64,000 nucleotides of DNA from Arthrobacter sp. 260 (GTDB lineage Bacteria; Actinomycetota; Actinomycetes; Actinomycetales; Micrococcaceae). The DNA is taken from assembly GCF_013116745.1 (NCBI RefSeq), contig NZ_JABFOE010000011.1, positions 62,001 through 126,000 on the forward strand, in the 5' to 3' direction. The position numbers were made by a program, and so were the translations under genes. Below, piece by piece: positions 1 through 64,000 of this stretch (position 1 is the first letter of the stretch; every line of letters begins with the position of its first letter). Under the pieces are notes generated by a model. It was not told the origin of the DNA. It saw nothing but the letters and a program-made list of their open reading frames with translations, and ran no database searches.

Positions 1-2593
1 TGTCATTGGTCAGGCTATCGGTGGCCAGGCTATCGGTCGACGCGGTGTCGCCCGACAGGGCGACGGCGGTGGTCTCGACGGGCGTCGGGATAGCCCAGAG
101 GCCAAGACTGACCGCCGGGCCGATTCCGAGTACGACGGCGGCAGCTACCAAGGCGGGACCGGTGCGTCGGCGCGGCGCGGAGGCGTCAGCACGTGCCTTG
201 CGGGCGATCCCGGTCTGGTGCGCGGAGAGGGCCTTGTCCGCTCCGACGAGCGCCGCGCCCGCCATGGACAGCATCAGCACCGAGACCAGAGGTCCGGTAA
301 ACGGAGTGATCAGCGCCGAGGACCCCTCCGAGACGGCGACAAAGGACAGGGCGGTGGAGAGCAACAGGGCAGCCAGACCGAGGACCCAGAGCCCACGGGC
401 CACAGCAGTGCCACGGCCGGGCAGGAACAGCGCCGCGGCAGCCAGCAGAAGGGTTGGACCGCCGACCAGAAGGGAAGCGGCCAGCGCCCACGGCCCCTCG
501 GGCAGGAAGGGCAGGGCCGCGAGTGCGGCCGTCGGGTCGTAGGCCACCGGGTAGCCGAGCAGCTGCTGCCACAGCGCGGCAGCCTCAAACGGGACGGGGA
601 CGCCGGGATCGGCCAGGACGGCCCGCAGCTGGTCGGTGGTCGAGGCGATGAAGGGGACAAAGAGGGCCAGCGCGGGCAGCAGGGACCACCACAGGGTTTT
701 GGCGCGGCGGCGGAGCAGGACGGCAGCGGTGAGGACTCCCACCACGGTCAGGGGGAGCAGCGATGGTGCGGCGGCAGTGATCGCTGCCAGCAGCAGGCCA
801 GCTGTCGCAGCGGCAGTCCAGCTGGGTACCCCGCTGATACCCGGCTTCAGCAGTACTTCGACCGGGCGACGGCGGGCGTACGCGTCGTCGTCCTCAAACG
901 CGATCGCATAGGGGCTCGACGCGGCCGGAGCCACTCCGGGCGCGTGGGGGTGGGATCCCGGCTGCGGTGCGCGCGCTCCGCCGACGGCGCGAATCAGTGC
1001 CAGTCCCGCCAGCGGCAGCAACAGGTGCACCAGCAGCGCACCCAGGCGACCACTGCCCACGGCCACCTGGAGCGCCGGCACGGCAGCCCAGAAGAAAGCT
1101 GCCCACACGCGCAGCCCCCGGCTCCAGGTCAGGGCTCCGGAAGCGAACCAGGCGGACAGTCCAGCCAGGGGAAGGGCCAACAGCACCAGGGTGACCAGGA
1201 CGACGTTGCCGTTGCCGAATCCCAGGGCGGCGAGCAGCCACAGCACGTATCCGAACGGGTCGCCGTGACCGGCCATTCCGAAGCCCAACGGGATCCACCA
1301 GCTGGACGCGTTGTTCCAGATATCCACCATCGAAGCGGAGACCGGCAGCAGGGCTCCCCCGGCCAGCGCTGGTGCGCCGATGAGCCGGTGGAGGCCTACG
1401 AGGGACACGGCCGCTAGCACTACGGTGGCCGCTATGGCACCCACGCCAATCCAGGTGCGCGATGGTGCGGCAAGGGAGCTGAAGTCTTCGGCGGCGTCGC
1501 CGGAGGGAATATAGGCGCTCTGCTCGTCGCCAATGACGGCTTCGCTGAGGTGCCCTTCCGCCGAGAAGGCGTCGATCACCGACCGGCGGTGGGACCAGAC
1601 TTCGCGGCGGGACGTGCGGAGTGCGCGGACGGTGTTGCGCGGCAGTTTCCTGGTCCGCGTGGCGCGGCGGCGGGATCGGAACAGGTCCACTGGTCGCAGG
1701 ACCGCTGAAACGCTGGCGAAGAGTTGGCTGAACCCATAGCCGGGGTCCTTGGCCAGTAGTCCCAGGACCAGCCGGCCGAATCCGCCGATGACCGCCCCGA
1801 CCGCCAGGAAGGGGACCTTCCACAGGGTTGAGTGCTTCAGCCGCAGGTAGACCTCGGCCTTGCGGGCTGCACGATGGGCGACCGTGGGATGGGTGCGGGA
1901 GCTGGCATGACGGATGACTGCGCTGGGGACCACCACGACGCGGTGTCCGGCGAGCCGGTTCCGCCAGCAGAAGTCGACGTCGTCGCCGGTGCCGGGCAGT
2001 GCGGGATCGAATCCCTCCAGGAGCTCCCAGACATCCCGCCGGATCAGCATGCCAGCGGAGTTGACGGCGAACACGTCGCTTCGCGAGTCGTATTGGCCCT
2101 GGTCGAGTTCATCGACGTCGATCAGCGTCAGCCGTTCGGCCCACCGGCTGATGGACAGGCCGACGTCTACCAGTTTCCGCCGGTTGCCCCACTCCACCTG
2201 CTTTGAGCCGGCGACGGTGACCGAAGGGGCGCGTTCGACGGCCAGGAGCAATTCCTCCAGGGCCTGGGGCTCGGGGGCAGAATCATCGTGAAGGAGCCAG
2301 AGCCATTCATGGGCGGCCTCCGATCCTTCAACCGGCGGACGACGTTCCGGCAGTTCAGCGAGACCCACCCGCACTGCCGCTCCAAAGCCAGCACGGGACG
2401 GCGCCCCCACCACCGGAGATCCGACCGGCAGTTCCAGCTGCAAAATGGACGCCGAGTCATCAGTTGACCCGGCGTCGACGCCAATCACAAAGTCGGCCGG
2501 GTGTTCCTGCGCTCCGAGAGCGGCGAGGGTGGCCGAAAGAAATGCCGAACCGTTGTGGGCGACCACAACGGCCGTGACGCGGGGGTGCTGCAG
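1..2593 (-). CDS. Large membrane glycosyltransferase, GT2 family (partial, runs off left edge)
   Basis: The open frame runs leftward from just after whiB to base 1 without a stop, giving over 860 residues, so the C-terminus is missing. The first 230 or so residues are a GT-A fold: a VVVAHNGS first strand, a VDAGSTDDS segment, an LLHDDSAPE acidic motif and a late GTGDDVDFCWRNR motif. The rest is hydrophobic, with roughly ten predicted membrane segments and arginine-rich loops. This suggests transfer of a sugar to a lipid-linked or extracellular acceptor in envelope assembly. The start is not fixed: no ATG exists in frame, a GTG at 2566 would clip the first strand, and CTG or ATT codons at 2593-2596 touch the whiB stop, which suggests translational coupling. 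The sugar and acceptor are unknown. Confidence 0.85.
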   Translation of the reverse strand, partial: MQHPRVTAVVVAHNGSAFLSATLAALGAQEHPADFVIGVDAGSTDDSASILQLELPVGSPVVGAPSRAGFGAAVRVGLAELPERRPPVEGSEAAHEWLWLLHDDSAPEPQALEELLLAVERAPSVTVAGSKQVEWGNRRKLVDVGLSISRWAERLTLIDVDELDQGQYDSRSDVFAVNSAGMLIRRDVWELLEGFDPALPGTGDDVDFCWRNRLAGHRVVVVPSAVIRHASSRTHPTVAHRAARKAEVYLRLKHSTLWKVPFLAVGAVIGGFGRLVLGLLAKDPGYGFSQLFASVSAVLRPVDLFRSRRRATRTRKLPRNTVRALRTSRREVWSHRRSVIDAFSAEGHLSEAVIGDEQSAYIPSGDAAEDFSSLAAPSRTWIGVGAIAATVVLAAVSLVGLHRLIGAPALAGGALLPVSASMVDIWNNASSWWIPLGFGMAGHGDPFGYVLWLLAALGFGNGNVVLVTLVLLALPLAGLSAWFASGALTWSRGLRVWAAFFWAAVPALQVAVGSGRLGALLVHLLLPLAGLALIRAVGGARAPQPGSHPHAPGVAPAASSPYAIAFEDDDAYARRRPVEVLLKPGISGVPSWTAAATAGLLLAAITAAAPSLLPLTVVGVLTAAVLLRRRAKTLWWSLLPALALFVPFIASTTDQLRAVLADPGVPVPFEAAALWQQLLGYPVAYDPTAALAALPFLPEGPWALAASLLVGGPTLLLAAAALFLPGRGTAVARGLWVLGLAALLLSTALSFVAVSEGSSALITPFTGPLVSVLMLSMAGAALVGADKALSAHQTGIARKARADASAPRRRTGPALVAAAVVLGIGPAVSLGLWAIPTPVETTAVALSGDTASTDSLATDSLTND

Positions 2594-2595
2594 AA

Positions 2596-3165
2596 TTAGA
2601 CCGCTCGCTTTCGTAACCGACGGCGCTCGCGCTCGGAAAGCCCACCCCAGATACCGAAGCGCTCATCATTCGCCAGCGCGTATTCGAGGCACTGCGAGCG
2701 CACGTTGCAGGCACCGCAGACCTTCTTGGCGTCGCGGGTCGACCCGCCCTTCTCGGGGAAGAACGCCTCGGGGTCGGTCTGTGCGCACAGCGAATCAGCC
2801 TGCCAGCCCAACTCCCCCTCGTCGTCGAAATCCTGCCCGATGCCCGGCAGACCGATCCAGACGGCCTGGTCGCTGCGCTCGGCTGCCTGTCGGCTCGGTG
2901 CGGGGGCCTCGGCGGGGGTGAGCCGCTGCGGCGCCAGGAGGGCCGAGGGTGATTCGTCATCGAGGTCAGTCAGGTCCTCATGAGCGGTGAGGAAGGCGGT
3001 CGCCTGGTCCTCGAGTGAACTGGCGGTGCTCTGCCGGTACCGCTCGGCTGCCTCGGGGTCTGCCGGATCGACAAACCAGTCGCTGGGGACGCCACGTGAG
3101 CCGTAGCGCGCCGAAGCCTGTGCCTCAATGGTCGTACGGTCGTGGACCTTCTCTGCCTGTCCCAT
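2596..3165 (-). CDS. whiB: WhiB-family Fe-S transcriptional regulator (WhiB2/WhmD type)
   Basis: The 189-residue protein has a long, variable, probably disordered N-terminus followed by a WhiB core in the last 75 residues. The core shows four cysteines in the order C...C-x2-C...C (SLCAQTD, KVCGACNVRSQC), the G-[IVW]-W-G-G turn (FGIWGGLSE) and a basic ERRRLRKRA tail. WhiB proteins bind a 4Fe-4S cluster and act with the primary sigma factor; WhiB2/WhmD orthologues control septation and are usually essential. The link to WhiB2 rests on its neighbours (TIGR03089, LCP, purEK, manA), not on an alignment. The length of the N-terminus makes a shorter start possible. It probably heads the unit that includes the downstream glycosyltransferase. 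Confidence 0.92.
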   Translation of the reverse strand: MGQAEKVHDRTTIEAQASARYGSRGVPSDWFVDPADPEAAERYRQSTASSLEDQATAFLTAHEDLTDLDDESPSALLAPQRLTPAEAPAPSRQAAERSDQAVWIGLPGIGQDFDDEGELGWQADSLCAQTDPEAFFPEKGGSTRDAKKVCGACNVRSQCLEYALANDERFGIWGGLSERERRRLRKRAV

Positions 3166-3293
3166 GTCAGCCCTCCCGGTGTTGCCGTTCCAGCAGCTAC
3201 TGTGGTGGATTCAGGCACGACTACTGAGCAAAAGGTGTTTGCGAGAGACTGTGCGGCCCAAGTATCCGATGTGCTGGAACTTTCCGATACCTA

Positions 3294-3309
3294 ATTACAC
3301 GCGTGTAAT
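3294..3309. promoter_or_regulatory. Perfect 16-bp palindrome in the whiB upstream region
   Basis: ATTACACGCGTGTAAT is its own reverse complement. It lies 129 bases upstream of the whiB start and 185 bases upstream of the rightward gene at 3494. The 328-base gap 3166-3493 between these divergent genes holds no credible gene and is relatively AT-rich around the palindrome, as expected for a promoter. A dimeric regulator site is the simplest reading; the regulator is unknown. Confidence 0.5.
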
Positions 3310-3493
3310 ACGTGTTCAGTCAAGCGCCGGGAGGAATCTTATAGAGTTATTTCCCAGGAACTCGTTCACGCCACGCTGAGAGTTTGTCACTTCCCCTGCG
3401 GCGTGTCCCCTGTGACACTGGCAAATCCGCAGCCGGCGGATTCCCGGCCAGAAAAAGAATTCGTACCAGGCACCAGGAAGGCGTCAACCGGTC

Positions 3494-4222
3494 ATGGCAG
3501 CATCAACGGCAGTCCCCCACCTCATGCACCAGCTCCGCACGGTCAATCCCTCGGCTCCCCGGCTGATCTGGTACGGCCCCAACAGTGAGCGGATCGAGCT
3601 CTCCGGGCGGGTGCTGGACAACTGGGTGGCCAAGACCTCCAACCTGCTGGTCGAGGAACTGGACGCCGTACCCGGGACGCGGGTTAACCTCTTGCTGCCC
3701 GGCCACTGGAAGACGCTGGTCTGGGCCCTGGCCTGCTGGCAGGTAGGGGCGGTCCCCGTCGCCAGCGCGGTGACAGCCGACACCGCCGCGGACATCGTGG
3801 TCAGCTCTGACGACACGGCGGCGGTGAACTCTCCCTCCCAGCTGCTGGTGCTGGTGGCGCTGGGCGCCCTCGACCTGAAATATCCCGGAACCATCCCTGC
3901 CGGTGCCGTTGACTATGCGGCGGAGGTGCGGGGCTACGGCGACGAGTTCCTCGACCTTCCCCCAGCGATCGAGGGTCAGACCGCCATGGAGCTGGCAGAT
4001 GGCGGGTTGAGCATGCCGGTGCTGTTCGACCGGGCTGCGGCCTGCGGCTGGACGCCGGGCGGGGTGCTCCTGGTCCCTGCCGACCTGCCCCTTGAGACAA
4101 CCCTCGCTGCGGCGGTGCACTGCTGGACCACCGGCGGCACCCTGATCGTGGCACACGCCAGTGTGGAGCTTTCCGCTGACCTAGTGGCCAGCGAACGGGT
4201 CACTGATCGCGTGGGAGCGTAG
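3494..4222 (+). CDS. TIGR03089 family protein (adenylate-forming enzyme-like fragment)
   Basis: This 242-residue protein resembles the N-terminal part of acyl-CoA synthetases (WYGPNSERIELSGRVLDNWVAK, then LLPGHWKTLVWALACWQVGAV) but lacks the C-terminal AMP-binding core and catalytic lysine region. Such proteins are known in actinobacteria as the TIGR03089 family, have no proven function and often sit beside an LCP gene, as here (6705). The ATG start follows an upstream AAGGCG-like stretch. Its last 23 bases overlap the end of the convergent gtrA-like gene. An enzymatic role should not be assumed; a structural or regulatory role is possible. Confidence 0.82.
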   Translation: MAASTAVPHLMHQLRTVNPSAPRLIWYGPNSERIELSGRVLDNWVAKTSNLLVEELDAVPGTRVNLLLPGHWKTLVWALACWQVGAVPVASAVTADTAADIVVSSDDTAAVNSPSQLLVLVALGALDLKYPGTIPAGAVDYAAEVRGYGDEFLDLPPAIEGQTAMELADGGLSMPVLFDRAAACGWTPGGVLLVPADLPLETTLAAAVHCWTTGGTLIVAHASVELSADLVASERVTDRVGA

Positions 4223-4805
4223 GTTCGCGCGGCCCAGCATCCAGGTTGTCGACAATTCCCGGTCCCGGTGCGGCGCCGGCCGGTGCATTCACCGGGCCTT
4301 CCTCTGCCCTGTCGTCGGGGTGCCCGAACAGCTCCCGGTCGTGGCTGAACGCCGGATCCTCGTCGAGTTCCACGTTGAACACCCAGAAGCGGTAGGCGAC
4401 GAACCGGAGGACAGTGGCGAGGACCGTTCCCACGATGCCGGCGAAGAACAGGGTCGGGCGATCGGTGATGTCCATCGGGTACTTGGCGATCCACACGCAC
4501 CCGGCAGCGATCCCCATGCCGATCAGGTTGATGAACACGAACATGGTCAGTTCGCGCGCCGGGTTCGGTTGCCGGCGGTGCCGGAAAGTCCAGTAGCGGT
4601 TGGCGATCCAGGCAAACACTGTGGCCACCGACGCTGACACGAAGCGGGCCTTGACCTCGCTATCGGACATCGGGCCGTGGATGAGGTACCAGAAGAGGCC
4701 GTTGTCGATGATGAAGGCGACTCCGCCGACTGCGCCAAACTTGGCAACCTCTCGCCAAAACAGGGATGCGAGGCCCCTGATGCGCTCTGCCACTGTGGAA
4801 AACAT
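4200..4805 (-). CDS. GtrA family membrane protein
   Basis: The 201-residue protein has four predicted membrane segments (FGAVGGVAFIIDNGLFWYLI, VSASVATVFAWIANRYWTF, a segment after PARELTMF, and FFAGIVGTVLATVLRFVAYRFWVF), the standard GtrA layout. GtrA proteins are thought to help flip polyprenyl-linked sugars for wall polymer or O-antigen modification. A charged, acidic tail of about 60 residues follows. I chose the ATG at 4805 because a GGAGGG stretch precedes it, although the spacing is short; an upstream start at 4880 would add a non-conserved basic stretch. The gene is convergent with and overlaps the TIGR03089 gene. Its neighbours (glycosyltransferase, LCP protein, manA) fit an envelope glycan role. 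Confidence 0.85.
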   Translation of the reverse strand: MFSTVAERIRGLASLFWREVAKFGAVGGVAFIIDNGLFWYLIHGPMSDSEVKARFVSASVATVFAWIANRYWTFRHRRQPNPARELTMFVFINLIGMGIAAGCVWIAKYPMDITDRPTLFFAGIVGTVLATVLRFVAYRFWVFNVELDEDPAFSHDRELFGHPDDRAEEGPVNAPAGAAPGPGIVDNLDAGPREPTLPRDQ

Positions 4806-4999
4806 GACCCTCCGCGGTCCGGTTGCATGCTGGTTACCCCATGATCGCGGACGTGCAATCGTGGGGGGTGCTACCACCATGCTGCATGCACAACGGCCAA
4901 TGAATCATTTTAGCTGCCAAGGTTGGGAGTTTCCTAGAAACCCACCCCACCTGGGCCCTGCATGCCAGTACCGCGCCCGGCAGTGGGTACCCTGAGTAC

Positions 5000-6181
5000 G
5001 TGACTTTTCCTGTAATCGGCGTGGTTGGCGGCGGCCAACTAGCGCGCATGATGGCCCCTGCCGCAGTCCAGCTCGGCTTCACCCTGCGCGTCCTGGCCGA
5101 AGGCCCCGACGTGTCGGCGGTGGCTGCCGTCGCCTCCTCCACGGTGGGCGACTACCGCAACCTCGAGCAGCTGCGTGCGTTCGCAGCCGGGGTGGATGTG
5201 CTGACCTTCGACCACGAGCACGTCCCCGGGGACCTGCTCCGCGCGCTGGAGGCCGACGGCGTGAACGTGCAGCCGCCGTCGTCAGCCCTCGCCCATGCGC
5301 AGGACAAGATCGTGATGCGCCGCGCCATCGACCGCCTGGGGCTGCCCAACCCGGAGTGGGACGAGGTGTCTTCGGTGACGGAGCTGTGCGCGTTCGGCGA
5401 CCGGATCGGCTGGCCGGTGGTCCTGAAGACCCCGCGCGGCGGCTACGACGGCAAGGGAGTCATGATCCTTGACTCTCCTTCCGACACCTCCCGTGCAGCC
5501 TCCTGGTTCACGGGAGGCGCCCTGCTCGCCGAAGCGAAGGTGGACTTCAGCCGCGAACTCTCAGCCCTGGTGGCGCGGACCCCGTCGGGTTCATCCCTGG
5601 CCTGGCCGGTGGTGCACTCGATCCAGGTGGACGGCGTCTGCGACGAGGTCATCGCGCCCGCAGCCGATCTTCCCGCTGACCTTGCGACGGCGATCGGTGC
5701 CGCAGCACTGCGCATTGCCGATGAGCTGGCGGTGACCGGAGTGATGGCCGTCGAACTGTTCCAGACCCCCGGGACCGAGGCAGGGTTCATGGTGAATGAA
5801 CTGGCCATGCGGCCCCACAACTCGGGCCACTGGACGATGGACGGTGCGGTCACCGGCCAGTTCGAGCAGCACCTTCGGGCAGTCCTGGACCTGCCACTGG
5901 GAAGCACCGCGACGCTCGGCGAGGTGACAGTGATGAAGAACTTTCTGGGCGGCAGCAACGTTGACCTCTTTAGTGCCTATCCTGTGGCACTGGCGGCCGA
6001 ACCCGCCGTGAAGATCCACACCTACGGCAAGGACGTCCGGCCGGGTCGCAAGATTGGCCACGTCAATGCCGTGGCACTGGCCGGCGAAAGCCTCTCCACC
6101 GTCCGGGACCGGGCGGAGCGGACCGCAGCTATCCTCAGGGACGGGCTGGACGGTCCAGACATCCGGAAGGAAAACACGTGA
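5000..6181 (+). CDS. purK: N5-carboxyaminoimidazole ribonucleotide synthase PurK
   Basis: PurK uses ATP and bicarbonate to convert aminoimidazole ribonucleotide to N5-CAIR in purine synthesis. The 393-residue protein shows the N-terminal [12 protein letters not shown] nucleotide fold, the ATP-grasp glycine loop [10 protein letters not shown] near residue 148, and the late [15 protein letters not shown] metal and product-binding motif. The start is a GTG at 5000. The sequence TACCCT lies 9-14 bases upstream and no Shine-Dalgarno is visible, so a leaderless transcript is possible. Its stop overlaps purE by four bases, so the two are translationally coupled and form one pathway step pair. Confidence 0.97.
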
Positions 6182-6708
6182 ACAACCCTCTAGTGGGCCT
6201 GGTAATGGGCTCCGATTCGGACTGGCCCGTCATGGAGGCCGCCGCGCAGGCCCTGACCGAATTCTCGGTGCCCTATGAGGTGGACGTGGTGTCCGCGCAC
6301 CGGATGCCCACCGAAATGATCGCGTACGGGCAGGACGCCCATGACCGTGGCATCCGGGTCATCATCGCTGGTGCCGGCGGCGCCGCCCACCTGCCGGGGA
6401 TGCTGGCGTCGGTCACCCCCCTGCCAGTGATCGGCGTCCCGGTGCCATTGAAGTTTCTTGACGGAATGGATTCGCTGCTCTCGATCGTCCAGATGCCCGC
6501 CGGGGTTCCGGTAGCTACGGTGTCGATCGGCGGCGCCCGCAACGCCGGCCTCCTCGCCGTGCGGATCCTCGCCGCAGGCGAAGGGACCCTGGCCGATCGC
6601 CTCCGCGGCGAGCTCATCACTTTCGCTGCCGATCTGCGGCAGACCGCCGTCGACAAAGGCACCGCGCTCCGCGCCCGGGCAGCCGCCCCGGAAGGCAGCG
6701 GCGTATGA
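6178..6708 (+). CDS. purE: N5-carboxyaminoimidazole ribonucleotide mutase PurE (class I)
   Basis: PurE moves the carboxyl group of N5-CAIR to give CAIR, the step after PurK. The 176-residue protein has the class I signature GSDSDWPVM at the N-terminus, SAHRMP near residue 43, and the [12 protein letters not shown] loop, all substrate-binding elements. Overlap with purK and with the following LCP gene (ATGA at 6705) indicates one operon. The C-terminal 20 residues are an alanine and arginine-rich extension typical of actinobacterial PurE. Confidence 0.97.
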
Positions 6709-8297
6709 GCCAGCACCCCGGCACCGAGGGCCACTGGCAGTTGACCGACCCGGTCCGCTACCCCCAGTCCGCCCCGCCCAGGGTCCGCACCAAACGCGCC
6801 TTCGTCCTGCTCCTGTTGACCCTGGTGTTGCCTGGCTCCGCGCAGATCGTCGCCGGGAACCGCGCCCTGGGCCGGCGGGCACTGGTGGTGACCTTCTTTG
6901 TCTGGCTGGCCGTGGCGGCAGCGATCATCGTCGCCGCAACCAACCGCACCGCTCTGGTGAGCGTGGTGACCCACCAGTGGTGGTCGCTCGTGTTGATCAT
7001 CGTGCTGCTCGCACTGGCCGTGTCCTGGGCGATTCTGTTCCTGAACACGCTGCGGATCATCAGGCCTCCCCTGCTGGAGCGGTCAATGCGCCCGCTGGTG
7101 GCCGGATCGCTGGTGGCCCTGATGGTGGTCACCAGCGGCTCCCTCGCCTACGGTGCCTACCTGCTCAACGTCAGCCGCGGTACCTTCGGCTCGATCTTCC
7201 AGGCTGGTCCCGCGTTCGACCCGGTGGATGGCCGCTACAACTTCCTGCTGATGGGCGGCGACGCCGGTGAGGACCGCACCGGCCGCCGGCCGGACAGCAT
7301 CTCGGTGATCAGCGTGGACACGTCCACCGGTGCCGCCGTCACCTTCAGCATTCCCCGCAACCTGCAGAACGCCCCGTTCACCGAGGATTCCCCGCTCTGG
7401 GAGATCTATCCGGACGGGTACAACTGCGGGGATGAGTGCATCATCAACAGCCTTTACCCGGTGGTCGCCCAGGACTACCCCGACCTGTATCCCGATTCCG
7501 CCGACCCCGGCGCGGAAGCCATGATGGACGCGGCAGGTGGGGTTCTCGGCATCGAGGTCCAGGCCTACATTCTGGTGGACATGGAGGGCTTCTCCCAGGT
7601 GATCGACGCCATGGGCGGCATCACCATCGACGCTGGCGGCTGGGTTCCTATTACGTCCGCCGAGATTCCTGGCACCGACCCGATCCGGCACTACCCTCCC
7701 TCAGGGTGGATCGCCCCGGGGGTTCAGACCCTCGACGGGTACCAGGCTCTCTGGTACGCCAGGTCACGGGAGTTCGTCACCGACTATCACCGGATCGCCC
7801 GACAGCAGTGCGTACAGCAGGCGATGATCGCCCAACTGGATCCAGCAACAGTGCTGACCCGGTTTGAGGACCTGGCCAGTGCCGGGGCCGAGATCGTCGA
7901 AACGGACATCGCCCTGGACCAGTTGGGAAGCTTTGTGGACCTGGCACTGAAAGCCAAGGACCACGAAACCCGGCGCCTCACCATCGGCCCACCCGACTTC
8001 GGTACAGCTGCCGACAACTTCGTCACCTACCCTGTCTTCGAGGAGATTCACTCCCGGGTCCAGGAGACCCTCGCCGAAGACGTTTCGGCCTCCGCCGCCG
8101 ACCTGCCGGTGCCAGGCACGTCCGACGCGCCGGACGTGGCAGCCGTCTTCCAGTCCACCCAGCTGCCGGGCACGGTTCCCGCACAGCTCACGGAGCCCGA
8201 GATCACCGAGGAATACCTGCAGCAACTGGCCATCAACGGTGACATTCCCACCCTCAGCACCCTGCTGGACAACAATGGGGAATGCAGCCCCGCCTAA
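6705..8297 (+). CDS. LCP family (LytR-CpsA-Psr) cell wall polymer ligase
   Basis: LCP enzymes attach lipid-linked glycopolymers to peptidoglycan outside the membrane. The 530-residue protein has a short cytoplasmic N-terminus, about four hydrophobic segments between residues 30 and 150 (more than the single anchor of classic LCP proteins), then the LCP domain with [20 protein letters not shown], whose arginines bind the pyrophosphate lipid. [20 protein letters not shown] is the second conserved basic block. The start overlaps purE by four bases and manA begins 13 bases after its stop, so it shares an operon with purine and mannose genes. The polymer transferred cannot be told from sequence. 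Confidence 0.93.
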
Positions 8298-8310
8298 CGA
8301 AACGAGACCC

Positions 8311-9573
8311 ATGTACCTGCTGGAGAACACCCTGCGGCCCTACGCCTGGGGATCCGAAACGGCAATCGCCGAGCTGCTCGGACGGGTTCCGACAGGTGGA
8401 CCGGAAGCGGAGCTGTGGATCGGCGCCCACCCGGATTCACCGTCGCGCGTATTGCTCGAGGATGGCACGCAGGAGGATCTTGACCACCTGATCGCCGCAG
8501 ACCCGGAGCGCGCCCTGGGTGCAGCAACCCGTGAGCACTTCGGCGACCGGCTCCCGTTCCTGCTGAAGGTGCTCGCCGCTGCGGCGCCGCTCTCGCTCCA
8601 GGTCCACCCCAGCAGTGAGCAGGCTACAGCAGGGTTTGAGGCAGAAAACGCAGCAGGCGTTCCGGCCGACGCCCCCCACCGCAGCTACCGGGACGGGTTC
8701 CACAAACCCGAAATGCTTCTCGCCCTCACCCCCTTCGAGGCGCTGTGCGGGTTCCGCCCGGCTTCGGAGGCGGCCGGCGTGTTTGAGCACCTGGTCAGCG
8801 TGATCGAGGACACCGGGGCGAACGTCCCCGCGCTGCTGGCCGACGTCGTCAGCGACCTCCGCCACCCGGATCAGGGTGAGGCACTGCGCGGCGCCTTCAC
8901 CCGCCTCCTCACCGACGACGGCACACCGCAGGCGGTCGAGGCCGTCACCGCAGCCCTCGCCGAGGCGCCCGGGAAGGACGCCGCGACGGTCAGGGACCTC
9001 GCCGCTCACTACCCCAACGACCCCGGGGTGCTGGTCTCCCTGCTCCTGAACCGGGTGTCCCTGAAACCCGGCCAGGCCATTTACCTGCCTGCCGGGAACG
9101 TCCACGCCTACCTGAGCGGCCTCGGGATTGAAGTGATGGCTGCATCGGACAATGTCCTGCGCGGCGGTCTCACCCCCAAGCACATCGACGTCCCCGAACT
9201 GCTGCGCACCGTCCGGTTCGAAACGGTTAAAGTACCCGCCGTCGAGGTCCGCCACACCCCGCTCGGCCAGGAGGTGTACTGCCCGCCCTTCGAAGAGTTC
9301 GCCCTGCAACGCCTCGACCTGCGCACCGGATCCGATTCGATGGCCTCCTCCGACGTGCCGCTGGCCCAGAACGGGCCCGTGCTGGTCCTCGCCGTCTCCG
9401 GGAGCATCGTCCTGGACTCACCCCGGGGCGATCTCCTTCTCCCCCGCGGATCAAGCGCCTTCGTCCCGGCCAACGAGGCCCCCGTCATGGTGAAGCTCGC
9501 CTCCGGGACCGGCCCGGACACCGACAACGACGACGACGGCGCCCTAGCCTTCGCCGTCACCCTCCCCGGCTGA
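8311..9573 (+). CDS. manA: Mannose-6-phosphate isomerase, class I
   Basis: ManA interconverts fructose-6-phosphate and mannose-6-phosphate, feeding GDP-mannose for envelope glycans. The 420-residue protein starts MYLLENTLRPYAWGSE. The zinc and active-site motifs are LQVHPSSEQA, FHKPEMLLALTPFEALCGFRP and LKPGQAIYLPAGNVHAYLSG. I chose the ATG at 8311 because the family N-terminus begins there; a longer frame starting inside the LCP gene has no similarity upstream. It is the last gene of the purK-purE-LCP-manA run; a small hairpin at 9622-9635 follows. Confidence 0.96.
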   Translation: MYLLENTLRPYAWGSETAIAELLGRVPTGGPEAELWIGAHPDSPSRVLLEDGTQEDLDHLIAADPERALGAATREHFGDRLPFLLKVLAAAAPLSLQVHPSSEQATAGFEAENAAGVPADAPHRSYRDGFHKPEMLLALTPFEALCGFRPASEAAGVFEHLVSVIEDTGANVPALLADVVSDLRHPDQGEALRGAFTRLLTDDGTPQAVEAVTAALAEAPGKDAATVRDLAAHYPNDPGVLVSLLLNRVSLKPGQAIYLPAGNVHAYLSGLGIEVMAASDNVLRGGLTPKHIDVPELLRTVRFETVKVPAVEVRHTPLGQEVYCPPFEEFALQRLDLRTGSDSMASSDVPLAQNGPVLVLAVSGSIVLDSPRGDLLLPRGSSAFVPANEAPVMVKLASGTGPDTDNDDDGALAFAVTLPG

Positions 9574-9669
9574 CCCTGCCCCTGCTGCCGCCCCACAGAA
9601 GTGCCGGGAAGGCAGGCCCATGACCACCAATGGTCGGGGGTGTCGGCCGGGTTTCCCTAAGATAGACGG

Positions 9670-11307
9670 GTGACTGCTTCCCTCGTGGCGAAGGACCTCT
9701 CCGGAGGCCACGCCCACCGCACCCTCTTCTCCGGCCTCAATCTAACGGTCGCGCCCGGCGACGTCATTGGCGTGGTCGGGGCGAACGGCGCCGGCAAATC
9801 CACGCTGCTCAGTCTCCTCGCCGGAGTGGACACCCCACTGGGCGGCACGGTCACCACCACCCCCACCGACGCTTTCGTGGGGTGGCTGCCCCAGGAACAG
9901 GACCGACTCCCCGGCGAAACCATCGAGGGTTACCTGGGACGCCGCACCGGAACGACGGCAGCGACCGCGGCCATGGAGGAGGCCGCCGACGCGTTGGCCT
10001 CCGGCACCACCGCAGCGAACGACGCCTACGGAACCGCCCTGGACCGCTGGATGGCGTGCGGCGCGGCCGACCTCACCGAACGCATCCCACCCGTCCTCGC
10101 CGAGCTGGGCCTGACCCTGGCCCTGGACACCCCGATGACCGGCCTCTCCGGCGGACAGGCCGCCCGCGTGGCGCTGGCAGCACTACTGCTCAGTCGGTTC
10201 GACATCGTCCTCCTGGATGAACCCACCAACGATCTCGACCTGGCGGGCCTGGCCCGTCTGGAGGAGTTTGTGAGGGGCCTGCGGGGCGGCGTCGTCCTGG
10301 TCTCCCACGACCGCGAGTTCCTGGCACGCTGCATCACCACAGTGGTGGAACTGGACCTCGCGCAGCGCAGCGTCGCCGTGTACGACGGCGGCTACGACGC
10401 GTTCCTCGAGGAACGGGCTGTGGCGAAGCGCCACGCGCGGGAAGCATACGAGGAGTTCGCCGACAAGAAGGCCGATCTGGTCTCCCGCGCCCGCACCCAG
10501 CGGGAATGGAGCTCCCAGGGCGTCCGGAACGCGATGAAGAAGAGTCCTGACAATGACAAGATCCGGCGCCGGGCGTCCATGGAGTCCTCGGAGAAGCAGG
10601 CCCAGAAGGTCAGGCAGATGGAGTCGCGGATTTCCCGCCTCGATGAGGTAGCGGAACCGCGCAAGGAGTGGCAGTTGCAGTTCAGCATCGGTGAGGCCCC
10701 CCGCTCCAGCTCCGTGGTGGCGACCCTGAACGCCGCGGTGGTCCGCCGCGGCGGGTTCACCCTCGGACCGGTATCCCTGCAGGTCAACGCCGGCGACCGG
10801 ATTGGCATCACCGGCCCCAACGGCGCCGGGAAATCAACCCTCCTCGGGTTGCTGCTGGGCCAGCTGGCGCCCGACGACGGCGGGGCGGCGCTGGGAGCGA
10901 GTGTCGCCGTCGGCGAGATCGACCAGGCGCGCGGCGTGTTTGCGGAGACCGAGAAACTCGGCGATGCCTTCGAGGCACTGGTTCCCAGCCTGAACCGGGC
11001 CGAGGTCAGGACCCTGCTCGCGAAGTTTGGGCTCAAGGCCGACCAGGTCGGCGGCACGGTAGGCAGCCTGTCCCCCGGTGAACGCACCCGGGCGGCGCTG
11101 GCACTGCTCCAGTCCCGCGGGGTGAACCTGCTGGTGCTGGACGAACCGACCAACCACCTGGACCTACCGGCCATCGAACAGCTGGAGGAGGCGCTGGAAC
11201 ACTACGACGGCGCGCTGCTCCTGGTTTCCCACGATCGCCGGCTGCTGGAGAACGTGCGGTTGGATAGCCGGTGGACGGTCGCCAGTGGACAGGTCAGCGC
11301 CAGCTGA
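9670..11307 (+). CDS. ABC-F family ATP-binding protein
   Basis: The 545-residue protein has two ABC ATPase domains and no membrane segments, the ABC-F layout. Domain 1 shows GANGAGKST near residue 41, LSGGQAARVALAALL and VLLDEPTNDLDLAGL. A charged linker (RTQREWSSQGVRNAMKK and following) separates it from domain 2 with GPNGAGKST, LSPGERTRAALALL and LVLDEPTNHLDL. ABC-F proteins act on the ribosome, as translation factors or antibiotic-protection proteins; the sequence does not distinguish these. The start is a GTG at 9670. The gene ends only 8 bases from the convergent FemX-like gene. Confidence 0.93.
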   Translation: MTASLVAKDLSGGHAHRTLFSGLNLTVAPGDVIGVVGANGAGKSTLLSLLAGVDTPLGGTVTTTPTDAFVGWLPQEQDRLPGETIEGYLGRRTGTTAATAAMEEAADALASGTTAANDAYGTALDRWMACGAADLTERIPPVLAELGLTLALDTPMTGLSGGQAARVALAALLLSRFDIVLLDEPTNDLDLAGLARLEEFVRGLRGGVVLVSHDREFLARCITTVVELDLAQRSVAVYDGGYDAFLEERAVAKRHAREAYEEFADKKADLVSRARTQREWSSQGVRNAMKKSPDNDKIRRRASMESSEKQAQKVRQMESRISRLDEVAEPRKEWQLQFSIGEAPRSSSVVATLNAAVVRRGGFTLGPVSLQVNAGDRIGITGPNGAGKSTLLGLLLGQLAPDDGGAALGASVAVGEIDQARGVFAETEKLGDAFEALVPSLNRAEVRTLLAKFGLKADQVGGTVGSLSPGERTRAALALLQSRGVNLLVLDEPTNHLDLPAIEQLEEALEHYDGALLLVSHDRRLLENVRLDSRWTVASGQVSAS

Positions 11308-11315
11308 CCGTTAGA

Positions 11316-12389
11316 TCAACCCGTCTGGGACCGGCCCCGGATTGTGGATTTTAGCCGAGGGATTGCTGACTTCAGCGCTGGCTTGACCCTGGCCGCGGTG
11401 GACTGGGCGAAGCGTATCCCGTCGCGGGCAAGCGGCATCGCCCGGGAGTACACCGGGTAGAGCGGTGAGAGGGGTTTGTCCCACGTTCCGGCGAGCTGGT
11501 TCTCGTGCTTGGCCCAACCCATCTTGAACTTGGAGACACCGTCGTTCAGGAGCCCGTTGAAGTCGTAGCGCACCGCGCCGCGCTCCTTCATCGACTGGAT
11601 GGCCAGCCACTTCAACGCGTAGTTGGCGCGGAGGTGCTCACCCGCTGCGGTCATCCCGCCGTACAGTTCGAACACCGTGTTCTCGCTCACCGACAGCCAG
11701 AGGAAGGCCACGACCTCGTCACCCTGGAACGCCGCATAGACGGGCGACGCGCTGCCCAGGTTGTCGAAGATGTCCAGGTAGTAGCGGTCCTCGTGGATGC
11801 CGAACCCGGCACGGTCAGCGGTCTCCCGGTACACCCCAAGACACTTCGGCAGCTCCGCGCGGGTCACTTCCTGGTACTGCAGGTCCTCCCGCCCGGACTT
11901 CCTGATGTACTGCCGGTGCTTCTTGCTCATCGCGGCCAGCAGCTCATCCTCGCTGAGGGTGAGGTCGAGAATCAGGGTGCGCCCAATCAGGATGGTGCTC
12001 TCGGTGCTGCGCCAGCCTGCTGCGGCGAGGGCACGGGCCGGGGCGGCGTCGGCCTCCCAGTCGGGCTCGATGCACAGGGCCACCGGCCGGTGGGCGCGGC
12101 GGGTGTACACCTCAAGTGCTGCCAGCACCTCGGCTTCCCGTCCAGGGAGGGTCTGCGGTCCGCGCGGGCAGTAGGCGAGCGCCCGGAACGGCAGCGGCAG
12201 CTTCCGGAGCAGCAGCTGGGCTGATCCCACGAGTTCGCCGCCGTCCTGCACCAGGACACGGTCAACACTCCAGCCGTGGCTGGCCTTTGTCTGGCCCCAG
12301 CCCCAGAGCTGCTGGGGGTGCCCAAACAAGGCGTTGACTGAGGCGTCCCACCGGGACTCGTCGGTGCACTGCACAACAGAAAGGGTCAT
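11316..12389 (-). CDS. FemABX-family peptidoglycan interpeptide-bridge aminoacyltransferase (GNAT fold)
   Basis: The 357-residue protein matches the Fem/lipid II glycyltransferase type: an N-terminal GNAT half with QLWGWGQTKASHGW, a middle MSKKHRQYIRKSGRED motif typical of Fem enzymes, and a C-terminal half with ELYGGMTAAGEHLRANYALK and YDFNGLLNDGVSKFKMGW. Such enzymes use aminoacyl-tRNA to add bridge amino acids to the peptidoglycan stem peptide. Micrococcaceae have varied bridges, so the amino acid is uncertain. The ATG at 12389 is preceded by GAGGG; an 8-residue longer start exists. The gene faces the ABC-F gene and lies downstream of glpX on the same strand. Confidence 0.9.
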   Translation of the reverse strand: MTLSVVQCTDESRWDASVNALFGHPQQLWGWGQTKASHGWSVDRVLVQDGGELVGSAQLLLRKLPLPFRALAYCPRGPQTLPGREAEVLAALEVYTRRAHRPVALCIEPDWEADAAPARALAAAGWRSTESTILIGRTLILDLTLSEDELLAAMSKKHRQYIRKSGREDLQYQEVTRAELPKCLGVYRETADRAGFGIHEDRYYLDIFDNLGSASPVYAAFQGDEVVAFLWLSVSENTVFELYGGMTAAGEHLRANYALKWLAIQSMKERGAVRYDFNGLLNDGVSKFKMGWAKHENQLAGTWDKPLSPLYPVYSRAMPLARDGIRFAQSTAARVKPALKSAIPRLKSTIRGRSQTG

Positions 12390-12484
12390 GCCCTCAACCC
12401 TAGCGCCGATCACGGGGCAGTCCCGCAGGTGGCTTCGTCGCAGTCCCCTTCAGACGGCCACCCGATGGCCCTCCTTGAACAGTC

Positions 12485-13534
12485 CTACTTCAGGCGTGCG
12501 TAGCTTTCCCACTTGTGCGCCTGGTGCTCGCCGTCGACCACGCGGATCGTTCCGGACTTGGACCGCATCACGATGGACTGGGTAAGGACCTTGCCCTTGT
12601 TGTAGCGCACGCCGCGCACCAGGTCACCGTCGGTGATGCCGGTCGCCGCGAAGTAGCAGTTGTCGCTGGTCACGAGGTCGGAGGTGGACATCACGCGGTC
12701 GAGGTCGTGGCCGGCGTCGAGGGCCTTCTGCTTCTCCTCGTCGCTGGTGGGCCAGAGGCGGCCCTGGATGACGCCGCCGAGCGACTTGATGGCGCAGGCG
12801 GCCACGATCCCCTCGGGGGTGCCACCGATTCCCATCAGGGCGTCGACATCGGTGCCTTCACGGGCTGCGGCGATGGCCCCGGCCACGTCACCGTCCATGA
12901 TGAACTTGGTGCGTGCGCCAGCGGCGCGGATCTCGTCGACCAGCGGGCGGTGCCGGTCGCGGTCCAGGATCATGACGGTGACCTGGTTGACCGACTTGCC
13001 CTTCGCTTTAGCGATCAGGTGCAGGTTCTGCTTGACGGGCAGGCGCAGGTCCACCATGTCGGCGGCCTCGGGCCCGGTGACCAGCTTTTCCATGTAAAAC
13101 ACCGCTGAGGGGTCGAACATGGTGCCGCGCTCGGCGACGGCCAGCACGGCGATCGCGTTGTTGATGCCGAGGGCCGTCAGCCGGGTTCCGTCGATTGGGT
13201 CGACGGCGACGTCGCACTCGGGTCCGCTGCCGTCGCCGACCCGCTCGCCGTTGAACAGCATCGGGGCTTCGTCCTTCTCGCCCTCACCAATGACCACCAC
13301 ACCGTTGAAGTGGACGGTGGAGAGCAGGGAGCGCATGGCGTCCACCGCCGCGCCGTCGGCCTTGAGCTTGTCCCCGTAGCCGACCCAGTGGCCGCCGGCA
13401 ATGGCTGCTGCTTCGGTCACGCGCACCAGTTCCAGCGCAAGGTTGCGGTCCGGCTCATCGTCGCCGACGGCGAGGGCGCGCGAAAGCGTTGAATACTGGG
13501 CTGATTTGGCGGTGTTAGACACGTCAATCCTCAT
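12485..13534 (-). CDS. glpX: Class II fructose-1,6-bisphosphatase
   Basis: GlpX removes the 1-phosphate of fructose-1,6-bisphosphate in gluconeogenesis and is usually the only FBPase of actinobacteria. The 349-residue protein has [15 protein letters not shown] and [14 protein letters not shown], the metal and phosphate motifs of the inositol-phosphatase-like fold, plus [15 protein letters not shown] chose the ATG at 13534 ([10 protein letters not shown]); a 20-residue upstream extension lacks conservation. The neighbours DUF4245 (divergent), fumC, phoH, cis-prenyl transferase, mca and greA match, from memory, the Mycobacterium Rv1080c-Rv1100 block. Confidence 0.96.
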
Positions 13535-13700
13535 CGTCGAAGCGGTGCTGTGCCATCGCTGGCGAAAGCTGCGGGACTTATCCCCTGCGCCCAATCATAG
13601 TAGGACCGGTCCAGCCGCACTATGCGTGACGGCGGACGTCCCGCAGTCCGGGAGGGCCATCGTTTAGGCAGGCACCCCGGGTGTGGTGGAAAATAGAACC

Positions 13701-14330
13701 GTGAGCACCCCCCAGCCCGGACCATCAAACACTTCCGCCGACAGCGCCCCCCGTCCCGACGCTGACCAACAGTTCACTCCTGTCCTGACCCCGAAGCAGG
13801 CGAAGCGGGCCAACTCCACGGTGATCGGCATGCTGATCGCGGTTGCCGCGACCTTCGGCCTGGTGCTGCCGGTGCTGCTGCTCAACCCGACCCATACCGC
13901 CGAAACCTACGCGCGGGACATCGACGTTCCGAACGTCTCCGCGGAGGCCGCTGACATTGCCGGGTATGTGCCCCTGGCCCCCGACCTGCCGGAGGGCTGG
14001 ACCTCCAACTTTGCCCGCTGGAATCCGGGCGGCAGCGACGGCGTCCCCTTCTGGGAGGTCGGCTACCTCACCCCCGAACGGCAGTTCATTCAGCTCACCC
14101 AGACCAACAGCGCCAACCCCACCTGGACTGCGCAACGGCTCGACGGCGCCCAGCTCTCCGGCCAGCGCACCATCGGCACCCTCGACTGGGAGCTGTTCGA
14201 CTCCTCCTCGGGGGATTCCTTCCTGACCACCGAGACCGACGAGTTTACCCTGATCCTCAACGGCACCGCCGATCTCGCCGAATTCGATGTGCTCGGCGAC
14301 GCAATCCTGAACGATCTCGCTGCCCCCTAG
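13701..14330 (+). CDS. DUF4245 family membrane-anchored protein
   Basis: The 209-residue protein has a proline-rich cytoplasmic start, one membrane helix (STVIGMLIAVAATFGLVLPV, about residues 39-60) and an extracytoplasmic domain with a YLTPERQFIQLTQT strand and a C-terminal EFDVLGDAIL helix. This is the DUF4245 family, whose function is unknown and which lies divergent from glpX in many actinobacteria. The start is a GTG at 13701; a GTG at 13683 would add six residues. It is divergent from glpX across about 165 bases and shares a direction with the carbonic anhydrase gene. Confidence 0.85.
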   Translation: MSTPQPGPSNTSADSAPRPDADQQFTPVLTPKQAKRANSTVIGMLIAVAATFGLVLPVLLLNPTHTAETYARDIDVPNVSAEAADIAGYVPLAPDLPEGWTSNFARWNPGGSDGVPFWEVGYLTPERQFIQLTQTNSANPTWTAQRLDGAQLSGQRTIGTLDWELFDSSSGDSFLTTETDEFTLILNGTADLAEFDVLGDAILNDLAAP

Positions 14331-14411
14331 GCTGCTTGTCCGGGTCACCGGCCCGAAATCGAAGGGTCACAGTCTCAGGAAACCTGGGCCATGCGGCGTA
14401 AGGTAGGCCCC

Positions 14412-15026
14412 GTGAACAACCAATTGACTCCTGCCGATGCCTGGCAGCGACTGCGTGATGGAAACCAGCGGTTCGTCACGGGGACGTCCTCGCATCCCAA
14501 CCAGGATGCCCTGCACCGGGCGTCACTGGTCGAAACCCAGCACCCGTTCGCCGTCATCTTCGGATGCTCGGACTCCCGGCTGGCCGCTGAGATCATTTTC
14601 GACCTCGGCCTCGGCGACGTCTTCGTGGTGCGCACCGCCGGTCAGGTCATCGACGACGCCGTCCTGGGCTCCCTTGAGTTCAGTGTCAGTGTGCTGAACG
14701 TCCCGCTCATCGTGGTGCTAGGCCACGACCGCTGCGGCGCCGTATCTGCCACCATGGATTCCCTCGATTCCGGCGTAATGCCGGTGGGCTTCCTCCGTGA
14801 ACTCGTGGAGCGGATCACCCCCTCGGTCCTGACCTCCCGCCGCAACGGGGTCACCGACCTCAACGCGACAGTTGTCGAGCACATCAAACAGACCTCGAAG
14901 CGCATGGTGGACTCCTCCCGGGTCATCGCCGACGCCGTCGAGCAGGGCTCGACAGCCGTGATGGGTGTGACCTACCGGCTGGAGGACGGCAAGGCGGAGA
15001 TCGTCTCAGGAATCGGCGACCTCTAG
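14412..15026 (+). CDS. Beta-class carbonic anhydrase
   Basis: This enzyme interconverts CO2 and bicarbonate. The 204-residue protein has the zinc ligands and dyad of the beta class: CSDSR (Cys, Asp, Arg) near residue 54 and GHDRCG (His, Cys) near residue 108, with the FVVRTAGQ strand between them. The start is a GTG at 14412 with an AAGGTAGG stretch 4-11 bases upstream. Length and motifs are normal. Bicarbonate supply fits carboxylation enzymes such as PurK, but no operon link is seen. Confidence 0.95.
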   Translation: MNNQLTPADAWQRLRDGNQRFVTGTSSHPNQDALHRASLVETQHPFAVIFGCSDSRLAAEIIFDLGLGDVFVVRTAGQVIDDAVLGSLEFSVSVLNVPLIVVLGHDRCGAVSATMDSLDSGVMPVGFLRELVERITPSVLTSRRNGVTDLNATVVEHIKQTSKRMVDSSRVIADAVEQGSTAVMGVTYRLEDGKAEIVSGIGDL

Positions 15027-15134
15027 ACGGCAGCGCCCGGCGGTGTTCAGCCACCGCAGGGGATTCCCGCTGCATTTCGATGTGGCGCCGAGCAGGATTT
15101 GGTTCGCTGCAGCCCCAGCGGAGAGAATTGGCGC

Positions 15135-16562
15135 ATGACTCAATCGCCTGGATCCGACGCCGAATTCCGTATTGAACACGACACGATGGGCGAGGTCCGG
15201 GTTCCGGTCAACGCCCTGTACCGTGCACAGACCCAACGCGCCGTGGAGAACTTCCCCATCTCCGGCACCCGCCTGGAGCGCGCCCACATCGAAGCGCTGG
15301 CCCGCATCAAGAAGGCCGCAGCCACCGCCAACGCCGAACTGGGAGTGCTCGACGACGAGCGTGCCCGCGCCATCGAGGCCGCCGCCGAAGAGGTGGCGCA
15401 GGGCAAGTACGACGGCGACTTCCCGATCGACATCTACCAGACCGGCTCCGGCACGTCATCGAACATGAACATCAACGAGGTCGTCGCCACCCTGGCGACC
15501 CGAGCCCTCGCCGCCGCGGGCAGCGAAACCACTGTTCACCCGAACGACCACGTCAACGCCTCCCAGTCCTCCAACGATGTGTTCCCCACCTCGGTGCACG
15601 TGGCTGCAGCGTCAGCACTGACCAAGGATCTGGTCCCCGCACTGGAATACCTGGCCGCCTCACTGGAGCGCAAGGCCGACGAGTTCAAGACCGTCGTCAA
15701 GTCCGGCCGCACCCACCTGATGGACGCCACACCGGTCACCCTCGGCCAGGAATTCGGCGGGTACGCCGCGCAGATGCGCTACGGCGTCGAGCGTATCCAC
15801 GCCTCACTCCCCCGGGTCGCCGAAGTACCGCTGGGCGGCACAGCAGTCGGCACGGGGATCAACACCCCCGCCGGATTCTCGGCTCGGGTCATCGAACTTC
15901 TCGCCAGCGACACCGGACTTCCCCTCACCGAGGCCCGCGACCACTTCGAGGCACAGGCCAACCGCGACGGACTGGTCGAGGTGTCGGGCATGCTCCGCAC
16001 CATCGCCGTATCGCTGACCAAGATCAACAACGATTTGCGCTGGCTGGGCTCCGGCCCCAACACGGGCCTCGGCGAGATCGCGCTACCCGACCTGCAGCCC
16101 GGCTCGTCCATCATGCCCGGCAAGGTCAACCCGGTCATCTGCGAAGCGGTCATCATGGTGTGCGCCCAGGTGATGGGCAACGACGCCACGGTGGCCATCT
16201 CCGGAACCAACGGCGCGTTCGAGCTCAACGTCGGCATCCCCGTCATCGCCCGCAACGTCCTGGAATCGGTGAGGCTCCTGAGCACCTCCACCCGGGTGAT
16301 GGCCGACAAGATGATCGACGGCATCACCGCCAACGAGGAGCGCGCCCGGTTCCTGGCCGAGGCGTCCCCCTCGATCGTGACCCCGCTGAACAAGTACATC
16401 GGCTACGAAAACGCCGCGAAGATCGCCAAGAAGGCGGTGGCCGAGGGGCTGACGGTCCGGGAGGCAGTCGTCGCGCTCGGGTTTGTGGAGCGCGGGGAGC
16501 TCACCGAGCAGCAGCTGGACGACTCACTCGACGTCCTGTCCATGACCCGACCGCCGCAGTAA
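15135..16562 (+). CDS. fumC: Class II fumarate hydratase
   Basis: FumC hydrates fumarate to malate in the TCA cycle. The 475-residue protein carries the superfamily signature [12 protein letters not shown] near residue 326, the [14 protein letters not shown] substrate loop near residue 105, and [18 protein letters not shown]. The ATG at 15135 starts the conserved region with an acidic lead ([18 protein letters not shown]). It is monocistronic: a strong nested hairpin follows the stop. Confidence 0.97.
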
Positions 16563-16582
16563 CTAGCGCTTCCCGCACAGAC

Positions 16583-16642
16583 ACGGCCCTGAGGATCAGG
16601 TCCGCCGGTTCCTCCCGGCGGGCCTTTCCCTTGGGGCCGTTT
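16583..16642 (+). terminator. Nested-hairpin terminator after fumC
   Basis: An inner perfect hairpin, CCGCCGG (16602-16608) and CCGGCGG (16615-16621) with a six-base loop, is enclosed by outer arms ACGGCCC and GGGCCGT, and pyrimidine-rich CCTTTCCC lies between inner and outer arms. It sits between fumC and the TetR gene and should end fumC transcription; there is no long U tract. Confidence 0.6.
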
Positions 16643-16661
16643 CTGTGCCCAGACTTATTAT

Positions 16662-16688
16662 TTTGCACTCTTAGCTCTATCGTGCAAA
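16662..16688 (+). promoter_or_regulatory. Inverted-repeat operator at the TetR gene start
   Basis: TTTGCAC (16662-16668) and GTGCAAA (16682-16688) form a perfect inverted repeat with a 13-base spacer. A third half-site GTGCAAA lies at 16709-16715 inside the TetR coding region. The right arm ends one base before the ATG at 16690. This position suits TetR autoregulation of the tetR-MFS operon. Confidence 0.6.
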
Positions 16689-16689
16689 T

Positions 16690-19534
<2,845 letters not shown>

Positions 19535-19538
19535 CCCT

Positions 19539-20051
19539 TCAGCCTAGCGACGGGATCGCCAGGACCAGTACCGCGCCGCCGATCATGAACGGGCCGAACG
19601 GAATCGCCGACCTCAGGGTGCCACGACGGCTGGCGATCAGGGCCAGCCCCCACAGCCCAGCAAGGCAGAATGCCGCAAAGGTCCCCCACAGCAGGTATCC
19701 CCACCCGGCGAACCCGAGATACAGTCCCAGCAGGCCGGCGAGCTTCACGTCTCCGAAGCCCATCCCCGCCGGGTAGACGATCCTCAACATGAAGTACACC
19801 AGCCAGAGCAGCGCAGCACCGATGAGCATGGCGAGCACCCGGGAGGGCTCTCCGGCGATCAGGGCGCCCGCCGCCAGCAGCACCGCTGCCACCGGGTAGG
19901 CGGGGAAGATGATCCGGTCCGGCAACCGGTGGGTGCGGGAGTCGACGACGGCGAGCCGGACACCCACCACCAGCAGGACACCCATCGCCAGGGCGAGAGG
20001 CAGGACCGCCGGCGGGCTCCCGGCGGCGTACCGGATGAGGATCTCGGTCAT
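19539..20051 (-). CDS. A24 family (prepilin) peptidase, catalytic domain only
   Basis: The 170-residue protein has about six membrane helices and the two catalytic aspartates of the A24 family: VVDSRTHRLPDR near the N-terminus and GMGFGDVKLAG in the middle (GxGD). It lacks the N-terminal cysteine-rich methylase domain of PilD, as in many actinobacterial forms. These enzymes cut leader peptides of type IV pilin-like proteins; no pilus genes are in the window, so its substrates are elsewhere. I chose the ATG at 20051; an upstream extension overlaps the divergent gene and is not hydrophobic. Confidence 0.88.
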   Translation of the reverse strand: MTEILIRYAAGSPPAVLPLALAMGVLLVVGVRLAVVDSRTHRLPDRIIFPAYPVAAVLLAAGALIAGEPSRVLAMLIGAALLWLVYFMLRIVYPAGMGFGDVKLAGLLGLYLGFAGWGYLLWGTFAAFCLAGLWGLALIASRRGTLRSAIPFGPFMIGGAVLVLAIPSLG

Positions 20052-20110
20052 GGATCCCAAGCTACTGCCTCCGCTCTGGTGCAGTGAATGGCGGCGGTTA
20101 CACTGTGGAT

Positions 20111-20854
20111 ATGTCGGCAACCCACAGCGCCACCCCCGCAGCCACGTTCCGGTCGCTGTGTCGGTCGTCCCCGTGGAGATGGGAGACGTTGCGCTTCACT
20201 GTGGCCTGGCGGAGTGCCGAATCGGACACCCGCCCGCTGAAGGCATGGCTACGTCGGCCGGCCGCGCTGCGGGTCGAGGACGACGACGGCGTGCTGCTGC
20301 ACAGTACCACCGGCACTGCTGGCTCCCGCGATGCGTTGTATGTCAGTGCCACCCGCAAGTCCTGGCTACTGGCACCCCGGCTCATCACCCCCGTCTATAA
20401 CGACGCCGGCTTTGTGCTGAGGCGCCCGGAAGCCGCCTACGGTGAACCGGCGTTCGGCGACCCACGGTGGGCCGCCATGCTGGACCCGGTTGAGTTCGCC
20501 GGTGATTCGCCAGTCGCCTTCGAATCCCCCTTCGCCAACCGGGTGGAACTGGAGAATATTGTGGAGGAGGAATTCGAGGGCCGGCCGGTGCTCAGCGCCA
20601 TCGCCACCCCGAACCTCACGTACAAACCCTTCACTCCGGGCTACCCCCTCATCGGCCGCGGCCGGACCGAGGTGAAGGTGGACGTGGGCACCGGAATTTG
20701 CGTGTCCACGCGGGCACTGGACGGGGAGTTCGCAGGGGGCGGGCACTGGCTCCGCATCCTGGGCGTCGATGAATACATGATCGATGACCACTTCGTGGAC
20801 TCGGGGATGGGCCTCACGGACGTCAGTTCCCACATTCCGTGGAATGTCAGCTGA
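20111..20854 (+). CDS. Conserved-looking hypothetical protein
   Basis: I do not recognise this 247-residue protein. It has no signal peptide or membrane segment. Its middle is acidic (FANRVELENIVEEEFEGRP) and the C-terminal half has a strand-rich look (TEVKVDVGTGICVSTR, HWLRILGVDEYMIDDHF). ATG at 20111 or GTG at 20084 could be the start. Base composition matches its neighbours. It is divergent from the prepilin peptidase with a short gap and convergent with phoH, and its stop codon lies inside a terminator-like stem. Confidence 0.7.
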   Translation: MSATHSATPAATFRSLCRSSPWRWETLRFTVAWRSAESDTRPLKAWLRRPAALRVEDDDGVLLHSTTGTAGSRDALYVSATRKSWLLAPRLITPVYNDAGFVLRRPEAAYGEPAFGDPRWAAMLDPVEFAGDSPVAFESPFANRVELENIVEEEFEGRPVLSAIATPNLTYKPFTPGYPLIGRGRTEVKVDVGTGICVSTRALDGEFAGGGHWLRILGVDEYMIDDHFVDSGMGLTDVSSHIPWNVS

Positions 20855-20877
20855 CCGTTCCCCGCATCAGCTGACAT
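20844..20877. terminator. Convergent terminator hairpin overlapping a stop codon
   Basis: ATGTCAGCTGA (20844-20854) and TCAGCTGACAT (20867-20877) form an 11-base perfect stem with a 12-base loop. The left arm contains the TGA stop of the hypothetical gene. It stands between two convergent genes and could serve both; no U tract follows on the + strand. Confidence 0.5.
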
Positions 20878-20936
20878 CCATCGGCACTGCTGGTTTCCAG
20901 CTCTACATCTTTCCCGCTCCTCGATGTTTCCCTTCC

Positions 20937-22364
20937 CTAGATCTCGGCACCCTCCAGGAGTTCGGTGACGAGCGCGGCAATAGGCGACCGCTCCGACCGG
21001 GTCAGGGTGATGTGTCCGAACAGCGGATGCCCCTTGAGGGTTTCCACCACCGCGGCGATCCCGTCGTGGCGACCCACCCGCAGGTTGTCCCGCTGGGCCA
21101 CATCGTGGGTCAGGACAATTTTGGAATTCTGCCCGATCCTGCTCATCACGGTGAGGAGGACATTCTTCTCCAGTGACTGGGCCTCGTCGACGATGACGAA
21201 CGAATCGTGCAGGCTCCGGCCCCTGATATGGGTGAGCGGGAGCACCTCGAGCATGCCGCGGTCCATCACCTCCTCCACCACCTCCTGCGACACCAGGGCA
21301 CCCAGCGTGTCGAAGACGGCCTGCGCCCAGGGATTCATCTTCTCGCTCTCGCTGCCGGGCAGGTACCCCAGCTCCTGGCCACCGACGGCGTACAGCGGCC
21401 TGAAGACCACCACTTTCCGGTGTTCACGGCGTTCCAGGACTGCCTCCAGGCCGGCGCAGAGGGCCAGCGCCGATTTTCCGGTTCCGGCGCGCCCGCCCAT
21501 CGAGACGATCCCCACTTCCGGATCCATCAAGAGATCGATGGCGAGCCGCTGCTCGGCTGACCGGCCGTGGAGGCCAAAGACATCCCGGTCGCCCCGGACC
21601 AGGCGCACCTGCTTGTCGGCACCGACCCGGCCGAGGGCTGACCCCCTCGGCGAGTGCATCACCAGCCCGGTGTTGGCGGGCATCTCGGCGGCCTCGGGAA
21701 GGAACACCGGCTGGTGCTCGTAGAGGGTGTTGACGTCGGCCTCGGCCACATCCAGTTCGGCGACCCCTGTCCACCCGGAATCGGTGACCAGCTCACTGCG
21801 GTACTCGTCGGCCTTCAGGCCCATCGCCGAAGCCTTGACGCGCATCGGCAGGTCCTTCGACACGACCGTGACGTTCCTGCCCTCGTCCGAGAGGTTCTTG
21901 GCCACGGCAAGGATCCGTGAATCGTTGTCTGAACTTCTGAAACCTGCCGGCAGCACCTCGGTGGAAATATGGTTCAGCTCAACCCGCAGCGTTCCGCCCT
22001 CTTCCCCGAGAGGGATCGCCTGGTTGAGCCCGTTGTGCTGCACCCGCAAATCGTCGAGCAACCGGAGCGCCTTGCGTGCAAAGTAGCCCAGCTCGGGATC
22101 GTTGCGTTTGGCTTCCAGCTCACTGATCACCACGATCGGCAGGATCACCTCGTGCTCTGCGAACCTCAGGATGGCCCGCGGATCTGAGAGCAGTACCGAG
22201 GTGTCCACCACGTAGCTCCGGCTGCCGAGGCTTTCGACAGACGAAAGGCCCGCCTCGGCAAGGATGACTTCGTCATCAGTGCTGGTGCGGGCCTTCGTGG
22301 TGGCAGTGGGCGGGAGGCTGTGGCCTGAGTCAAATGAACGCTGTTGGGTGTCAGTTCTAGTCAT
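20937..22364 (-). CDS. phoH: PIN-PhoH fusion (PhoH2-type RNA helicase/RNase)
   Basis: The 475-residue protein joins an N-terminal PIN nuclease domain ([15 protein letters not shown] with acidic residues, [20 protein letters not shown]) to a C-terminal PhoH ATPase with Walker [17 protein letters not shown] near residue 275 and Walker [18 protein letters not shown]-PhoH proteins of mycobacteria are sequence-specific RNA helicases and ribonucleases. I chose the ATG at 22364 (MTRTDTQQ); a longer frame upstream lacks similarity. The 249 bases upstream (22365-22613) hold no gene and probably its promoter. Confidence 0.93.
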
Positions 22365-22613
22365 GTGGACTCCACGGGCGGGGCGTGCAATCCCCGACTT
22401 GTGATGAATGGGTGGGGCAGTGCGACCATGAGGCCTGGCACGGCCTCCCCAGACGTGGCGAGGTGCTGGTGTGCCCTGTTCGCTGCATCGGTGGCCTCCC
22501 GACCAGGCGGCTGGTTGCCCCCTGATGGAGTCGAGAATACGCCGCACAGCAGGGCCCCGAAAATATGGCGCGGCGTGTCGAAAATAATTCCCGATTAACT
22601 TTCGGTTGGGGCG

Positions 22614-23387
22614 CTAGCCACCGAACCGTCGCTGCCGACGTCCGTAGTCGCGCAGCGCACGGAGGAAGTCGACCCGGCGGAAATCAGGCCAGAGGGCTTC
22701 ACAGAAGTAGAACTCGCTGTACGCGCTCTGCCACATCAGGAATCCGGAGAGCCGCTGCTCCCCGGAGGTCCTGATCACCAGGTCCGGGTCCGGCTGCCCC
22801 CTCGTGTACAGGAAGGAGGAGATCTGCTGGTCGGTGAGACCTTCCGCGACCTCCGGGAGGGTTTCGCCGTTCGCTGCCGCGGCGAGAAGCAGTTCCTTCA
22901 CCGCATCGACGATCTCCCGGCGTCCGCCATAGCCCACCGCAACGTTCACGTGCAGACCGTCGATGTCACGGGTGTGGGTGGCGAGGGAGCACAGCTTGTC
23001 CGACAGATCAGCCGGCAGCAGTTCGAGTGCACCAACGGGTTGCACGCGCACCCGATTGCTCTCCCCCAGCCGGTCGAGGGTATTGGCAATGATGTCCAGG
23101 AGCTGCTCGATCTCCTCCGGAGAGCGGCTCATGTTGTCGGTGGAGAGCATGTAGAGGGTCACTACTTCGACGCCAAGTTCCTCACACCACCCGAGAAACT
23201 CGTGGATCTTGTCGGCGCCCGCCTGATGCCCGTCACGGGTCGGTGCACCCGCCAGTTTGGCCCACCGCCGGTTACCGTCGACCATCACGCCAATGTGGTG
23301 CGGAATCCGGTCGGGGCTCAGTGACCGCTGCAGCCGGCGTTCATAGAAGTTGTAGGCGAATCCTGGAAACTTCGTGGGGTGGTTCAC
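22614..23387 (-). CDS. uppS: cis-Isoprenyl diphosphate synthase (UppS family)
   Basis: The 257-residue protein is a Z-prenyl chain elongase: HHIGVMVDGNRRWAK holds the catalytic aspartate, GHQAGADKI, and the C-terminal LVIRTSGEQRLSGFLMWQSA and YFCEALWPDF motifs bind pyrophosphate and form the dimer surface. Products are either the long undecaprenyl/decaprenyl carrier or a short Z-farnesyl diphosphate. Its place beside a hemolysin III gene and phoH recalls Mycobacterium Rv1086, a short-chain Z-FPP synthase, so the chain length here is open. Confidence 0.93.
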   Translation of the reverse strand: MNHPTKFPGFAYNFYERRLQRSLSPDRIPHHIGVMVDGNRRWAKLAGAPTRDGHQAGADKIHEFLGWCEELGVEVVTLYMLSTDNMSRSPEEIEQLLDIIANTLDRLGESNRVRVQPVGALELLPADLSDKLCSLATHTRDIDGLHVNVAVGYGGRREIVDAVKELLLAAAANGETLPEVAEGLTDQQISSFLYTRGQPDPDLVIRTSGEQRLSGFLMWQSAYSEFYFCEALWPDFRRVDFLRALRDYGRRQRRFGG

Positions 23388-23524
23388 CTGTCCTACTTCC
23401 TGAGGTGCTGCGGCTGCACCGATGCGTCGCTCGATTGATCTACTCCTAAGGTACCGTCATGGAACCGATGCGCCGCCGTCGATACTGTGGCGTTCACCAG
23501 AACTCCAGACAATCAACACATTAC

Positions 23525-23546
23525 CGGGCAGTAACATAGCTGCCCG
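23525..23546. promoter_or_regulatory. Inverted repeat in the uppS-hemolysin III divergent gap
   Basis: CGGGCAG (23525-23531) and CTGCCCG (23540-23546) form a perfect 7-base inverted repeat with an 8-base spacer, 18 bases upstream of the hemolysin III start. It could be an operator or a leader hairpin. Confidence 0.35.
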
Positions 23547-23563
23547 CCGGATAGAATTACCGC

Positions 23564-24217
23564 ATGACCCTCAGCTCCCCCGGCGACCTCAAACCAAAGC
23601 TGCGCGGCTGGTTGCATGCGGGAGCCACACCGTTGGCGCTGGCCGCCGGAATTGTCCTGGTTGCGATCGCCCCGACGGCCGCCGGGAAGATCACCTCTGC
23701 CATCTACGCGTTCACCGGGGTGCTCCTGTTCGGCATCAGCGCGGTGTATCACACCGGTACCTGGACAGACCGGACCCGTGTGGTCCTCAAACGCCTGGAT
23801 CACACGAACATCATGTTGGTGATCGCTGGGAGCTACACTCCGCTCGCCTGGGCGCTCCTTGAACCGTCAAAGGCAACCGTATTGCTGTGGGTGATCTGGT
23901 CCGGTGCCATCGCGGGAGTCCTCTTCAGGGTCCTGTGGGTGAACGCTCCCCGCTGGCTCTACGTACCTGTCTATGTGGCACTGGGGTTGGGCGCGCTGTT
24001 CTATTTGCCGGAGTTCTTCGCCGCGAGCCCCGCGGCTGCAATCCTGATTATTGTCGGAGGCGCCCTGTATATCGCCGGCGCTATGTTCTACGCGCTCAAG
24101 CGACCCAATTTCAGTGCAAAGTGGTTTGGCTTCCACGAACTGTTCCACGCATTCACGGTGGCAGCATTCACTGTCCACTTCATCGCCATTGTCATCGCCG
24201 TCCTGAATCCCGTCTGA
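23564..24217 (+). CDS. Hemolysin III / PAQR family membrane protein
   Basis: The 217-residue protein has seven predicted membrane helices and the family histidines in FGISAVYHTGTW, DHTNIMLVIAGSYTPLAW and GFHELFHAFTVAAFTVHFIAI, which bind metal in PAQR receptors. Despite the name, bacterial members are not proven toxins; roles in membrane homeostasis are suggested. It is divergent from the cis-prenyl transferase gene. Confidence 0.92.
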   Translation: MTLSSPGDLKPKLRGWLHAGATPLALAAGIVLVAIAPTAAGKITSAIYAFTGVLLFGISAVYHTGTWTDRTRVVLKRLDHTNIMLVIAGSYTPLAWALLEPSKATVLLWVIWSGAIAGVLFRVLWVNAPRWLYVPVYVALGLGALFYLPEFFAASPAAAILIIVGGALYIAGAMFYALKRPNFSAKWFGFHELFHAFTVAAFTVHFIAIVIAVLNPV

Positions 24218-24255
24218 AAACTCCTTGACCGCCACCGACCGCAGGAGTAACTTCT

Positions 24256-24293
24256 TAATCAACCAGTTAGTTGATCAAGAGTTAGGTTGATTA
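24256..24293. promoter_or_regulatory. Operator of the ArsR-SRPBCC pair
   Basis: TAATCAACC (24256-24264) and GGTTGATTA (24285-24293) are perfect arms. Nested between them is ATCAAC-N6-GTTGAT (24258-24275), so three half-sites of one motif are arrayed. The site abuts the ArsR start, as expected for an autorepressor that blocks initiation. Confidence 0.65.
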
Positions 24294-24295
24294 GT

Positions 24296-24670
24296 GTGGA
24301 TGATCCGGGTGACGAGCTACTTGACCGGGCGTTCCTGGCCCTGGCCGACCCGGCCCGGCGACGCATCATCGCGCGACTCAGCCGTGGACCCGCCACGGTC
24401 AACGAACTGGCAGAGCCCTTCGAGATCAGCAAGCAGGCGGTCTCGAAGCATATCCAGGTCCTCGAGCAGGCACAGTTGGTCACCCGCACACGGGATGCCC
24501 AGCGCCGGCCCGTCCATCTGGACCCCGCACGGCTGGAGGCACTCACCGCCTGGATTGACCAATACCGTCTGGTGCGTGAAGGGCAGTTCCGGAGCCTCGA
24601 CGCCGTGCTGAAGTCCCTTGCCGCCGACAGCGGCAAACAGTCACACGAGAGCGCAAAGGATCCATCATGA
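24296..24670 (+). CDS. ArsR family winged-helix regulator
   Basis: The protein of about 124 residues has an ArsR DNA-binding domain: LADPARRRIIARLSRGPATVNELAEPFEISKQAVSKHIQVLE (given here in part: PARRRII, EISKQAVSKHI). It lacks the metal-binding CxC motif, so it is the non-metal type that often partners an SRPBCC protein. The start is GTG at 24296 or TTG at 24287; both lie at the operator edge. Its stop overlaps the SRPBCC gene by four bases. Confidence 0.9.
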   Translation: MDDPGDELLDRAFLALADPARRRIIARLSRGPATVNELAEPFEISKQAVSKHIQVLEQAQLVTRTRDAQRRPVHLDPARLEALTAWIDQYRLVREGQFRSLDAVLKSLAADSGKQSHESAKDPS

Positions 24671-25149
24671 GCAACTCACTGAAACTCACTGTTCCCGACG
24701 GAGTCCCCTTCATCGACTTCGAGCGCGAGTTCGACTTCCCGGTGGAACTCGTATTCCAGGCCCACGCGAAGCCCGACCTAATCGGGCAATGGCTGGGACC
24801 ACGGCGGAACACCATCGAGGTTGACCACTACGATTTCCGATCCGGAGGAACCTACCTGTACCGGCACACCGGTCCCACGGGTGAGACGTATACCTTCAGC
24901 GGCGTATTCCACACCGTGCGGGAGAACGAGTTCGCCATCCAGACCTTCGAGTTTGGCGGGTATCCGGACGTCGTCAGCATCGAGTTCCTCACCTTCGAGG
25001 ACCTCGGCAGCGGGCGCTGCCGTCTCATGGGCCATGCCGTCTACCCCACCCAGGAGGCGCGTGACGGGATGGCTGCTTCAGGCATGGAGGGTGGGATGTC
25101 CGAGGGCTACGACCGGTTGGAAGAGCTCCTCGCATCGGCGAACGTCTGA
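24667..25149 (+). CDS. SRPBCC / AHSA1-like domain protein
   Basis: The 160-residue protein has the helix-grip fold signs of the AHSA1 group: FPVELVFQAHAKPDLIGQWLGP at the start, GGTYLYRHTGP in the middle and GMEGGMSEGYDRLEELL as the long C-terminal helix. Such proteins bind small hydrophobic ligands, and paired ArsR-SRPBCC genes are common and usually uncharacterised. It is translationally coupled to the ArsR gene. Confidence 0.9.
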   Translation: MSNSLKLTVPDGVPFIDFEREFDFPVELVFQAHAKPDLIGQWLGPRRNTIEVDHYDFRSGGTYLYRHTGPTGETYTFSGVFHTVRENEFAIQTFEFGGYPDVVSIEFLTFEDLGSGRCRLMGHAVYPTQEARDGMAASGMEGGMSEGYDRLEELLASANV

Positions 25150-25200
25150 GCGGCGGCCGCAAGAGATCGACCGGGGTTACGCCTCCGGCGGCATCGGACC

Positions 25201-25260
25201 CGGCAGGTTTGGGCTCGGCTGGTTTGGGCCCGGCAGGTTTGGGCCCGGCAGGTTTGAGCC
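25201..25260. repeat. Four tandem 15-bp units
   Basis: Four consecutive 15-base units begin at 25201, 25216, 25231 and 25246, with consensus CGGCAGGTTTGGGCC and one to two changes each. They lie between the convergent stops of the SRPBCC gene and the small membrane protein gene. Because the unit is a multiple of three, an N-L-P-G-P pentapeptide would be read in one minus frame. Confidence 0.85.
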
Positions 25261-25282
25261 CGGAAAACCCGCCGGTGCCCGC

Positions 25283-25636
25283 CTAGCGGTCGCGCGGCGT
25301 GAACCCCGGACGATCGTCTGAGGAAGCCGGTGCACCGGAGGGGCCCTGGGCGTCGGACCTGCCGTTCGTCCCATCCGGCTTCGTGCCGTCCGGCTTGACG
25401 CCGTCCGACATTAAGCCGTCCGACGTCGCGTCGTCCGCCATCGACTGGTAGCGCACGCGCCGGATCCGGCGGGACATGTCCCTGACCAGAAAGATGACAG
25501 CTACTACCAGCACCAGGGTGGCAAGGAACCCCAGCAGTCCGGGAGTCACCTGGGAAGGATCAAGTCCCGGCCTCAGCCCGTCCTCTTGATCGGGAGTGGG
25601 GCTCACGGCAGACGCCAGGTTGAGCAGGTAATTCAC
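25283..25636 (-). CDS. Small single-pass membrane protein downstream of mca
   Basis: The 117-residue protein has a short N-terminal segment, one membrane helix (LLGFLATLVLVVAVIFLV, about residues 33-50), a basic RRIRRVRYQ stop-transfer stretch and a hydrophilic tail with repeated S/PDG units (SDGLMSDGVKPDGTKPDG). A small membrane protein follows mca in several actinobacteria (from memory Rv1083), so it is likely a real conserved gene of unknown function. It lies 46 bases downstream of mca on the same strand. Confidence 0.78.
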   Translation of the reverse strand: MNYLLNLASAVSPTPDQEDGLRPGLDPSQVTPGLLGFLATLVLVVAVIFLVRDMSRRIRRVRYQSMADDATSDGLMSDGVKPDGTKPDGTNGRSDAQGPSGAPASSDDRPGFTPRDR

Positions 25637-25682
25637 AATGCACCACTTTCAGGGGAAGGACGGGCCACAGGGCCAGACCTAC

Positions 25683-26612
25683 CTATTCTATGCCCGCGAA
25701 GAAGTCAGCTTCGGGCAGTGTAGCTTCCACACGGGAGTCGATCAGTGAGTAGTCTTCCCAGGGCCAGACCTCCCGCTGCAGGTCTGAAGAGACGGCGAAG
25801 AAGAAGCCCTCCGGGTCAACCTGGGTGCGGTGGGCGCGCAGCGCACGCTCGCGATGTTCGAAGAATTTGCCGCACTCGATCTGGGTGGTGGTCTCGTGGG
25901 TTGGTGCCGGGGCCTGATGGCCCTCGGAGTCGGCTTCCAGCCAGGCCGCGATCCGCTCCGCATAGGGCGACTTTAGGCCAGCCCGTTCCAGTGCTTCGTG
26001 CAGAGCACGGAACCGTTCGGGGTTGAAGGCGCGGTCGTAGTACAGCTTGGAGGGCGTCCAGGCCTCCCCGGTGCCCGGATACCGGTCAGGGTCACCCGCT
26101 GCATGGTAGGCCTCGACGGCGACCTTGTGGGCCATGATGTGATCCGGGTGAGGGTAGCCACCGTTCTCGTCGTAGCTCAGGATGACGTGCGGGCGGAACT
26201 CGCGGATCAGCTTCACCAGCGGTGCCGACGCGCGCTCCAGGGGCTGCAGCGCGAAGCAGCCGAAGGGCAGCGGCGGGAGGGGGTCGCCCTCGGGCAGGCC
26301 CGAGTCGGTGAAACCCAGCCAGCGCTGGCTGATGCCCAGCTCGCTGGCGGCCTGCGCCATTTCCAGCCGTCGTAGCCCGGCCAGGTCACGCAGGGCGTGG
26401 GCTTCGCCTGCCATCTTTTCGTTGAGGATGTCACCGCGTTCCCCACCGGTGCAGGTGGCTACCATGACCTCGACGCCCTCGGCCGCGTACCGCGCCATGG
26501 TTGCCGCACCCTTGCTTGACTCATCGTCGGGGTGGGCGTGGACTGCCAGCAGGCGATATCCCTGGCCCGGTGCGGACGCGCTGGATGATGGGGTGTTTTC
26601 CGGGGTGGGCAA
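25683..26612 (-). CDS. mca: Mycothiol S-conjugate amidase
   Basis: Mca cleaves mycothiol adducts of electrophiles to release mercapturic acids for export, and marks a mycothiol-using actinobacterium. The 309-residue protein has the LmbE-like zinc motif AVHAHPDDES near residue 25, MVATCTGGERGDIL, and GGYPHPDHIMAHK with the third zinc ligand. The length and long C-terminal region fit Mca better than MshB. I chose a TTG at 26612 because AGGAG stands about 8 bases upstream; no ATG or GTG gives a sensible start, and a longer frame runs over the divergent DUF4307 gene. Confidence 0.93.
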   Translation of the reverse strand: MPTPENTPSSSASAPGQGYRLLAVHAHPDDESSKGAATMARYAAEGVEVMVATCTGGERGDILNEKMAGEAHALRDLAGLRRLEMAQAASELGISQRWLGFTDSGLPEGDPLPPLPFGCFALQPLERASAPLVKLIREFRPHVILSYDENGGYPHPDHIMAHKVAVEAYHAAGDPDRYPGTGEAWTPSKLYYDRAFNPERFRALHEALERAGLKSPYAERIAAWLEADSEGHQAPAPTHETTTQIECGKFFEHRERALRAHRTQVDPEGFFFAVSSDLQREVWPWEDYSLIDSRVEATLPEADFFAGIE

Positions 26613-26679
26613 CGACTGCTCCTGTGGTTTGGTTAATCGCTTTAGGCAATAAATTCCGGCGGGGATAAAATGGTGTGCG

Positions 26680-27126
26680 ATGGATACCAACCAACCGCCA
26701 GTATCAAGAGTAGCCAATCGCTACGGCACCCCCAAGCCGGGATTGTCGCGTCGGGCCTGGAAGCGGTTGATCTGGATTACCCTCGGCGTCGCGGTGCTGG
26801 CCACAGCCGTGTTCAGCGTGCAGACCTCCATTCCCGAGGTCTCGAGCAAGGACGTGGGCTTCAACATCCAGGACGCCGGGCGCGCAAGCGTCGACTACGA
26901 GGTCACCAAGGCCCCCGAAACCACTGTGCAGTGCGCCATTCAGGTGCTCAGCGAGACCTATGCAGTGGTGGGCTGGCAGGTGGTCGAGATCGGCCCGAAC
27001 AGCATTGATGAAGGCACCGACGGCGGCCGGACCACCGCGCACCGCACCTCTCTGAGGACCGAGACCATCGGCGTATCGGGCGGGGTCAACGCCTGCTGGA
27101 TACTGGAAGACACGACCTCTCCGTAG
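26680..27126 (+). CDS. DUF4307 family membrane protein
   Basis: The 148-residue protein has a short cytoplasmic N-terminus, one membrane helix (LIWITLGVAVLATAVFSV, about residues 30-48) and a small extracytoplasmic domain with two cysteines (TVQCAIQV, VNACWILED). DUF4307 proteins lie divergent from mca in many actinobacteria; their function is unknown. The gap to mca is only 67 bases, so the promoters must be close or overlap. Confidence 0.85.
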   Translation: MDTNQPPVSRVANRYGTPKPGLSRRAWKRLIWITLGVAVLATAVFSVQTSIPEVSSKDVGFNIQDAGRASVDYEVTKAPETTVQCAIQVLSETYAVVGWQVVEIGPNSIDEGTDGGRTTAHRTSLRTETIGVSGGVNACWILEDTTSP

Positions 27127-27191
27127 GCTGTCCGCAACGGCCGCTACGTCTCATTTTCACTACGTTTCCGGCATGGCCCCCCAGAACTACC

Positions 27192-27221
27192 TTGGGTTAA
27201 CCCCACGAAGCCGACTACACT
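27192..27221 (+). promoter_or_regulatory. Probable housekeeping promoter of greA
   Basis: TTGGGT (27192-27197) and TACACT (27216-27221) are separated by 18 bases, close to the primary sigma consensus. A perfect GGGTTAACCC palindrome (27194-27203) overlaps the -35. This would give a leader of about 160 bases before greA. Confidence 0.5.
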
Positions 27222-27388
27222 TGAGGCAATACGTTCGGCTCTCCCCAACCGGTGATCAACGGTGTATGTGGTCATCCAAGGGTGGGGCCTTTATTTGTTG
27301 CTAAGCCTGCTTACATCTCGTTGTGCAGGCTGTCACCATGCCGGAGCCTCCTGTATGTCGGGTTCCGGACATAGCTAAGGAGATGCCC

Positions 27389-27880
27389 GTGTCCACCAAC
27401 AGTGCACCTGTCGCATGGCTTACCCAGGAGTCCTACGATCGCCTCAAGGCTGAGCTGGAGCATCTCTCCGGCCCGGGCCGGACCGAGGTTGTTGCCCGCA
27501 TTGAACAGGCCCGCTCCGAGGGGGATCTGAAGGAGAACGGTGGCTACCACGCCGCCAAGGAGGAGCAGGGCAAGTCCGAGGCCCGCATCCGCCAGCTCAC
27601 CGCCCTGCTGGAGAACGCCCACGTCGGCGAGGCTCCCGAGGACAACGGCATCGTGGAGCCCGGCATGCTGGTCCACGCCAAGATCGCCGGCGACGACTCC
27701 ACCTTCCTGCTGGGCAGCCGCGAGGTCGCCGGGGATACCGACATCGACGTGTACAGCGAGAAGTCACCGCTGGGCGCTGCCATCCAGGGCAAGAAGTCAG
27801 GCGACAAAGTCACCTACACGGCCCCGAACGGCAAGTCCATCGAGGTTGAGGTCCTGTCGGCCAAGCCCTACGTCGGCTGA
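27389..27880 (+). CDS. greA: Transcription elongation factor GreA
   Basis: GreA enters the RNA polymerase secondary channel and triggers cleavage of backtracked RNA. The 163-residue protein has the N-terminal coiled coil (LTQESYDRLKAELEHL through AKEEQGKSEARIRQL) with the acidic tip residues in GDLKENGGYHAA, and the C-terminal FKBP-like domain (EKSPLGAAIQGKKSGDKV). I chose GTG at 27389 because AAGGAG lies 5 bases upstream; the ATG at 27383 overlaps that Shine-Dalgarno. It is convergent with the rhomboid gene. Confidence 0.96.
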   Translation: MSTNSAPVAWLTQESYDRLKAELEHLSGPGRTEVVARIEQARSEGDLKENGGYHAAKEEQGKSEARIRQLTALLENAHVGEAPEDNGIVEPGMLVHAKIAGDDSTFLLGSREVAGDTDIDVYSEKSPLGAAIQGKKSGDKVTYTAPNGKSIEVEVLSAKPYVG

Positions 27881-27888
27881 GCCAGCCC

Positions 27889-28485
27889 CTAGCGCCTGTT
27901 TGACTGCCGACGGCGGTCCGTCCCCTCGGGGGCGGGCCGCCGTTTCAGTACCAGCGCAGCGAGTAGTCCGCCGAGCGCTCCGAACAGGTGGGCCTGCCAC
28001 GACACGTTGGATCCCGGCGAGGGCAGGACGCCCCACAGGATGGAGCCGTACATCAGGAACAGCACCCCGGCGAGCAGGATCTGGCGCACGCTGCGGTTGT
28101 AGAAGCCACGGACGATCAGGTAGGCGAACAGGCCGAACACCACCCCGGACGCACCGATGGTGAGGCCTCCACCAAAGATCCAGACGCCGATCCCCGAACC
28201 GAGCCAGCTGGCGGCGACCGCGACGGAGAAGCGCCTCGCACCTTCGAGGAAGGTCAGGAACCCCAGCACCAGGAGCGGGAAGGTGTTGCTGACCAGGTGT
28301 CCGACGCCCGCGTGGAGCAGCGGGGCGAACAGGATGCCGTCCAGGCCCTCGAGCTCCCGGGGGTCGATGCCGAGCCAGCCGACCAGACGCGTTCCGGTCA
28401 GGACATTGACCAGGTGGATGGCCCACAGCAGCGCCGTGAAGAGCCCCACCGTCAACAGCCCCGTGCGTGCGCGTTCGGCGAGCAT
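27889..28485 (-). CDS. Rhomboid-family intramembrane protease
   Basis: The 198-residue protein has six membrane helices and the rhomboid dyad: GASGVVFG (catalytic serine) and SWQAHLFGALGG (histidine), with the PLLHAGVGHLVSNTFPLL loop helix. Rhomboids cut membrane proteins; no substrate is evident. The arginine-rich tail (RRQSNRR) overlaps the greA terminator hairpin. It starts two bases after the ilvA stop, so it belongs to the AI-2E-ilvA-rhomboid operon. Confidence 0.92.
   Translation of the reverse strand: MLAERARTGLLTVGLFTALLWAIHLVNVLTGTRLVGWLGIDPRELEGLDGILFAPLLHAGVGHLVSNTFPLLVLGFLTFLEGARRFSVAVAASWLGSGIGVWIFGGGLTIGASGVVFGLFAYLIVRGFYNRSVRQILLAGVLFLMYGSILWGVLPSPGSNVSWQAHLFGALGGLLAALVLKRRPAPEGTDRRRQSNRR
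27910..27946 (+). terminator. greA terminator inside the rhomboid 3' end
   Basis: ACGGCGG (27910-27916) and CCGCCGT (27937-27943) enclose a further GC-rich stem and are followed by TTT. It lies 29 bases past the greA stop, within the last codons of the convergent rhomboid gene, so the same bases serve both. Confidence 0.6.
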
Positions 28486-28487
28486 GC

Positions 28488-29741
28488 TCAGCCCTCGATG
28501 ACCATGGGCTGGAATCCTTCGGCCCGCAGGTTCCTGAGGATGAGTTCGCAGTGCTCCTCGCCCTTGGTTTCCATGTTGATGGTAATTGCCACGTCCCCCA
28601 TGCTGATCGAACCCCCTACGCGGGTGTGGTCGACGCCGGTCACATTCGCGTCCGATTCGGCGATGATGCGGGAGATGGTCGCCAACGAGCCGGGCCGGTC
28701 ATCCAGGAGCATCCGCACCACCAGGTACCTGCCTGCCGCGGCGAGGCCGCGCTGGATGACCTTCAGCATCAGCATCGGGTCGATGTTGCCGCCAGACAGG
28801 ATCACCGCCGTGTTCCCAGGTGAGGCACCGTTCTCGGTCAGTTTGCCGTCGAGCAGCGCAGCCACTCCCACGGCGCCTGCAGGCTCCACCACCATCTTCG
28901 AGCGCTCCAGCAGGAAGATCAGTGCCCGCGCCAGCGAATCCTCGGTGACAGTGACAACATCGTCGACCAGTTCCTTGATGATGGAGAACGGCAACTGGCC
29001 GGGCCGGCCCACCGCAATGCCATCGGCGATGGTCGATACCTTGGTCAACGGCACCAGCGCGTCGGCTGCCAGCGACGGCGGGTAGGCTGCCGCGTTCTCC
29101 GCCTGCACCCCGATGATCCGGATCTCCCGGCCCAGTTCCCGCGCCCTGGCCTTGACGGCGACGGCGACGCCGGCCAGCAGCCCACCGCCGCCCACCCCCA
29201 TGAGGATGGTGTCGACGTCGGGCACCTGTTCAAGGATTTCCAGGCCGATGGTTCCCTGCCCGGCCACCACGTCGACGTTGTCGAACGGGTGCACGAACAC
29301 GGTGCCGGTCTCCTCCGCGTACCGCTTCGCTTCAGCGAGAGCCTCATCAACGTTGTGCCCGTGCAGGATCACCTCGGCGCCGTGGCCACGGGTGGCTGCC
29401 AGCTTGGGCAGCGCGACCCCCAACGGCATGTAGATCCGGGCGGTGATGCCGAGCCGTGCGGCCGCCACGGCCACGCCCTGGGCGTGGTTGCCGGCGGACG
29501 CGGCGACGACCCCGCGGGCCTTCTCTGCGTCGGACAGGCGGGCCATCCTGACGTAGGCTCCGCGGATCTTGAACGATCCTGCGCGCTGCAGATTCTCGCA
29601 TTTCAATGACACGTTGGCGCCGATCAGCCGTCCCAGCGCCCGCGACTCCTCGATGGGGGTGCGGGCGATGACGCCGTCGAGCAGTTTCTGCGCCGCCTGC
29701 ACATCGTCGAGCGTCACCGCGAGGTCCAATAACTCAGTCAC
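28488..29741 (-). CDS. ilvA: Threonine ammonia-lyase with C-terminal ACT domain
   Basis: This PLP enzyme deaminates threonine to 2-oxobutanoate. The 417-residue protein has the PLP lysine motif RAGSFKIRGAYVRM near residue 57, SAGNHAQGVAVAA, and the glycine-rich phosphate loop GVGGGGLLAG near residue 183. A single ACT-like regulatory domain (RYLVVRMLLDDRPGSLATI to the end) completes it. The single ACT domain and length suit either the biosynthetic or the catabolic form. Its ATG overlaps the upstream AI-2E family stop by four bases. Confidence 0.94.
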   Translation of the reverse strand: MTELLDLAVTLDDVQAAQKLLDGVIARTPIEESRALGRLIGANVSLKCENLQRAGSFKIRGAYVRMARLSDAEKARGVVAASAGNHAQGVAVAAARLGITARIYMPLGVALPKLAATRGHGAEVILHGHNVDEALAEAKRYAEETGTVFVHPFDNVDVVAGQGTIGLEILEQVPDVDTILMGVGGGGLLAGVAVAVKARARELGREIRIIGVQAENAAAYPPSLAADALVPLTKVSTIADGIAVGRPGQLPFSIIKELVDDVVTVTEDSLARALIFLLERSKMVVEPAGAVGVAALLDGKLTENGASPGNTAVILSGGNIDPMLMLKVIQRGLAAAGRYLVVRMLLDDRPGSLATISRIIAESDANVTGVDHTRVGGSISMGDVAITINMETKGEEHCELILRNLRAEGFQPMVIEG

Positions 29742-30979
29742 TGGTCGGCCTTTCGTGTCTCATGGGGGATTGAATCTTCAGGGGTGTCGTTGTGGGGTGG
29801 TGCTTCGGGCGGTTCCGGGAGCCCGTCCGGCGGAGGCGGCACCCCGCCCACCGCGGGGTCGGTCTCCCAGGAGCGCCCGGCGATGTAGCGGACCACAGTA
29901 TTCACCACGGCCAGCAACGGCACCGAGAAGAGTGCGCCGGGAATCCCCGCGATCAAGGTGCCACCGGCCACCGCCAGCACTACCGCCAGCGGGTGCAGCG
30001 ACACGGCCGGCCCCATGATGAGGGGTTGCAGGACGTGCCCCTCGAGTTGCTGCACCACCAGGACAATGGCCAGCATGATCAGAGCGTTGACCCAGCCGTG
30101 GGCCACCAGGGCCAGCAGGACGGCCACCAGCCCGGTGAACAGGGCTCCGACAATGGGGATGAAGGACCCCAGGAAGACAAGGACGCTCAGGGGCAGGGCG
30201 AGGGGCACCCCGATCAGCGCCGCACCGACCCCGATGCCCACCGCGTCGACAAACGCGACGAGCATCTGCACCCGCACATAGTTGGCCATCGATGACCAGC
30301 CGCGCCGCCCGGCACCGTCGACCGGGATCCGCGCCACGCGGGGCATCAGGCCTACAACAAACCGCCAGATCCGCTCGCCCTCCAGCAGGAAGAAGATGAG
30401 CGCGAAGATGGTCAGCAGTGCCCCAGCTCCGAAATGGCCTGCGCTGCTTCCCAGCGAGATGACCCCGGTGACGATGGTTCCACTGTTGTTCTGGACGGCT
30501 CCCGTCACCTCTTCGATGAACTGGTCGATCTGGAGGGTGGTCAGTCCCAGCGGCCCGTCCGATAGCCAGGACTGGATCTGGCGGATCCCTTCCAGCGCCT
30601 CATCCCACAGGTCCGCAAGACCCAACGCCAACTGTCGTCCGGCGAGTGTTGCCATGCCGCCCACCAGGCCCAGGAACGAGACGACGGTGACGGCGACGGC
30701 GAGACCGTTGGGAAGCTTCGCTTTCCGTAGCAGACCCATCACCGGCAGGAGCAGGCTTGCCAGCAAAGCTGCCAGCAGCAGGGGGATGATCAGCAGCGAC
30801 ACATGGCCGAGGAGCCAGACCAGCATCCCACCCACCAGCACAATCAGCCCCACCCGCCAGGCCCAGGCCGCTGACAGGCTGAGCGCATAGGGGACGTCCC
30901 CAGACCGGTCACGTCCGGCCACCTGCGCCGGGGCACCCTGGAGGTCCGCCGGGACCTTCCGCTGAGAGGGGCGATTCAT
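29738..30979 (-). CDS. AI-2E family transporter (TqsA/PerM-like)
   Basis: The 413-residue protein has about eight membrane helices arranged in blocks: an N-terminal pair of helical hairpins (VGLIVLVGGMLVWLLGHVSL), a periplasmic helical segment, then GVPLALPLSVLVFLGSFIPIVGA and PLAVVLAVAGGTLIAGIPGALFSVP, the family signature. The tail is proline-rich. Known relatives export AI-2 or act as antiporters; specificity is not visible. I chose ATG at 30979 with GGATGA upstream. It heads the operon with ilvA and rhomboid. Confidence 0.9.
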   Translation of the reverse strand: MNRPSQRKVPADLQGAPAQVAGRDRSGDVPYALSLSAAWAWRVGLIVLVGGMLVWLLGHVSLLIIPLLLAALLASLLLPVMGLLRKAKLPNGLAVAVTVVSFLGLVGGMATLAGRQLALGLADLWDEALEGIRQIQSWLSDGPLGLTTLQIDQFIEEVTGAVQNNSGTIVTGVISLGSSAGHFGAGALLTIFALIFFLLEGERIWRFVVGLMPRVARIPVDGAGRRGWSSMANYVRVQMLVAFVDAVGIGVGAALIGVPLALPLSVLVFLGSFIPIVGALFTGLVAVLLALVAHGWVNALIMLAIVLVVQQLEGHVLQPLIMGPAVSLHPLAVVLAVAGGTLIAGIPGALFSVPLLAVVNTVVRYIAGRSWETDPAVGGVPPPPDGLPEPPEAPPHNDTPEDSIPHETRKADQ

Positions 30980-31096
30980 GCTGTCATCCTTCCACACGTT
31001 GCCGACCATCAGGCATTGGGACGGCGGGCCCTCGGCCCTTGTTACGCGGCAGCCGGCTGAGGGTTTTCCGCCACCGTCGGTTATCGGATATGTTTG

Positions 31097-31113
31097 ACTT
31101 TGTTCGAAAAAGT
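31097..31113 (+). promoter_or_regulatory. Imperfect inverted repeat upstream of the DeoR gene
   Basis: ACTTT (31097-31101) and AAAGT (31109-31113) flank a region with a central TTCGAA, 19 bases before the DeoR start at 31132. It is a candidate DeoR operator for the deoR-galT-galK operon. Confidence 0.4.
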
Positions 31114-31131
31114 TACCTTCAGGAGATATGG

Positions 31132-31941
31132 ATGCTTGCCGCCGAACGACGGGACGCGATTGTTGCCGAACTGGTGACCAGTCCTGCCGTCCGCGTGACC
31201 CGGCTTGCCGAGCAGTTCGACGTGTCCGAGATGACCATCCGCCGTGACATTGACGCACTGGAGGCGGCGGGCGCGCTGACCCGCGTCCACGGCGGTGCCA
31301 CCCGACCGCAGACGCTGAGCGCCGCCGAACCAGGGTTCTCGGCCAACACCGGCCGGCAGCGCGAGGCGAAGCAGCAGATAGCGTTGGCAGCGAGCCGACT
31401 GATTACCCCCGGCATGACCATCTCCCTCACCGGGGGCACCACCGTCTATGAGCTTGCTGCCCTCCTGCCGGACCTCGGCCCCCTCACGGTGCTCACCAAC
31501 TCGCTACCGGTCGCCGACCTGCTCAACGGTCTGGCCGCCCAGGACCGTGGCCGCAACCTCAGCGTGTTCCTCACCGGCGGGGAACGATCGCCGTCGGAGG
31601 CCCTGGTGGGTCCGCTCGCCACCGCCACTGTCGGTCTACTCAACGTCGATCTCTGCTTCATGGGGGTCCACGGAGTGGATGCCACCGCCGGCATCACGAC
31701 GCCGAACCTCGCGGAGGCCGAAACCAACCGCGCTTTCGCCCGCCAGAGCGCGCGGCTGGTGGTCCTCGCTGACTCCACCAAGATCGGCGTCGTAGCCCTG
31801 GCCCAGATCGTCGACCTGGCCGAGCTCGAATGTCTCGTCACCGCGGGCGACGCCGTCGGCCCGGACCAGCTCGCCGACCTTGTTCTCCACACCACCGTGC
31901 TCACTCCCGACACCCCCACCTCCAAGGAAACCCACCCATGA
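31132..31941 (+). CDS. DeoR/GlpR family sugar-operon repressor
   Basis: The 269-residue protein has the DeoR N-terminal helix-turn-helix (AAERRDAIVAELVTSPAVRV, then LAEQFDVSEMTIRRDIDAL) and a C-terminal sugar-phosphate sensing domain with SLTGGTTVYELA and DLCFMGVHGVDATAGITTPN. Start: ATG at 31132 with AGGAG at 31121-31125. It overlaps galT by four bases, so it should control galactose use and itself, with a galactose or tagatose phosphate as plausible inducer. Confidence 0.93.
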   Translation: MLAAERRDAIVAELVTSPAVRVTRLAEQFDVSEMTIRRDIDALEAAGALTRVHGGATRPQTLSAAEPGFSANTGRQREAKQQIALAASRLITPGMTISLTGGTTVYELAALLPDLGPLTVLTNSLPVADLLNGLAAQDRGRNLSVFLTGGERSPSEALVGPLATATVGLLNVDLCFMGVHGVDATAGITTPNLAEAETNRAFARQSARLVVLADSTKIGVVALAQIVDLAELECLVTAGDAVGPDQLADLVLHTTVLTPDTPTSKETHP

Positions 31942-33065
31942 CCCTGGTCACCCCCACCCGGCTGTCTGACGGCCGCGAGCTGATCTACTTCGACGCCACC
32001 GGCGAGTCTGCGGCCCTCCACCGTGATCGCTCGGCCGTCGCTGACACTAGGGACCTTCCCGCCCGGGGTGCCACCGGTGATGCACGCTTTGACGCCCTGA
32101 CCGGGGAATGGGTGGCGGTCGCAGCGCACCGGCAGTCCCGAACACACCTGCCGCCGGCCGACCAGTGTCCCCTGTGCCCCACCACTGCCGGCAACCTGTC
32201 GGAGATTCCTGCCCCGGACTACGAGGTGGTGGTGTTTGAGAACCGCTTCTCCTCCTTCGGTCCTTCCCTTGGCGCACTTCCGGCCGATGCCGGCTGGGGA
32301 ACCACAGCTCCGGCGCATGGGCGCTGCGAGGTAGTGGCCTTCGACTCGGCCCACGAGGGTTCTTTCGGGTCGTTGGCTCCCGAGCGTGCCAGGACAGTGA
32401 TTGACGCGTGGGCGCACCGGACGGAAGCCCTGTCCGCCCTGGACGGGATCCGACAGGTCTTCTGCTTCGAGAACCGCGGCGCCGATATCGGGGTCACCCT
32501 GTTGCACCCCCACGGCCAGATCTACGCCTACCCCTTCATTCCGCCCCGCTCGACGGTGATGGCCCGCGCGGCGCGGGAGTATTACGACGCCGCCGACGGC
32601 CGGGAGACCCTGCTGGCGGGAATGCTGAAAGCCGAACGTGATTCGGGCGCGCGAATGATCATCGAGGGCAAGCACTTCAGCGCCTACGTCCCGTTCGCTG
32701 CGCGCTGGCCCCTCGAGGTCCATCTGGTGCCGCACCGGCAGGTCGCGGACCTGGCAGCATTGACCGACCCGGAACGCGACGAGCTGACCACCATCTACCT
32801 GGACCTGCTGGGACGCGTGGACCGCCTCTACTCCACCCCCACCCCGTACATCGCGGCCTGGCATCAGGCACCCCTTGACCCGCTGCTGCGACCTGCCAGC
32901 CGCCTCCACCTGCAGCTCACCTCGCCCCGCCGGGCCGAAGACAAACTGAAATTCCTGGCCGGCTCCGAGGCCGCCATGGGCGCATTCATCAATGACACCA
33001 CCCCTGAACTGGTCGCGGACAACCTTCGCAACGCCGTCGGGACAACTGCAAAGGACCAGTCATGA
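31938..33065 (+). CDS. galT: Galactose-1-phosphate uridylyltransferase
   Basis: GalT exchanges UMP between UDP-glucose and galactose-1-phosphate in the Leloir pathway. The 375-residue protein has the active-site HPHGQ (in LLHPHGQIYAYPF) near residue 191, an N-terminal CPLCP zinc-type motif, and the C-terminal EVHLVPHRQVADL strand. It is coupled on both sides by four-base overlaps (ATGA). No epimerase gene is in the operon, so galE must lie elsewhere. Confidence 0.95.
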   Translation: MTLVTPTRLSDGRELIYFDATGESAALHRDRSAVADTRDLPARGATGDARFDALTGEWVAVAAHRQSRTHLPPADQCPLCPTTAGNLSEIPAPDYEVVVFENRFSSFGPSLGALPADAGWGTTAPAHGRCEVVAFDSAHEGSFGSLAPERARTVIDAWAHRTEALSALDGIRQVFCFENRGADIGVTLLHPHGQIYAYPFIPPRSTVMARAAREYYDAADGRETLLAGMLKAERDSGARMIIEGKHFSAYVPFAARWPLEVHLVPHRQVADLAALTDPERDELTTIYLDLLGRVDRLYSTPTPYIAAWHQAPLDPLLRPASRLHLQLTSPRRAEDKLKFLAGSEAAMGAFINDTTPELVADNLRNAVGTTAKDQS

Positions 33066-34216
33066 CCGGGCCATCCCACGATCTCGCCACCGCATTCACC
33101 CACCGGTTCGGGTACGAACCGGCGGGGGTATGGTCCGCTCCTGGCCGGGTCAACCTGATCGGCGAACACACCGACTACAACTCGGGCTTTGTGCTGCCTT
33201 TCGCCATCAACCACTCCACACTGGTCGCTGCGGCGACACGCCAGGACCGGACTGTGAGGGTGGCTTCCACTCTTGGCGAGGGCGACGAGGTCCAGGTGGA
33301 CCTCGACGGGCTACATCCGGGCAGCGTCGATGGGTGGGCTGCCTACCCTGTAGGTGTGCTGTGGGCCCTGGAGCAGGCGGGGCACCGGCTCCCCGGGTTT
33401 GACCTGTTGATCGACTCGAGTGTGCCGGTCGGTGCTGGGCTCTCCTCGTCGGCGGCGATTGAATGCGCCGTCGCGGTAGCGGCCAACGACCTGGTCGACG
33501 CAGGGCTCTCGGCGTCCGAACTGGCCCTTGTGGGCCAACGGGCGGAGAACGAAATGGTCGGTGCCCCCACTGGCGTCATGGACCAGACGGCGTCGCTGCG
33601 GGGCCGCGCTGGCCACGCCGTATTCCTGGATTGCCGCAGCCTGGAGTCCGAGCTGGTGCCGTTCCCGCTGCAGGAGGAAGGGCTGACGCTGCTGGTCATC
33701 GATACCCACGTGAGCCATTCGCATTCGACCGGCGGGTACGCGGACCGGCGGAAGTCCTGTGAGCGGGGAGCAGAGCTGATGGGGGTGGCATCCCTGCGCG
33801 ACCTGTCGATCGCGGATCTTGCGGCGGCCGCCGGAATCCTCGATGAGGAGACCCTGCGGCGGGTCAGGCACATCGTGACCGAGAACGAGCGGGTGCAGGA
33901 CACAGTCAAGGTCCTCGCCGACAAGGGTCCGGCGGCGATCGGCCAGCTGCTCGATGTGAGCCACTCGTCGATGCGCGACGACTTTGAAATCTCCTGCGAC
34001 GAGCTGGATCTCGCCGTCGACACCGCGCGGGCCAACGGGTCGCTCGGTGCCAGAATGACCGGCGGCGGGTTTGGTGGCTCGGCCATCGCGCTCACACCCA
34101 CCGACGACGTCGACCGCGTCACCACAGCGGTCACCGACGCGTTCGCGACGGCGGGCTATGTGGCACCGTCGATTTTCGCGGTGCTTCCCGACGACGGTGC
34201 GCGTCGCCTCGCCTGA
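33062..34216 (+). CDS. galK: Galactokinase
   Basis: GalK phosphorylates galactose at C1. The 384-residue protein shows the galactokinase signature GRVNLIGEHTDYNSGFVLPF near residue 30, the GHMP ATP motif PVGAGLSSSAAIECA near residue 123 and the C-terminal MTGGGFGGSAIAL. It is the last gene of the deoR-galT-galK operon and is followed by a strong terminator. Confidence 0.97.
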   Translation: MTGPSHDLATAFTHRFGYEPAGVWSAPGRVNLIGEHTDYNSGFVLPFAINHSTLVAAATRQDRTVRVASTLGEGDEVQVDLDGLHPGSVDGWAAYPVGVLWALEQAGHRLPGFDLLIDSSVPVGAGLSSSAAIECAVAVAANDLVDAGLSASELALVGQRAENEMVGAPTGVMDQTASLRGRAGHAVFLDCRSLESELVPFPLQEEGLTLLVIDTHVSHSHSTGGYADRRKSCERGAELMGVASLRDLSIADLAAAAGILDEETLRRVRHIVTENERVQDTVKVLADKGPAAIGQLLDVSHSSMRDDFEISCDELDLAVDTARANGSLGARMTGGGFGGSAIALTPTDDVDRVTTAVTDAFATAGYVAPSIFAVLPDDGARRLA

Positions 34217-34236
34217 CCCCGTACCTGGCACCTAGC

Positions 34237-34272
34237 AAAAGGGACCCACAGCCTTCGCTGTGGGTCCCTTTT
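34237..34272. terminator. Bidirectional terminator between galK and the BI-1 gene
   Basis: A 16-base perfect stem (34237-34252 with 34257-34272) with a CTTC loop has AAAA at its left foot and TTTT at its right foot, so it is a rho-independent terminator on both strands for two convergent genes. Confidence 0.92.
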
Positions 34273-34305
34273 CGTTAGAAGTTTGGTCGTGTCAGACCGG
34301 TGAGG

Positions 34306-35172
34306 CTACTCGTTGCCCCGCATGATCGCGATGACGCGGATGAACTCCACGTACAGCCAGATCAGGGTCACTGTGAGACCGAACGCTGCCGTCCAGGAGT
34401 ACTTCTGGGGCGCTCCGTTGCGGACGCCGTCGCTGATCGAAGTGAAGTCGATGACCAGAGAGAAGGCGGCAAGACCGATCGCGAAGATGCCGATGACCAG
34501 CCCGAACGGGATGTCGGTGCCTGGGATGCTCGCTCCGCGCAGGCCCCATGGATCTTCGCTAACCCCGAACAGCATCAGGCCGAGGTTGATCAGGCTGAAC
34601 GCAGCGTAGCCGATGATGGCGATCATGAAGATCTTCATCGCCTTGGGGGTCGCCCGGACCTTGCCGCTGCGGAACAGCACCAGGGTGACGGCGAAGACTG
34701 TCAGTGTGCCGAGGAGGGCTTGCAGCGCAATGTTGGGGAACTGTGCCTCCAGGATCATCGTCAGACCGCCGACAAACAGACCCTGCAGGAACGCGTAAGC
34801 GAGGATCAGCGCAGGGACCGGTTCGCGCTTGAAGGCGTTGACCAGGCCAAGGACCAGGCCGCCGATCATGCCGACAATCATCAGGGGCATGACCAGGCCG
34901 GGGAGCAGGAAGGCTGGGACCGCTGCGCCCACCAGGACGACGCCGATCGAGAGGACCGTCTTGACGATCACATCGTCGAAGGTCATCCGCCCCATCTGGG
35001 ATGGACCAGCTGACGGCTGGTTGTAGAGGTCTTCCATCTGGGTGGTGCTCATTGCGCTCTGGCCTGCGAGCGCCGTCGAACCGTACCCTGCTGGTGCCCC
35101 TGCCGGGTTGTTGCCGCGAGCAGCGGTACGGAAGTTCTTTCCGTTGAATACCGGGTTACCGCCAAGTGCCAT
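34306..35172 (-). CDS. Bax inhibitor-1 / YccA family membrane protein
   Basis: The 288-residue protein has a soluble N-terminus of about 65 residues (NPAGAPAGYGSTALAG), then seven membrane helices, ending in AFGLTVTLIWLYVEFIRVIAIM with the family's late acidic residue. Bacterial BI-1/YccA proteins act as pH-sensitive calcium leaks or FtsH modulators. Start ATG at 35172. It is divergent from livH across a 271-base gap (35173-35443) that also holds the CRP-like site. Confidence 0.92.
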   Translation of the reverse strand: MALGGNPVFNGKNFRTAARGNNPAGAPAGYGSTALAGQSAMSTTQMEDLYNQPSAGPSQMGRMTFDDVIVKTVLSIGVVLVGAAVPAFLLPGLVMPLMIVGMIGGLVLGLVNAFKREPVPALILAYAFLQGLFVGGLTMILEAQFPNIALQALLGTLTVFAVTLVLFRSGKVRATPKAMKIFMIAIIGYAAFSLINLGLMLFGVSEDPWGLRGASIPGTDIPFGLVIGIFAIGLAAFSLVIDFTSISDGVRNGAPQKYSWTAAFGLTVTLIWLYVEFIRVIAIMRGNE

Positions 35173-35355
35173 GTGAACTAGTCCTCCATCGGGGGATGAT
35201 ATACGTGTGTTTAACCTTACCAATGTCAACGGTTTACGGGTCATTTTGTTCCCCGGGCAGCACTGCTCGGGGCAGAGTTGTTACCTAATCGCTACCCGCC
35301 GGTAGCCGTTTGGGTATCAGGTGAAACATGGCGCGGGTAACATGAACTCACACTC

Positions 35356-35371
35356 GGTGACATGTGTCACA
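35356..35371 (+). promoter_or_regulatory. CRP/GlxR-like binding site upstream of the liv operon
   Basis: GGTGACATGTGTCACA differs from the CRP/GlxR consensus TGTGA-N6-TCACA only at its first base, and has 6-base perfect arms GTGACA and TGTCAC. It lies 73 bases upstream of the proposed livH start. Confidence 0.55.
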
Positions 35372-35443
35372 AGACACGTGCCCGCAAGCCGTCCTACCCC
35401 GCTGAACCCTCAGGCGGGGCAGCCCCATAGCGAGGTTCATAAC

Positions 35444-36796
35444 TTGATAACCCGACCGACGCCTGCGTGGATCAGGAGGCTGCTGGTTTTTGCGACCGGG
35501 CTCATAGCCGTCCTGCTACTCAGTGCCCCTGCTGCCCAGGGTTACCACCCGGGCACCCCCGCCGCACCCAGCGCGGTGGCATCGTCGTCCCTTCCCGCCG
35601 GCCAGATCGTGGCCCAGGAGTTTTCCGACCGGATCAGTGGTGTTCTCCGCAACGCCGATGGACCCCTCCCTGATGTGACCATCTCCGTTTCGGGCAACGG
35701 GTTCGACGGCGAAACCACCTCGGCAGCCAACGGATCCTGGTCGATCGGCGTGCCGGAACAGGGCGCCTACGAGGTGACCCTTGAGGTGGACACCCTCCCC
35801 GAGGGGACAGCCCTCGCCGAGGGCCAGGCCAACCCCCGGACGGTCACCTTCGCGGGAACCTCAAACGTCACCACCCTCTTCCTGTTCGGCGACGGGATCG
35901 TCGCCAACACCACCAGCTTCTGGGACACGCTCGCTGAGCGGACCCTGGCGGGTCTCAGCTTCGGCCTGTTGCTCGCCCTGAGCGCCGTCGGACTGTCACT
36001 GATCTTCGGCACCACAGGCCTCACCAACTTCGCGCACGGCGAGATGGTCACCTTTGGAGCAGTCGTCGCGTTCGGCTTCGCAGCCATCGGGCTGCCCATC
36101 TTCGTCGCCATACCGCTGGCGGTGGTTGCTGGCGCGCTCCTTGGCTGGGTGCAGGATGCCGGTCTGTGGAAGCCCCTGCGCCGGCGTGGCACTGGTCTTG
36201 TCCCCATGATGATTGTCAGCATCGGCTTGGCGCTGGCCCTGAGGTACATCATCCAGTTCAACTTCGGTGGTGCCACCCAGCAGCTGCCCGGCGCGCAGAG
36301 CGCGCGCCTGGACTTCGGTCCGGTGTCCATCTCGCAGAACAACCTGAACTCGCTGCTGATCTCCCTGGTGATCATCCTGCTGGTCGGGTTCCTCCTGCTG
36401 CGCACCCGGATTGGCAAGGCCACCCGAGCCGTGTCGGATAACCCGGCGCTGGCGGCAGCCTCGGGGATCGACGTCGACCGGGTCATCCGGATCGTGTGGA
36501 TGGTCGGCGGAGCGCTGGCTGCCCTCGGAGGCATCCTGTGGGCGTACTACCGCCCGGGCGTCTCCTTCAACATGGGCCAGCAGATCCTGCTGCTGATCTT
36601 CGCCGGCGTCGTGCTCGGCGGACTCGGCACCGTGTTCGGTGCCCTCATCGGCTCGATCATCGTGGGACTGTTCGTCGAAATCTCAACCATCTGGCTGGAG
36701 GCGGACCTGAAGTACGTGGGAGCGCTCCTGATCATGATCCTGGTTCTTCTGTTCCGGCCGCAGGGTATCCTCGGCCGCAAAGAGCGCGTCGGTTAG
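35444..36796 (+). CDS. livH: Branched-chain amino acid ABC permease LivH with N-terminal Ig-like domain
   Basis: The 450-residue protein is a LivH-type permease: the last 285 residues carry the membrane helices and the motifs GLTNFAHGEMVTFGAVVAFG and KATRAVSDNPALAAASGID (the EAA-like loop). In front is a signal peptide (WIRRLLVFATGLIAVLLLSAP) and a domain at about residues 60-145 resembling carboxypeptidase-regulatory Ig folds (ISGVLRNADGPLPDVTISV, SAANGSWSIGVPEQGAYEV). I chose TTG at 35444, with GCGAGG 8 bases upstream, because the signal peptide begins there; ATG at 35342 and GTG at 35321 would add an unconserved lead across the CRP-like site. Confidence 0.88.
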   Translation: MITRPTPAWIRRLLVFATGLIAVLLLSAPAAQGYHPGTPAAPSAVASSSLPAGQIVAQEFSDRISGVLRNADGPLPDVTISVSGNGFDGETTSAANGSWSIGVPEQGAYEVTLEVDTLPEGTALAEGQANPRTVTFAGTSNVTTLFLFGDGIVANTTSFWDTLAERTLAGLSFGLLLALSAVGLSLIFGTTGLTNFAHGEMVTFGAVVAFGFAAIGLPIFVAIPLAVVAGALLGWVQDAGLWKPLRRRGTGLVPMMIVSIGLALALRYIIQFNFGGATQQLPGAQSARLDFGPVSISQNNLNSLLISLVIILLVGFLLLRTRIGKATRAVSDNPALAAASGIDVDRVIRIVWMVGGALAALGGILWAYYRPGVSFNMGQQILLLIFAGVVLGGLGTVFGALIGSIIVGLFVEISTIWLEADLKYVGALLIMILVLLFRPQGILGRKERVG

Positions 36797-36807
36797 GGGC
36801 TCACATC

Positions 36808-37788
36808 ATGGATTTCGGAAATATTCTTGCACTCGCCTTCGGCGAAATGATCAGCCCAACCACCGCTGCCTACGCTCTTGCGGCACTCGGTCTGGCCGTC
36901 CACTTCGGCTACTCCGGCCTCCTGAACTTCGGCCAGGCCGGCTTCATGGCGGTGGGTGCCTACGGGTACGCCATCTCCACCCTCACGTTCAACGCTCCCC
37001 TGCCGGTGGCCGTCCTCGTCGCACTGACCGCTTCGGTGCTGTTCGCGCTCATCCTGGGTATCCCCACGCTGCGCCTGCGCGCCGACTATCTGGCGATCGT
37101 CACGATCGCCGCGGCGGAGATCGTCAGGTACATCGTCACCACCAACGGCCTCACCGACGTCACCGGTTCGGCCAACGGGCTCGCCAACTTCGAAAACGGC
37201 TTCTTCGCCCTGAACCCGCTCGCGCCGGGGTCCTACAACGTGGGTCCCATCTCCATGAATGAGCGGGACCTGTGGATCAGGATCGTCGGCTGGACCATCG
37301 TTGCACTGGCCTGCCTGACCGTATGGTTGCTGATGCGCAGCCCGTGGGGCCGGGTCCTGAAGGGAATCAGGGAGGACGAGAACGCTGTCCGCGCCCTGGG
37401 CAAAAACGTGTACGCCTACAAGATGCAGGCACTCGTTATCGGTGGTCTCCTCGGCTCCCTGGCCGGCATGATCTTCACCCTCCCCCGTGGAGCGGTGCAG
37501 CCAGCCAACTACGCCACCGAGCTCACGTTCTTCCTGTACACCTGTCTGTTGCTGGGAGGGATGGCGACGGTTCTCGGACCGGTGATCGGCGCCATGATCT
37601 TCTGGGTGGTGCTGTCCCTGACCCAGGGGCTGCTGTACGGCGCCATTGAGATCGGCGCCATCACGTTCCTGTCCAACGTCCAGGCAGGGCAACTGCGGTA
37701 CATCCTGGTCGGCGTCGCGCTGATGCTGCTCATGGTGTTTAGACCCCAGGGCGTCCTGGGTAACAAGAAGGAGCTGGCGTTCGCATGA
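36808..37788 (+). CDS. livM: Branched-chain amino acid ABC permease LivM
   Basis: The 326-residue protein is the second channel subunit, with about nine membrane helices, the LNFGQAGFMAVGAYGYA motif near residue 38, and the cytoplasmic ATPase contact GRVLKGIREDENAVRALGKN. LivM proteins often have extra N-terminal helices, which are absent here. The ATG at 36808 lies 11 bases after the livH stop; a longer frame inside livH is not real. Its stop overlaps livG by four bases. Confidence 0.94.
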   Translation: MDFGNILALAFGEMISPTTAAYALAALGLAVHFGYSGLLNFGQAGFMAVGAYGYAISTLTFNAPLPVAVLVALTASVLFALILGIPTLRLRADYLAIVTIAAAEIVRYIVTTNGLTDVTGSANGLANFENGFFALNPLAPGSYNVGPISMNERDLWIRIVGWTIVALACLTVWLLMRSPWGRVLKGIREDENAVRALGKNVYAYKMQALVIGGLLGSLAGMIFTLPRGAVQPANYATELTFFLYTCLLLGGMATVLGPVIGAMIFWVVLSLTQGLLYGAIEIGAITFLSNVQAGQLRYILVGVALMLLMVFRPQGVLGNKKELAFA

Positions 37789-38930
37789 CCGAACCACGAG
37801 AGACGCAGGCGGTCGACTACATGACCGATTCCCGCGACATCACCACCGGCGAGACCGGGCCGGGGTGCCGTAAGAGGGATCCGATCCTGGTTGCGGAAAA
37901 GGTGACCCGGCACTTCGGTGGGATGAACGCCGTCGACGTCGAGTACCTCGAGGTCCCCCGCAACAAGATCACTGCCCTCATTGGACCGAATGGTGCCGGA
38001 AAGACCACCCTGTTCAACCTGTTGACGGGGTTCGACACCCCCAACAGCGGACAGTGGAAGTTCGACGACAAAAGCATTGCTGGCGTGCCGTCCTACAAGG
38101 TGGCCCGGATGGGAATGGTCCGCACCTTCCAGCTGACCAAGGTGATGGGCAAGCTGACGGTGATGGAGAACATGCGCCTCGGGGCGACCGCCCAGCCGGG
38201 CGAGAGCCTCGCCCGGGCGCTGTTCAAAGGGCTCTGGGGCAAGCGGGAGAAGGAGATCACCGAGCAGGCGGATGTCCTTCTTGCGAAGTTCAAACTCGAC
38301 GCGAAGAAGGACGATTACGCTGCGTCGTTGTCCGGTGGGCAGCGCAAGCTGCTCGAAATGGCCCGCGCCCTGATGGTCAAGCCAGTTCTGGTGATGCTCG
38401 ATGAGCCGATGGCTGGCGTCAACCCGGCACTCACCCAGTCCCTGCTGGATCACATCAAAAACCTGAAGGCCGAAGGTATGACCGTGCTGTTTGTCGAGCA
38501 CGACATGCACATGGTCAGGCACATTGCCGACTGGGTGGTGGTGATGGCTGAGGGCAAGATCGTCGCTGAAGGTCCTCCGGAAGTGGTGATGAAGGACAAG
38601 GCAGTGATTGACGCCTACCTCGGCGCCCATCACGACGTCGACCTGGGCGATTCCAAGGGCGTCGAGATGCTCGAAGTGGAACTCGCTCAGGACGAGGAGT
38701 CGGTGGTTGGCACAGCCGACGCTGGCATCCTCGCCCATCCCGGTGGGGTCCATGCAGACGGTGCTCCTGCGGACAGCCCTGCGGGCGGTGCCCACGCGGC
38801 TGGTCCTGCGGACAGTGCTCACTCGGCTGGCCCTGCGGATGAACTGACAGACCCGACAGGTCCTTCCACCCGAGGCGCGCACGCAGCGAGTCCAGACACA
38901 GCACCGGATGACAAGGAGACCCGACCATGA
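37785..38930 (+). CDS. livG: Branched-chain amino acid ABC ATPase LivG with long C-terminal tail
   Basis: The 381-residue protein has Walker A GPNGAGKTT near residue 66, the signature LSGGQRKLLEMARALM and Walker B VLVMLDEPMAGVNP, and ends its ATPase domain at DAYLGAH. About 95 residues follow, rich in Ala, Gly, Pro, His and Asp with a repeated AGPADSAHSAGPAD unit, unlike normal LivG proteins of about 255 residues. An N-terminal lead of about 30 residues precedes the domain. It overlaps livM and livF by four bases each. Confidence 0.94.
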   Translation: MTEPRETQAVDYMTDSRDITTGETGPGCRKRDPILVAEKVTRHFGGMNAVDVEYLEVPRNKITALIGPNGAGKTTLFNLLTGFDTPNSGQWKFDDKSIAGVPSYKVARMGMVRTFQLTKVMGKLTVMENMRLGATAQPGESLARALFKGLWGKREKEITEQADVLLAKFKLDAKKDDYAASLSGGQRKLLEMARALMVKPVLVMLDEPMAGVNPALTQSLLDHIKNLKAEGMTVLFVEHDMHMVRHIADWVVVMAEGKIVAEGPPEVVMKDKAVIDAYLGAHHDVDLGDSKGVEMLEVELAQDEESVVGTADAGILAHPGGVHADGAPADSPAGGAHAAGPADSAHSAGPADELTDPTGPSTRGAHAASPDTAPDDKETRP

Positions 38931-39667
38931 GCGAGGACAACAGCACATCGGTAGTGAAGGTCACCGACCTGGTGGCCGGGTACCTGCCAGGGGTCAACAT
39001 CCTCAACGGCTGCAGCATCGAGGCCCGCTCCGGCGAGCTGATCGGCATCATTGGACCCAATGGTGCCGGTAAGTCGACGCTGCTCAAGGCCATGTTCGGA
39101 CTGGTGAAGGTCCATTCAGGCACAGTAGTGGTCCGGGACAAGGACATTACCGGTCTCAAGGCGAACAAGCTGGTCAGCCAGGGGGTGGGCTTCGTACCCC
39201 AGAACAACAACGTGTTCGCGTCGTTGACCATCGAGGAGAACCTTGAGATGGGCATGTACCAGCGCCCCAAGGACTTCAAGAAGCGGTTCGAGTTTGTGGC
39301 CGACCTCTTTCCCGAGTTGGGAAAGCGGCGTGCTCAGCGGGCTGGATCGCTCTCCGGTGGTGAGCGGCAGATGGTGGCGATGGGCCGCGCGCTCATGATG
39401 GATCCGGCGGTGCTCCTGCTGGATGAGCCCTCTGCGGGCCTGTCCCCCGTCAAACAGGACGAGACGTTCCTGCGGGTGCACGAGATCAACCGCGCCGGGG
39501 TGTCGGTGATCATGGTCGAGCAGAACGCACGTCGGTGCCTCCAGATCTGTGACAGGGCGTATGTCCTCGATCAGGGCAAGGACGCGTACACGGGAACCGG
39601 GCGCGAGCTGATGAAGGATCCGAAGGTAATCCAGTTGTACCTGGGGACGCTCGCGGACACAGCGTAA
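38927..39667 (+). CDS. livF: Branched-chain amino acid ABC ATPase LivF
   Basis: The 246-residue protein has Walker A GPNGAGKST near residue 43, the LivF-type LSGGERQMVAMGRALMM signature and LLLDEPSAGLSP, and the FVPQNNNVFASLTIEENL Q-loop. With LivG it powers the LivHM channel. It is the last gene of livHMGF and a strong hairpin follows. Confidence 0.96.
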   Translation: MSEDNSTSVVKVTDLVAGYLPGVNILNGCSIEARSGELIGIIGPNGAGKSTLLKAMFGLVKVHSGTVVVRDKDITGLKANKLVSQGVGFVPQNNNVFASLTIEENLEMGMYQRPKDFKKRFEFVADLFPELGKRRAQRAGSLSGGERQMVAMGRALMMDPAVLLLDEPSAGLSPVKQDETFLRVHEINRAGVSVIMVEQNARRCLQICDRAYVLDQGKDAYTGTGRELMKDPKVIQLYLGTLADTA

Positions 39668-39680
39668 CCAGGCTTCGTCG

Positions 39681-39726
39681 ATGCCCGGTCGGGATCTCAC
39701 TGGAGATCCCGACCGGGCATTTTCGT
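39681..39726 (+). terminator. Rho-independent terminator of livHMGF
   Basis: An 18-base perfect stem (39681-39698 with 39703-39720) with a four-base loop is followed by TTTCGTT, 14 bases after the livF stop. Confidence 0.93.
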
Positions 39727-39965
39727 TGTCATCTGCCAGCCAGCCCCCAGTCGACGCTCTCTCCTCCATTCCTCCCCGCGCCGTCTGGTGGGGAGTTTAG
39801 CTGCGTCATCAGCGGAGTTCGTGGGTCTTCCCTGGGGTAGCCGGCGCGTTGCTGTGGGAGGGGTGTCTCACGAGGCTTCGGGACCCAAGAGATTGTCTGA
39901 AAAAGTTTCATCCAGATGCCCGATTCACCCCTAAAAATGTCGGTGCTCGATGATGGACTAAGGGT

Positions 39966-41594
39966 ATGAAAAGCAGCAATTCTTCTGCTTCGAGGACCGG
40001 ATTTCCGCCCGCTCCTGACACCGGTCCAGCGCCCGACGGCGGCCGCCCCCACGGTTCTCCCTCCGGGGCGAGGACTGCAGACTACGGCCCGGCCGGACCA
40101 CTGGGTGAGGGCGCTGTGTGGTCCGCACCCGGCCCATCCCCTGCGGCTGACTCTCCCAAGGCATCCGACGTGGCCGACATGGCAGATACGGTGGCCGAGC
40201 CCTACCCAACCACTGCAACAGCACCCGCAACCACAGCTCCATGCGGCCCCACCACCGCAACCAAGAAGGCTCTTCCTTCTGGCGAATCAGCTCCTCTTGG
40301 TGACTCGGTGTTGACGGGTTGGGTGTCTTTGGCCGCGATGGTGGACTCAGATGCGTCGCAGACGCTTGAGGTGATGAAGGCTCTGGATGGGTTGCGGTCA
40401 TGGGTTGATGCGCAGGAAGCCAAAGCGGTCACCCATCTGTGGGATTTGATCCGGACGGAATGCCCGGGAGTGGAAGAGGCAGCGCAGGACCTCGGCCGAA
40501 CGCTGACGGCTTCCGAGATTGGCGCGGCTCTGCGCCTGCCGGATCGGACCGCGGGGGCACTGATCGAGAACAGTGAGTTCCTGGTCCGGGACTACCAGTC
40601 GACCCTACGGGCCCTTGAAGACGGCAAGATCACCAGGCGTCATGCCGTAGCCGTGGTCGGCGAGGCGATCAGCATCCCCGACACGGTGCCCGGGGTGTGT
40701 GCCGGGTTCGAGGCCCAACTGATCGATCTGGCCTGTGAGCTGACGGTCGCGAAGTTCAGCTATCAGGCGGTCCGGTTACGCGAAACCCTGCACCCTGAAT
40801 CGATCACAGTGCGGCGGCGCAAGGCTATCCAGGACCGGCGGGTATACGTCGCCCCGGACTACGACGGAATGGCCTGGCTTCATGCTTTCCTTCCCACTGA
40901 GCAGGTGGCCGGAATCTTCCACCGCGTCGACACCGCAGCCCGCCACCTCCAGAGCGCCGAGGAGTCACGGACGCTCACCCAATTGCGGGCTGACGTCCTG
41001 GTCGATGTGCTTACCAGCGCCGGAGCCACCGGGCACATCGCTGACGGCGACAGTAACCCCACTGGCCCGAAGGACAGCGGCGCCTTTTGGGGTGTGCAGG
41101 CGAAGGTGTTCGTCACCGTCCCGGTCTCCACACTCCTGGGCGGGGATGTGCCAGGTGAGCTGGAAGGCTACGGGCCGATTGACCCTGAGACGGCAAGGAG
41201 ACTCGCCGGGCATGCCCCATCGTTCACCCGGATTCTTACCCACCCGTTCACGGGGGCGAGGCTTGGGGCCGATGCCACCACCTACCGGGTCCCCAAGGAC
41301 CTGCAGGACGCGGTCCGGGTCAGGGATCGGACGTGTCGGCATCCGGGATGTAACCGGTTGGCGGTGTTCTGCGAACTCGACCACACCACACCCTGGGCCA
41401 GCGGCGGGAAAACCAGCTATTCGAATCTGGCCGCGCTGTGTAAACGCCACCACAAACTCAAATCCGAAGGCTACTGGCACTACCGTCAACCCGAACCCGG
41501 AATGATCATCGCCATCTCACCCGCCGGTCACACTTATGTCACCCGACCAGACCCACCACCAGCGCCACCCCCAGAAGAACCACCACCCTTTTAG
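39966..41594 (+). CDS. DUF222 / HNH endonuclease domain protein (13E12-type)
   Basis: The 542-residue protein has a long low-complexity N-terminus, a central DUF222 helical domain (about residues 110-400) and a C-terminal HNH nuclease with RTCRHPGCNRLAVFCELDHTTPWASGG (given in part) and NLAALCKRHHKLKSEG, including paired CxxC-like cysteines and the HH motif. It ends with a proline-rich tail. These genes occur in many copies in actinobacteria (REP13E12 in Mycobacterium) and are thought to be mobile or selfish. ATG at 39966 with AAGGG just upstream. The 298 bases before it hold the livF terminator and then nothing I recognise. Confidence 0.93.
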   Translation: MKSSNSSASRTGFPPAPDTGPAPDGGRPHGSPSGARTADYGPAGPLGEGAVWSAPGPSPAADSPKASDVADMADTVAEPYPTTATAPATTAPCGPTTATKKALPSGESAPLGDSVLTGWVSLAAMVDSDASQTLEVMKALDGLRSWVDAQEAKAVTHLWDLIRTECPGVEEAAQDLGRTLTASEIGAALRLPDRTAGALIENSEFLVRDYQSTLRALEDGKITRRHAVAVVGEAISIPDTVPGVCAGFEAQLIDLACELTVAKFSYQAVRLRETLHPESITVRRRKAIQDRRVYVAPDYDGMAWLHAFLPTEQVAGIFHRVDTAARHLQSAEESRTLTQLRADVLVDVLTSAGATGHIADGDSNPTGPKDSGAFWGVQAKVFVTVPVSTLLGGDVPGELEGYGPIDPETARRLAGHAPSFTRILTHPFTGARLGADATTYRVPKDLQDAVRVRDRTCRHPGCNRLAVFCELDHTTPWASGGKTSYSNLAALCKRHHKLKSEGYWHYRQPEPGMIIAISPAGHTYVTRPDPPPAPPPEEPPPF

Positions 41595-42087
41595 GCAGAG
41601 CCCCCTCCTTTAGGCAGAGTCCGCCCCTCCACGCCGCGCATTCTTCCTCGTCGGTCCGGCTCCGGGAAGTCGCGGATCGAGGCGGTGCCCGTGACCAGAG
41701 TGCCTGTGACCAGACAGCCACATCGCCCCAAAGGAACGTGTCCCCACCAAAGACAACGCTGGGTTCCACGCAGGCCTGTCCCGACGAAGCGCCCAGCGCC
41801 AAACAACCTCGTCCTACACGGCGCTCGTCACCAGAGCACCCGTGACCAGAGTGCCCGTGACCAGACAACCGCGTCCCCTTCCGCAACAACTCCTCATCCA
41901 CGCACCCGGGCTCCACGTAGCGGGGCCCTCAGACCACCCTTGCGCCCGGCGAGCCGCCTAACAGGGCAAGGTAACCCTGATATCCCCGGGGCTCCTCAAG
42001 GGGCCTGTAGCCACTCCAGATGCCCAGTAAGAGGCCCCAGTCCTCAAGTCCGCCCCTAGATAGCACACCGGGGCCCTCCAGACATAG
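41595..42087. other. Non-coding stretch with internal near-duplicate
   Basis: No credible gene is present; frames in this stretch code for low-complexity sequence without family signals. Two near-identical segments starting near 41690 and 41840 each read GTGACCAGAGTGCC then GTGACCAGACA, and ACCAGA recurs between. It lies downstream of the DUF222 gene and may be a decayed remnant of that element. Confidence 0.5.
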
Positions 42088-42089
42088 CA

Positions 42090-42134
42090 AAACGGTCGTT
42101 GCTACCCCTGGATCAGGGGTAGCAACGACCGTTT
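42090..42134. terminator. Very long terminator hairpin of livK
   Basis: A 21-base perfect stem (42090-42110 with 42114-42134) with a three-base GAT loop lies 64 bases past the livK stop on the - strand and is followed by TTTT there. It can also stop rightward transcription from the DUF222 side. Confidence 0.92.
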
Positions 42135-42197
42135 GTGGTGCGAGTGTCGAGCTAGTTGTCAGCCGGGCTGGAGTTCAGCACGAGCTGACCCGTCCCT

Positions 42198-43580
42198 CTA
42201 GAGCTGTCCGGTTTCGGAGCGGCTCGGCTGTGGGATGTTGTCGCCGTCGAACGCGTAGATACCGATGAACGCTTCGGTAGGATCACCGTTCTCGTCGAAC
42301 GTGATCGGACCGGAGATACCGTCGTAGTCGATGTCTTCGCCGTCGCGCAGCAGGGTGACGCAGGCAGCGAAGTCGTAGCACTTCTCGCCTTCGCCGGTAA
42401 CGCCCTGCAGTTCGGCAGCGATGGCCTCGCCATCGGTGGATCCTGCAGCCTCAGCTGCCAACGCAACAACATTCGCCGCGTCGTAGCTTTCACCTGCGTA
42501 GCTCCAGCTGGTGAGAGCTGGATCGATCTCGAGCAGCGCTTCCTGGAACGCGTCACCGGTGAAGGGGCCAGGAATGGTGCCCTGTGCACCCTCCATGGTT
42601 CCTGGATCCAGATCAGCACTGTAGTCGGCAGTGTTGCCGTCGACGAGGAAGAGGGTGCTTGGGTCAACACCCTGAGCGGTCAGAAGCGGCACAATGCTGG
42701 TTGCCTGGTCGAAGCTGATGACGACGATGGCGTCAGGCTCTGCAGCGACGACTGCGTCGACCTGGCTGCTGAACTGTGAGTCACCCTCGTTGAACATCTC
42801 GTTCGCGACGACCTGGCCACCTGCGCCTTCAACAGCCTCGCTGATGAAGCCCTGGAGTCCGGTGCCGTAGGCATCGTTCAGGGTGACCATACCGACGGTC
42901 TGGGCGCCACACTCCATGATGTAGTTGCCGAGCACGCGGCCCTGCAGCACGTCGGAAGGTGCGGTGCGCCAGTACAGGCCGTTGTCATCCCAGTCGGTGA
43001 AGTCGGGAGCCGTGTTGGCCGGCGAGATCTGGATGACTCCGGCACCGGTGATCTGGTTGATCACAGTGCGGGAAACACCCGAAGATGCGGCACCGATGAT
43101 GGCGCTGACGTCCTGGGACAGCAGGTCAGTGACTGACTGGGTGGCGATGTCGGTGGTGGTATCGCCCGAGTCACGGTGGATGATTTCGACGTCCTGGCCG
43201 AGTACACCGCCTGCCTCGTTGATTTCCTGGACTGCCAGGTTTGTGCCGGCGATCTCGGGTGGGCCGAGGAACGCGAGTGCACCGGTGGTTGGCAGAAGCG
43301 TGCCCAGAGTCAGTGGGGTATCAGAAGTGGTGGTTGCCTCGGGGACAGCTGCGGGGTCACCCTTCGGGTTGGCCTCGGGGGCTTCCCCGCCCTGGCTCTC
43401 CGGGCAGCTCAGCCCGGTGGCGGCGGGTGCGGCTGAGGTTTCTCCGCCGTCTCCTTCAGGAGTCGATCCGCCGCAGGCAGATGCGAAGAGCGCGATGCCC
43501 AGCCCCAGGGCAGCGACCTTCGCTACGCGCGGTGCATTGTCTCCAATGCCAAACCGCACGGAGTTGCGTGTTGCAGTCAT
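42198..43580 (-). CDS. livK: Branched-chain amino acid ABC substrate-binding lipoprotein LivK
   Basis: The 460-residue lipoprotein has a signal peptide ending in the lipobox LFASACGG, an acidic, alanine-rich linker, then a periplasmic-binding-protein type 1 domain (LTLGTLLPTTGALAFLGPPEIAG to the end), the Leu/Ile/Val-binding family. It should feed the livHMGF system, but it lies on the opposite strand about 2.5 kb past livF. A GAGGAG Shine-Dalgarno stands before the ATG at 43580. Two extra cysteine-bearing segments (YIMECGAQ, EKCYDFAACVTLL) suggest a disulfide. Confidence 0.94.
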   Translation of the reverse strand: MTATRNSVRFGIGDNAPRVAKVAALGLGIALFASACGGSTPEGDGGETSAAPAATGLSCPESQGGEAPEANPKGDPAAVPEATTTSDTPLTLGTLLPTTGALAFLGPPEIAGTNLAVQEINEAGGVLGQDVEIIHRDSGDTTTDIATQSVTDLLSQDVSAIIGAASSGVSRTVINQITGAGVIQISPANTAPDFTDWDDNGLYWRTAPSDVLQGRVLGNYIMECGAQTVGMVTLNDAYGTGLQGFISEAVEGAGGQVVANEMFNEGDSQFSSQVDAVVAAEPDAIVVISFDQATSIVPLLTAQGVDPSTLFLVDGNTADYSADLDPGTMEGAQGTIPGPFTGDAFQEALLEIDPALTSWSYAGESYDAANVVALAAEAAGSTDGEAIAAELQGVTGEGEKCYDFAACVTLLRDGEDIDYDGISGPITFDENGDPTEAFIGIYAFDGDNIPQPSRSETGQL

Positions 43581-43628
43581 GTATTTTTTCTCCTCGACCG
43601 AAAGGCTTTGTGCGCCTTTGATGCGATC

Positions 43629-43644
43629 ACCAGGTGTTCCTGGT
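43629..43644 (-). promoter_or_regulatory. Small inverted repeat upstream of livK
   Basis: ACCAGG (43629-43634) and CCTGGT (43639-43644) are perfect arms with a four-base loop, 49 bases before the livK start. It may be an operator or a leader hairpin. Confidence 0.35.
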
Positions 43645-43761
43645 ATGTAGAAAAGCTAATGCAAAAATGTGTCGAAACTAAGCAATTCCGGTCACATCCT
43701 TGTAACGCTCGCCACAAAAGGATCGAAACCCCTGCCGAATCAACAGCTTCGGGAGGGTCAG

Positions 43762-43837
43762 TGGTGCCCCAGGTCAGACTCGAACTGACACTGAACAGAT
43801 TTTAAGTCTGGTGCCTCTGCCATTGGGCTACTGGGGC
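43762..43837 (-). tRNA. tRNA with UAA anticodon (tRNA-Leu by anticodon), class I shape
   Basis: A full cloverleaf of 76 bases including an encoded CCA: acceptor arms GCCCCAG and CTGGGGC pair perfectly, the T arm is GTCAG-TTCGAGT-CTGAC, the D arm has GCC/GGC with a GG-containing loop, and the anticodon loop is CTTAAAA, giving UAA at 43802-43804 (leucine UUA codon). The variable region is only five bases (TCAGT), whereas bacterial tRNA-Leu normally has a long variable arm. One anticodon-stem pair (C-U) is mismatched. It is a confident tRNA-like gene; its charging identity is less sure. Confidence 0.85.
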
Positions 43838-43904
43838 GGTAACGGGCTGATCGTCCCCTCCAGAATACGTGATCCTCCAGTACCCCGGGGGAGCCACCGC
43901 GTGC

Positions 43905-44426
43905 TCACAGCCGTGAGAACGGATCGGCGTAGACAAACTCGCCGACAGGAATCGTGACGCCACCGATTGCCCGAACCATGAAGTAGTCGCCCCAGGCCGG
44001 GTCGGGGGCCGCAACCCCGAGCCCCGTCGCAGGCTGGAACCCAAACCGGTGATAGAACCCCGGATCGCCGAGCAACGCGATCGATGTCTCTCCGAGCGCC
44101 TCCGCCCGACGGAGTGACTCGACCATCAGCGCCGATCCCACTCCGTGCCCCTGGGATGCGGGCAGCACCCCGATGGGTCCCAACCCCAGGGAGGGTACCG
44201 CCCCGATCCGTGCCCTCGTCGTGATGACGTAGCCGACCACCACGTCGCACACCGTGGCAACCACCGAAAGATCCGGTACATAGTCTGCACCGGCCAGCAA
44301 CTCACGGGTAAGACCCACTTCAACCGGCTCGGCGGAAGGGTCCGACGGAACCCGGAACGCAATGGCCAGCAGGCCGAAAATCTGTTGACGGTCGGCCGGG
44401 GTCTCCGAACGGATGGTGAGGCTCAT
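43905..44426 (-). CDS. GNAT family N-acetyltransferase
   Basis: The 173-residue protein has the GNAT acetyl-CoA loop LPASQGHGVGSALMVESL near residue 92, a first strand LTIRSETPADRQQIFGLL, and the YhbS-like ending LLGDPGFYHRFGFQPATGLG. Its substrate is unknown. It lies downstream of ndh on the same strand but 188 bases away, so it may have its own promoter. Confidence 0.92.
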   Translation of the reverse strand: MSLTIRSETPADRQQIFGLLAIAFRVPSDPSAEPVEVGLTRELLAGADYVPDLSVVATVCDVVVGYVITTRARIGAVPSLGLGPIGVLPASQGHGVGSALMVESLRRAEALGETSIALLGDPGFYHRFGFQPATGLGVAAPDPAWGDYFMVRAIGGVTIPVGEFVYADPFSRL

Positions 44427-44614
44427 ACAACCAAAGCTAGCGGGTCGGGCTGCTGACCGTCAGTTCGAGTCCGCACCTCCCTCGCGCAGCGCACTGCGGC
44501 GAAGGAGTGGTTGCTCAGCGGAATCGGCTGGGTACACAACACCGGCGGGCCCAACGACAACGGCGGCACCTGCCCGGAAGGACACGTACCGCCGTCAACG
44601 CCACTCAGGGTGGG

Positions 44615-46051
44615 CTAGCTCTTCGCTGGTGCGCCGTAGGAGTCGGCTTTCGCCGCACCAGCACTGGCTGGTGCTTCAGCCTTCTTCGGCGGCGGGGTGG
44701 CCGCTTCACGGAACTGCCGCTTGGGCGTCTGCAGGTCCATCAGCTGGGTCGTGTCGCGCCCGAAGACGAAGCTCAGGATCCAGTTCGAAACCACCCGGAA
44801 CTTCCGCTCGAACATCGGCATCGCCATGCCGTGGTAGCCACGGTGTGCCAACCAGGCCGGGAGTCCGCGCATCCCGAAGCCCATAATGTTGGCCACACCC
44901 TTGTACTGGCCGAATCCGGCCACTGCACCGAGGTTCTTGTGCTTGTATTCCTTGACCCGGCCGACGCCGTTGTTCTGCGCGTAGATGTTCTTCGCGAGCA
45001 ACTTGGCCTGCCGGACTGCGTGCTGTGCGTTGGGAACGCAGAACCCGCCAACGCCTCCACCGGTGAGGTCGGGTACTGCTGCGACGTCGCCAGCGGTCCA
45101 GGCGCCGTCGATGGGCCCATCGTCGCCGGTGATCCGGAGTTCAGCGTTGGCACGCAGGCGGCCACGCTCGTCGATTGGGAAGTCCGAGGACCTGACCATC
45201 GGGTTGGCCTGTACGCCAGCCGTCCAGATCAGGGTGTCGGTCTCAAACTCGTCCGCTGGGGTCTTGTCAGGCATGTTGATCAGCTTCAGGCGCCCGTCGA
45301 CGGCGCTGGCCAGCGAGGTGTTCAGCTTGACCTGGATCCCGCGGGACCGCAGGTGCGCGACCACCCAGACAGCCTGAGGTTCGGTGACCTCGGGCATGAT
45401 CCTGCCCATGGCTTCCACCATGACGAACCGCAGGTCGGCGTGCTCCAGGCGGTCGTTCTTCTTCACGGCCGCCCGGGCCATGTCCTCGATCTCGGTGATG
45501 GTTTCGATTCCCGCGAACCCACCGCCGACGACGACGAACGTCAACGCGCGGTCACGCTCGGGACCTGCGTCCATCAGCGAACCGGTTTCGATCCGCTCGA
45601 GGACCTGGTTGCGCAGGGCTACCGCTTCCTCAATGGTCTTCAGGCCGATGCCCTGGTCCTTCAGACCGTCGATCGGGAAGGTCCTGGTGATGGAGCCGGC
45701 GGCCATGACGACGTCGCGGTAGGTGAGCTCGAAAGGCTCACCCCCATCGGCAGGCGCAATCATCGCCGTGCGGCGCGAGTGGTCGATGCCGGTGACCTTG
45801 CCGGTAATCAGCTCGGTCTGCTTCAGGTGCGTGCGGTGGGACACCACCGCGTGGCGGGCCTCAATGTTGCCGCCAGCCACCTCGGGGAGGAACGGCTGGT
45901 AGGTCATGTAGGGCAGCGGGTCCACCAGGGTGACGATGCCACCGTGGGATTTGACCTTCTTCTGTAGCTTGTGGGCGACGTAGAGACCTACGTAGCCGCC
46001 ACCGACTACAAGAATGCGCGGACGATCGGAGAACTGTTGATTCAGTGCCAT
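44615..46051 (-). CDS. ndh: Type II NADH:quinone dehydrogenase
   Basis: NDH-2 passes electrons from NADH to the quinone pool without pumping protons. The 478-residue protein has an FAD-binding ILVVGGGYVGLYVAHKL at the N-terminus, the NADH-binding VVVGGGFAGIETITEI near residue 180, GVQANPMVR and a flavin motif WTAGDVAAVPD. The C-terminal part has an amphipathic membrane-contact region (NWILSFVFGRDTTQL) and a Pro/Ala/Lys tail. ATG at 46051 starts the conserved fold; a longer upstream frame is not supported. Confidence 0.94.
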   Translation of the reverse strand: MALNQQFSDRPRILVVGGGYVGLYVAHKLQKKVKSHGGIVTLVDPLPYMTYQPFLPEVAGGNIEARHAVVSHRTHLKQTELITGKVTGIDHSRRTAMIAPADGGEPFELTYRDVVMAAGSITRTFPIDGLKDQGIGLKTIEEAVALRNQVLERIETGSLMDAGPERDRALTFVVVGGGFAGIETITEIEDMARAAVKKNDRLEHADLRFVMVEAMGRIMPEVTEPQAVWVVAHLRSRGIQVKLNTSLASAVDGRLKLINMPDKTPADEFETDTLIWTAGVQANPMVRSSDFPIDERGRLRANAELRITGDDGPIDGAWTAGDVAAVPDLTGGGVGGFCVPNAQHAVRQAKLLAKNIYAQNNGVGRVKEYKHKNLGAVAGFGQYKGVANIMGFGMRGLPAWLAHRGYHGMAMPMFERKFRVVSNWILSFVFGRDTTQLMDLQTPKRQFREAATPPPKKAEAPASAGAAKADSYGAPAKS

Positions 46052-46129
46052 GCTTCGATGGTACCGGACTTTGTGAAAATCTTCACTAACTCTTGGTCGG
46101 ACTAGATTCCTCGCCCCAGAAAGGCACAA

Positions 46130-47581
46130 TCAGGGTCCGTCGTCGCTGGCGATCCCCTGAGACTTAGCCTCGGACTCTCCCTTCGCGCTGTCCAAGGCAG
46201 CACGCCGAGCCCGCAGGACGGCGACGGTGCCCCCGGTCAGGACGACGAGGATCAGGGCGCCGAAACCGAGCACGATTGCTGCGGGCAGACCGCCCGAGGT
46301 CCCAGTCACCTCTTCGGCGACTGGCACCGCGGGTTCGGGGATGTCGACGGGCGTGGGTTCGGTGGTGGGCTCCGCCGGTTCGGGAGGTGGCGCGGGTTCT
46401 CCCCTGCGGTAGATCTGGATGAACTCGGCCATACTCCCGAGAAGGTTCTCCTCGGGCACCGCGATGTCGGCGTTCACTGCCGCGGCGACGTCGAGGATCC
46501 CGTAGCCGTAGATGGTGTCGCGCTCCCCGCCGTCGTCGCCGGCGTCCCGTGCCGTCAGGAGAATCCTGTTGACCACCTGGGCGGCAGAGAGGTCAGGGTA
46601 TTGGGACCGGATCAGTGCGGCAGTGCCTGCAACGAGAGGCGCTGCCCCCGAGCTGCCCGACCAGTCCGCGTAGACCCCTCCGGGCAGGGCACCCACGAGG
46701 TTCTCGGCGGGAGCGGCGACGCCGATGCTGATGCCTTCGGAGGACGATTCGCGGCTCGCTTCGCCGTCGCGGTCCAGACCGGCGACCGCGAGGACCCCCG
46801 GCATGGTCGCCGGAGCGCCGACCTGCATTGAGCCGCCAGCGCGGTTTCCGGCGGCAGCAACGATCACCACATCGTTTTCCTCGGCATAGAGGAAGGCGTC
46901 ATCCCAGCTTTCCGGCCAGGTGGGCGAGGTGCTTCCCAGAGACATGTTGATCACCTGGGCGCCGTTGTCCACTGCCCACCGGACGGCGTCGGGAATCTGT
47001 TGGTCAATACTGATTCCAGCGGGGTTGGGGCCCTTGGTCGGACCCTCGATCCAGACCGAGACGGCTAGCAGGTCCGCCTGCGGCGCCACGCCGACGATCC
47101 CGTCGGAGCCGCGCCCATAGGTGTCTGGCCCGGTGGTCTCCACCGGTTCGGGTGACGGCGACTGGTCGCCCGGGGATTCGTCGTCGGCGGCGGATGGCGA
47201 CGGGCTGGGAGGGGGATCGGGCAGGTGCCCGCGCCCGGCGAGCAGACTGGCGACCAGGGTGCCGTGCTCCGACACCTCGCCAATACCCAGCTGGCCATCC
47301 AGCTGTCCAGCACCCGAAACATCAGTTCCGCCCACCACAACGCCGTCGAGGTCGGGGTGCGATCCGTCGACGCCGCTGTCGATCACCGCAACGCGGACCC
47401 CCTCCCCCTGGGTGGTCTCCCACGCCTCGGTGATGCCGTAATCCTCCAGCCAGTACTCGCGCTCCCGCAGTTCATCGGCGTGAGCAGGGAACGCAGGCAG
47501 CAGCGCGGCTGCCAGTACCGCCCCGAGCAAACAGGCCGTTGACCGCAGCCGGACACTCAGTGGACCGCGAGAGGGAGTCAC
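46130..47581 (-). CDS. Secreted, membrane-anchored subtilisin-like serine protease (S8)
   Basis: The 483-residue protein has a signal peptide (LLGAVLAAALLPAFPAHA), a subtilase domain with VAVIDSGVDGSHPDLDG (Asp), EHGTLVASLLAG (His) and DWSGSSGAAPLVAGTAALI (Ser), a Pro/Glu-rich linker and a C-terminal membrane helix (AAIVLGFGALILVVLTGG) with a basic tail. This layout matches mycosin-type proteases, but no type VII secretion genes are near. A Pro/Ser-rich insert (PDPPPSPSPSAADD) follows the histidine block. The start is GTG at 47581 or TTG at 47584, a few bases after the ppx stop, so they are coupled. Confidence 0.92.
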   Translation of the reverse strand: MTPSRGPLSVRLRSTACLLGAVLAAALLPAFPAHADELREREYWLEDYGITEAWETTQGEGVRVAVIDSGVDGSHPDLDGVVVGGTDVSGAGQLDGQLGIGEVSEHGTLVASLLAGRGHLPDPPPSPSPSAADDESPGDQSPSPEPVETTGPDTYGRGSDGIVGVAPQADLLAVSVWIEGPTKGPNPAGISIDQQIPDAVRWAVDNGAQVINMSLGSTSPTWPESWDDAFLYAEENDVVIVAAAGNRAGGSMQVGAPATMPGVLAVAGLDRDGEASRESSSEGISIGVAAPAENLVGALPGGVYADWSGSSGAAPLVAGTAALIRSQYPDLSAAQVVNRILLTARDAGDDGGERDTIYGYGILDVAAAVNADIAVPEENLLGSMAEFIQIYRRGEPAPPPEPAEPTTEPTPVDIPEPAVPVAEEVTGTSGGLPAAIVLGFGALILVVLTGGTVAVLRARRAALDSAKGESEAKSQGIASDDGP

Positions 47582-47585
47582 CAAG

Positions 47586-48542
47586 TTAGTTTCCTGAACT
47601 CTGGCTGAGGGCTATTCCGTCAAGGATGTCGTGTTCGCTGGCAATGGACGTCACCACCCTGCCTCCGGTCGCAACACCCAGATGCGCGGTGATGGTCCGC
47701 CAGATCAACGCTCCGGCACCGATCACGTCCACCCTGCCCGGGTGCATGTAGGGCAGCGCGGCCCGTTGGTCGCGGGTCATCTCCAGCAGCTCGGTGGCAG
47801 CCCGCGCCACGAGGGCCTGGTCCAGTTCGGCGCCGTGGATGTCGGCCGGAGAGTACTCGGGCAGGCGCAGGGCGTGCGCGGTGACCGTGGTGATGCTCCC
47901 CGCCACACCGATCAGACGGGTGACCCGATCGAACGGTACCCGGAGCGCTGCATCAGCGATGAGCCGCTGTACCTCGTTCTCCATGGTGGTGATTTCAGTG
48001 GTTGTCGGCGGATCCGAGGCAAGGTAACGCTCAGTGAACCGGACACACCCCATGTCCATGCTGATGGACGCTGCGACTCCGGCGGCAGTGCCAGCAACGA
48101 ACTCGGTGCTGCCCCCGCCGAGGTCGACGACGAGCACCAGGGAATCCTCACCGGCCGAGGCCTCGGCGGGAAGAACGCTCAGCGCACCGTCGAAGGACAG
48201 CGCTGCCTCCTCCTCCCCGCTCACCACCTCGGGGTGTACTCCCAGCAGGTCATGGATCCCCGCCGCAAACTCGTCCCGGTTCGCTGCGTCCCGGGTTGCC
48301 GAGGTCGCCACGAAGCGGATCCGGTCAGCGCCGTGTAAGTCGATGAGTCCCGCGTACTCACGGGCGGCGGTGAAGGTCCGCTCCAGCGCGGCGTCGGAGA
48401 GCCTGCCGGTGGTGTCGACGCCTTCGCCCAGCCGGACCACCCGCATGACACGGACGACGTCGGTGAGGGTCCGGCCGTCGGCCACGTCGGCGATCAGGAG
48501 GCGGATCGAATTGGTTCCGCAGTCGATGGCGGCTGTCCGCAT
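47586..48542 (-). CDS. ppx: Ppx/GppA family exopolyphosphatase
   Basis: The 318-residue protein has the acetate/kinase/Hsp70 fold phosphate motifs AAIDCGTNSIRLLIADV at the start and VVDLGGGSTEFV near residue 138, then RLIGVAGSITTVTA. Family members hydrolyse polyphosphate or pppGpp; this short form lacks the C-terminal HD domain, as in the actinobacterial Ppx1 type. The ATG at 48542 overlaps the DUF501 stop (TAATG). Confidence 0.93.
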   Translation of the reverse strand: MRTAAIDCGTNSIRLLIADVADGRTLTDVVRVMRVVRLGEGVDTTGRLSDAALERTFTAAREYAGLIDLHGADRIRFVATSATRDAANRDEFAAGIHDLLGVHPEVVSGEEEAALSFDGALSVLPAEASAGEDSLVLVVDLGGGSTEFVAGTAAGVAASISMDMGCVRFTERYLASDPPTTTEITTMENEVQRLIADAALRVPFDRVTRLIGVAGSITTVTAHALRLPEYSPADIHGAELDQALVARAATELLEMTRDQRAALPYMHPGRVDVIGAGALIWRTITAHLGVATGGRVVTSIASEHDILDGIALSQSSGN

Positions 48543-49222
48543 TATGGCTCCTCCGTGGTGGCGGTGGTTTCCGTCGCAGCGTCGGCAGCTGACCGGCGGT
48601 TCGCCCGCTTGATCTCCAGCTCCTCGGGGGTGAGCCCCTGGGTGCGGGTGTGCCGGCTGAGTTCGCGGTCGGGGGCCGACCCTGCCGTGTCCCAGGCGCC
48701 GGCGCAGTAGCACCGATCGCGGGTCCACCACTGGGCGATCCCGTCGAGCGCCTCATCACCGAGCGGATTGACCCCGGGACCGGCGGCCAGGGAGTGGCCG
48801 ACCAGGACGTGAAGGCATTTCACCCGGGTGGGCATTCCGCCGGCTGAGACCCCGTCGATTTCGGGTACCGGTCCCGTCCCGGACCGCTCCCCGATGGCGT
48901 TCCTTACGCTCAGATAGTGTTCGTGGGCCTGCGCGTACTGCGCCGCCAGGACCGGATCCTGCTCCAACCGCTCGGTCATCTCAGCCATCAGACCCGACGC
49001 TTCAAGGCGCGAGACCGCAGCGGTGATCACCGGGTGGGTGAGGTAGTAGGTGGTGGGGAAAGGAATGCCGTTGGAGAGCCGCGGGGCGGTGGTCGCGACG
49101 AGCGGGTTTCCGCAGACGCAGCGTGCCCCGATCTCGACGACGTCCCGCACCGGACGGCCCAGCTGACGGCTGAGGGTGTCGAGGTCTGAGCTGGTCAGTT
49201 CAGTGCTGGGTGCGGAATCCAT
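48542..49222 (-). CDS. DUF501 family protein
   Basis: The 226-residue protein is a soluble DUF501 member with conserved cysteines in IGARCVCGNPLVATTAPRL, a second pair in CLHVLVGHSLA and DRCYCAGAW, and a GIPFPTTYYLTHP motif. The cysteines may bind a metal. Function is unknown, but the order mazG-eno-ftsB-DUF501-ppx is conserved across actinobacteria. The C-terminus is charged and threonine-rich. It overlaps ppx by one base. Confidence 0.9.
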   Translation of the reverse strand: MDSAPSTELTSSDLDTLSRQLGRPVRDVVEIGARCVCGNPLVATTAPRLSNGIPFPTTYYLTHPVITAAVSRLEASGLMAEMTERLEQDPVLAAQYAQAHEHYLSVRNAIGERSGTGPVPEIDGVSAGGMPTRVKCLHVLVGHSLAAGPGVNPLGDEALDGIAQWWTRDRCYCAGAWDTAGSAPDRELSRHTRTQGLTPEELEIKRANRRSAADAATETTATTEEP

Positions 49223-49295
49223 GACGGCCTACCTTTCGTGCGTGGAAGCAGTAAACGTGCGGTGAAGTGGGGACTCGGCGGCGGAATCGCCGGTG

Positions 49296-50177
49296 CTAGG
49301 AGTCGGTTGCCGACCGCTCAATTGAGTCCCAAAGGGCGTCGACCCAGGGCAGGTCCTGCGGGGCCTCGCCCGAGGAGCCGACGGCTTCCTCGCCGAGGAT
49401 GCTGTCCCCCACCACGACGTAGCGGGTCTCGCCGGGCATCACCAGGAAGATCCGTTCGCGGGCCTGGGCCTTGATGTAGGCGGGGTCTTCCCAGCGGGCG
49501 AGCTGCCGTTCGGACTCAAGCTGGGATTGTTCAAGCGCTGCGATTTCGTCGCGCAGCGTATTGAGCTCACCCTGCTGGAGGAGGTAGGTCCGCACCGAGG
49601 GTGCAAGCAGCACGGTGATGGTGACCAGGACTACCGCCAGGGCGAGGAGCCTGCCGGAGAAGGATTTCGCGGGGATGGGTTTGGCGTCTTCGGCCGGCAC
49701 GATCGCTGGCGCGTCACGCCGGAAGGGCTGCCGCGCCCGCCGGATGGCACCGGCGAGCTGCAACCGCTGCTGCGCCCTCGCCTCGGAGGGACTCAGCGGA
49801 GCGGATTCGGCGGTGTCTTGTTGAGCGAACCCTGGTTTAGCGGTGTCTGATTTAGCGGAGCTTGAGTTAGCGGTGCGTGATGCCGCGGAGCCAGGTTTAG
49901 GAGTGCGTGACTCGGCGGTATGTGATTCGGCGGAGCGGGGCCCAGCGGCGCCGCCAGCTCCCGCGTGGGGTACCGGTCCGCGCCCTGCGGGTCCCGCCGA
50001 TTTACCGGCTGGACCCGCTGGGCGCGGGGCTGGTCGCATCGACCCGGAGGAGGCCGCCGCCGAGCCGGATCGCACGCCTGGACGGGCGCGCGGCCCACCC
50101 TCGTGGCTTTCCGGAGCTGGTGTCGCTGGCGCCTGAGGACCTGCACTGCGCGGCACCTTGGGGCGGCGGGTAGACAT
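49296..50177 (-). CDS. FtsB/DivIC-like septum formation initiator
   Basis: The 293-residue protein has one membrane helix (LLALAVVLVTITVLLAPSV, about residues 176-194), then a coiled coil (NTLRDEIAALEQSQLESERQL) and the PAYIKAQARERIFLVMPGE motif of FtsB/DivIC proteins. In cell division FtsB joins FtsL and FtsQ to trigger septal wall synthesis. The cytoplasmic N-terminus is about 170 residues, far longer than the E. coli form, low in complexity and with repeated AES/AKS-type units. ATG at 50177 follows GAGGAG. Confidence 0.92.
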   Translation of the reverse strand: MSTRRPKVPRSAGPQAPATPAPESHEGGPRARPGVRSGSAAASSGSMRPAPRPAGPAGKSAGPAGRGPVPHAGAGGAAGPRSAESHTAESRTPKPGSAASRTANSSSAKSDTAKPGFAQQDTAESAPLSPSEARAQQRLQLAGAIRRARQPFRRDAPAIVPAEDAKPIPAKSFSGRLLALAVVLVTITVLLAPSVRTYLLQQGELNTLRDEIAALEQSQLESERQLARWEDPAYIKAQARERIFLVMPGETRYVVVGDSILGEEAVGSSGEAPQDLPWVDALWDSIERSATDS

Positions 50178-50261
50178 CAATACTCCTCTGGGTCCTCAAT
50201 ACACGTCACGGGCAGCCCGTGGGCAACCCTCTCTAATGAGGGTAGCCGCCGGGGCTGTGAA

Positions 50262-51560
<1,299 letters not shown>

Positions 51561-51585
51561 CTAGGGAAAAATTGCAGTCGGCCGG

Positions 51586-52396
51586 TCAGGGGTTGATCTG
51601 TCCGGGGGGTGGGGTCAGTGATGGGGTCGGTTCCAGCCTAGTGGAAACGTCGGCGGAAGCGCCGATCATGTCCTCGGCCTGCAGACTCCGTGACCGTGCC
51701 TGCAGCCGCAGCACAGCTGACCGCAGCGCGAGCTCAGGATCCAGTCCCGCAGCGGTGGACTGCTGCACCAGGGTCAGCAGCAAATCTCCCAGTTCGGCTT
51801 CGGTTTGCGGTGCGGGACCCGGCAAGGGTGTGGCGGGTTGGGGCAGACTCGCCGGCGCCCGGCGGAGGGTCTTCGCTGCGAGCGCCAGGGCAGGCAGCTG
51901 CCGCGGGATTCCATGGAAGGGATCTTCACGAAGCGGTTCCTCGGCCCGTTTGACCCGGTGCCAGGTCTCCACGATCGAGTCGGTGGTGGCGTCGAAGCTG
52001 TCCCGCAAGGATCCGTCGGCAGCGAAGACGTGCGGATTGCGGCGGATCATTTTCTCGGTCAGGGAGATGACGACGTCGTCCAGCCCGAAATGCCCCTGTT
52101 CGCGTTGCAGCTGCGCATGCAGGACCACCTGCATCAGGACGTCGCCGAGCTCACCGCGCAGTTCAGTGATCGTGTCCCCTGCCCCAGTTTCAGCCGCAGG
52201 AATGTCAGCCGCGGGAGCGCCCGGGAGCTCATCGAGGACGTCAACAAGCTCGTAGCATTCCTCCACCAGGTACTCGACCAGTGAGGAGTGGGTGAGCTGC
52301 GCCATCCAGGGGCAGTGTTCCCGTAGCTGGGCCACCACAGCCACCAGCCGGTCCAGCGGGTGCTGGGATCCGGCTGGGGCGCGGCGGGACTCCGGC

Positions 52397-52404
<8 letters not shown>
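51586..52404 (-). CDS. mazG: MazG nucleotide pyrophosphohydrolase
   Basis: The 272-residue protein has a MazG domain near the N-terminus with LVEYLVEECYELVDVLDE and ELRGELGDVLMQVVLHAQ, which supply the acidic metal-binding residues, then HVFAADGSLRDS. MazG removes pyrophosphate from NTPs and abnormal nucleotides. A second half, LGDLLLTLVQQSTAAGLDPELALRSA, is a partial repeat of the domain. The tail is proline-rich. Its start overlaps the add stop by eight bases. Confidence 0.94.
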
Positions 52405-53533
<1,129 letters not shown>

Positions 53534-53621
53534 CCCACTCACCTTACGCGAGGTGCGGTGTGCGCACCTAGCGCCGTCCGGCCACCGCCGGGTGGCACAG
53601 TGTGATGCACTTCGGCGATTG

Positions 53622-54323
53622 CTACTGGCTATCCGAGTGGACTTTCGTCGGTTCGGGGCGCAGCGGGGTGGAGCCGCGGACCGCAGCGATGATGCGGTCG
53701 AGGATGATTCCGAGGATGACAGCAATCCCGATGGCCACCATCACACCCAGCAGGTGGTTGTGCTCGAACCATGACCCCGCGACGACGCCGATTCCCACCG
53801 AGTAGCTGGACCAGACAACCGCCGAGAGCCCGGTCAGGGCAACGAAGCTCCTTCGTGAGTATCCGGTGGCCCCAGCGGTGAGGTTGACAGCGACGCGTCC
53901 GATTGGAATGAACCGTGCCACCATGATCAGCGACGCTGCCCGTTTCTGCAGTTCGTGACCGGCCCAGCCGAAGGACCGCTGCATGCGGGCGGTGCGCATC
54001 CAGCGGAACCGTTTGGTGCCGATCGCCCGCCCCATCACATACGCAATGTTGTCCCCGATGAACGCTCCGAGACCCGCCGCAGTGATCAGCAGCCAGGGGT
54101 TGGGGACGCCCTGGGTCAGGACCAGCGAGGCCAGGCCCACCACCACCGACTCGCTGGGAAACGGGGGAAAGAACCCGTCGACGGTGCAGCAGATGAAGAC
54201 CAGCAGGTAGACCCAGGGCTGTTCGGCGGTGCTGAGGATGAAGGTGCTGGCCGCATTCATGACCTGGACAAGCGCTTCCACCCCGACCCACCGCCTTCCT
54301 GACACTCGTTGACTCACCGACAT
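53622..54323 (-). CDS. DedA family membrane protein
   Basis: The 233-residue protein has the DedA core: GFFPPFPSESVVVGLASLVLTQ, an acidic G-D-N loop (GLGAFIGDNIAYVMGRA) and the family arginine motif ARFIPIGRVAVNLTAGATG, with about five or six membrane helices. DedA proteins help recycle undecaprenyl phosphate or handle proton-motive stress. Start could be ATG at 54323 or ATG at 54260; the longer one is kept. It lies between the deoA side and add, on the same strand. Confidence 0.92.
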   Translation of the reverse strand: MSVSQRVSGRRWVGVEALVQVMNAASTFILSTAEQPWVYLLVFICCTVDGFFPPFPSESVVVGLASLVLTQGVPNPWLLITAAGLGAFIGDNIAYVMGRAIGTKRFRWMRTARMQRSFGWAGHELQKRAASLIMVARFIPIGRVAVNLTAGATGYSRRSFVALTGLSAVVWSSYSVGIGVVAGSWFEHNHLLGVMVAIGIAVILGIILDRIIAAVRGSTPLRPEPTKVHSDSQ

Positions 54324-54552
54324 TCACCACGATGCCATCCGACACCTGGCGCCACCATGGGTGGATGCCCTGACCGGACCCCTGAGTCGACCCCGGTCCC
54401 GGCTCACACGTGATCAATGCTGAGACGTGGCGCCGGGGTGTAGCAACGGGAAGTAGCAGCGGGGTGTAGCAACGGGGTGCGGTGGATGATTCAACGGTAA
54501 TGTGCCGATACCGGCTGCCGCGTCGACCGTTCGACTGATCTTCGACCCTTCG

Positions 54553-54582
54553 GTCTCCTCCCGTGGGTGGATGGGAGGAGAC
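54553..54582 (-). terminator. Hairpin terminator after deoA
   Basis: GTCTCCTCCC (54553-54562) and GGGAGGAGAC (54573-54582) form a 10-base perfect stem with a ten-base loop, 22 bases past the deoA stop. No clear U tract follows, as is common in actinobacteria. The gap 54324-54604 also holds a 17-bp direct repeat (CGGGGTGTAGCAACGGG at 54434 and 54460). Confidence 0.6.
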
Positions 54583-54604
54583 TTAAGGGCGCCAGATGCG
54601 GAGC

Positions 54605-55891
54605 CTAGGCGATGCGGTCCAGGATAAGCTGCGCGTCGGGGCGCGACCCTTCGGGGGCGATGACGACGGCGCCCTCGAGCGCCTCCCGCGCCCGGTCAAA
54701 CTTCTCGGGGGTGTCGGTCAGCAGTGTCATCAGTGGCTCGCCGGCGCGGACGAGGGCGCCTGGCTTGGCGTGCATCCGGACTCCCGCTCCCGCCTGCACC
54801 ACGTCTTCCTTGCGGGCCCGCCCGGCGCCGAGGCGCCAGGCGGCGACGCCGACCGCCAGGGCGTCGAGTTCCACGAGTACACCATCGGAGGGGGCGTAGA
54901 TGGTCTCGGATTCCCGCGCGACCGGAAGTTCTGCGCGGGGATCGCCGCCCTGGGCTTCGATCATTGAGTTCCAGACATCCATGGCACGGCCGTCCTTCAG
55001 CGCGGCGGCCGGATCCGCATCGCGCACACCAGCGCAGGCGAGCATCTCCTCGGCCAACCGGACGGTCAGTTCCACTACGTCCTCGGGCCCGCCTCCGGCG
55101 AGTACCTCGACCGACTCCTGGACCTCGATGGCGTTGCCGGCGGTGAGGCCCAGTGGGGTTGCCATGTTGGTGAGCAGTGCGACGGTGTTGACGCCGGCGT
55201 CCTGGCCCAGCGCCACCATGGTGCGGGCCAGCTCCCGGGCCTGATCGAGGTTCTTCATGAACGCTCCGCTGCCCACCTTCACGTCGAGCACCAGCGAACC
55301 GGTGCCCTCGGCGATTTTCTTGCTCATGATGGAGGAGGCGATCAGCGGAATGGCCTCGACGGTCCCGGTCACGTCCCGGAGCGCGTAGAGCTTCTTGTCG
55401 GCGGGGGCCAGTCCCGCGCCGGCTGCGCAGATGACGGCGCCGACGTCGGCCAGCTGGCGCATCATCTCGTCGTTGCTCAGGTCCGCGCGCCAGCCGGAGA
55501 TGGATTCCAGCTTGTCCAGGGTGCCACCGGTGTGGCCCAGCCCCCGGCCGGACAGCTGCGGGACAGCCACGCCGAAGACCGCCACCAGGGGTGCCAGGGG
55601 CAGCGTGATCTTGTCGCCTACTCCCCCGGTCGAGTGCTTGTCACTGGTGGCCTTGCCCAGCGAGGAGAAATCCATCCGCTCGCCCGAGGCGATCATCGCC
55701 GTCGTCCAGCGACTGATCTCGGTGCGGTCCATCCCGTTCAGGAGGATGGCCATATTGAGGGCCGCCATCTGCTCGTCGGCGATGGCGCCGCGGGTGTAGG
55801 CGTCGATGGTCCAGTCGATTTGCTCCGGGCTGAGGGTGCCTTTGTCCCTTTTGATGCGGATGATGTCGACGGCGTCGAACTGCTCAGACAT
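54605..55891 (-). CDS. deoA: Thymidine phosphorylase
   Basis: DeoA splits thymidine or deoxyuridine with phosphate to give base and deoxyribose-1-phosphate. The 428-residue protein has DKHSTGGVGDKITLPLAP near residue 84 (phosphate and substrate), SGRGLGHTGGTLDKLESI, and the C-terminal pyrimidine phosphorylase domain. It lies downstream of cdd and the nucleoside ABC genes on the same strand, with a 151-base gap that carries a tandem duplication. Confidence 0.96.
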   Translation of the reverse strand: MSEQFDAVDIIRIKRDKGTLSPEQIDWTIDAYTRGAIADEQMAALNMAILLNGMDRTEISRWTTAMIASGERMDFSSLGKATSDKHSTGGVGDKITLPLAPLVAVFGVAVPQLSGRGLGHTGGTLDKLESISGWRADLSNDEMMRQLADVGAVICAAGAGLAPADKKLYALRDVTGTVEAIPLIASSIMSKKIAEGTGSLVLDVKVGSGAFMKNLDQARELARTMVALGQDAGVNTVALLTNMATPLGLTAGNAIEVQESVEVLAGGGPEDVVELTVRLAEEMLACAGVRDADPAAALKDGRAMDVWNSMIEAQGGDPRAELPVARESETIYAPSDGVLVELDALAVGVAAWRLGAGRARKEDVVQAGAGVRMHAKPGALVRAGEPLMTLLTDTPEKFDRAREALEGAVVIAPEGSRPDAQLILDRIA

Positions 55892-55944
55892 GGGTGCGGG
55901 TGTCCTTTACTTCTGGTGGTGCTTCGGAAACGCGGCATGTGACC

Positions 55945-56016
55945 GCTGTGTAAGTTTCGGGTGCTGTGTCAGTTCCAGCTGCTGTGTAAGTTTCGGGTGC
56001 TGTGTCAGTTCCAGCT
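55945..56016. repeat. Perfect 36-bp tandem duplication
   Basis: Bases 55945-55980 are repeated exactly at 55981-56016. Each unit itself contains two GCTGTGT copies. It lies in the gap between cdd (stop at 56043) and deoA (start at 55891), within the presumed salvage operon. Confidence 0.95.
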
Positions 56017-56042
56017 GTAGGGCAGGCCAGGGCCGGCCCGGT

Positions 56043-56477
56043 TCAGGAGAGGTGCTCGGGGCCGAACGCGTCGGGCAGGACCTCGTCCATGGTCTTGATG
56101 CCGCTGACCGTCAGGAGCTGCATGCCGGGGGCACGGAACTCGTAGAGCAGCTGGCGGCACCGGCCACACGGCATCAGGGTGTTGCCGTTGCCGTCGACGC
56201 AGCTGAACGCGACGAGCTTTCCGCCACCGGTCATCTGGAGCTGGCTTACCAGCGAGCATTCAGCGCACAGGGTCAGCCCGTAGGAGGCGTTCTCCACGTT
56301 GCACCCTGAAACCATGCGTCCGTCGTCGGTCAGCGCTGCGGCACCGACGGGGAACTTCGAATACGGCACGTAGGCCCGGCGCATGGCCTCCGTCGCTGCA
56401 GCGGTCAGCATCTCCCAGGGGATTTCCTCGGTGGGGATCCCTGACCCGGGGTCCTCGGCTGTGGTGTTCTCGGTCAT
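56043..56477 (-). CDS. cdd: Cytidine deaminase
   Basis: Cdd deaminates cytidine and deoxycytidine to uridine forms. The 144-residue protein has the zinc motifs CNVENASYGLTLCAECSL (catalytic Cys and Glu) and MPCGRCRQLLYEF (two Cys). Length matches the homotetrameric class. I chose ATG at 56477 (MTENTTAED); a longer frame lies in the permease gene. The gene begins 2 bases after the upstream permease stop, so it is co-transcribed with the nucleoside transporter. Confidence 0.96.
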   Translation of the reverse strand: MTENTTAEDPGSGIPTEEIPWEMLTAAATEAMRRAYVPYSKFPVGAAALTDDGRMVSGCNVENASYGLTLCAECSLVSQLQMTGGGKLVAFSCVDGNGNTLMPCGRCRQLLYEFRAPGMQLLTVSGIKTMDEVLPDAFGPEHLS

Positions 56478-56479
56478 GG

Positions 56480-57766
56480 CTACTCCTTCATATACGGGGT
56501 GCCGCTGGCAGCCGGTGGGCGGGACCGGCCCACCAGGCCTGCCACCGCGAGGATGGTGACAATGTACGGGAGCATCGCCATGAACTGGCTCGGCACCGAG
56601 GTGCCGACGATCGAGAGCACGTACTGCAGGTTGGTGAAGAACCCGAACAACAGGGCAGCGAAGAACGCACCGATCGGATTCCACCGGCCGAAGATGAGCG
56701 CGGCCAGGGCGATGTACCCGGCACCGGCGGTCATGTCCCGGGAGAACGAGCTGACCGAGACGAGCGTGAAGAAGGCGCCACCGAAACCGGCGACCGCGCC
56801 ACCCAGGAGCACGTTCCAGAACCGGGTCGAGTTGACCTTGATTCCCATGGTGTCAGCGGCCTGGGGGTGTTCTCCGACGGCCCTGACCCGCAGGCCCCAC
56901 TTGGTGTGGAACAGGCCCACATAGATCACTATCACTGCCACGTACATCAGGTACCCGACGATGCTCTGCCGGAAAAGGATGCCACCAATGATCGGCAGGT
57001 CGGACAGGAACGGAATGCTGATGACCGGCAGGCTCGGTGGGGAGTTGAAGGTGGCCGAGTCGCGGCTGAGCAGCGTCGACGCGAGGAAGCCGGTCAGGCC
57101 CGAGACAAGCACGTTCAGCACCACGCCGACAATGATCTGGTTGACGTAGTACTTGATGCTGAAGACAGCGAGCACCACCGACACCAGGGTGCCGGCGAAA
57201 GCGGCAGCGATCAGTCCAACGTAGGCATTGCCCGAGATGGAGGCGGCTACCGCAGCGGCGAACGCGCCGGACAGAAGCTGACCCTCGATGGCGATGTTGA
57301 CCACGCCCACCCGCTCGCACAGGACACCCGAGAGCGAACCGAAGATCAGCGGGATGGCGAGGGTGACTGACCCGGCGATGAGGCCGGCCAACGAGATGCT
57401 CGGGGTATTGGCACTACCGACCACCCAGGTGAGGAAGCCGATCATGAACAGCGCGCCGTAGACGATCGGGATCCACCGGGCGACCTTCCGCCCATTCCTG
57501 ACCTGCAGGAACGCGTAGACGGCAATCAGCGTGAGGGCGACGGCGGTGAACCAGCCGACGGCGGTGGCGGGCAGGGCAACGTCGGCCAGTCTGAACCGGT
57601 CCGAGTCGTTCGAAATGCGGAACACAGCGGTCTGGGCCGGGCTGCCGAGGGCGAAAACCAGCAGTGCGACCAGGGCACCAACGCCGAAGCCGATGGGCGC
57701 CTTCCAGTTCCTCACTGTCGCGGTATGCGTCGGGCCTTCCGGCCTCGTTTCGGTTGCAACGCTCAC
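56480..57766 (-). CDS. Nucleoside ABC transporter permease 2 (BMP-type system)
   Basis: The 428-residue protein has about ten membrane helices and matches the RbsC-like permeases of BMP-family nucleoside importers (VGVVNIAIEGQLLSGAFAAAV, MGIKVNSTRFWNVLLGGAVAGFGGA). The cytoplasmic N-terminus has charged residues before the first helix. It overlaps the first permease by four bases; cdd follows with two bases between. Its partners argue for nucleoside substrates, though direct proof is absent. Confidence 0.92.
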   Translation of the reverse strand: MSVATETRPEGPTHTATVRNWKAPIGFGVGALVALLVFALGSPAQTAVFRISNDSDRFRLADVALPATAVGWFTAVALTLIAVYAFLQVRNGRKVARWIPIVYGALFMIGFLTWVVGSANTPSISLAGLIAGSVTLAIPLIFGSLSGVLCERVGVVNIAIEGQLLSGAFAAAVAASISGNAYVGLIAAAFAGTLVSVVLAVFSIKYYVNQIIVGVVLNVLVSGLTGFLASTLLSRDSATFNSPPSLPVISIPFLSDLPIIGGILFRQSIVGYLMYVAVIVIYVGLFHTKWGLRVRAVGEHPQAADTMGIKVNSTRFWNVLLGGAVAGFGGAFFTLVSVSSFSRDMTAGAGYIALAALIFGRWNPIGAFFAALLFGFFTNLQYVLSIVGTSVPSQFMAMLPYIVTILAVAGLVGRSRPPAASGTPYMKE

Positions 57767-59007
57767 GCCACTCCTCCAGCTGCCGTTGTGGTGGTGATGT
57801 CCTCTGAGGACTGATCAGGCTTGGTGGTCTTTTTCTTCTTCTTCTGGTCAATCCGGAAGATGGCCTTGACCAGTGGAGGCGCTGCGATGAAGAGCACGAT
57901 GAGCGACTGCACCACCAGGACGATGTCGATGGGCGTTCCGGTCTGGGTCTGCATCTGCACGCCGCCGGCACGGAACGCACCGAACAGCAGGCCAGCGAAG
58001 AAGACACCCCATGGGTGAGACCGGCCCAGCAGTGCAACAGTGATCGCATCGAAGCCGAAGCTTGCGGCGATACCGCCGGTCAGCACCTTCTCGGTGCCGG
58101 CGACCTGCGCCACCCCGGCGAGTCCAGCCAGACCGCCGGCGATCATCATGACCACCACATATCCCTTGGTCACGCTGATGCCTGCGGTGCGGGCTGCATT
58201 GGGGTTGGCCCCGACGGCACGGAGTTCAAATCCTGTGGTCGAGCGGTTCAGGAGCCACCACACGCCGATGGTGGCCGCGATGGCCACCAGGAAGCCCAGG
58301 TGCAGACGGTACCCGGAGCCGAGCAGCAGCGGGTACAGGGCGGAATCGTCCAGGCGGGGGCTGATCGGGTTGGAGGAGCCGGGGTTCTGGAAGCCCGGTG
58401 TGAACAGCAGGTAGGCCACCAGATACACGGCGACATAGTTGAGCATGATCGTCACGATCACCTCATGCGCGCCGGTGCGGGCCTTGAGGATGCCCGGGAT
58501 GAAGCCCCAGAGGGCGCCGCCGATGAATCCGGCAACTACCGCAATGAGCAGGTGGAGACCCGGTGGCAGTTCGAGGGTGAATCCTACCCAGGCAGCGAAC
58601 GTGGCGCCGAGGATGATCTGTCCCTGGGCGCCGATGTTGAACAGGCCGGTGCGGAACGCGATGGCCACGCCGAGGCCGGCGAGGATCAACGGCGTCGCGA
58701 CGGTCAGCGTTTCGGTGAGGGGGCGAATTGCCTGCGCCACCGTGTCGGCCCGGGGGTTGAAGATCGCGCCCTGGAACAGTGCGATGTAAGCGCCGCTGGC
58801 CGCCTCCCACGCCGCCGTCAGCATGTCGCCGGGGCGGCTGAAGAAGTAGGCCGACGTTTCTGCCACCCGGTCGTCGGTGACAGCGATCAGGATGCCACCG
58901 AGCACGATGGACAGCACTACCGCGAGTACGGCGACCAGCGTGCTTCCACCCATGATCCGGTGCAGGACACTGCGGGAGCTATCGCCTTGCTGCAGCTGTG
59001 AACTCAT
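57763..59007 (-). CDS. Nucleoside ABC transporter permease 1 (BMP-type system)
   Basis: The 414-residue protein has about nine helices, RTGLFNIGAQGQIILGATFA in the core and TVALLGRSHPWGVFFAGLLFG late, the same family as the second permease. A lysine-rich segment (DQKKKKKTTKPDQ) lies near the C-terminus. It starts with a four-base overlap with the ATPase gene. The pair forms the channel. Confidence 0.92.
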   Translation of the reverse strand: MSSQLQQGDSSRSVLHRIMGGSTLVAVLAVVLSIVLGGILIAVTDDRVAETSAYFFSRPGDMLTAAWEAASGAYIALFQGAIFNPRADTVAQAIRPLTETLTVATPLILAGLGVAIAFRTGLFNIGAQGQIILGATFAAWVGFTLELPPGLHLLIAVVAGFIGGALWGFIPGILKARTGAHEVIVTIMLNYVAVYLVAYLLFTPGFQNPGSSNPISPRLDDSALYPLLLGSGYRLHLGFLVAIAATIGVWWLLNRSTTGFELRAVGANPNAARTAGISVTKGYVVVMMIAGGLAGLAGVAQVAGTEKVLTGGIAASFGFDAITVALLGRSHPWGVFFAGLLFGAFRAGGVQMQTQTGTPIDIVLVVQSLIVLFIAAPPLVKAIFRIDQKKKKKTTKPDQSSEDITTTTAAGGVA

Positions 59008-60539
59008 TGCTTCTCCTCCGCAGACTGGCCGAGGGCCTCGTCCGCCGTCATTCCGGCCATCATCAATCCCAGGACGTCGCGCGTGGTGTTTCCAGGCACC
59101 ACACCCATCAGTTTGCCGCGGTGCAGGACGGCAATCCGGTCCGCCAGTTCGCTGATCTCATCGAGCTCGGTCGAGACGATCATGACCGGGGTTCCGCCGT
59201 CACGCTCTTGCACGATCCGTTTGTGGAGAAACTCGATGGATCCGACGTCGACGCCGCGGGTGGGCTGCGAGGCGATGAACAGGTTCAGCGGCCGGGACAG
59301 CTCGCGGGCCAGGACTACCTTCTGCTGGTTGCCGCCCGACAGTGTTCCCACTGCTGAATCAGCCGATTGGGTTCGCACGTCGTACTCGTCGATCTTTGCC
59401 TTGGCGTTGGCCATCACCACCGACGGTTTCATGGCCAGCCCCTTGGCGAACGGGGGCTCGTTGTACCAGTTGAGGATCAGGTTCTCCGCGACGGAGAACG
59501 TTCCGACCAGGCCGTCGACCTTGCGGTCTTCGGGGACGAAACCAACACCGTGCCGGATCACGTCCTTGGCCTTCAAACCGATCAGTTCGGTGCCCTTGAG
59601 CTTGATCGATCCGCTGGCGTGGTCCTGGAGTCCCAGGATGGCCTCGGTCAGTTCGGTCTGGCCGTTGCCCTGGACGCCAGCGACGGCGAGGATCTCGCCC
59701 TCGGCAATGTCGAAGGTGACGTCATCGACCAGGCGCTGCCCGGTGGGTGAGAGGACCGTCAGGTTCCTGACCTGGAAGGTGCGCTCCCCAGGGTTGGCTG
59801 GAGCCTTGTTGAGGCTGAGGCTCACCTGACGGCCGACCATCATGTTGGCCAGCTCGGTGGTGCTGGTGCTCGGGTCGACACTTCCGACCACCGCACCGCG
59901 GCGGATCACCGTGATGACGTCGGAGACAGCCCGGACTTCGCGGAGCTTGTGTGAGATGAAGACAATCGCTGTGCCGGCGGCTTTGAGCTGGCCGATAATG
60001 TCGATCAGTTCATCGGTTTCCTGGGGGGTCAGGACCGCGGTGGGCTCGTCCAGGATGAGCACGCTCGCGTTGCGGACCAGCGCCTTGATGATCTCCACCC
60101 GCTGCTGGACGCCCACGGGGAGGTCTTCGATCAGGGCATCGGGATCGACGTCGAACCCGTACCGATCGGAGATGTCGCGGATCTTGGCCCGCGTTTTTTC
60201 GAGGTCGAGGAGGCCGCCGGCGCGGGTGAACTCGTCACCAAGGGCTACGTTCTCGGCGACGGTGAACACGGGGATGAGCATGAAGTGCTGGTGCACCATG
60301 CCGATCCCGGCGGCCATGGCGTCGCCGGGGCCCTTGAAGGTGACCGACTTACCGTCGAGGAGGATTTCGCCGTCGGTCGGTTCGTAGAGTCCGTAGAGGA
60401 CGTTCATAAGGGTGGACTTGCCCGCACCGTTCTCGCCGAGCAGGCAGTGCACTTCACCGGGCTTGACGACGAGGTCGATGGAGTCGTTCGCCACCAGGGT
60501 GCCAAACTTCTTTGTTATTCCCTGCAGTTCGAGCAGCAA
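59004..60539 (-). CDS. Nucleoside ABC transporter ATPase (double-domain, BMP-type system)
   Basis: The 511-residue protein has two ABC domains like RbsA. Domain 1 has Walker A LLGENGAGKST near residue 34 and VLILDEPTAVLTP. Domain 2 is degenerate: VAGVQGNGQTELTEAI replaces Walker A, with TLSGGNQQKVVLARELSRP as signature and SQPTRGVDVGSIEF. This is the Mgl/BMP class that energises sugar or nucleoside uptake. It is followed by two permeases and cdd in one operon. Confidence 0.94.
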   Translation of the reverse strand: MLLELQGITKKFGTLVANDSIDLVVKPGEVHCLLGENGAGKSTLMNVLYGLYEPTDGEILLDGKSVTFKGPGDAMAAGIGMVHQHFMLIPVFTVAENVALGDEFTRAGGLLDLEKTRAKIRDISDRYGFDVDPDALIEDLPVGVQQRVEIIKALVRNASVLILDEPTAVLTPQETDELIDIIGQLKAAGTAIVFISHKLREVRAVSDVITVIRRGAVVGSVDPSTSTTELANMMVGRQVSLSLNKAPANPGERTFQVRNLTVLSPTGQRLVDDVTFDIAEGEILAVAGVQGNGQTELTEAILGLQDHASGSIKLKGTELIGLKAKDVIRHGVGFVPEDRKVDGLVGTFSVAENLILNWYNEPPFAKGLAMKPSVVMANAKAKIDEYDVRTQSADSAVGTLSGGNQQKVVLARELSRPLNLFIASQPTRGVDVGSIEFLHKRIVQERDGGTPVMIVSTELDEISELADRIAVLHRGKLMGVVPGNTTRDVLGLMMAGMTADEALGQSAEEKQ

Positions 60540-60639
60540 CGGACTCCAACCACCTGTTCTGGATCAGGACCGGAAATCAGCGGAGGGAGCCGCTGGACCG
60601 GTCAGTAGGGTTTTTGCTGGTTACCAGCCTAAACGCAAG

Positions 60640-60693
60640 ACGCGCCGTCAGCTTGAGCGTGTGGGAATCCCTCACGCTCAAGCTGCGGCGCGT
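60640..60693 (-). terminator. Large stem-loop between the BMP lipoprotein and ATPase genes
   Basis: Arms of about 21 bases, nearly perfect (AGCTTGAGCGTG with CACGCTCAAGCT, extended by ACGCGCC and GGCGCGT), enclose an 11-base loop just after the lipoprotein stop. It sits 101 bases before the ATPase start and could partly stop transcription or protect the upstream mRNA, giving more binding protein than channel. Confidence 0.75.
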
Positions 60694-60706
60694 TATGCCT
60701 TGGCTG

Positions 60707-61840
60707 TTACGACTCTGGGCTGGCGTCGGAATCGACGGTGATGTCGCCCGAGATGATGCCTGCCTGGATCTCTTCCAGCTCGGCCTTCAGCTCGTCGGAA
60801 ACGGCGGCTTCCTGATCGTGGAAGGGCGCGAGGGCCACTCCGCCGTTTTCGAGGGTGCCAACGTAAGGCGTGTTGTCGAAGTTGCCATCGACGTCGGTGC
60901 TGATGACCTCTTCAACAGCCTCGCCCATGAGCTTCATGACCGAGGTCAGGATGAACTCGTTGCCGGCATCGACGGTCAGGAACCCATCGGAGTCAACCCA
61001 GATGACCTTGGCGTCGGCGCCGTCTGCGTTGGCTTCCTCAACTGCTTCGATGGTGCCGAGGCCCACGGGACCGGCAACCGGCATGATGATGTCGGCGCCT
61101 TCGTTGATGAAGTTCTCGGTGTTGGTCTTGCCGTTGGCGAGTGACTCGAAGTCGCCGGTGAACGTACCCGTTGCGGCTTCCTTGTCCCAGCCGAGGAGCT
61201 GGACGTCCTCGCCCTTCTGCTCGTTGTAGTAGGCGACACCGTCAGCGAAGCCATCCATGAAGATGGTCACGGTGGGGATCTGGATACCGCCGTAGGTCGC
61301 AACCGTGCCGGTCTGGGTGGTGCCCGCAGCGGCGTAGCCCGCGAGGAACGCGGCCTGAGCCGTGTCGTAGATGATGGGCTTGACGTTGTCGAGCTCGATG
61401 GCGTTGTCATCAACGATGGCGAAGTTGGTGTCAGGGTTGGCCTCTGCGGCTTCAGCGGTGGTCGCGGAGAGCAGGAAGCCAACGGTGACGATCATGTCGC
61501 AGCCACTGGTGACCATCGAGTTTACGTTCGGTCCGAAGTCGGTTTCGGCCTGTGATTCGGCCTCGCGGATCTCAATGCCAAGGCTATCGCGGGCGGCGGT
61601 CAGGCCCTCGTAGCTGGACTGGTTGAACGACTGGTCGTCGAATCCACCCGCGTCCGAGACAATGCAACCGGTGTAGTCAACGGTGGCTTCGGTTGCTTCA
61701 CCGCTGGCGTCCGAGGTGCCTGCTGGCTCTTCGGGAGCCGCGCCACAACCGGCGATCAGCAGTGCCGAGGCACCGAGCATCGCGGCTGACAGGGCCGTCT
61801 TGTTGTTGAGGCGCGTGGTGGTGCGCTGTGAGTTCTTCAA
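60707..61840 (-). CDS. BMP family nucleoside-binding lipoprotein
   Basis: The 377-residue lipoprotein has the lipobox ALLIAGCGA, a threonine- and glutamate-rich linker, and the BMP/Med domain with SDAGGFDDQSFNQSSYEGL at the start and NTENFINEGADIIMPVAGPVG late. BMP proteins such as PnrA bind purine and pyrimidine nucleosides. Start is a TTG at 61840 with GGAGGA 5 bases upstream. It heads the uptake operon; 193 bases lie upstream. Confidence 0.93.
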   Translation of the reverse strand: MKNSQRTTTRLNNKTALSAAMLGASALLIAGCGAAPEEPAGTSDASGEATEATVDYTGCIVSDAGGFDDQSFNQSSYEGLTAARDSLGIEIREAESQAETDFGPNVNSMVTSGCDMIVTVGFLLSATTAEAAEANPDTNFAIVDDNAIELDNVKPIIYDTAQAAFLAGYAAAGTTQTGTVATYGGIQIPTVTIFMDGFADGVAYYNEQKGEDVQLLGWDKEAATGTFTGDFESLANGKTNTENFINEGADIIMPVAGPVGLGTIEAVEEANADGADAKVIWVDSDGFLTVDAGNEFILTSVMKLMGEAVEEVISTDVDGNFDNTPYVGTLENGGVALAPFHDQEAAVSDELKAELEEIQAGIISGDITVDSDASPES

Positions 61841-61951
61841 AATTCCTCCAGAAAGAAATGGGCCCCACGGCCGAAGACCTCAGTGAGTGACCGCCCCGCA
61901 AGCACCTAAACGTGTTCGTGGCTCTGTTTTCACTGATTTTTCGTAGGCTCT

Positions 61952-61974
61952 GTGCCGCACCGTGGGTCCGGCAC
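61952..61974. promoter_or_regulatory. Inverted repeat upstream of the BMP gene
   Basis: GTGCCGCACC (61952-61961) and GGTCCGGCAC (61965-61974) match at nine of ten positions around a GTG centre, 112 bases before the BMP start. It is a candidate operator for the nucleoside uptake operon. Confidence 0.45.
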
Positions 61975-62033
61975 GATATGAGCATACTCTAGCGGCGCCC
62001 TGCCCCAGCTCCTACCAAATCAAGCGACGGAAA

Positions 62034-63098
62034 TCACATTGTTCGGGATTTGTTACCAACCGGTATTCCATTGGAAACCCGACCGCCCCACGCCTCGCTG
62101 AGCGCTTCGAGAGACGCCACCCGTGATGCGACCTCATAGGTGGTGCCGGTAATCATCAGTTCGTTGGCTCCAGTTTGCTGCACCAGCGCGTCAAGACGGT
62201 CGGTCACCTGCTCAGTCGTTCCGACGGCCTTGATCGCTGGAAGGTGTTCCAGCACCATCAGCTCCTGGTCGGTAAGTTCCCTGGCAGCTGCTTCCTCCGG
62301 GGAGACGATCGGCCCCAGCTTTCCGGAGCGCAGGGCCAGGGCCATGATGCGGGCAGGACCGGCGAGGTAGTCGGCTTCCTCTTCGGTATCGGCGGTCAGC
62401 GCCGAGGTGGCCAGCATCGCGTACGGCTCATCGAGCACGGGCGAGGCCTGGAAGTTGGACCGGTATAGGTTCATCACTGCTGCGGGATCCTCGTTGCCGA
62501 AGTGGTGCGCATAGCTGTAGCGCAGACCCAACATGCCTGCGAGCTGTGCCGAGTATCCGCTGGACCCGAGCAGCCAGACCTCGGGGTAGCTGGAGGCCGA
62601 CGGTGTGGCGACCAGGTTCAGGGCCTGATCAGCCGACCGGTGATCACCGAGCAGGCTCATCACCTGCAGGACATGCTGGGGGAACTCCTCGACACCCAGC
62701 CCGCCTGCCTGCCGCCTCAGGGCCATGGCCGTTGCCTGATCCGTGCCGGGTGCGCGGCCAATGCCCAGGTCGATCCGGTTCGGGTACAGCGCCTCGAGGA
62801 GTGCGAACTGCTCAGCGACGACAAACGGTGCATGGTTGGGGAGCATCACACCGCCGGAGCCGAGCCGGATGCGTTCGGTCTGCGACGCCAGGTGGGCCAT
62901 CAGGACGGGTGGGGAGGTGGATGCCACTGCGGGCATGTTGTGGTGTTCGGCGACCCAGAACCGTCGGTAGCCCAACCGGTCGGCGGCCTGCGCGAGGGTG
63001 GTGCTGTCGGCGAGGGCATCCCCCGACGATTTCCCGGCACCGACGGTGGCGAGGTCGAGGACTGACAGGGGCGGACGGGTATTCACTGATGTACTCAC
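62034..63098 (-). CDS. LLM class flavin-dependent oxidoreductase
   Basis: The 354-residue protein is a bacterial-luciferase-like monooxygenase of the MsnO8 type: LSVLDLATVGAGKSSGDAL at the start, RFWVAEHHNMP near residue 50, GSGGVMLPNHAPFVVAEQF and DLGIGRAPGTDQAT. It uses reduced FMN; its substrate is unknown. It is transcribed toward the BMP gene with 193 bases between, so a shared transcript is unlikely. Confidence 0.93.
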   Translation of the reverse strand: MSTSVNTRPPLSVLDLATVGAGKSSGDALADSTTLAQAADRLGYRRFWVAEHHNMPAVASTSPPVLMAHLASQTERIRLGSGGVMLPNHAPFVVAEQFALLEALYPNRIDLGIGRAPGTDQATAMALRRQAGGLGVEEFPQHVLQVMSLLGDHRSADQALNLVATPSASSYPEVWLLGSSGYSAQLAGMLGLRYSYAHHFGNEDPAAVMNLYRSNFQASPVLDEPYAMLATSALTADTEEEADYLAGPARIMALALRSGKLGPIVSPEEAAARELTDQELMVLEHLPAIKAVGTTEQVTDRLDALVQQTGANELMITGTTYEVASRVASLEALSEAWGGRVSNGIPVGNKSRTM

Positions 63099-63157
63099 AC
63101 TGGAGGTAACCTCTCGGGCCCCGGCTCTATTCCACGCTGGTAGCGTGGGCCGATCCG

Positions 63158-64000
63158 CTAGTGGCGGACGCCCCTGATCGCGCGCAGTGCTGCGTTGGTC
63201 ATCACCTGGACGCCGCAGCCGATCGCCTGCTCGTCGGGGTTGTAGTCACCCCGATGCAGGTCGTAGGTTTCACCGTTGGGGGTGCGGGTGCCGAGCCGCA
63301 TCATGGCGCCGGGCACCTCCTGGGTCATCCACGCGAAGTCCTCACCGCCCATTGACTGGGGTGTGAGGACGACGGCGTCGGGCCCGAGTTCAGCGCGCGC
63401 CGCGGCCTCCAGCAGACCGGTTTCCGCTTCGGTGTTGATCACTGGCGGCACTCCGCGGGTGTGTTCCAGGTGGACGTCCACCCCGAAGGGTGCGGCGATC
63501 TGCCGGACAGTGCTGTCGAGAAGGTCCCCGGCGGCTTCCCATGCCTCACCGTCAAGGCAGCGCATGGTGCCGGACATGAAGCCGTGGCCGGGAATGGCGT
63601 TGGGCGCGCTGCCGGCGTGGATCTGGCCCCACACCACCGACACGGCGCTGCGCACGTCGATCCGCCGGGACAGCACGGCCGGCACGTTGACGGCGATGTT
63701 CGCCAGGGCGAACACCAGGTCCTCGGTGAGGTGCGGCCGGGAGGTGTGGCCTCCCCTGCCGGTGAGTTCCACCCGGACGGTGTCCGACGCCGACGTGATG
63801 GCCCCGATCCGCGTCCCCACCAGGCCGACGTCGATGTGTGGGTCGCAGTGCAGCGCCAGGATCCGTGGCACGTCGGTGAGCACTCCCTGCTCGATGACTT
63901 CCAGCGCGCCGCCGGGCATCATTTCCTCGGCGGGCTGGAAGATGACCCGGATGCGTCCACCCAGGGGCTCGTCGTCGTTCATCCGGGCGAGCACCAGCGC
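63158..64000 (-). CDS. M20 family amidohydrolase/peptidase (partial, 5' end off right edge)
   Basis: About 280 C-terminal residues of an M20D amidohydrolase are visible: RVIFQPAEEMMPGGALEVI (catalytic Glu pair and metal ligands), LHCDPHIDVGLVGT, GRGGHTSRPHLTEDL in the dimerisation lid, and the late GGEDFAWMTQEVPGAM metal ligand. Relatives act on N-acyl amino acids or hippurate-like amides. The frame stays open to the window end, so the N-terminal metal-binding HxD part is missing. Confidence 0.93.
   Translation of the reverse strand, partial: ALVLARMNDDEPLGGRIRVIFQPAEEMMPGGALEVIEQGVLTDVPRILALHCDPHIDVGLVGTRIGAITSASDTVRVELTGRGGHTSRPHLTEDLVFALANIAVNVPAVLSRRIDVRSAVSVVWGQIHAGSAPNAIPGHGFMSGTMRCLDGEAWEAAGDLLDSTVRQIAAPFGVDVHLEHTRGVPPVINTEAETGLLEAAARAELGPDAVVLTPQSMGGEDFAWMTQEVPGAMMRLGTRTPNGETYDLHRGDYNPDEQAIGCGVQVMTNAALRAIRGVRH

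Follow-up and report, generated by a model that had tools for sequence, protein, structure and literature searches.

A short-armed tRNA-Leu(UAA) as the probable resident UUA reader of an Arthrobacter lineage

The sole tRNA gene found by ARAGORN in the window (the whole stretch of 64,000 nucleotides of the Arthrobacter sp. 260 genome that was analysed) encodes a tRNA-Leu(UAA) with the short variable region of a class I tRNA. This tRNA combines an unusual structure with an ordinary function: it is the resident UUA-reading leucine tRNA of its lineage, and a structural exception to the generalization that bacterial tRNA-Leu is class II. Very probably the organism reads UUA with this ordinary leucine tRNA alone, charged with leucine by a single LeuRS, and we infer that it is transcribed, charged by this enzyme and used by the ribosome. 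Comparative sequence analysis points to its short-armed body as a widespread and conserved type of bacterial leucine tRNA, and in many actinobacteria it is the normal form.

In the available text of PMC7609411 and PMC9976931 tRNA-Leu is grouped with tRNA-Ser and tRNA-Tyr as long-armed class II tRNAs, and the available text of PMC4033280 calls bacterial tRNA genes 'surprisingly uniform'. No description of class I tRNA-Leu as a general actinobacterial feature was found among the papers listed by searches of an open-access library. Short-armed tRNA-Leu genes are already annotated in GenBank (e.g. in phage FelixO1), and have therefore been in plain sight. The interpretation given in an earlier note made without database searches (the sequence-only reading) is partly supported by the results presented here.

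Structure of the gene and the tRNA inventory of the genome

The gene comprises 76 bases with an encoded CCA (43762..43837, minus strand, on which all features given below also lie). It is recognized by ARAGORN, by the Rfam tRNA model RF00005 (58.9 bits, against a gathering score of 29) and by R1, a covariance model of the class I type, with 88.5 bits, the sequence being part of the R1 training set; the next own tRNA under R1 is Arg(UCU) with 62.1 bits. The acceptor stem has seven pairs, and the discriminator is A73 (43765..43765), as it is in all 70 distinct class I Leu(UAA) sequences considered below. ARAGORN places the anticodon at position 34, and the sequence of positions 34-36 is UAA (43802..43804). 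The anticodon arm (43795..43811) contains a C27·U43 mismatch at what is the least kept pair of the fold, being unpaired in 7 of 58 aligned rows. Comparison with the D arms of all 48 own tRNAs delineates a D arm of the form GCCC AAUGGCAGA GGC (43813..43828), with a three-pair stem, an unpaired C13·A22, A14, A15, G18G19, A20a and G21. The variable region UCAGU (positions 44-48; 43790..43794) places U48 opposite A15, an A-U combination seen at 15-48 in 57 of the 58 aligned sequences. With five bases, it falls in the range of 4-5 bases typical of class I and does not form the long variable arm that marks bacterial tRNA-Leu as class II. Positions 13 and 22, at the end of the D stem, are usually paired in class I tRNAs, a class I feature that the window tRNA lacks. 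A simple consensus scan of 43600-44000 found no sigma-70-like promoter or terminator. The sequence-only reading had described a 76-base tRNA(UAA) with encoded CCA, a short class I variable region and one anticodon-stem mismatch, and ARAGORN, the Rfam model and the sequence bear out this description, the mismatch being C27·U43.

The assembly (3.92 Mb in 193 contigs; listed completeness 100%, contamination 0.04%) contains 48 tRNA genes, all of which were read with ARAGORN, and a UAA anticodon occurs in one of them, namely the window gene. Among the five own leucine tRNAs those with the anticodons CAA, TAG, CAG and GAG are class II, and the UAA tRNA alone is class I. It had been suggested from the sequence that a normal class II tRNA-Leu(UAA) might exist as well, with the window tRNA as a second, non-canonical UUA reader. 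In a MAG from another phylum (G326), a class I UAA gene does occur together with a match of class II length, but nothing in the present genome supports such an arrangement: the window gene is the only UAA gene among the 48 own tRNAs of an assembly with the listed completeness and contamination given above, and it is therefore not a second reader. This option, ruled out by the tRNA inventory of the 193-contig draft, retains a practically negligible probability.

Leucine determinants and the meaning of UUA

Leucine identity in E. coli resides in A73, the A15-U48 pair, G18G19 and A20a, and the long arm, which the sequence-only reading had regarded as an identity element, is dispensable for the E. 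coli LeuRS, as far as the available text of PMC9976931 describes it. All of these determinants are present in the window tRNA. The combination of A73, A14 and A15-U48 is found in 10 of the 48 own tRNAs, and was dropped as a leucine marker because five of these are non-leucine tRNAs, namely Ala(UGC), Arg(ACG), Arg(UCU), Gln(UUG) and Lys(CUU). An unpaired 13·22 was also rejected as a marker, since it recurs in the own Cys, three Ser and Tyr tRNAs; among own class I tRNAs it is present, besides the window tRNA, only in Cys. A20a-G21-A22 is found in all five own leucine tRNAs and in none of the 43 others, and the D loop of the window tRNA is thus of the leucine type. A single LeuRS frame scores above the family cut-off (965.6 bits over two pieces), with seven further matches below it. 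This LeuRS would charge the window tRNA with leucine, and the class I body would suffice given the discriminator and the D-loop and hinge elements, since the E. coli enzyme reads these and not the long arm.

To examine the meaning of UUA, TTA codons were masked in ORFs from the window and from the corresponding regions in five relatives, and the aligned residues were collected from reciprocal best hits. With ORFs defined by a simple rule and with residues from several relatives that are not independent, leucine accounts for 46 of the 73 residues (63%) aligned to TTA at 29 sites, the next most frequent residue being valine with 8; the sites are few because UUA is rare. The same procedure yields leucine for 198 of 253 residues (78%) at CTA, 1349 of 1647 at CTT and 876 of 1074 at TTG (82% for both), isoleucine for 112 of 188 at ATA and serine for 599 of 1013 at TCA. 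The leucine share at TTA, drawn from its 29 sites, is lower than that at CTA, CTT or TTG. This indirect test suggests that UUA behaves as a leucine codon in the genus, though a somewhat less conserved one than the other leucine codons.

These data also bear on the proposal, raised in the sequence-only reading, that the window tRNA is charged with some other amino acid, for which arginine and serine would be candidates, UUA then being recoded. The class I body, the 27 of 73 residues aligned to TTA that are not leucine, and the position of Arg(UCU) as the nearest own tRNA by plain identity (0.73, followed by Arg(CCU) and Leu(CAA), both at 0.65, over positions outside the variable region and anticodon) could be taken in its favor. 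However, leucine is far the commonest residue at UUA sites, and the window tRNA has neither the class II arm nor the G73 of the own serine tRNAs. Arginine identity in E. coli depends on A20 and C35, which the C20 and A35 of the window tRNA do not fit, and the leucine-type D loop likewise speaks against recoding. The residues aligned to TTA codons led us to reject recoding, which is very unlikely, and charging with another amino acid finds no support. Both the determinants and the predominance of leucine at UUA sites favor the other option entertained from the sequence, namely a leucine tRNA that lacks the usual long arm.

Of the 19168 codons in 58 window ORFs, 7 are UUA; with 7 of 1892 leucine codons, UUA is the rarest leucine codon in these ORFs. 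In Streptomyces, the low level of the bldA tRNA gates genes that bear UUA codons, and the rarity of UUA in the window might be seen as a sign that here too an ordinary leucine tRNA doubles as a gate on UUA-bearing genes through its low level. The window tRNA shares with bldA the status of sole UUA reader but not the class II body, which is also that of the UAA genes of the Streptomyces-like family. Moreover, the rarity of UUA may simply stem from GC content, and no tested feature ties the window tRNA to development. Such a regulatory function is very unlikely, and an ordinary UUA-reading leucine tRNA remains the preferred reading.

Conservation, spread and origin of the class I leucine tRNAs

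A BLAST search of 38 genomes with the window tRNA recovers a copy in all 24 from the genus (own included), and ARAGORN reads every one of these copies as Leu(taa); of the 14 others, which belong to the same order, 6 have a match. In a survey of these 14 genomes with a pattern for UAA tRNAs of either class, the UAA gene is of class I length in 12, and of class II length in G026 and G036. In G026 the roles are swapped, with a class I tRNA-Leu(CAA) and a class II tRNA-Leu(UAA) (L075, L094). The copy in a named Arthrobacter record (L248) is identical to those of three genus members, which points to probable kinship of the organism with Arthrobacter. The locus was also compared in five relatives from the genus, as the sequence-only reading had advised, and its place is kept in all five: as in the window, the tRNA lies between an NADH-dehydrogenase-like gene (matched over 98 residues only in G008) and a LivJ-like gene. 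It has the same strand as its neighbors in three of these relatives and the opposite strand in G021 (L190) and G004 (L194), and co-transcription with the neighbors is therefore not conserved. In the latter two genomes the tRNA is inverted relative to its neighbors with its place kept. The whole-genome scan, which that reading had named as able to refute its suspicion of a non-canonical tRNA, together with the comparison of related genomes identifies the window gene as the conserved ordinary tRNA-Leu(UAA) of its group.

Searches with the window tRNA by BLAST or with anticodon/T-loop patterns produced 70 distinct class I Leu(UAA) sequences. C13·A22 and C12-G23 are present in all 70, and A9 in 64, whereas class II UAA genes have G12-C23 and G9 (14 of 14). 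C13·A22 and G21 are found in each of the 64 sequences recovered only by patterns, and the set of A73, A14, A15-U48 and A20a in 63 of these 64, or in 69 of 70 when the BLAST copies are included. In an alignment of 58 class I sequences, with the window tRNA as the first row, 99.3% of cells form standard pairs, and 219 cells are changed on both sides, whereas 500 shuffles give a mean of 44.9. Given this strong covariation the fold is no chance match, and the class I tRNA-Leu is one coherent tRNA family under selection. A tRNA-Leu of the same type adjoins an integrase on a Tsukamurella plasmid, and one might accordingly suspect that the window gene is a tRNA-like relic or attachment site that is unused in translation. 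This is extremely unlikely in view of the compensatory changes throughout the stems, the conservation of the locus in the genus, and the fact that this is the sole UAA gene while UUA codons are in use (the 7 of 19168 codons in 58 window ORFs noted above).

Beyond the order, a class-wide sample of 295 genomes was scanned with a pattern that constrains part of the anticodon loop and the T loop but neither the D arm nor the variable region. Among the matches listed and the 58 genomes re-searched, the UAA gene is of class I length in many families and of class II length in others, including four Streptomyces-like genomes (family f31); in family f30 no tRNA-like match was recognized by eye in the pattern search. 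The pattern-only loci, some of them hand-picked to cover families, were read by ARAGORN as 64 distinct class I UAA genes, 4 genes whose variable region has 7-9 bases, and 6 class II genes. Intermediate between the two classes are two leucine UAA tRNAs of family f24 (L162, L163), whose variable regions have 7 and 8 bases. In families f16 and f36 the tRNA-Leu(UAA) genes L108:1487-1564 and L143:1471-1548, which have a variable region of 9 bases and a D arm of a different kind, are nearly identical to each other, and this suggests a recent transfer.

A class I UAA pattern with a fixed D arm matched at least 119 stretches of named genomes. Among the 80 listed, 79 of which are called Leu(taa) by ARAGORN, are records from Gordonia, Nocardia, Rhodococcus, Mycobacterium, Corynebacterium, Microbacterium, Arthrobacter, Cellulomonas, Amycolatopsis, Streptosporangium and others. 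Also among these 80 are MAGs labelled Acidimicrobiaceae or Acidimicrobiales, Planctomycetota, Rokuibacteriota, Deltaproteobacteria and Acidobacteria, where the labels of single contigs may be wrong. In the phylum of a Deltaproteobacteria MAG (99 genomes), the rows judged tRNA-like by eye among the matches listed are of class II length except for that of the MAG itself. The Rokubacteria-labelled MAG G326 (L328, L331) has two Gly-Cys tRNA pairs; a class I Leu(UAA) gene comes after one of them and the match of class II length after the other, and this double arrangement may reflect a strain mixture.

The R1 model extends the family to other anticodons. Short-armed leucine genes outside its training set score 68.5 to 89.5 bits, with two exceptions (62.1 and 62.4 bits) in which the variable region has 9 bases and the D arm is of another kind, and no class II UAA gene exceeds 64.9 bits. 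Of 396 sampled Actinomycetota genomes, 127 have an R1 match at E <= 1e-15, with stricter filters and for any anticodon, and 269 have none. All 38 match sites that were read, hand-chosen to cover families and second copies, are tRNA-Leu genes of 74-79 bases as called (22 CAA, 10 UAA and 6 UAG). In the Mycobacterium-like G254 (45 tRNAs), a reading of eight genes of class II length and two R1 matches gives class II leucine tRNAs for GAG, TAG and CAG and class I tRNAs for UAA and CAA; this fits a remark in the available text of PMC11541572 that tRNA-Leu-2, -3 and -5 of M. tuberculosis have long variable loops. In the Streptomyces-like G157 (66 tRNAs), a reading of ten genes of class II length and one R1 match gives a class II UAA gene, and the CAA gene found, next to a pyruvate-kinase-like ORF, is class I. 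A class I tRNA-Leu(CAA) of a Streptomyces-like genome (L405:1569-1644) lies between pyruvate-kinase-like and response-regulator-like ORFs, their functions being judged from sequence.

Short-armed leucine tRNAs are also carried by phage FelixO1, Pseudomonas phage 16Q and a Tsukamurella plasmid. Among 50,697 phage records, 428 show some match to the window tRNA, and two of these were read; hits in plasmids are few (4 of 72,556 records). On the Tsukamurella plasmid a class I tRNA-Leu(CAA) (L336:3001-3077) adjoins the site-specific integrase, with no annotated feature at that place. A Pyrinomonadaceae-labelled contig (L282:74-4667) packs 21 tRNA genes into about 4.6 kb; among them are short-armed leucine tRNAs with the anticodons TAG, AAG, CAA and TAA, and this array looks mobile or phage-borne.

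Phylogenetic trees over 60 shared positions offer two views of the origin of this body. FastTree, with a midpoint root, places 16 class II leucine tRNAs inside a group of 32 (support 0.851), the other members listed being 15 class I leucine tRNAs, whereas IQ-TREE sets the class II leucine tRNAs apart as a separate group (support 99); neither tree unites all 21 class I leucine tRNAs in one clade. The two programs thus disagree on whether the long arm was lost or the short-armed body descends from another class I tRNA, and by plain identity the nearest own tRNA is Arg(UCU). There is perhaps an even chance that bacterial leucine tRNAs comprise two lineages, of which the class I lineage (with the hinge C13·A22, A20a-G21 and A15-U48) reads UUA, UUG or CUA, is the resident reader of at least one of these codons in much of Actinomycetota, occurs in a few other phyla and also travels on phages and plasmids, genomes having repeatedly exchanged class I and class II readers of the same codon.

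Comparison with known leucine tRNAs

The presence of a resident short-armed tRNA-Leu across most of an order's sampled families, and across many families of a phylum, would provide a natural confirmation of the biochemical result that LeuRS is independent of the arm. It also bears on tRNA annotation by isotype models, on enzymes and toxins that sort tRNAs by their arm, and on UUA-based regulation, the last because UUA is read by a class I tRNA in many families related to that of the class II bldA-like gene.

Streptomyces bldA is likewise a UAA leucine tRNA, and the Streptomyces-like copy L403 has A73, A14, A15-U48 and A20a-G21-A22. However, it has a class II body, in keeping with the class II length in the four Streptomyces-like genomes (84 bases as called in G157), and L403 has G9 and G12-C23 where the class I set mostly has A9 and always C12-G23. 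The D loop of this bldA-like class II UAA gene (L403:21-104) has one G where others have G18G19 (AATGCAGA). The E. coli tRNA-Leu isoacceptors share with the window tRNA the LeuRS determinants A73, A15-U48, G18G19 and A20a listed in the available text of PMC9976931, but have the long variable arm that is missing from it. Human mitochondrial tRNA-Leu(UUR) also lacks a long variable arm, and A73 and A14 are important in it according to the same partial source (PMC9976931); it is, however, served by an organellar LeuRS, whereas the window tRNA is a full bacterial cloverleaf in a bacterial genome. A tRNA-Leu(UAG) from a transferred Mycobacterium tRNA cluster combines a leucine anticodon with a short variable loop, but is an extra isoacceptor beside the normal one, as far as the available text of PMC6582537 goes, while the window tRNA is the sole UUA reader. 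Finally, the tRNA-Leu genes of phage FelixO1, which read UUA and UUG, resemble the window gene in their short variable region (7 bases in the UAA gene) and in the D-loop string GGCAGA; they differ from it in being phage-borne, in GC content (0.43 and 0.47 vs 0.55) and in their R1 scores (68.5 and 72.4 bits vs 88.5 for the window gene).
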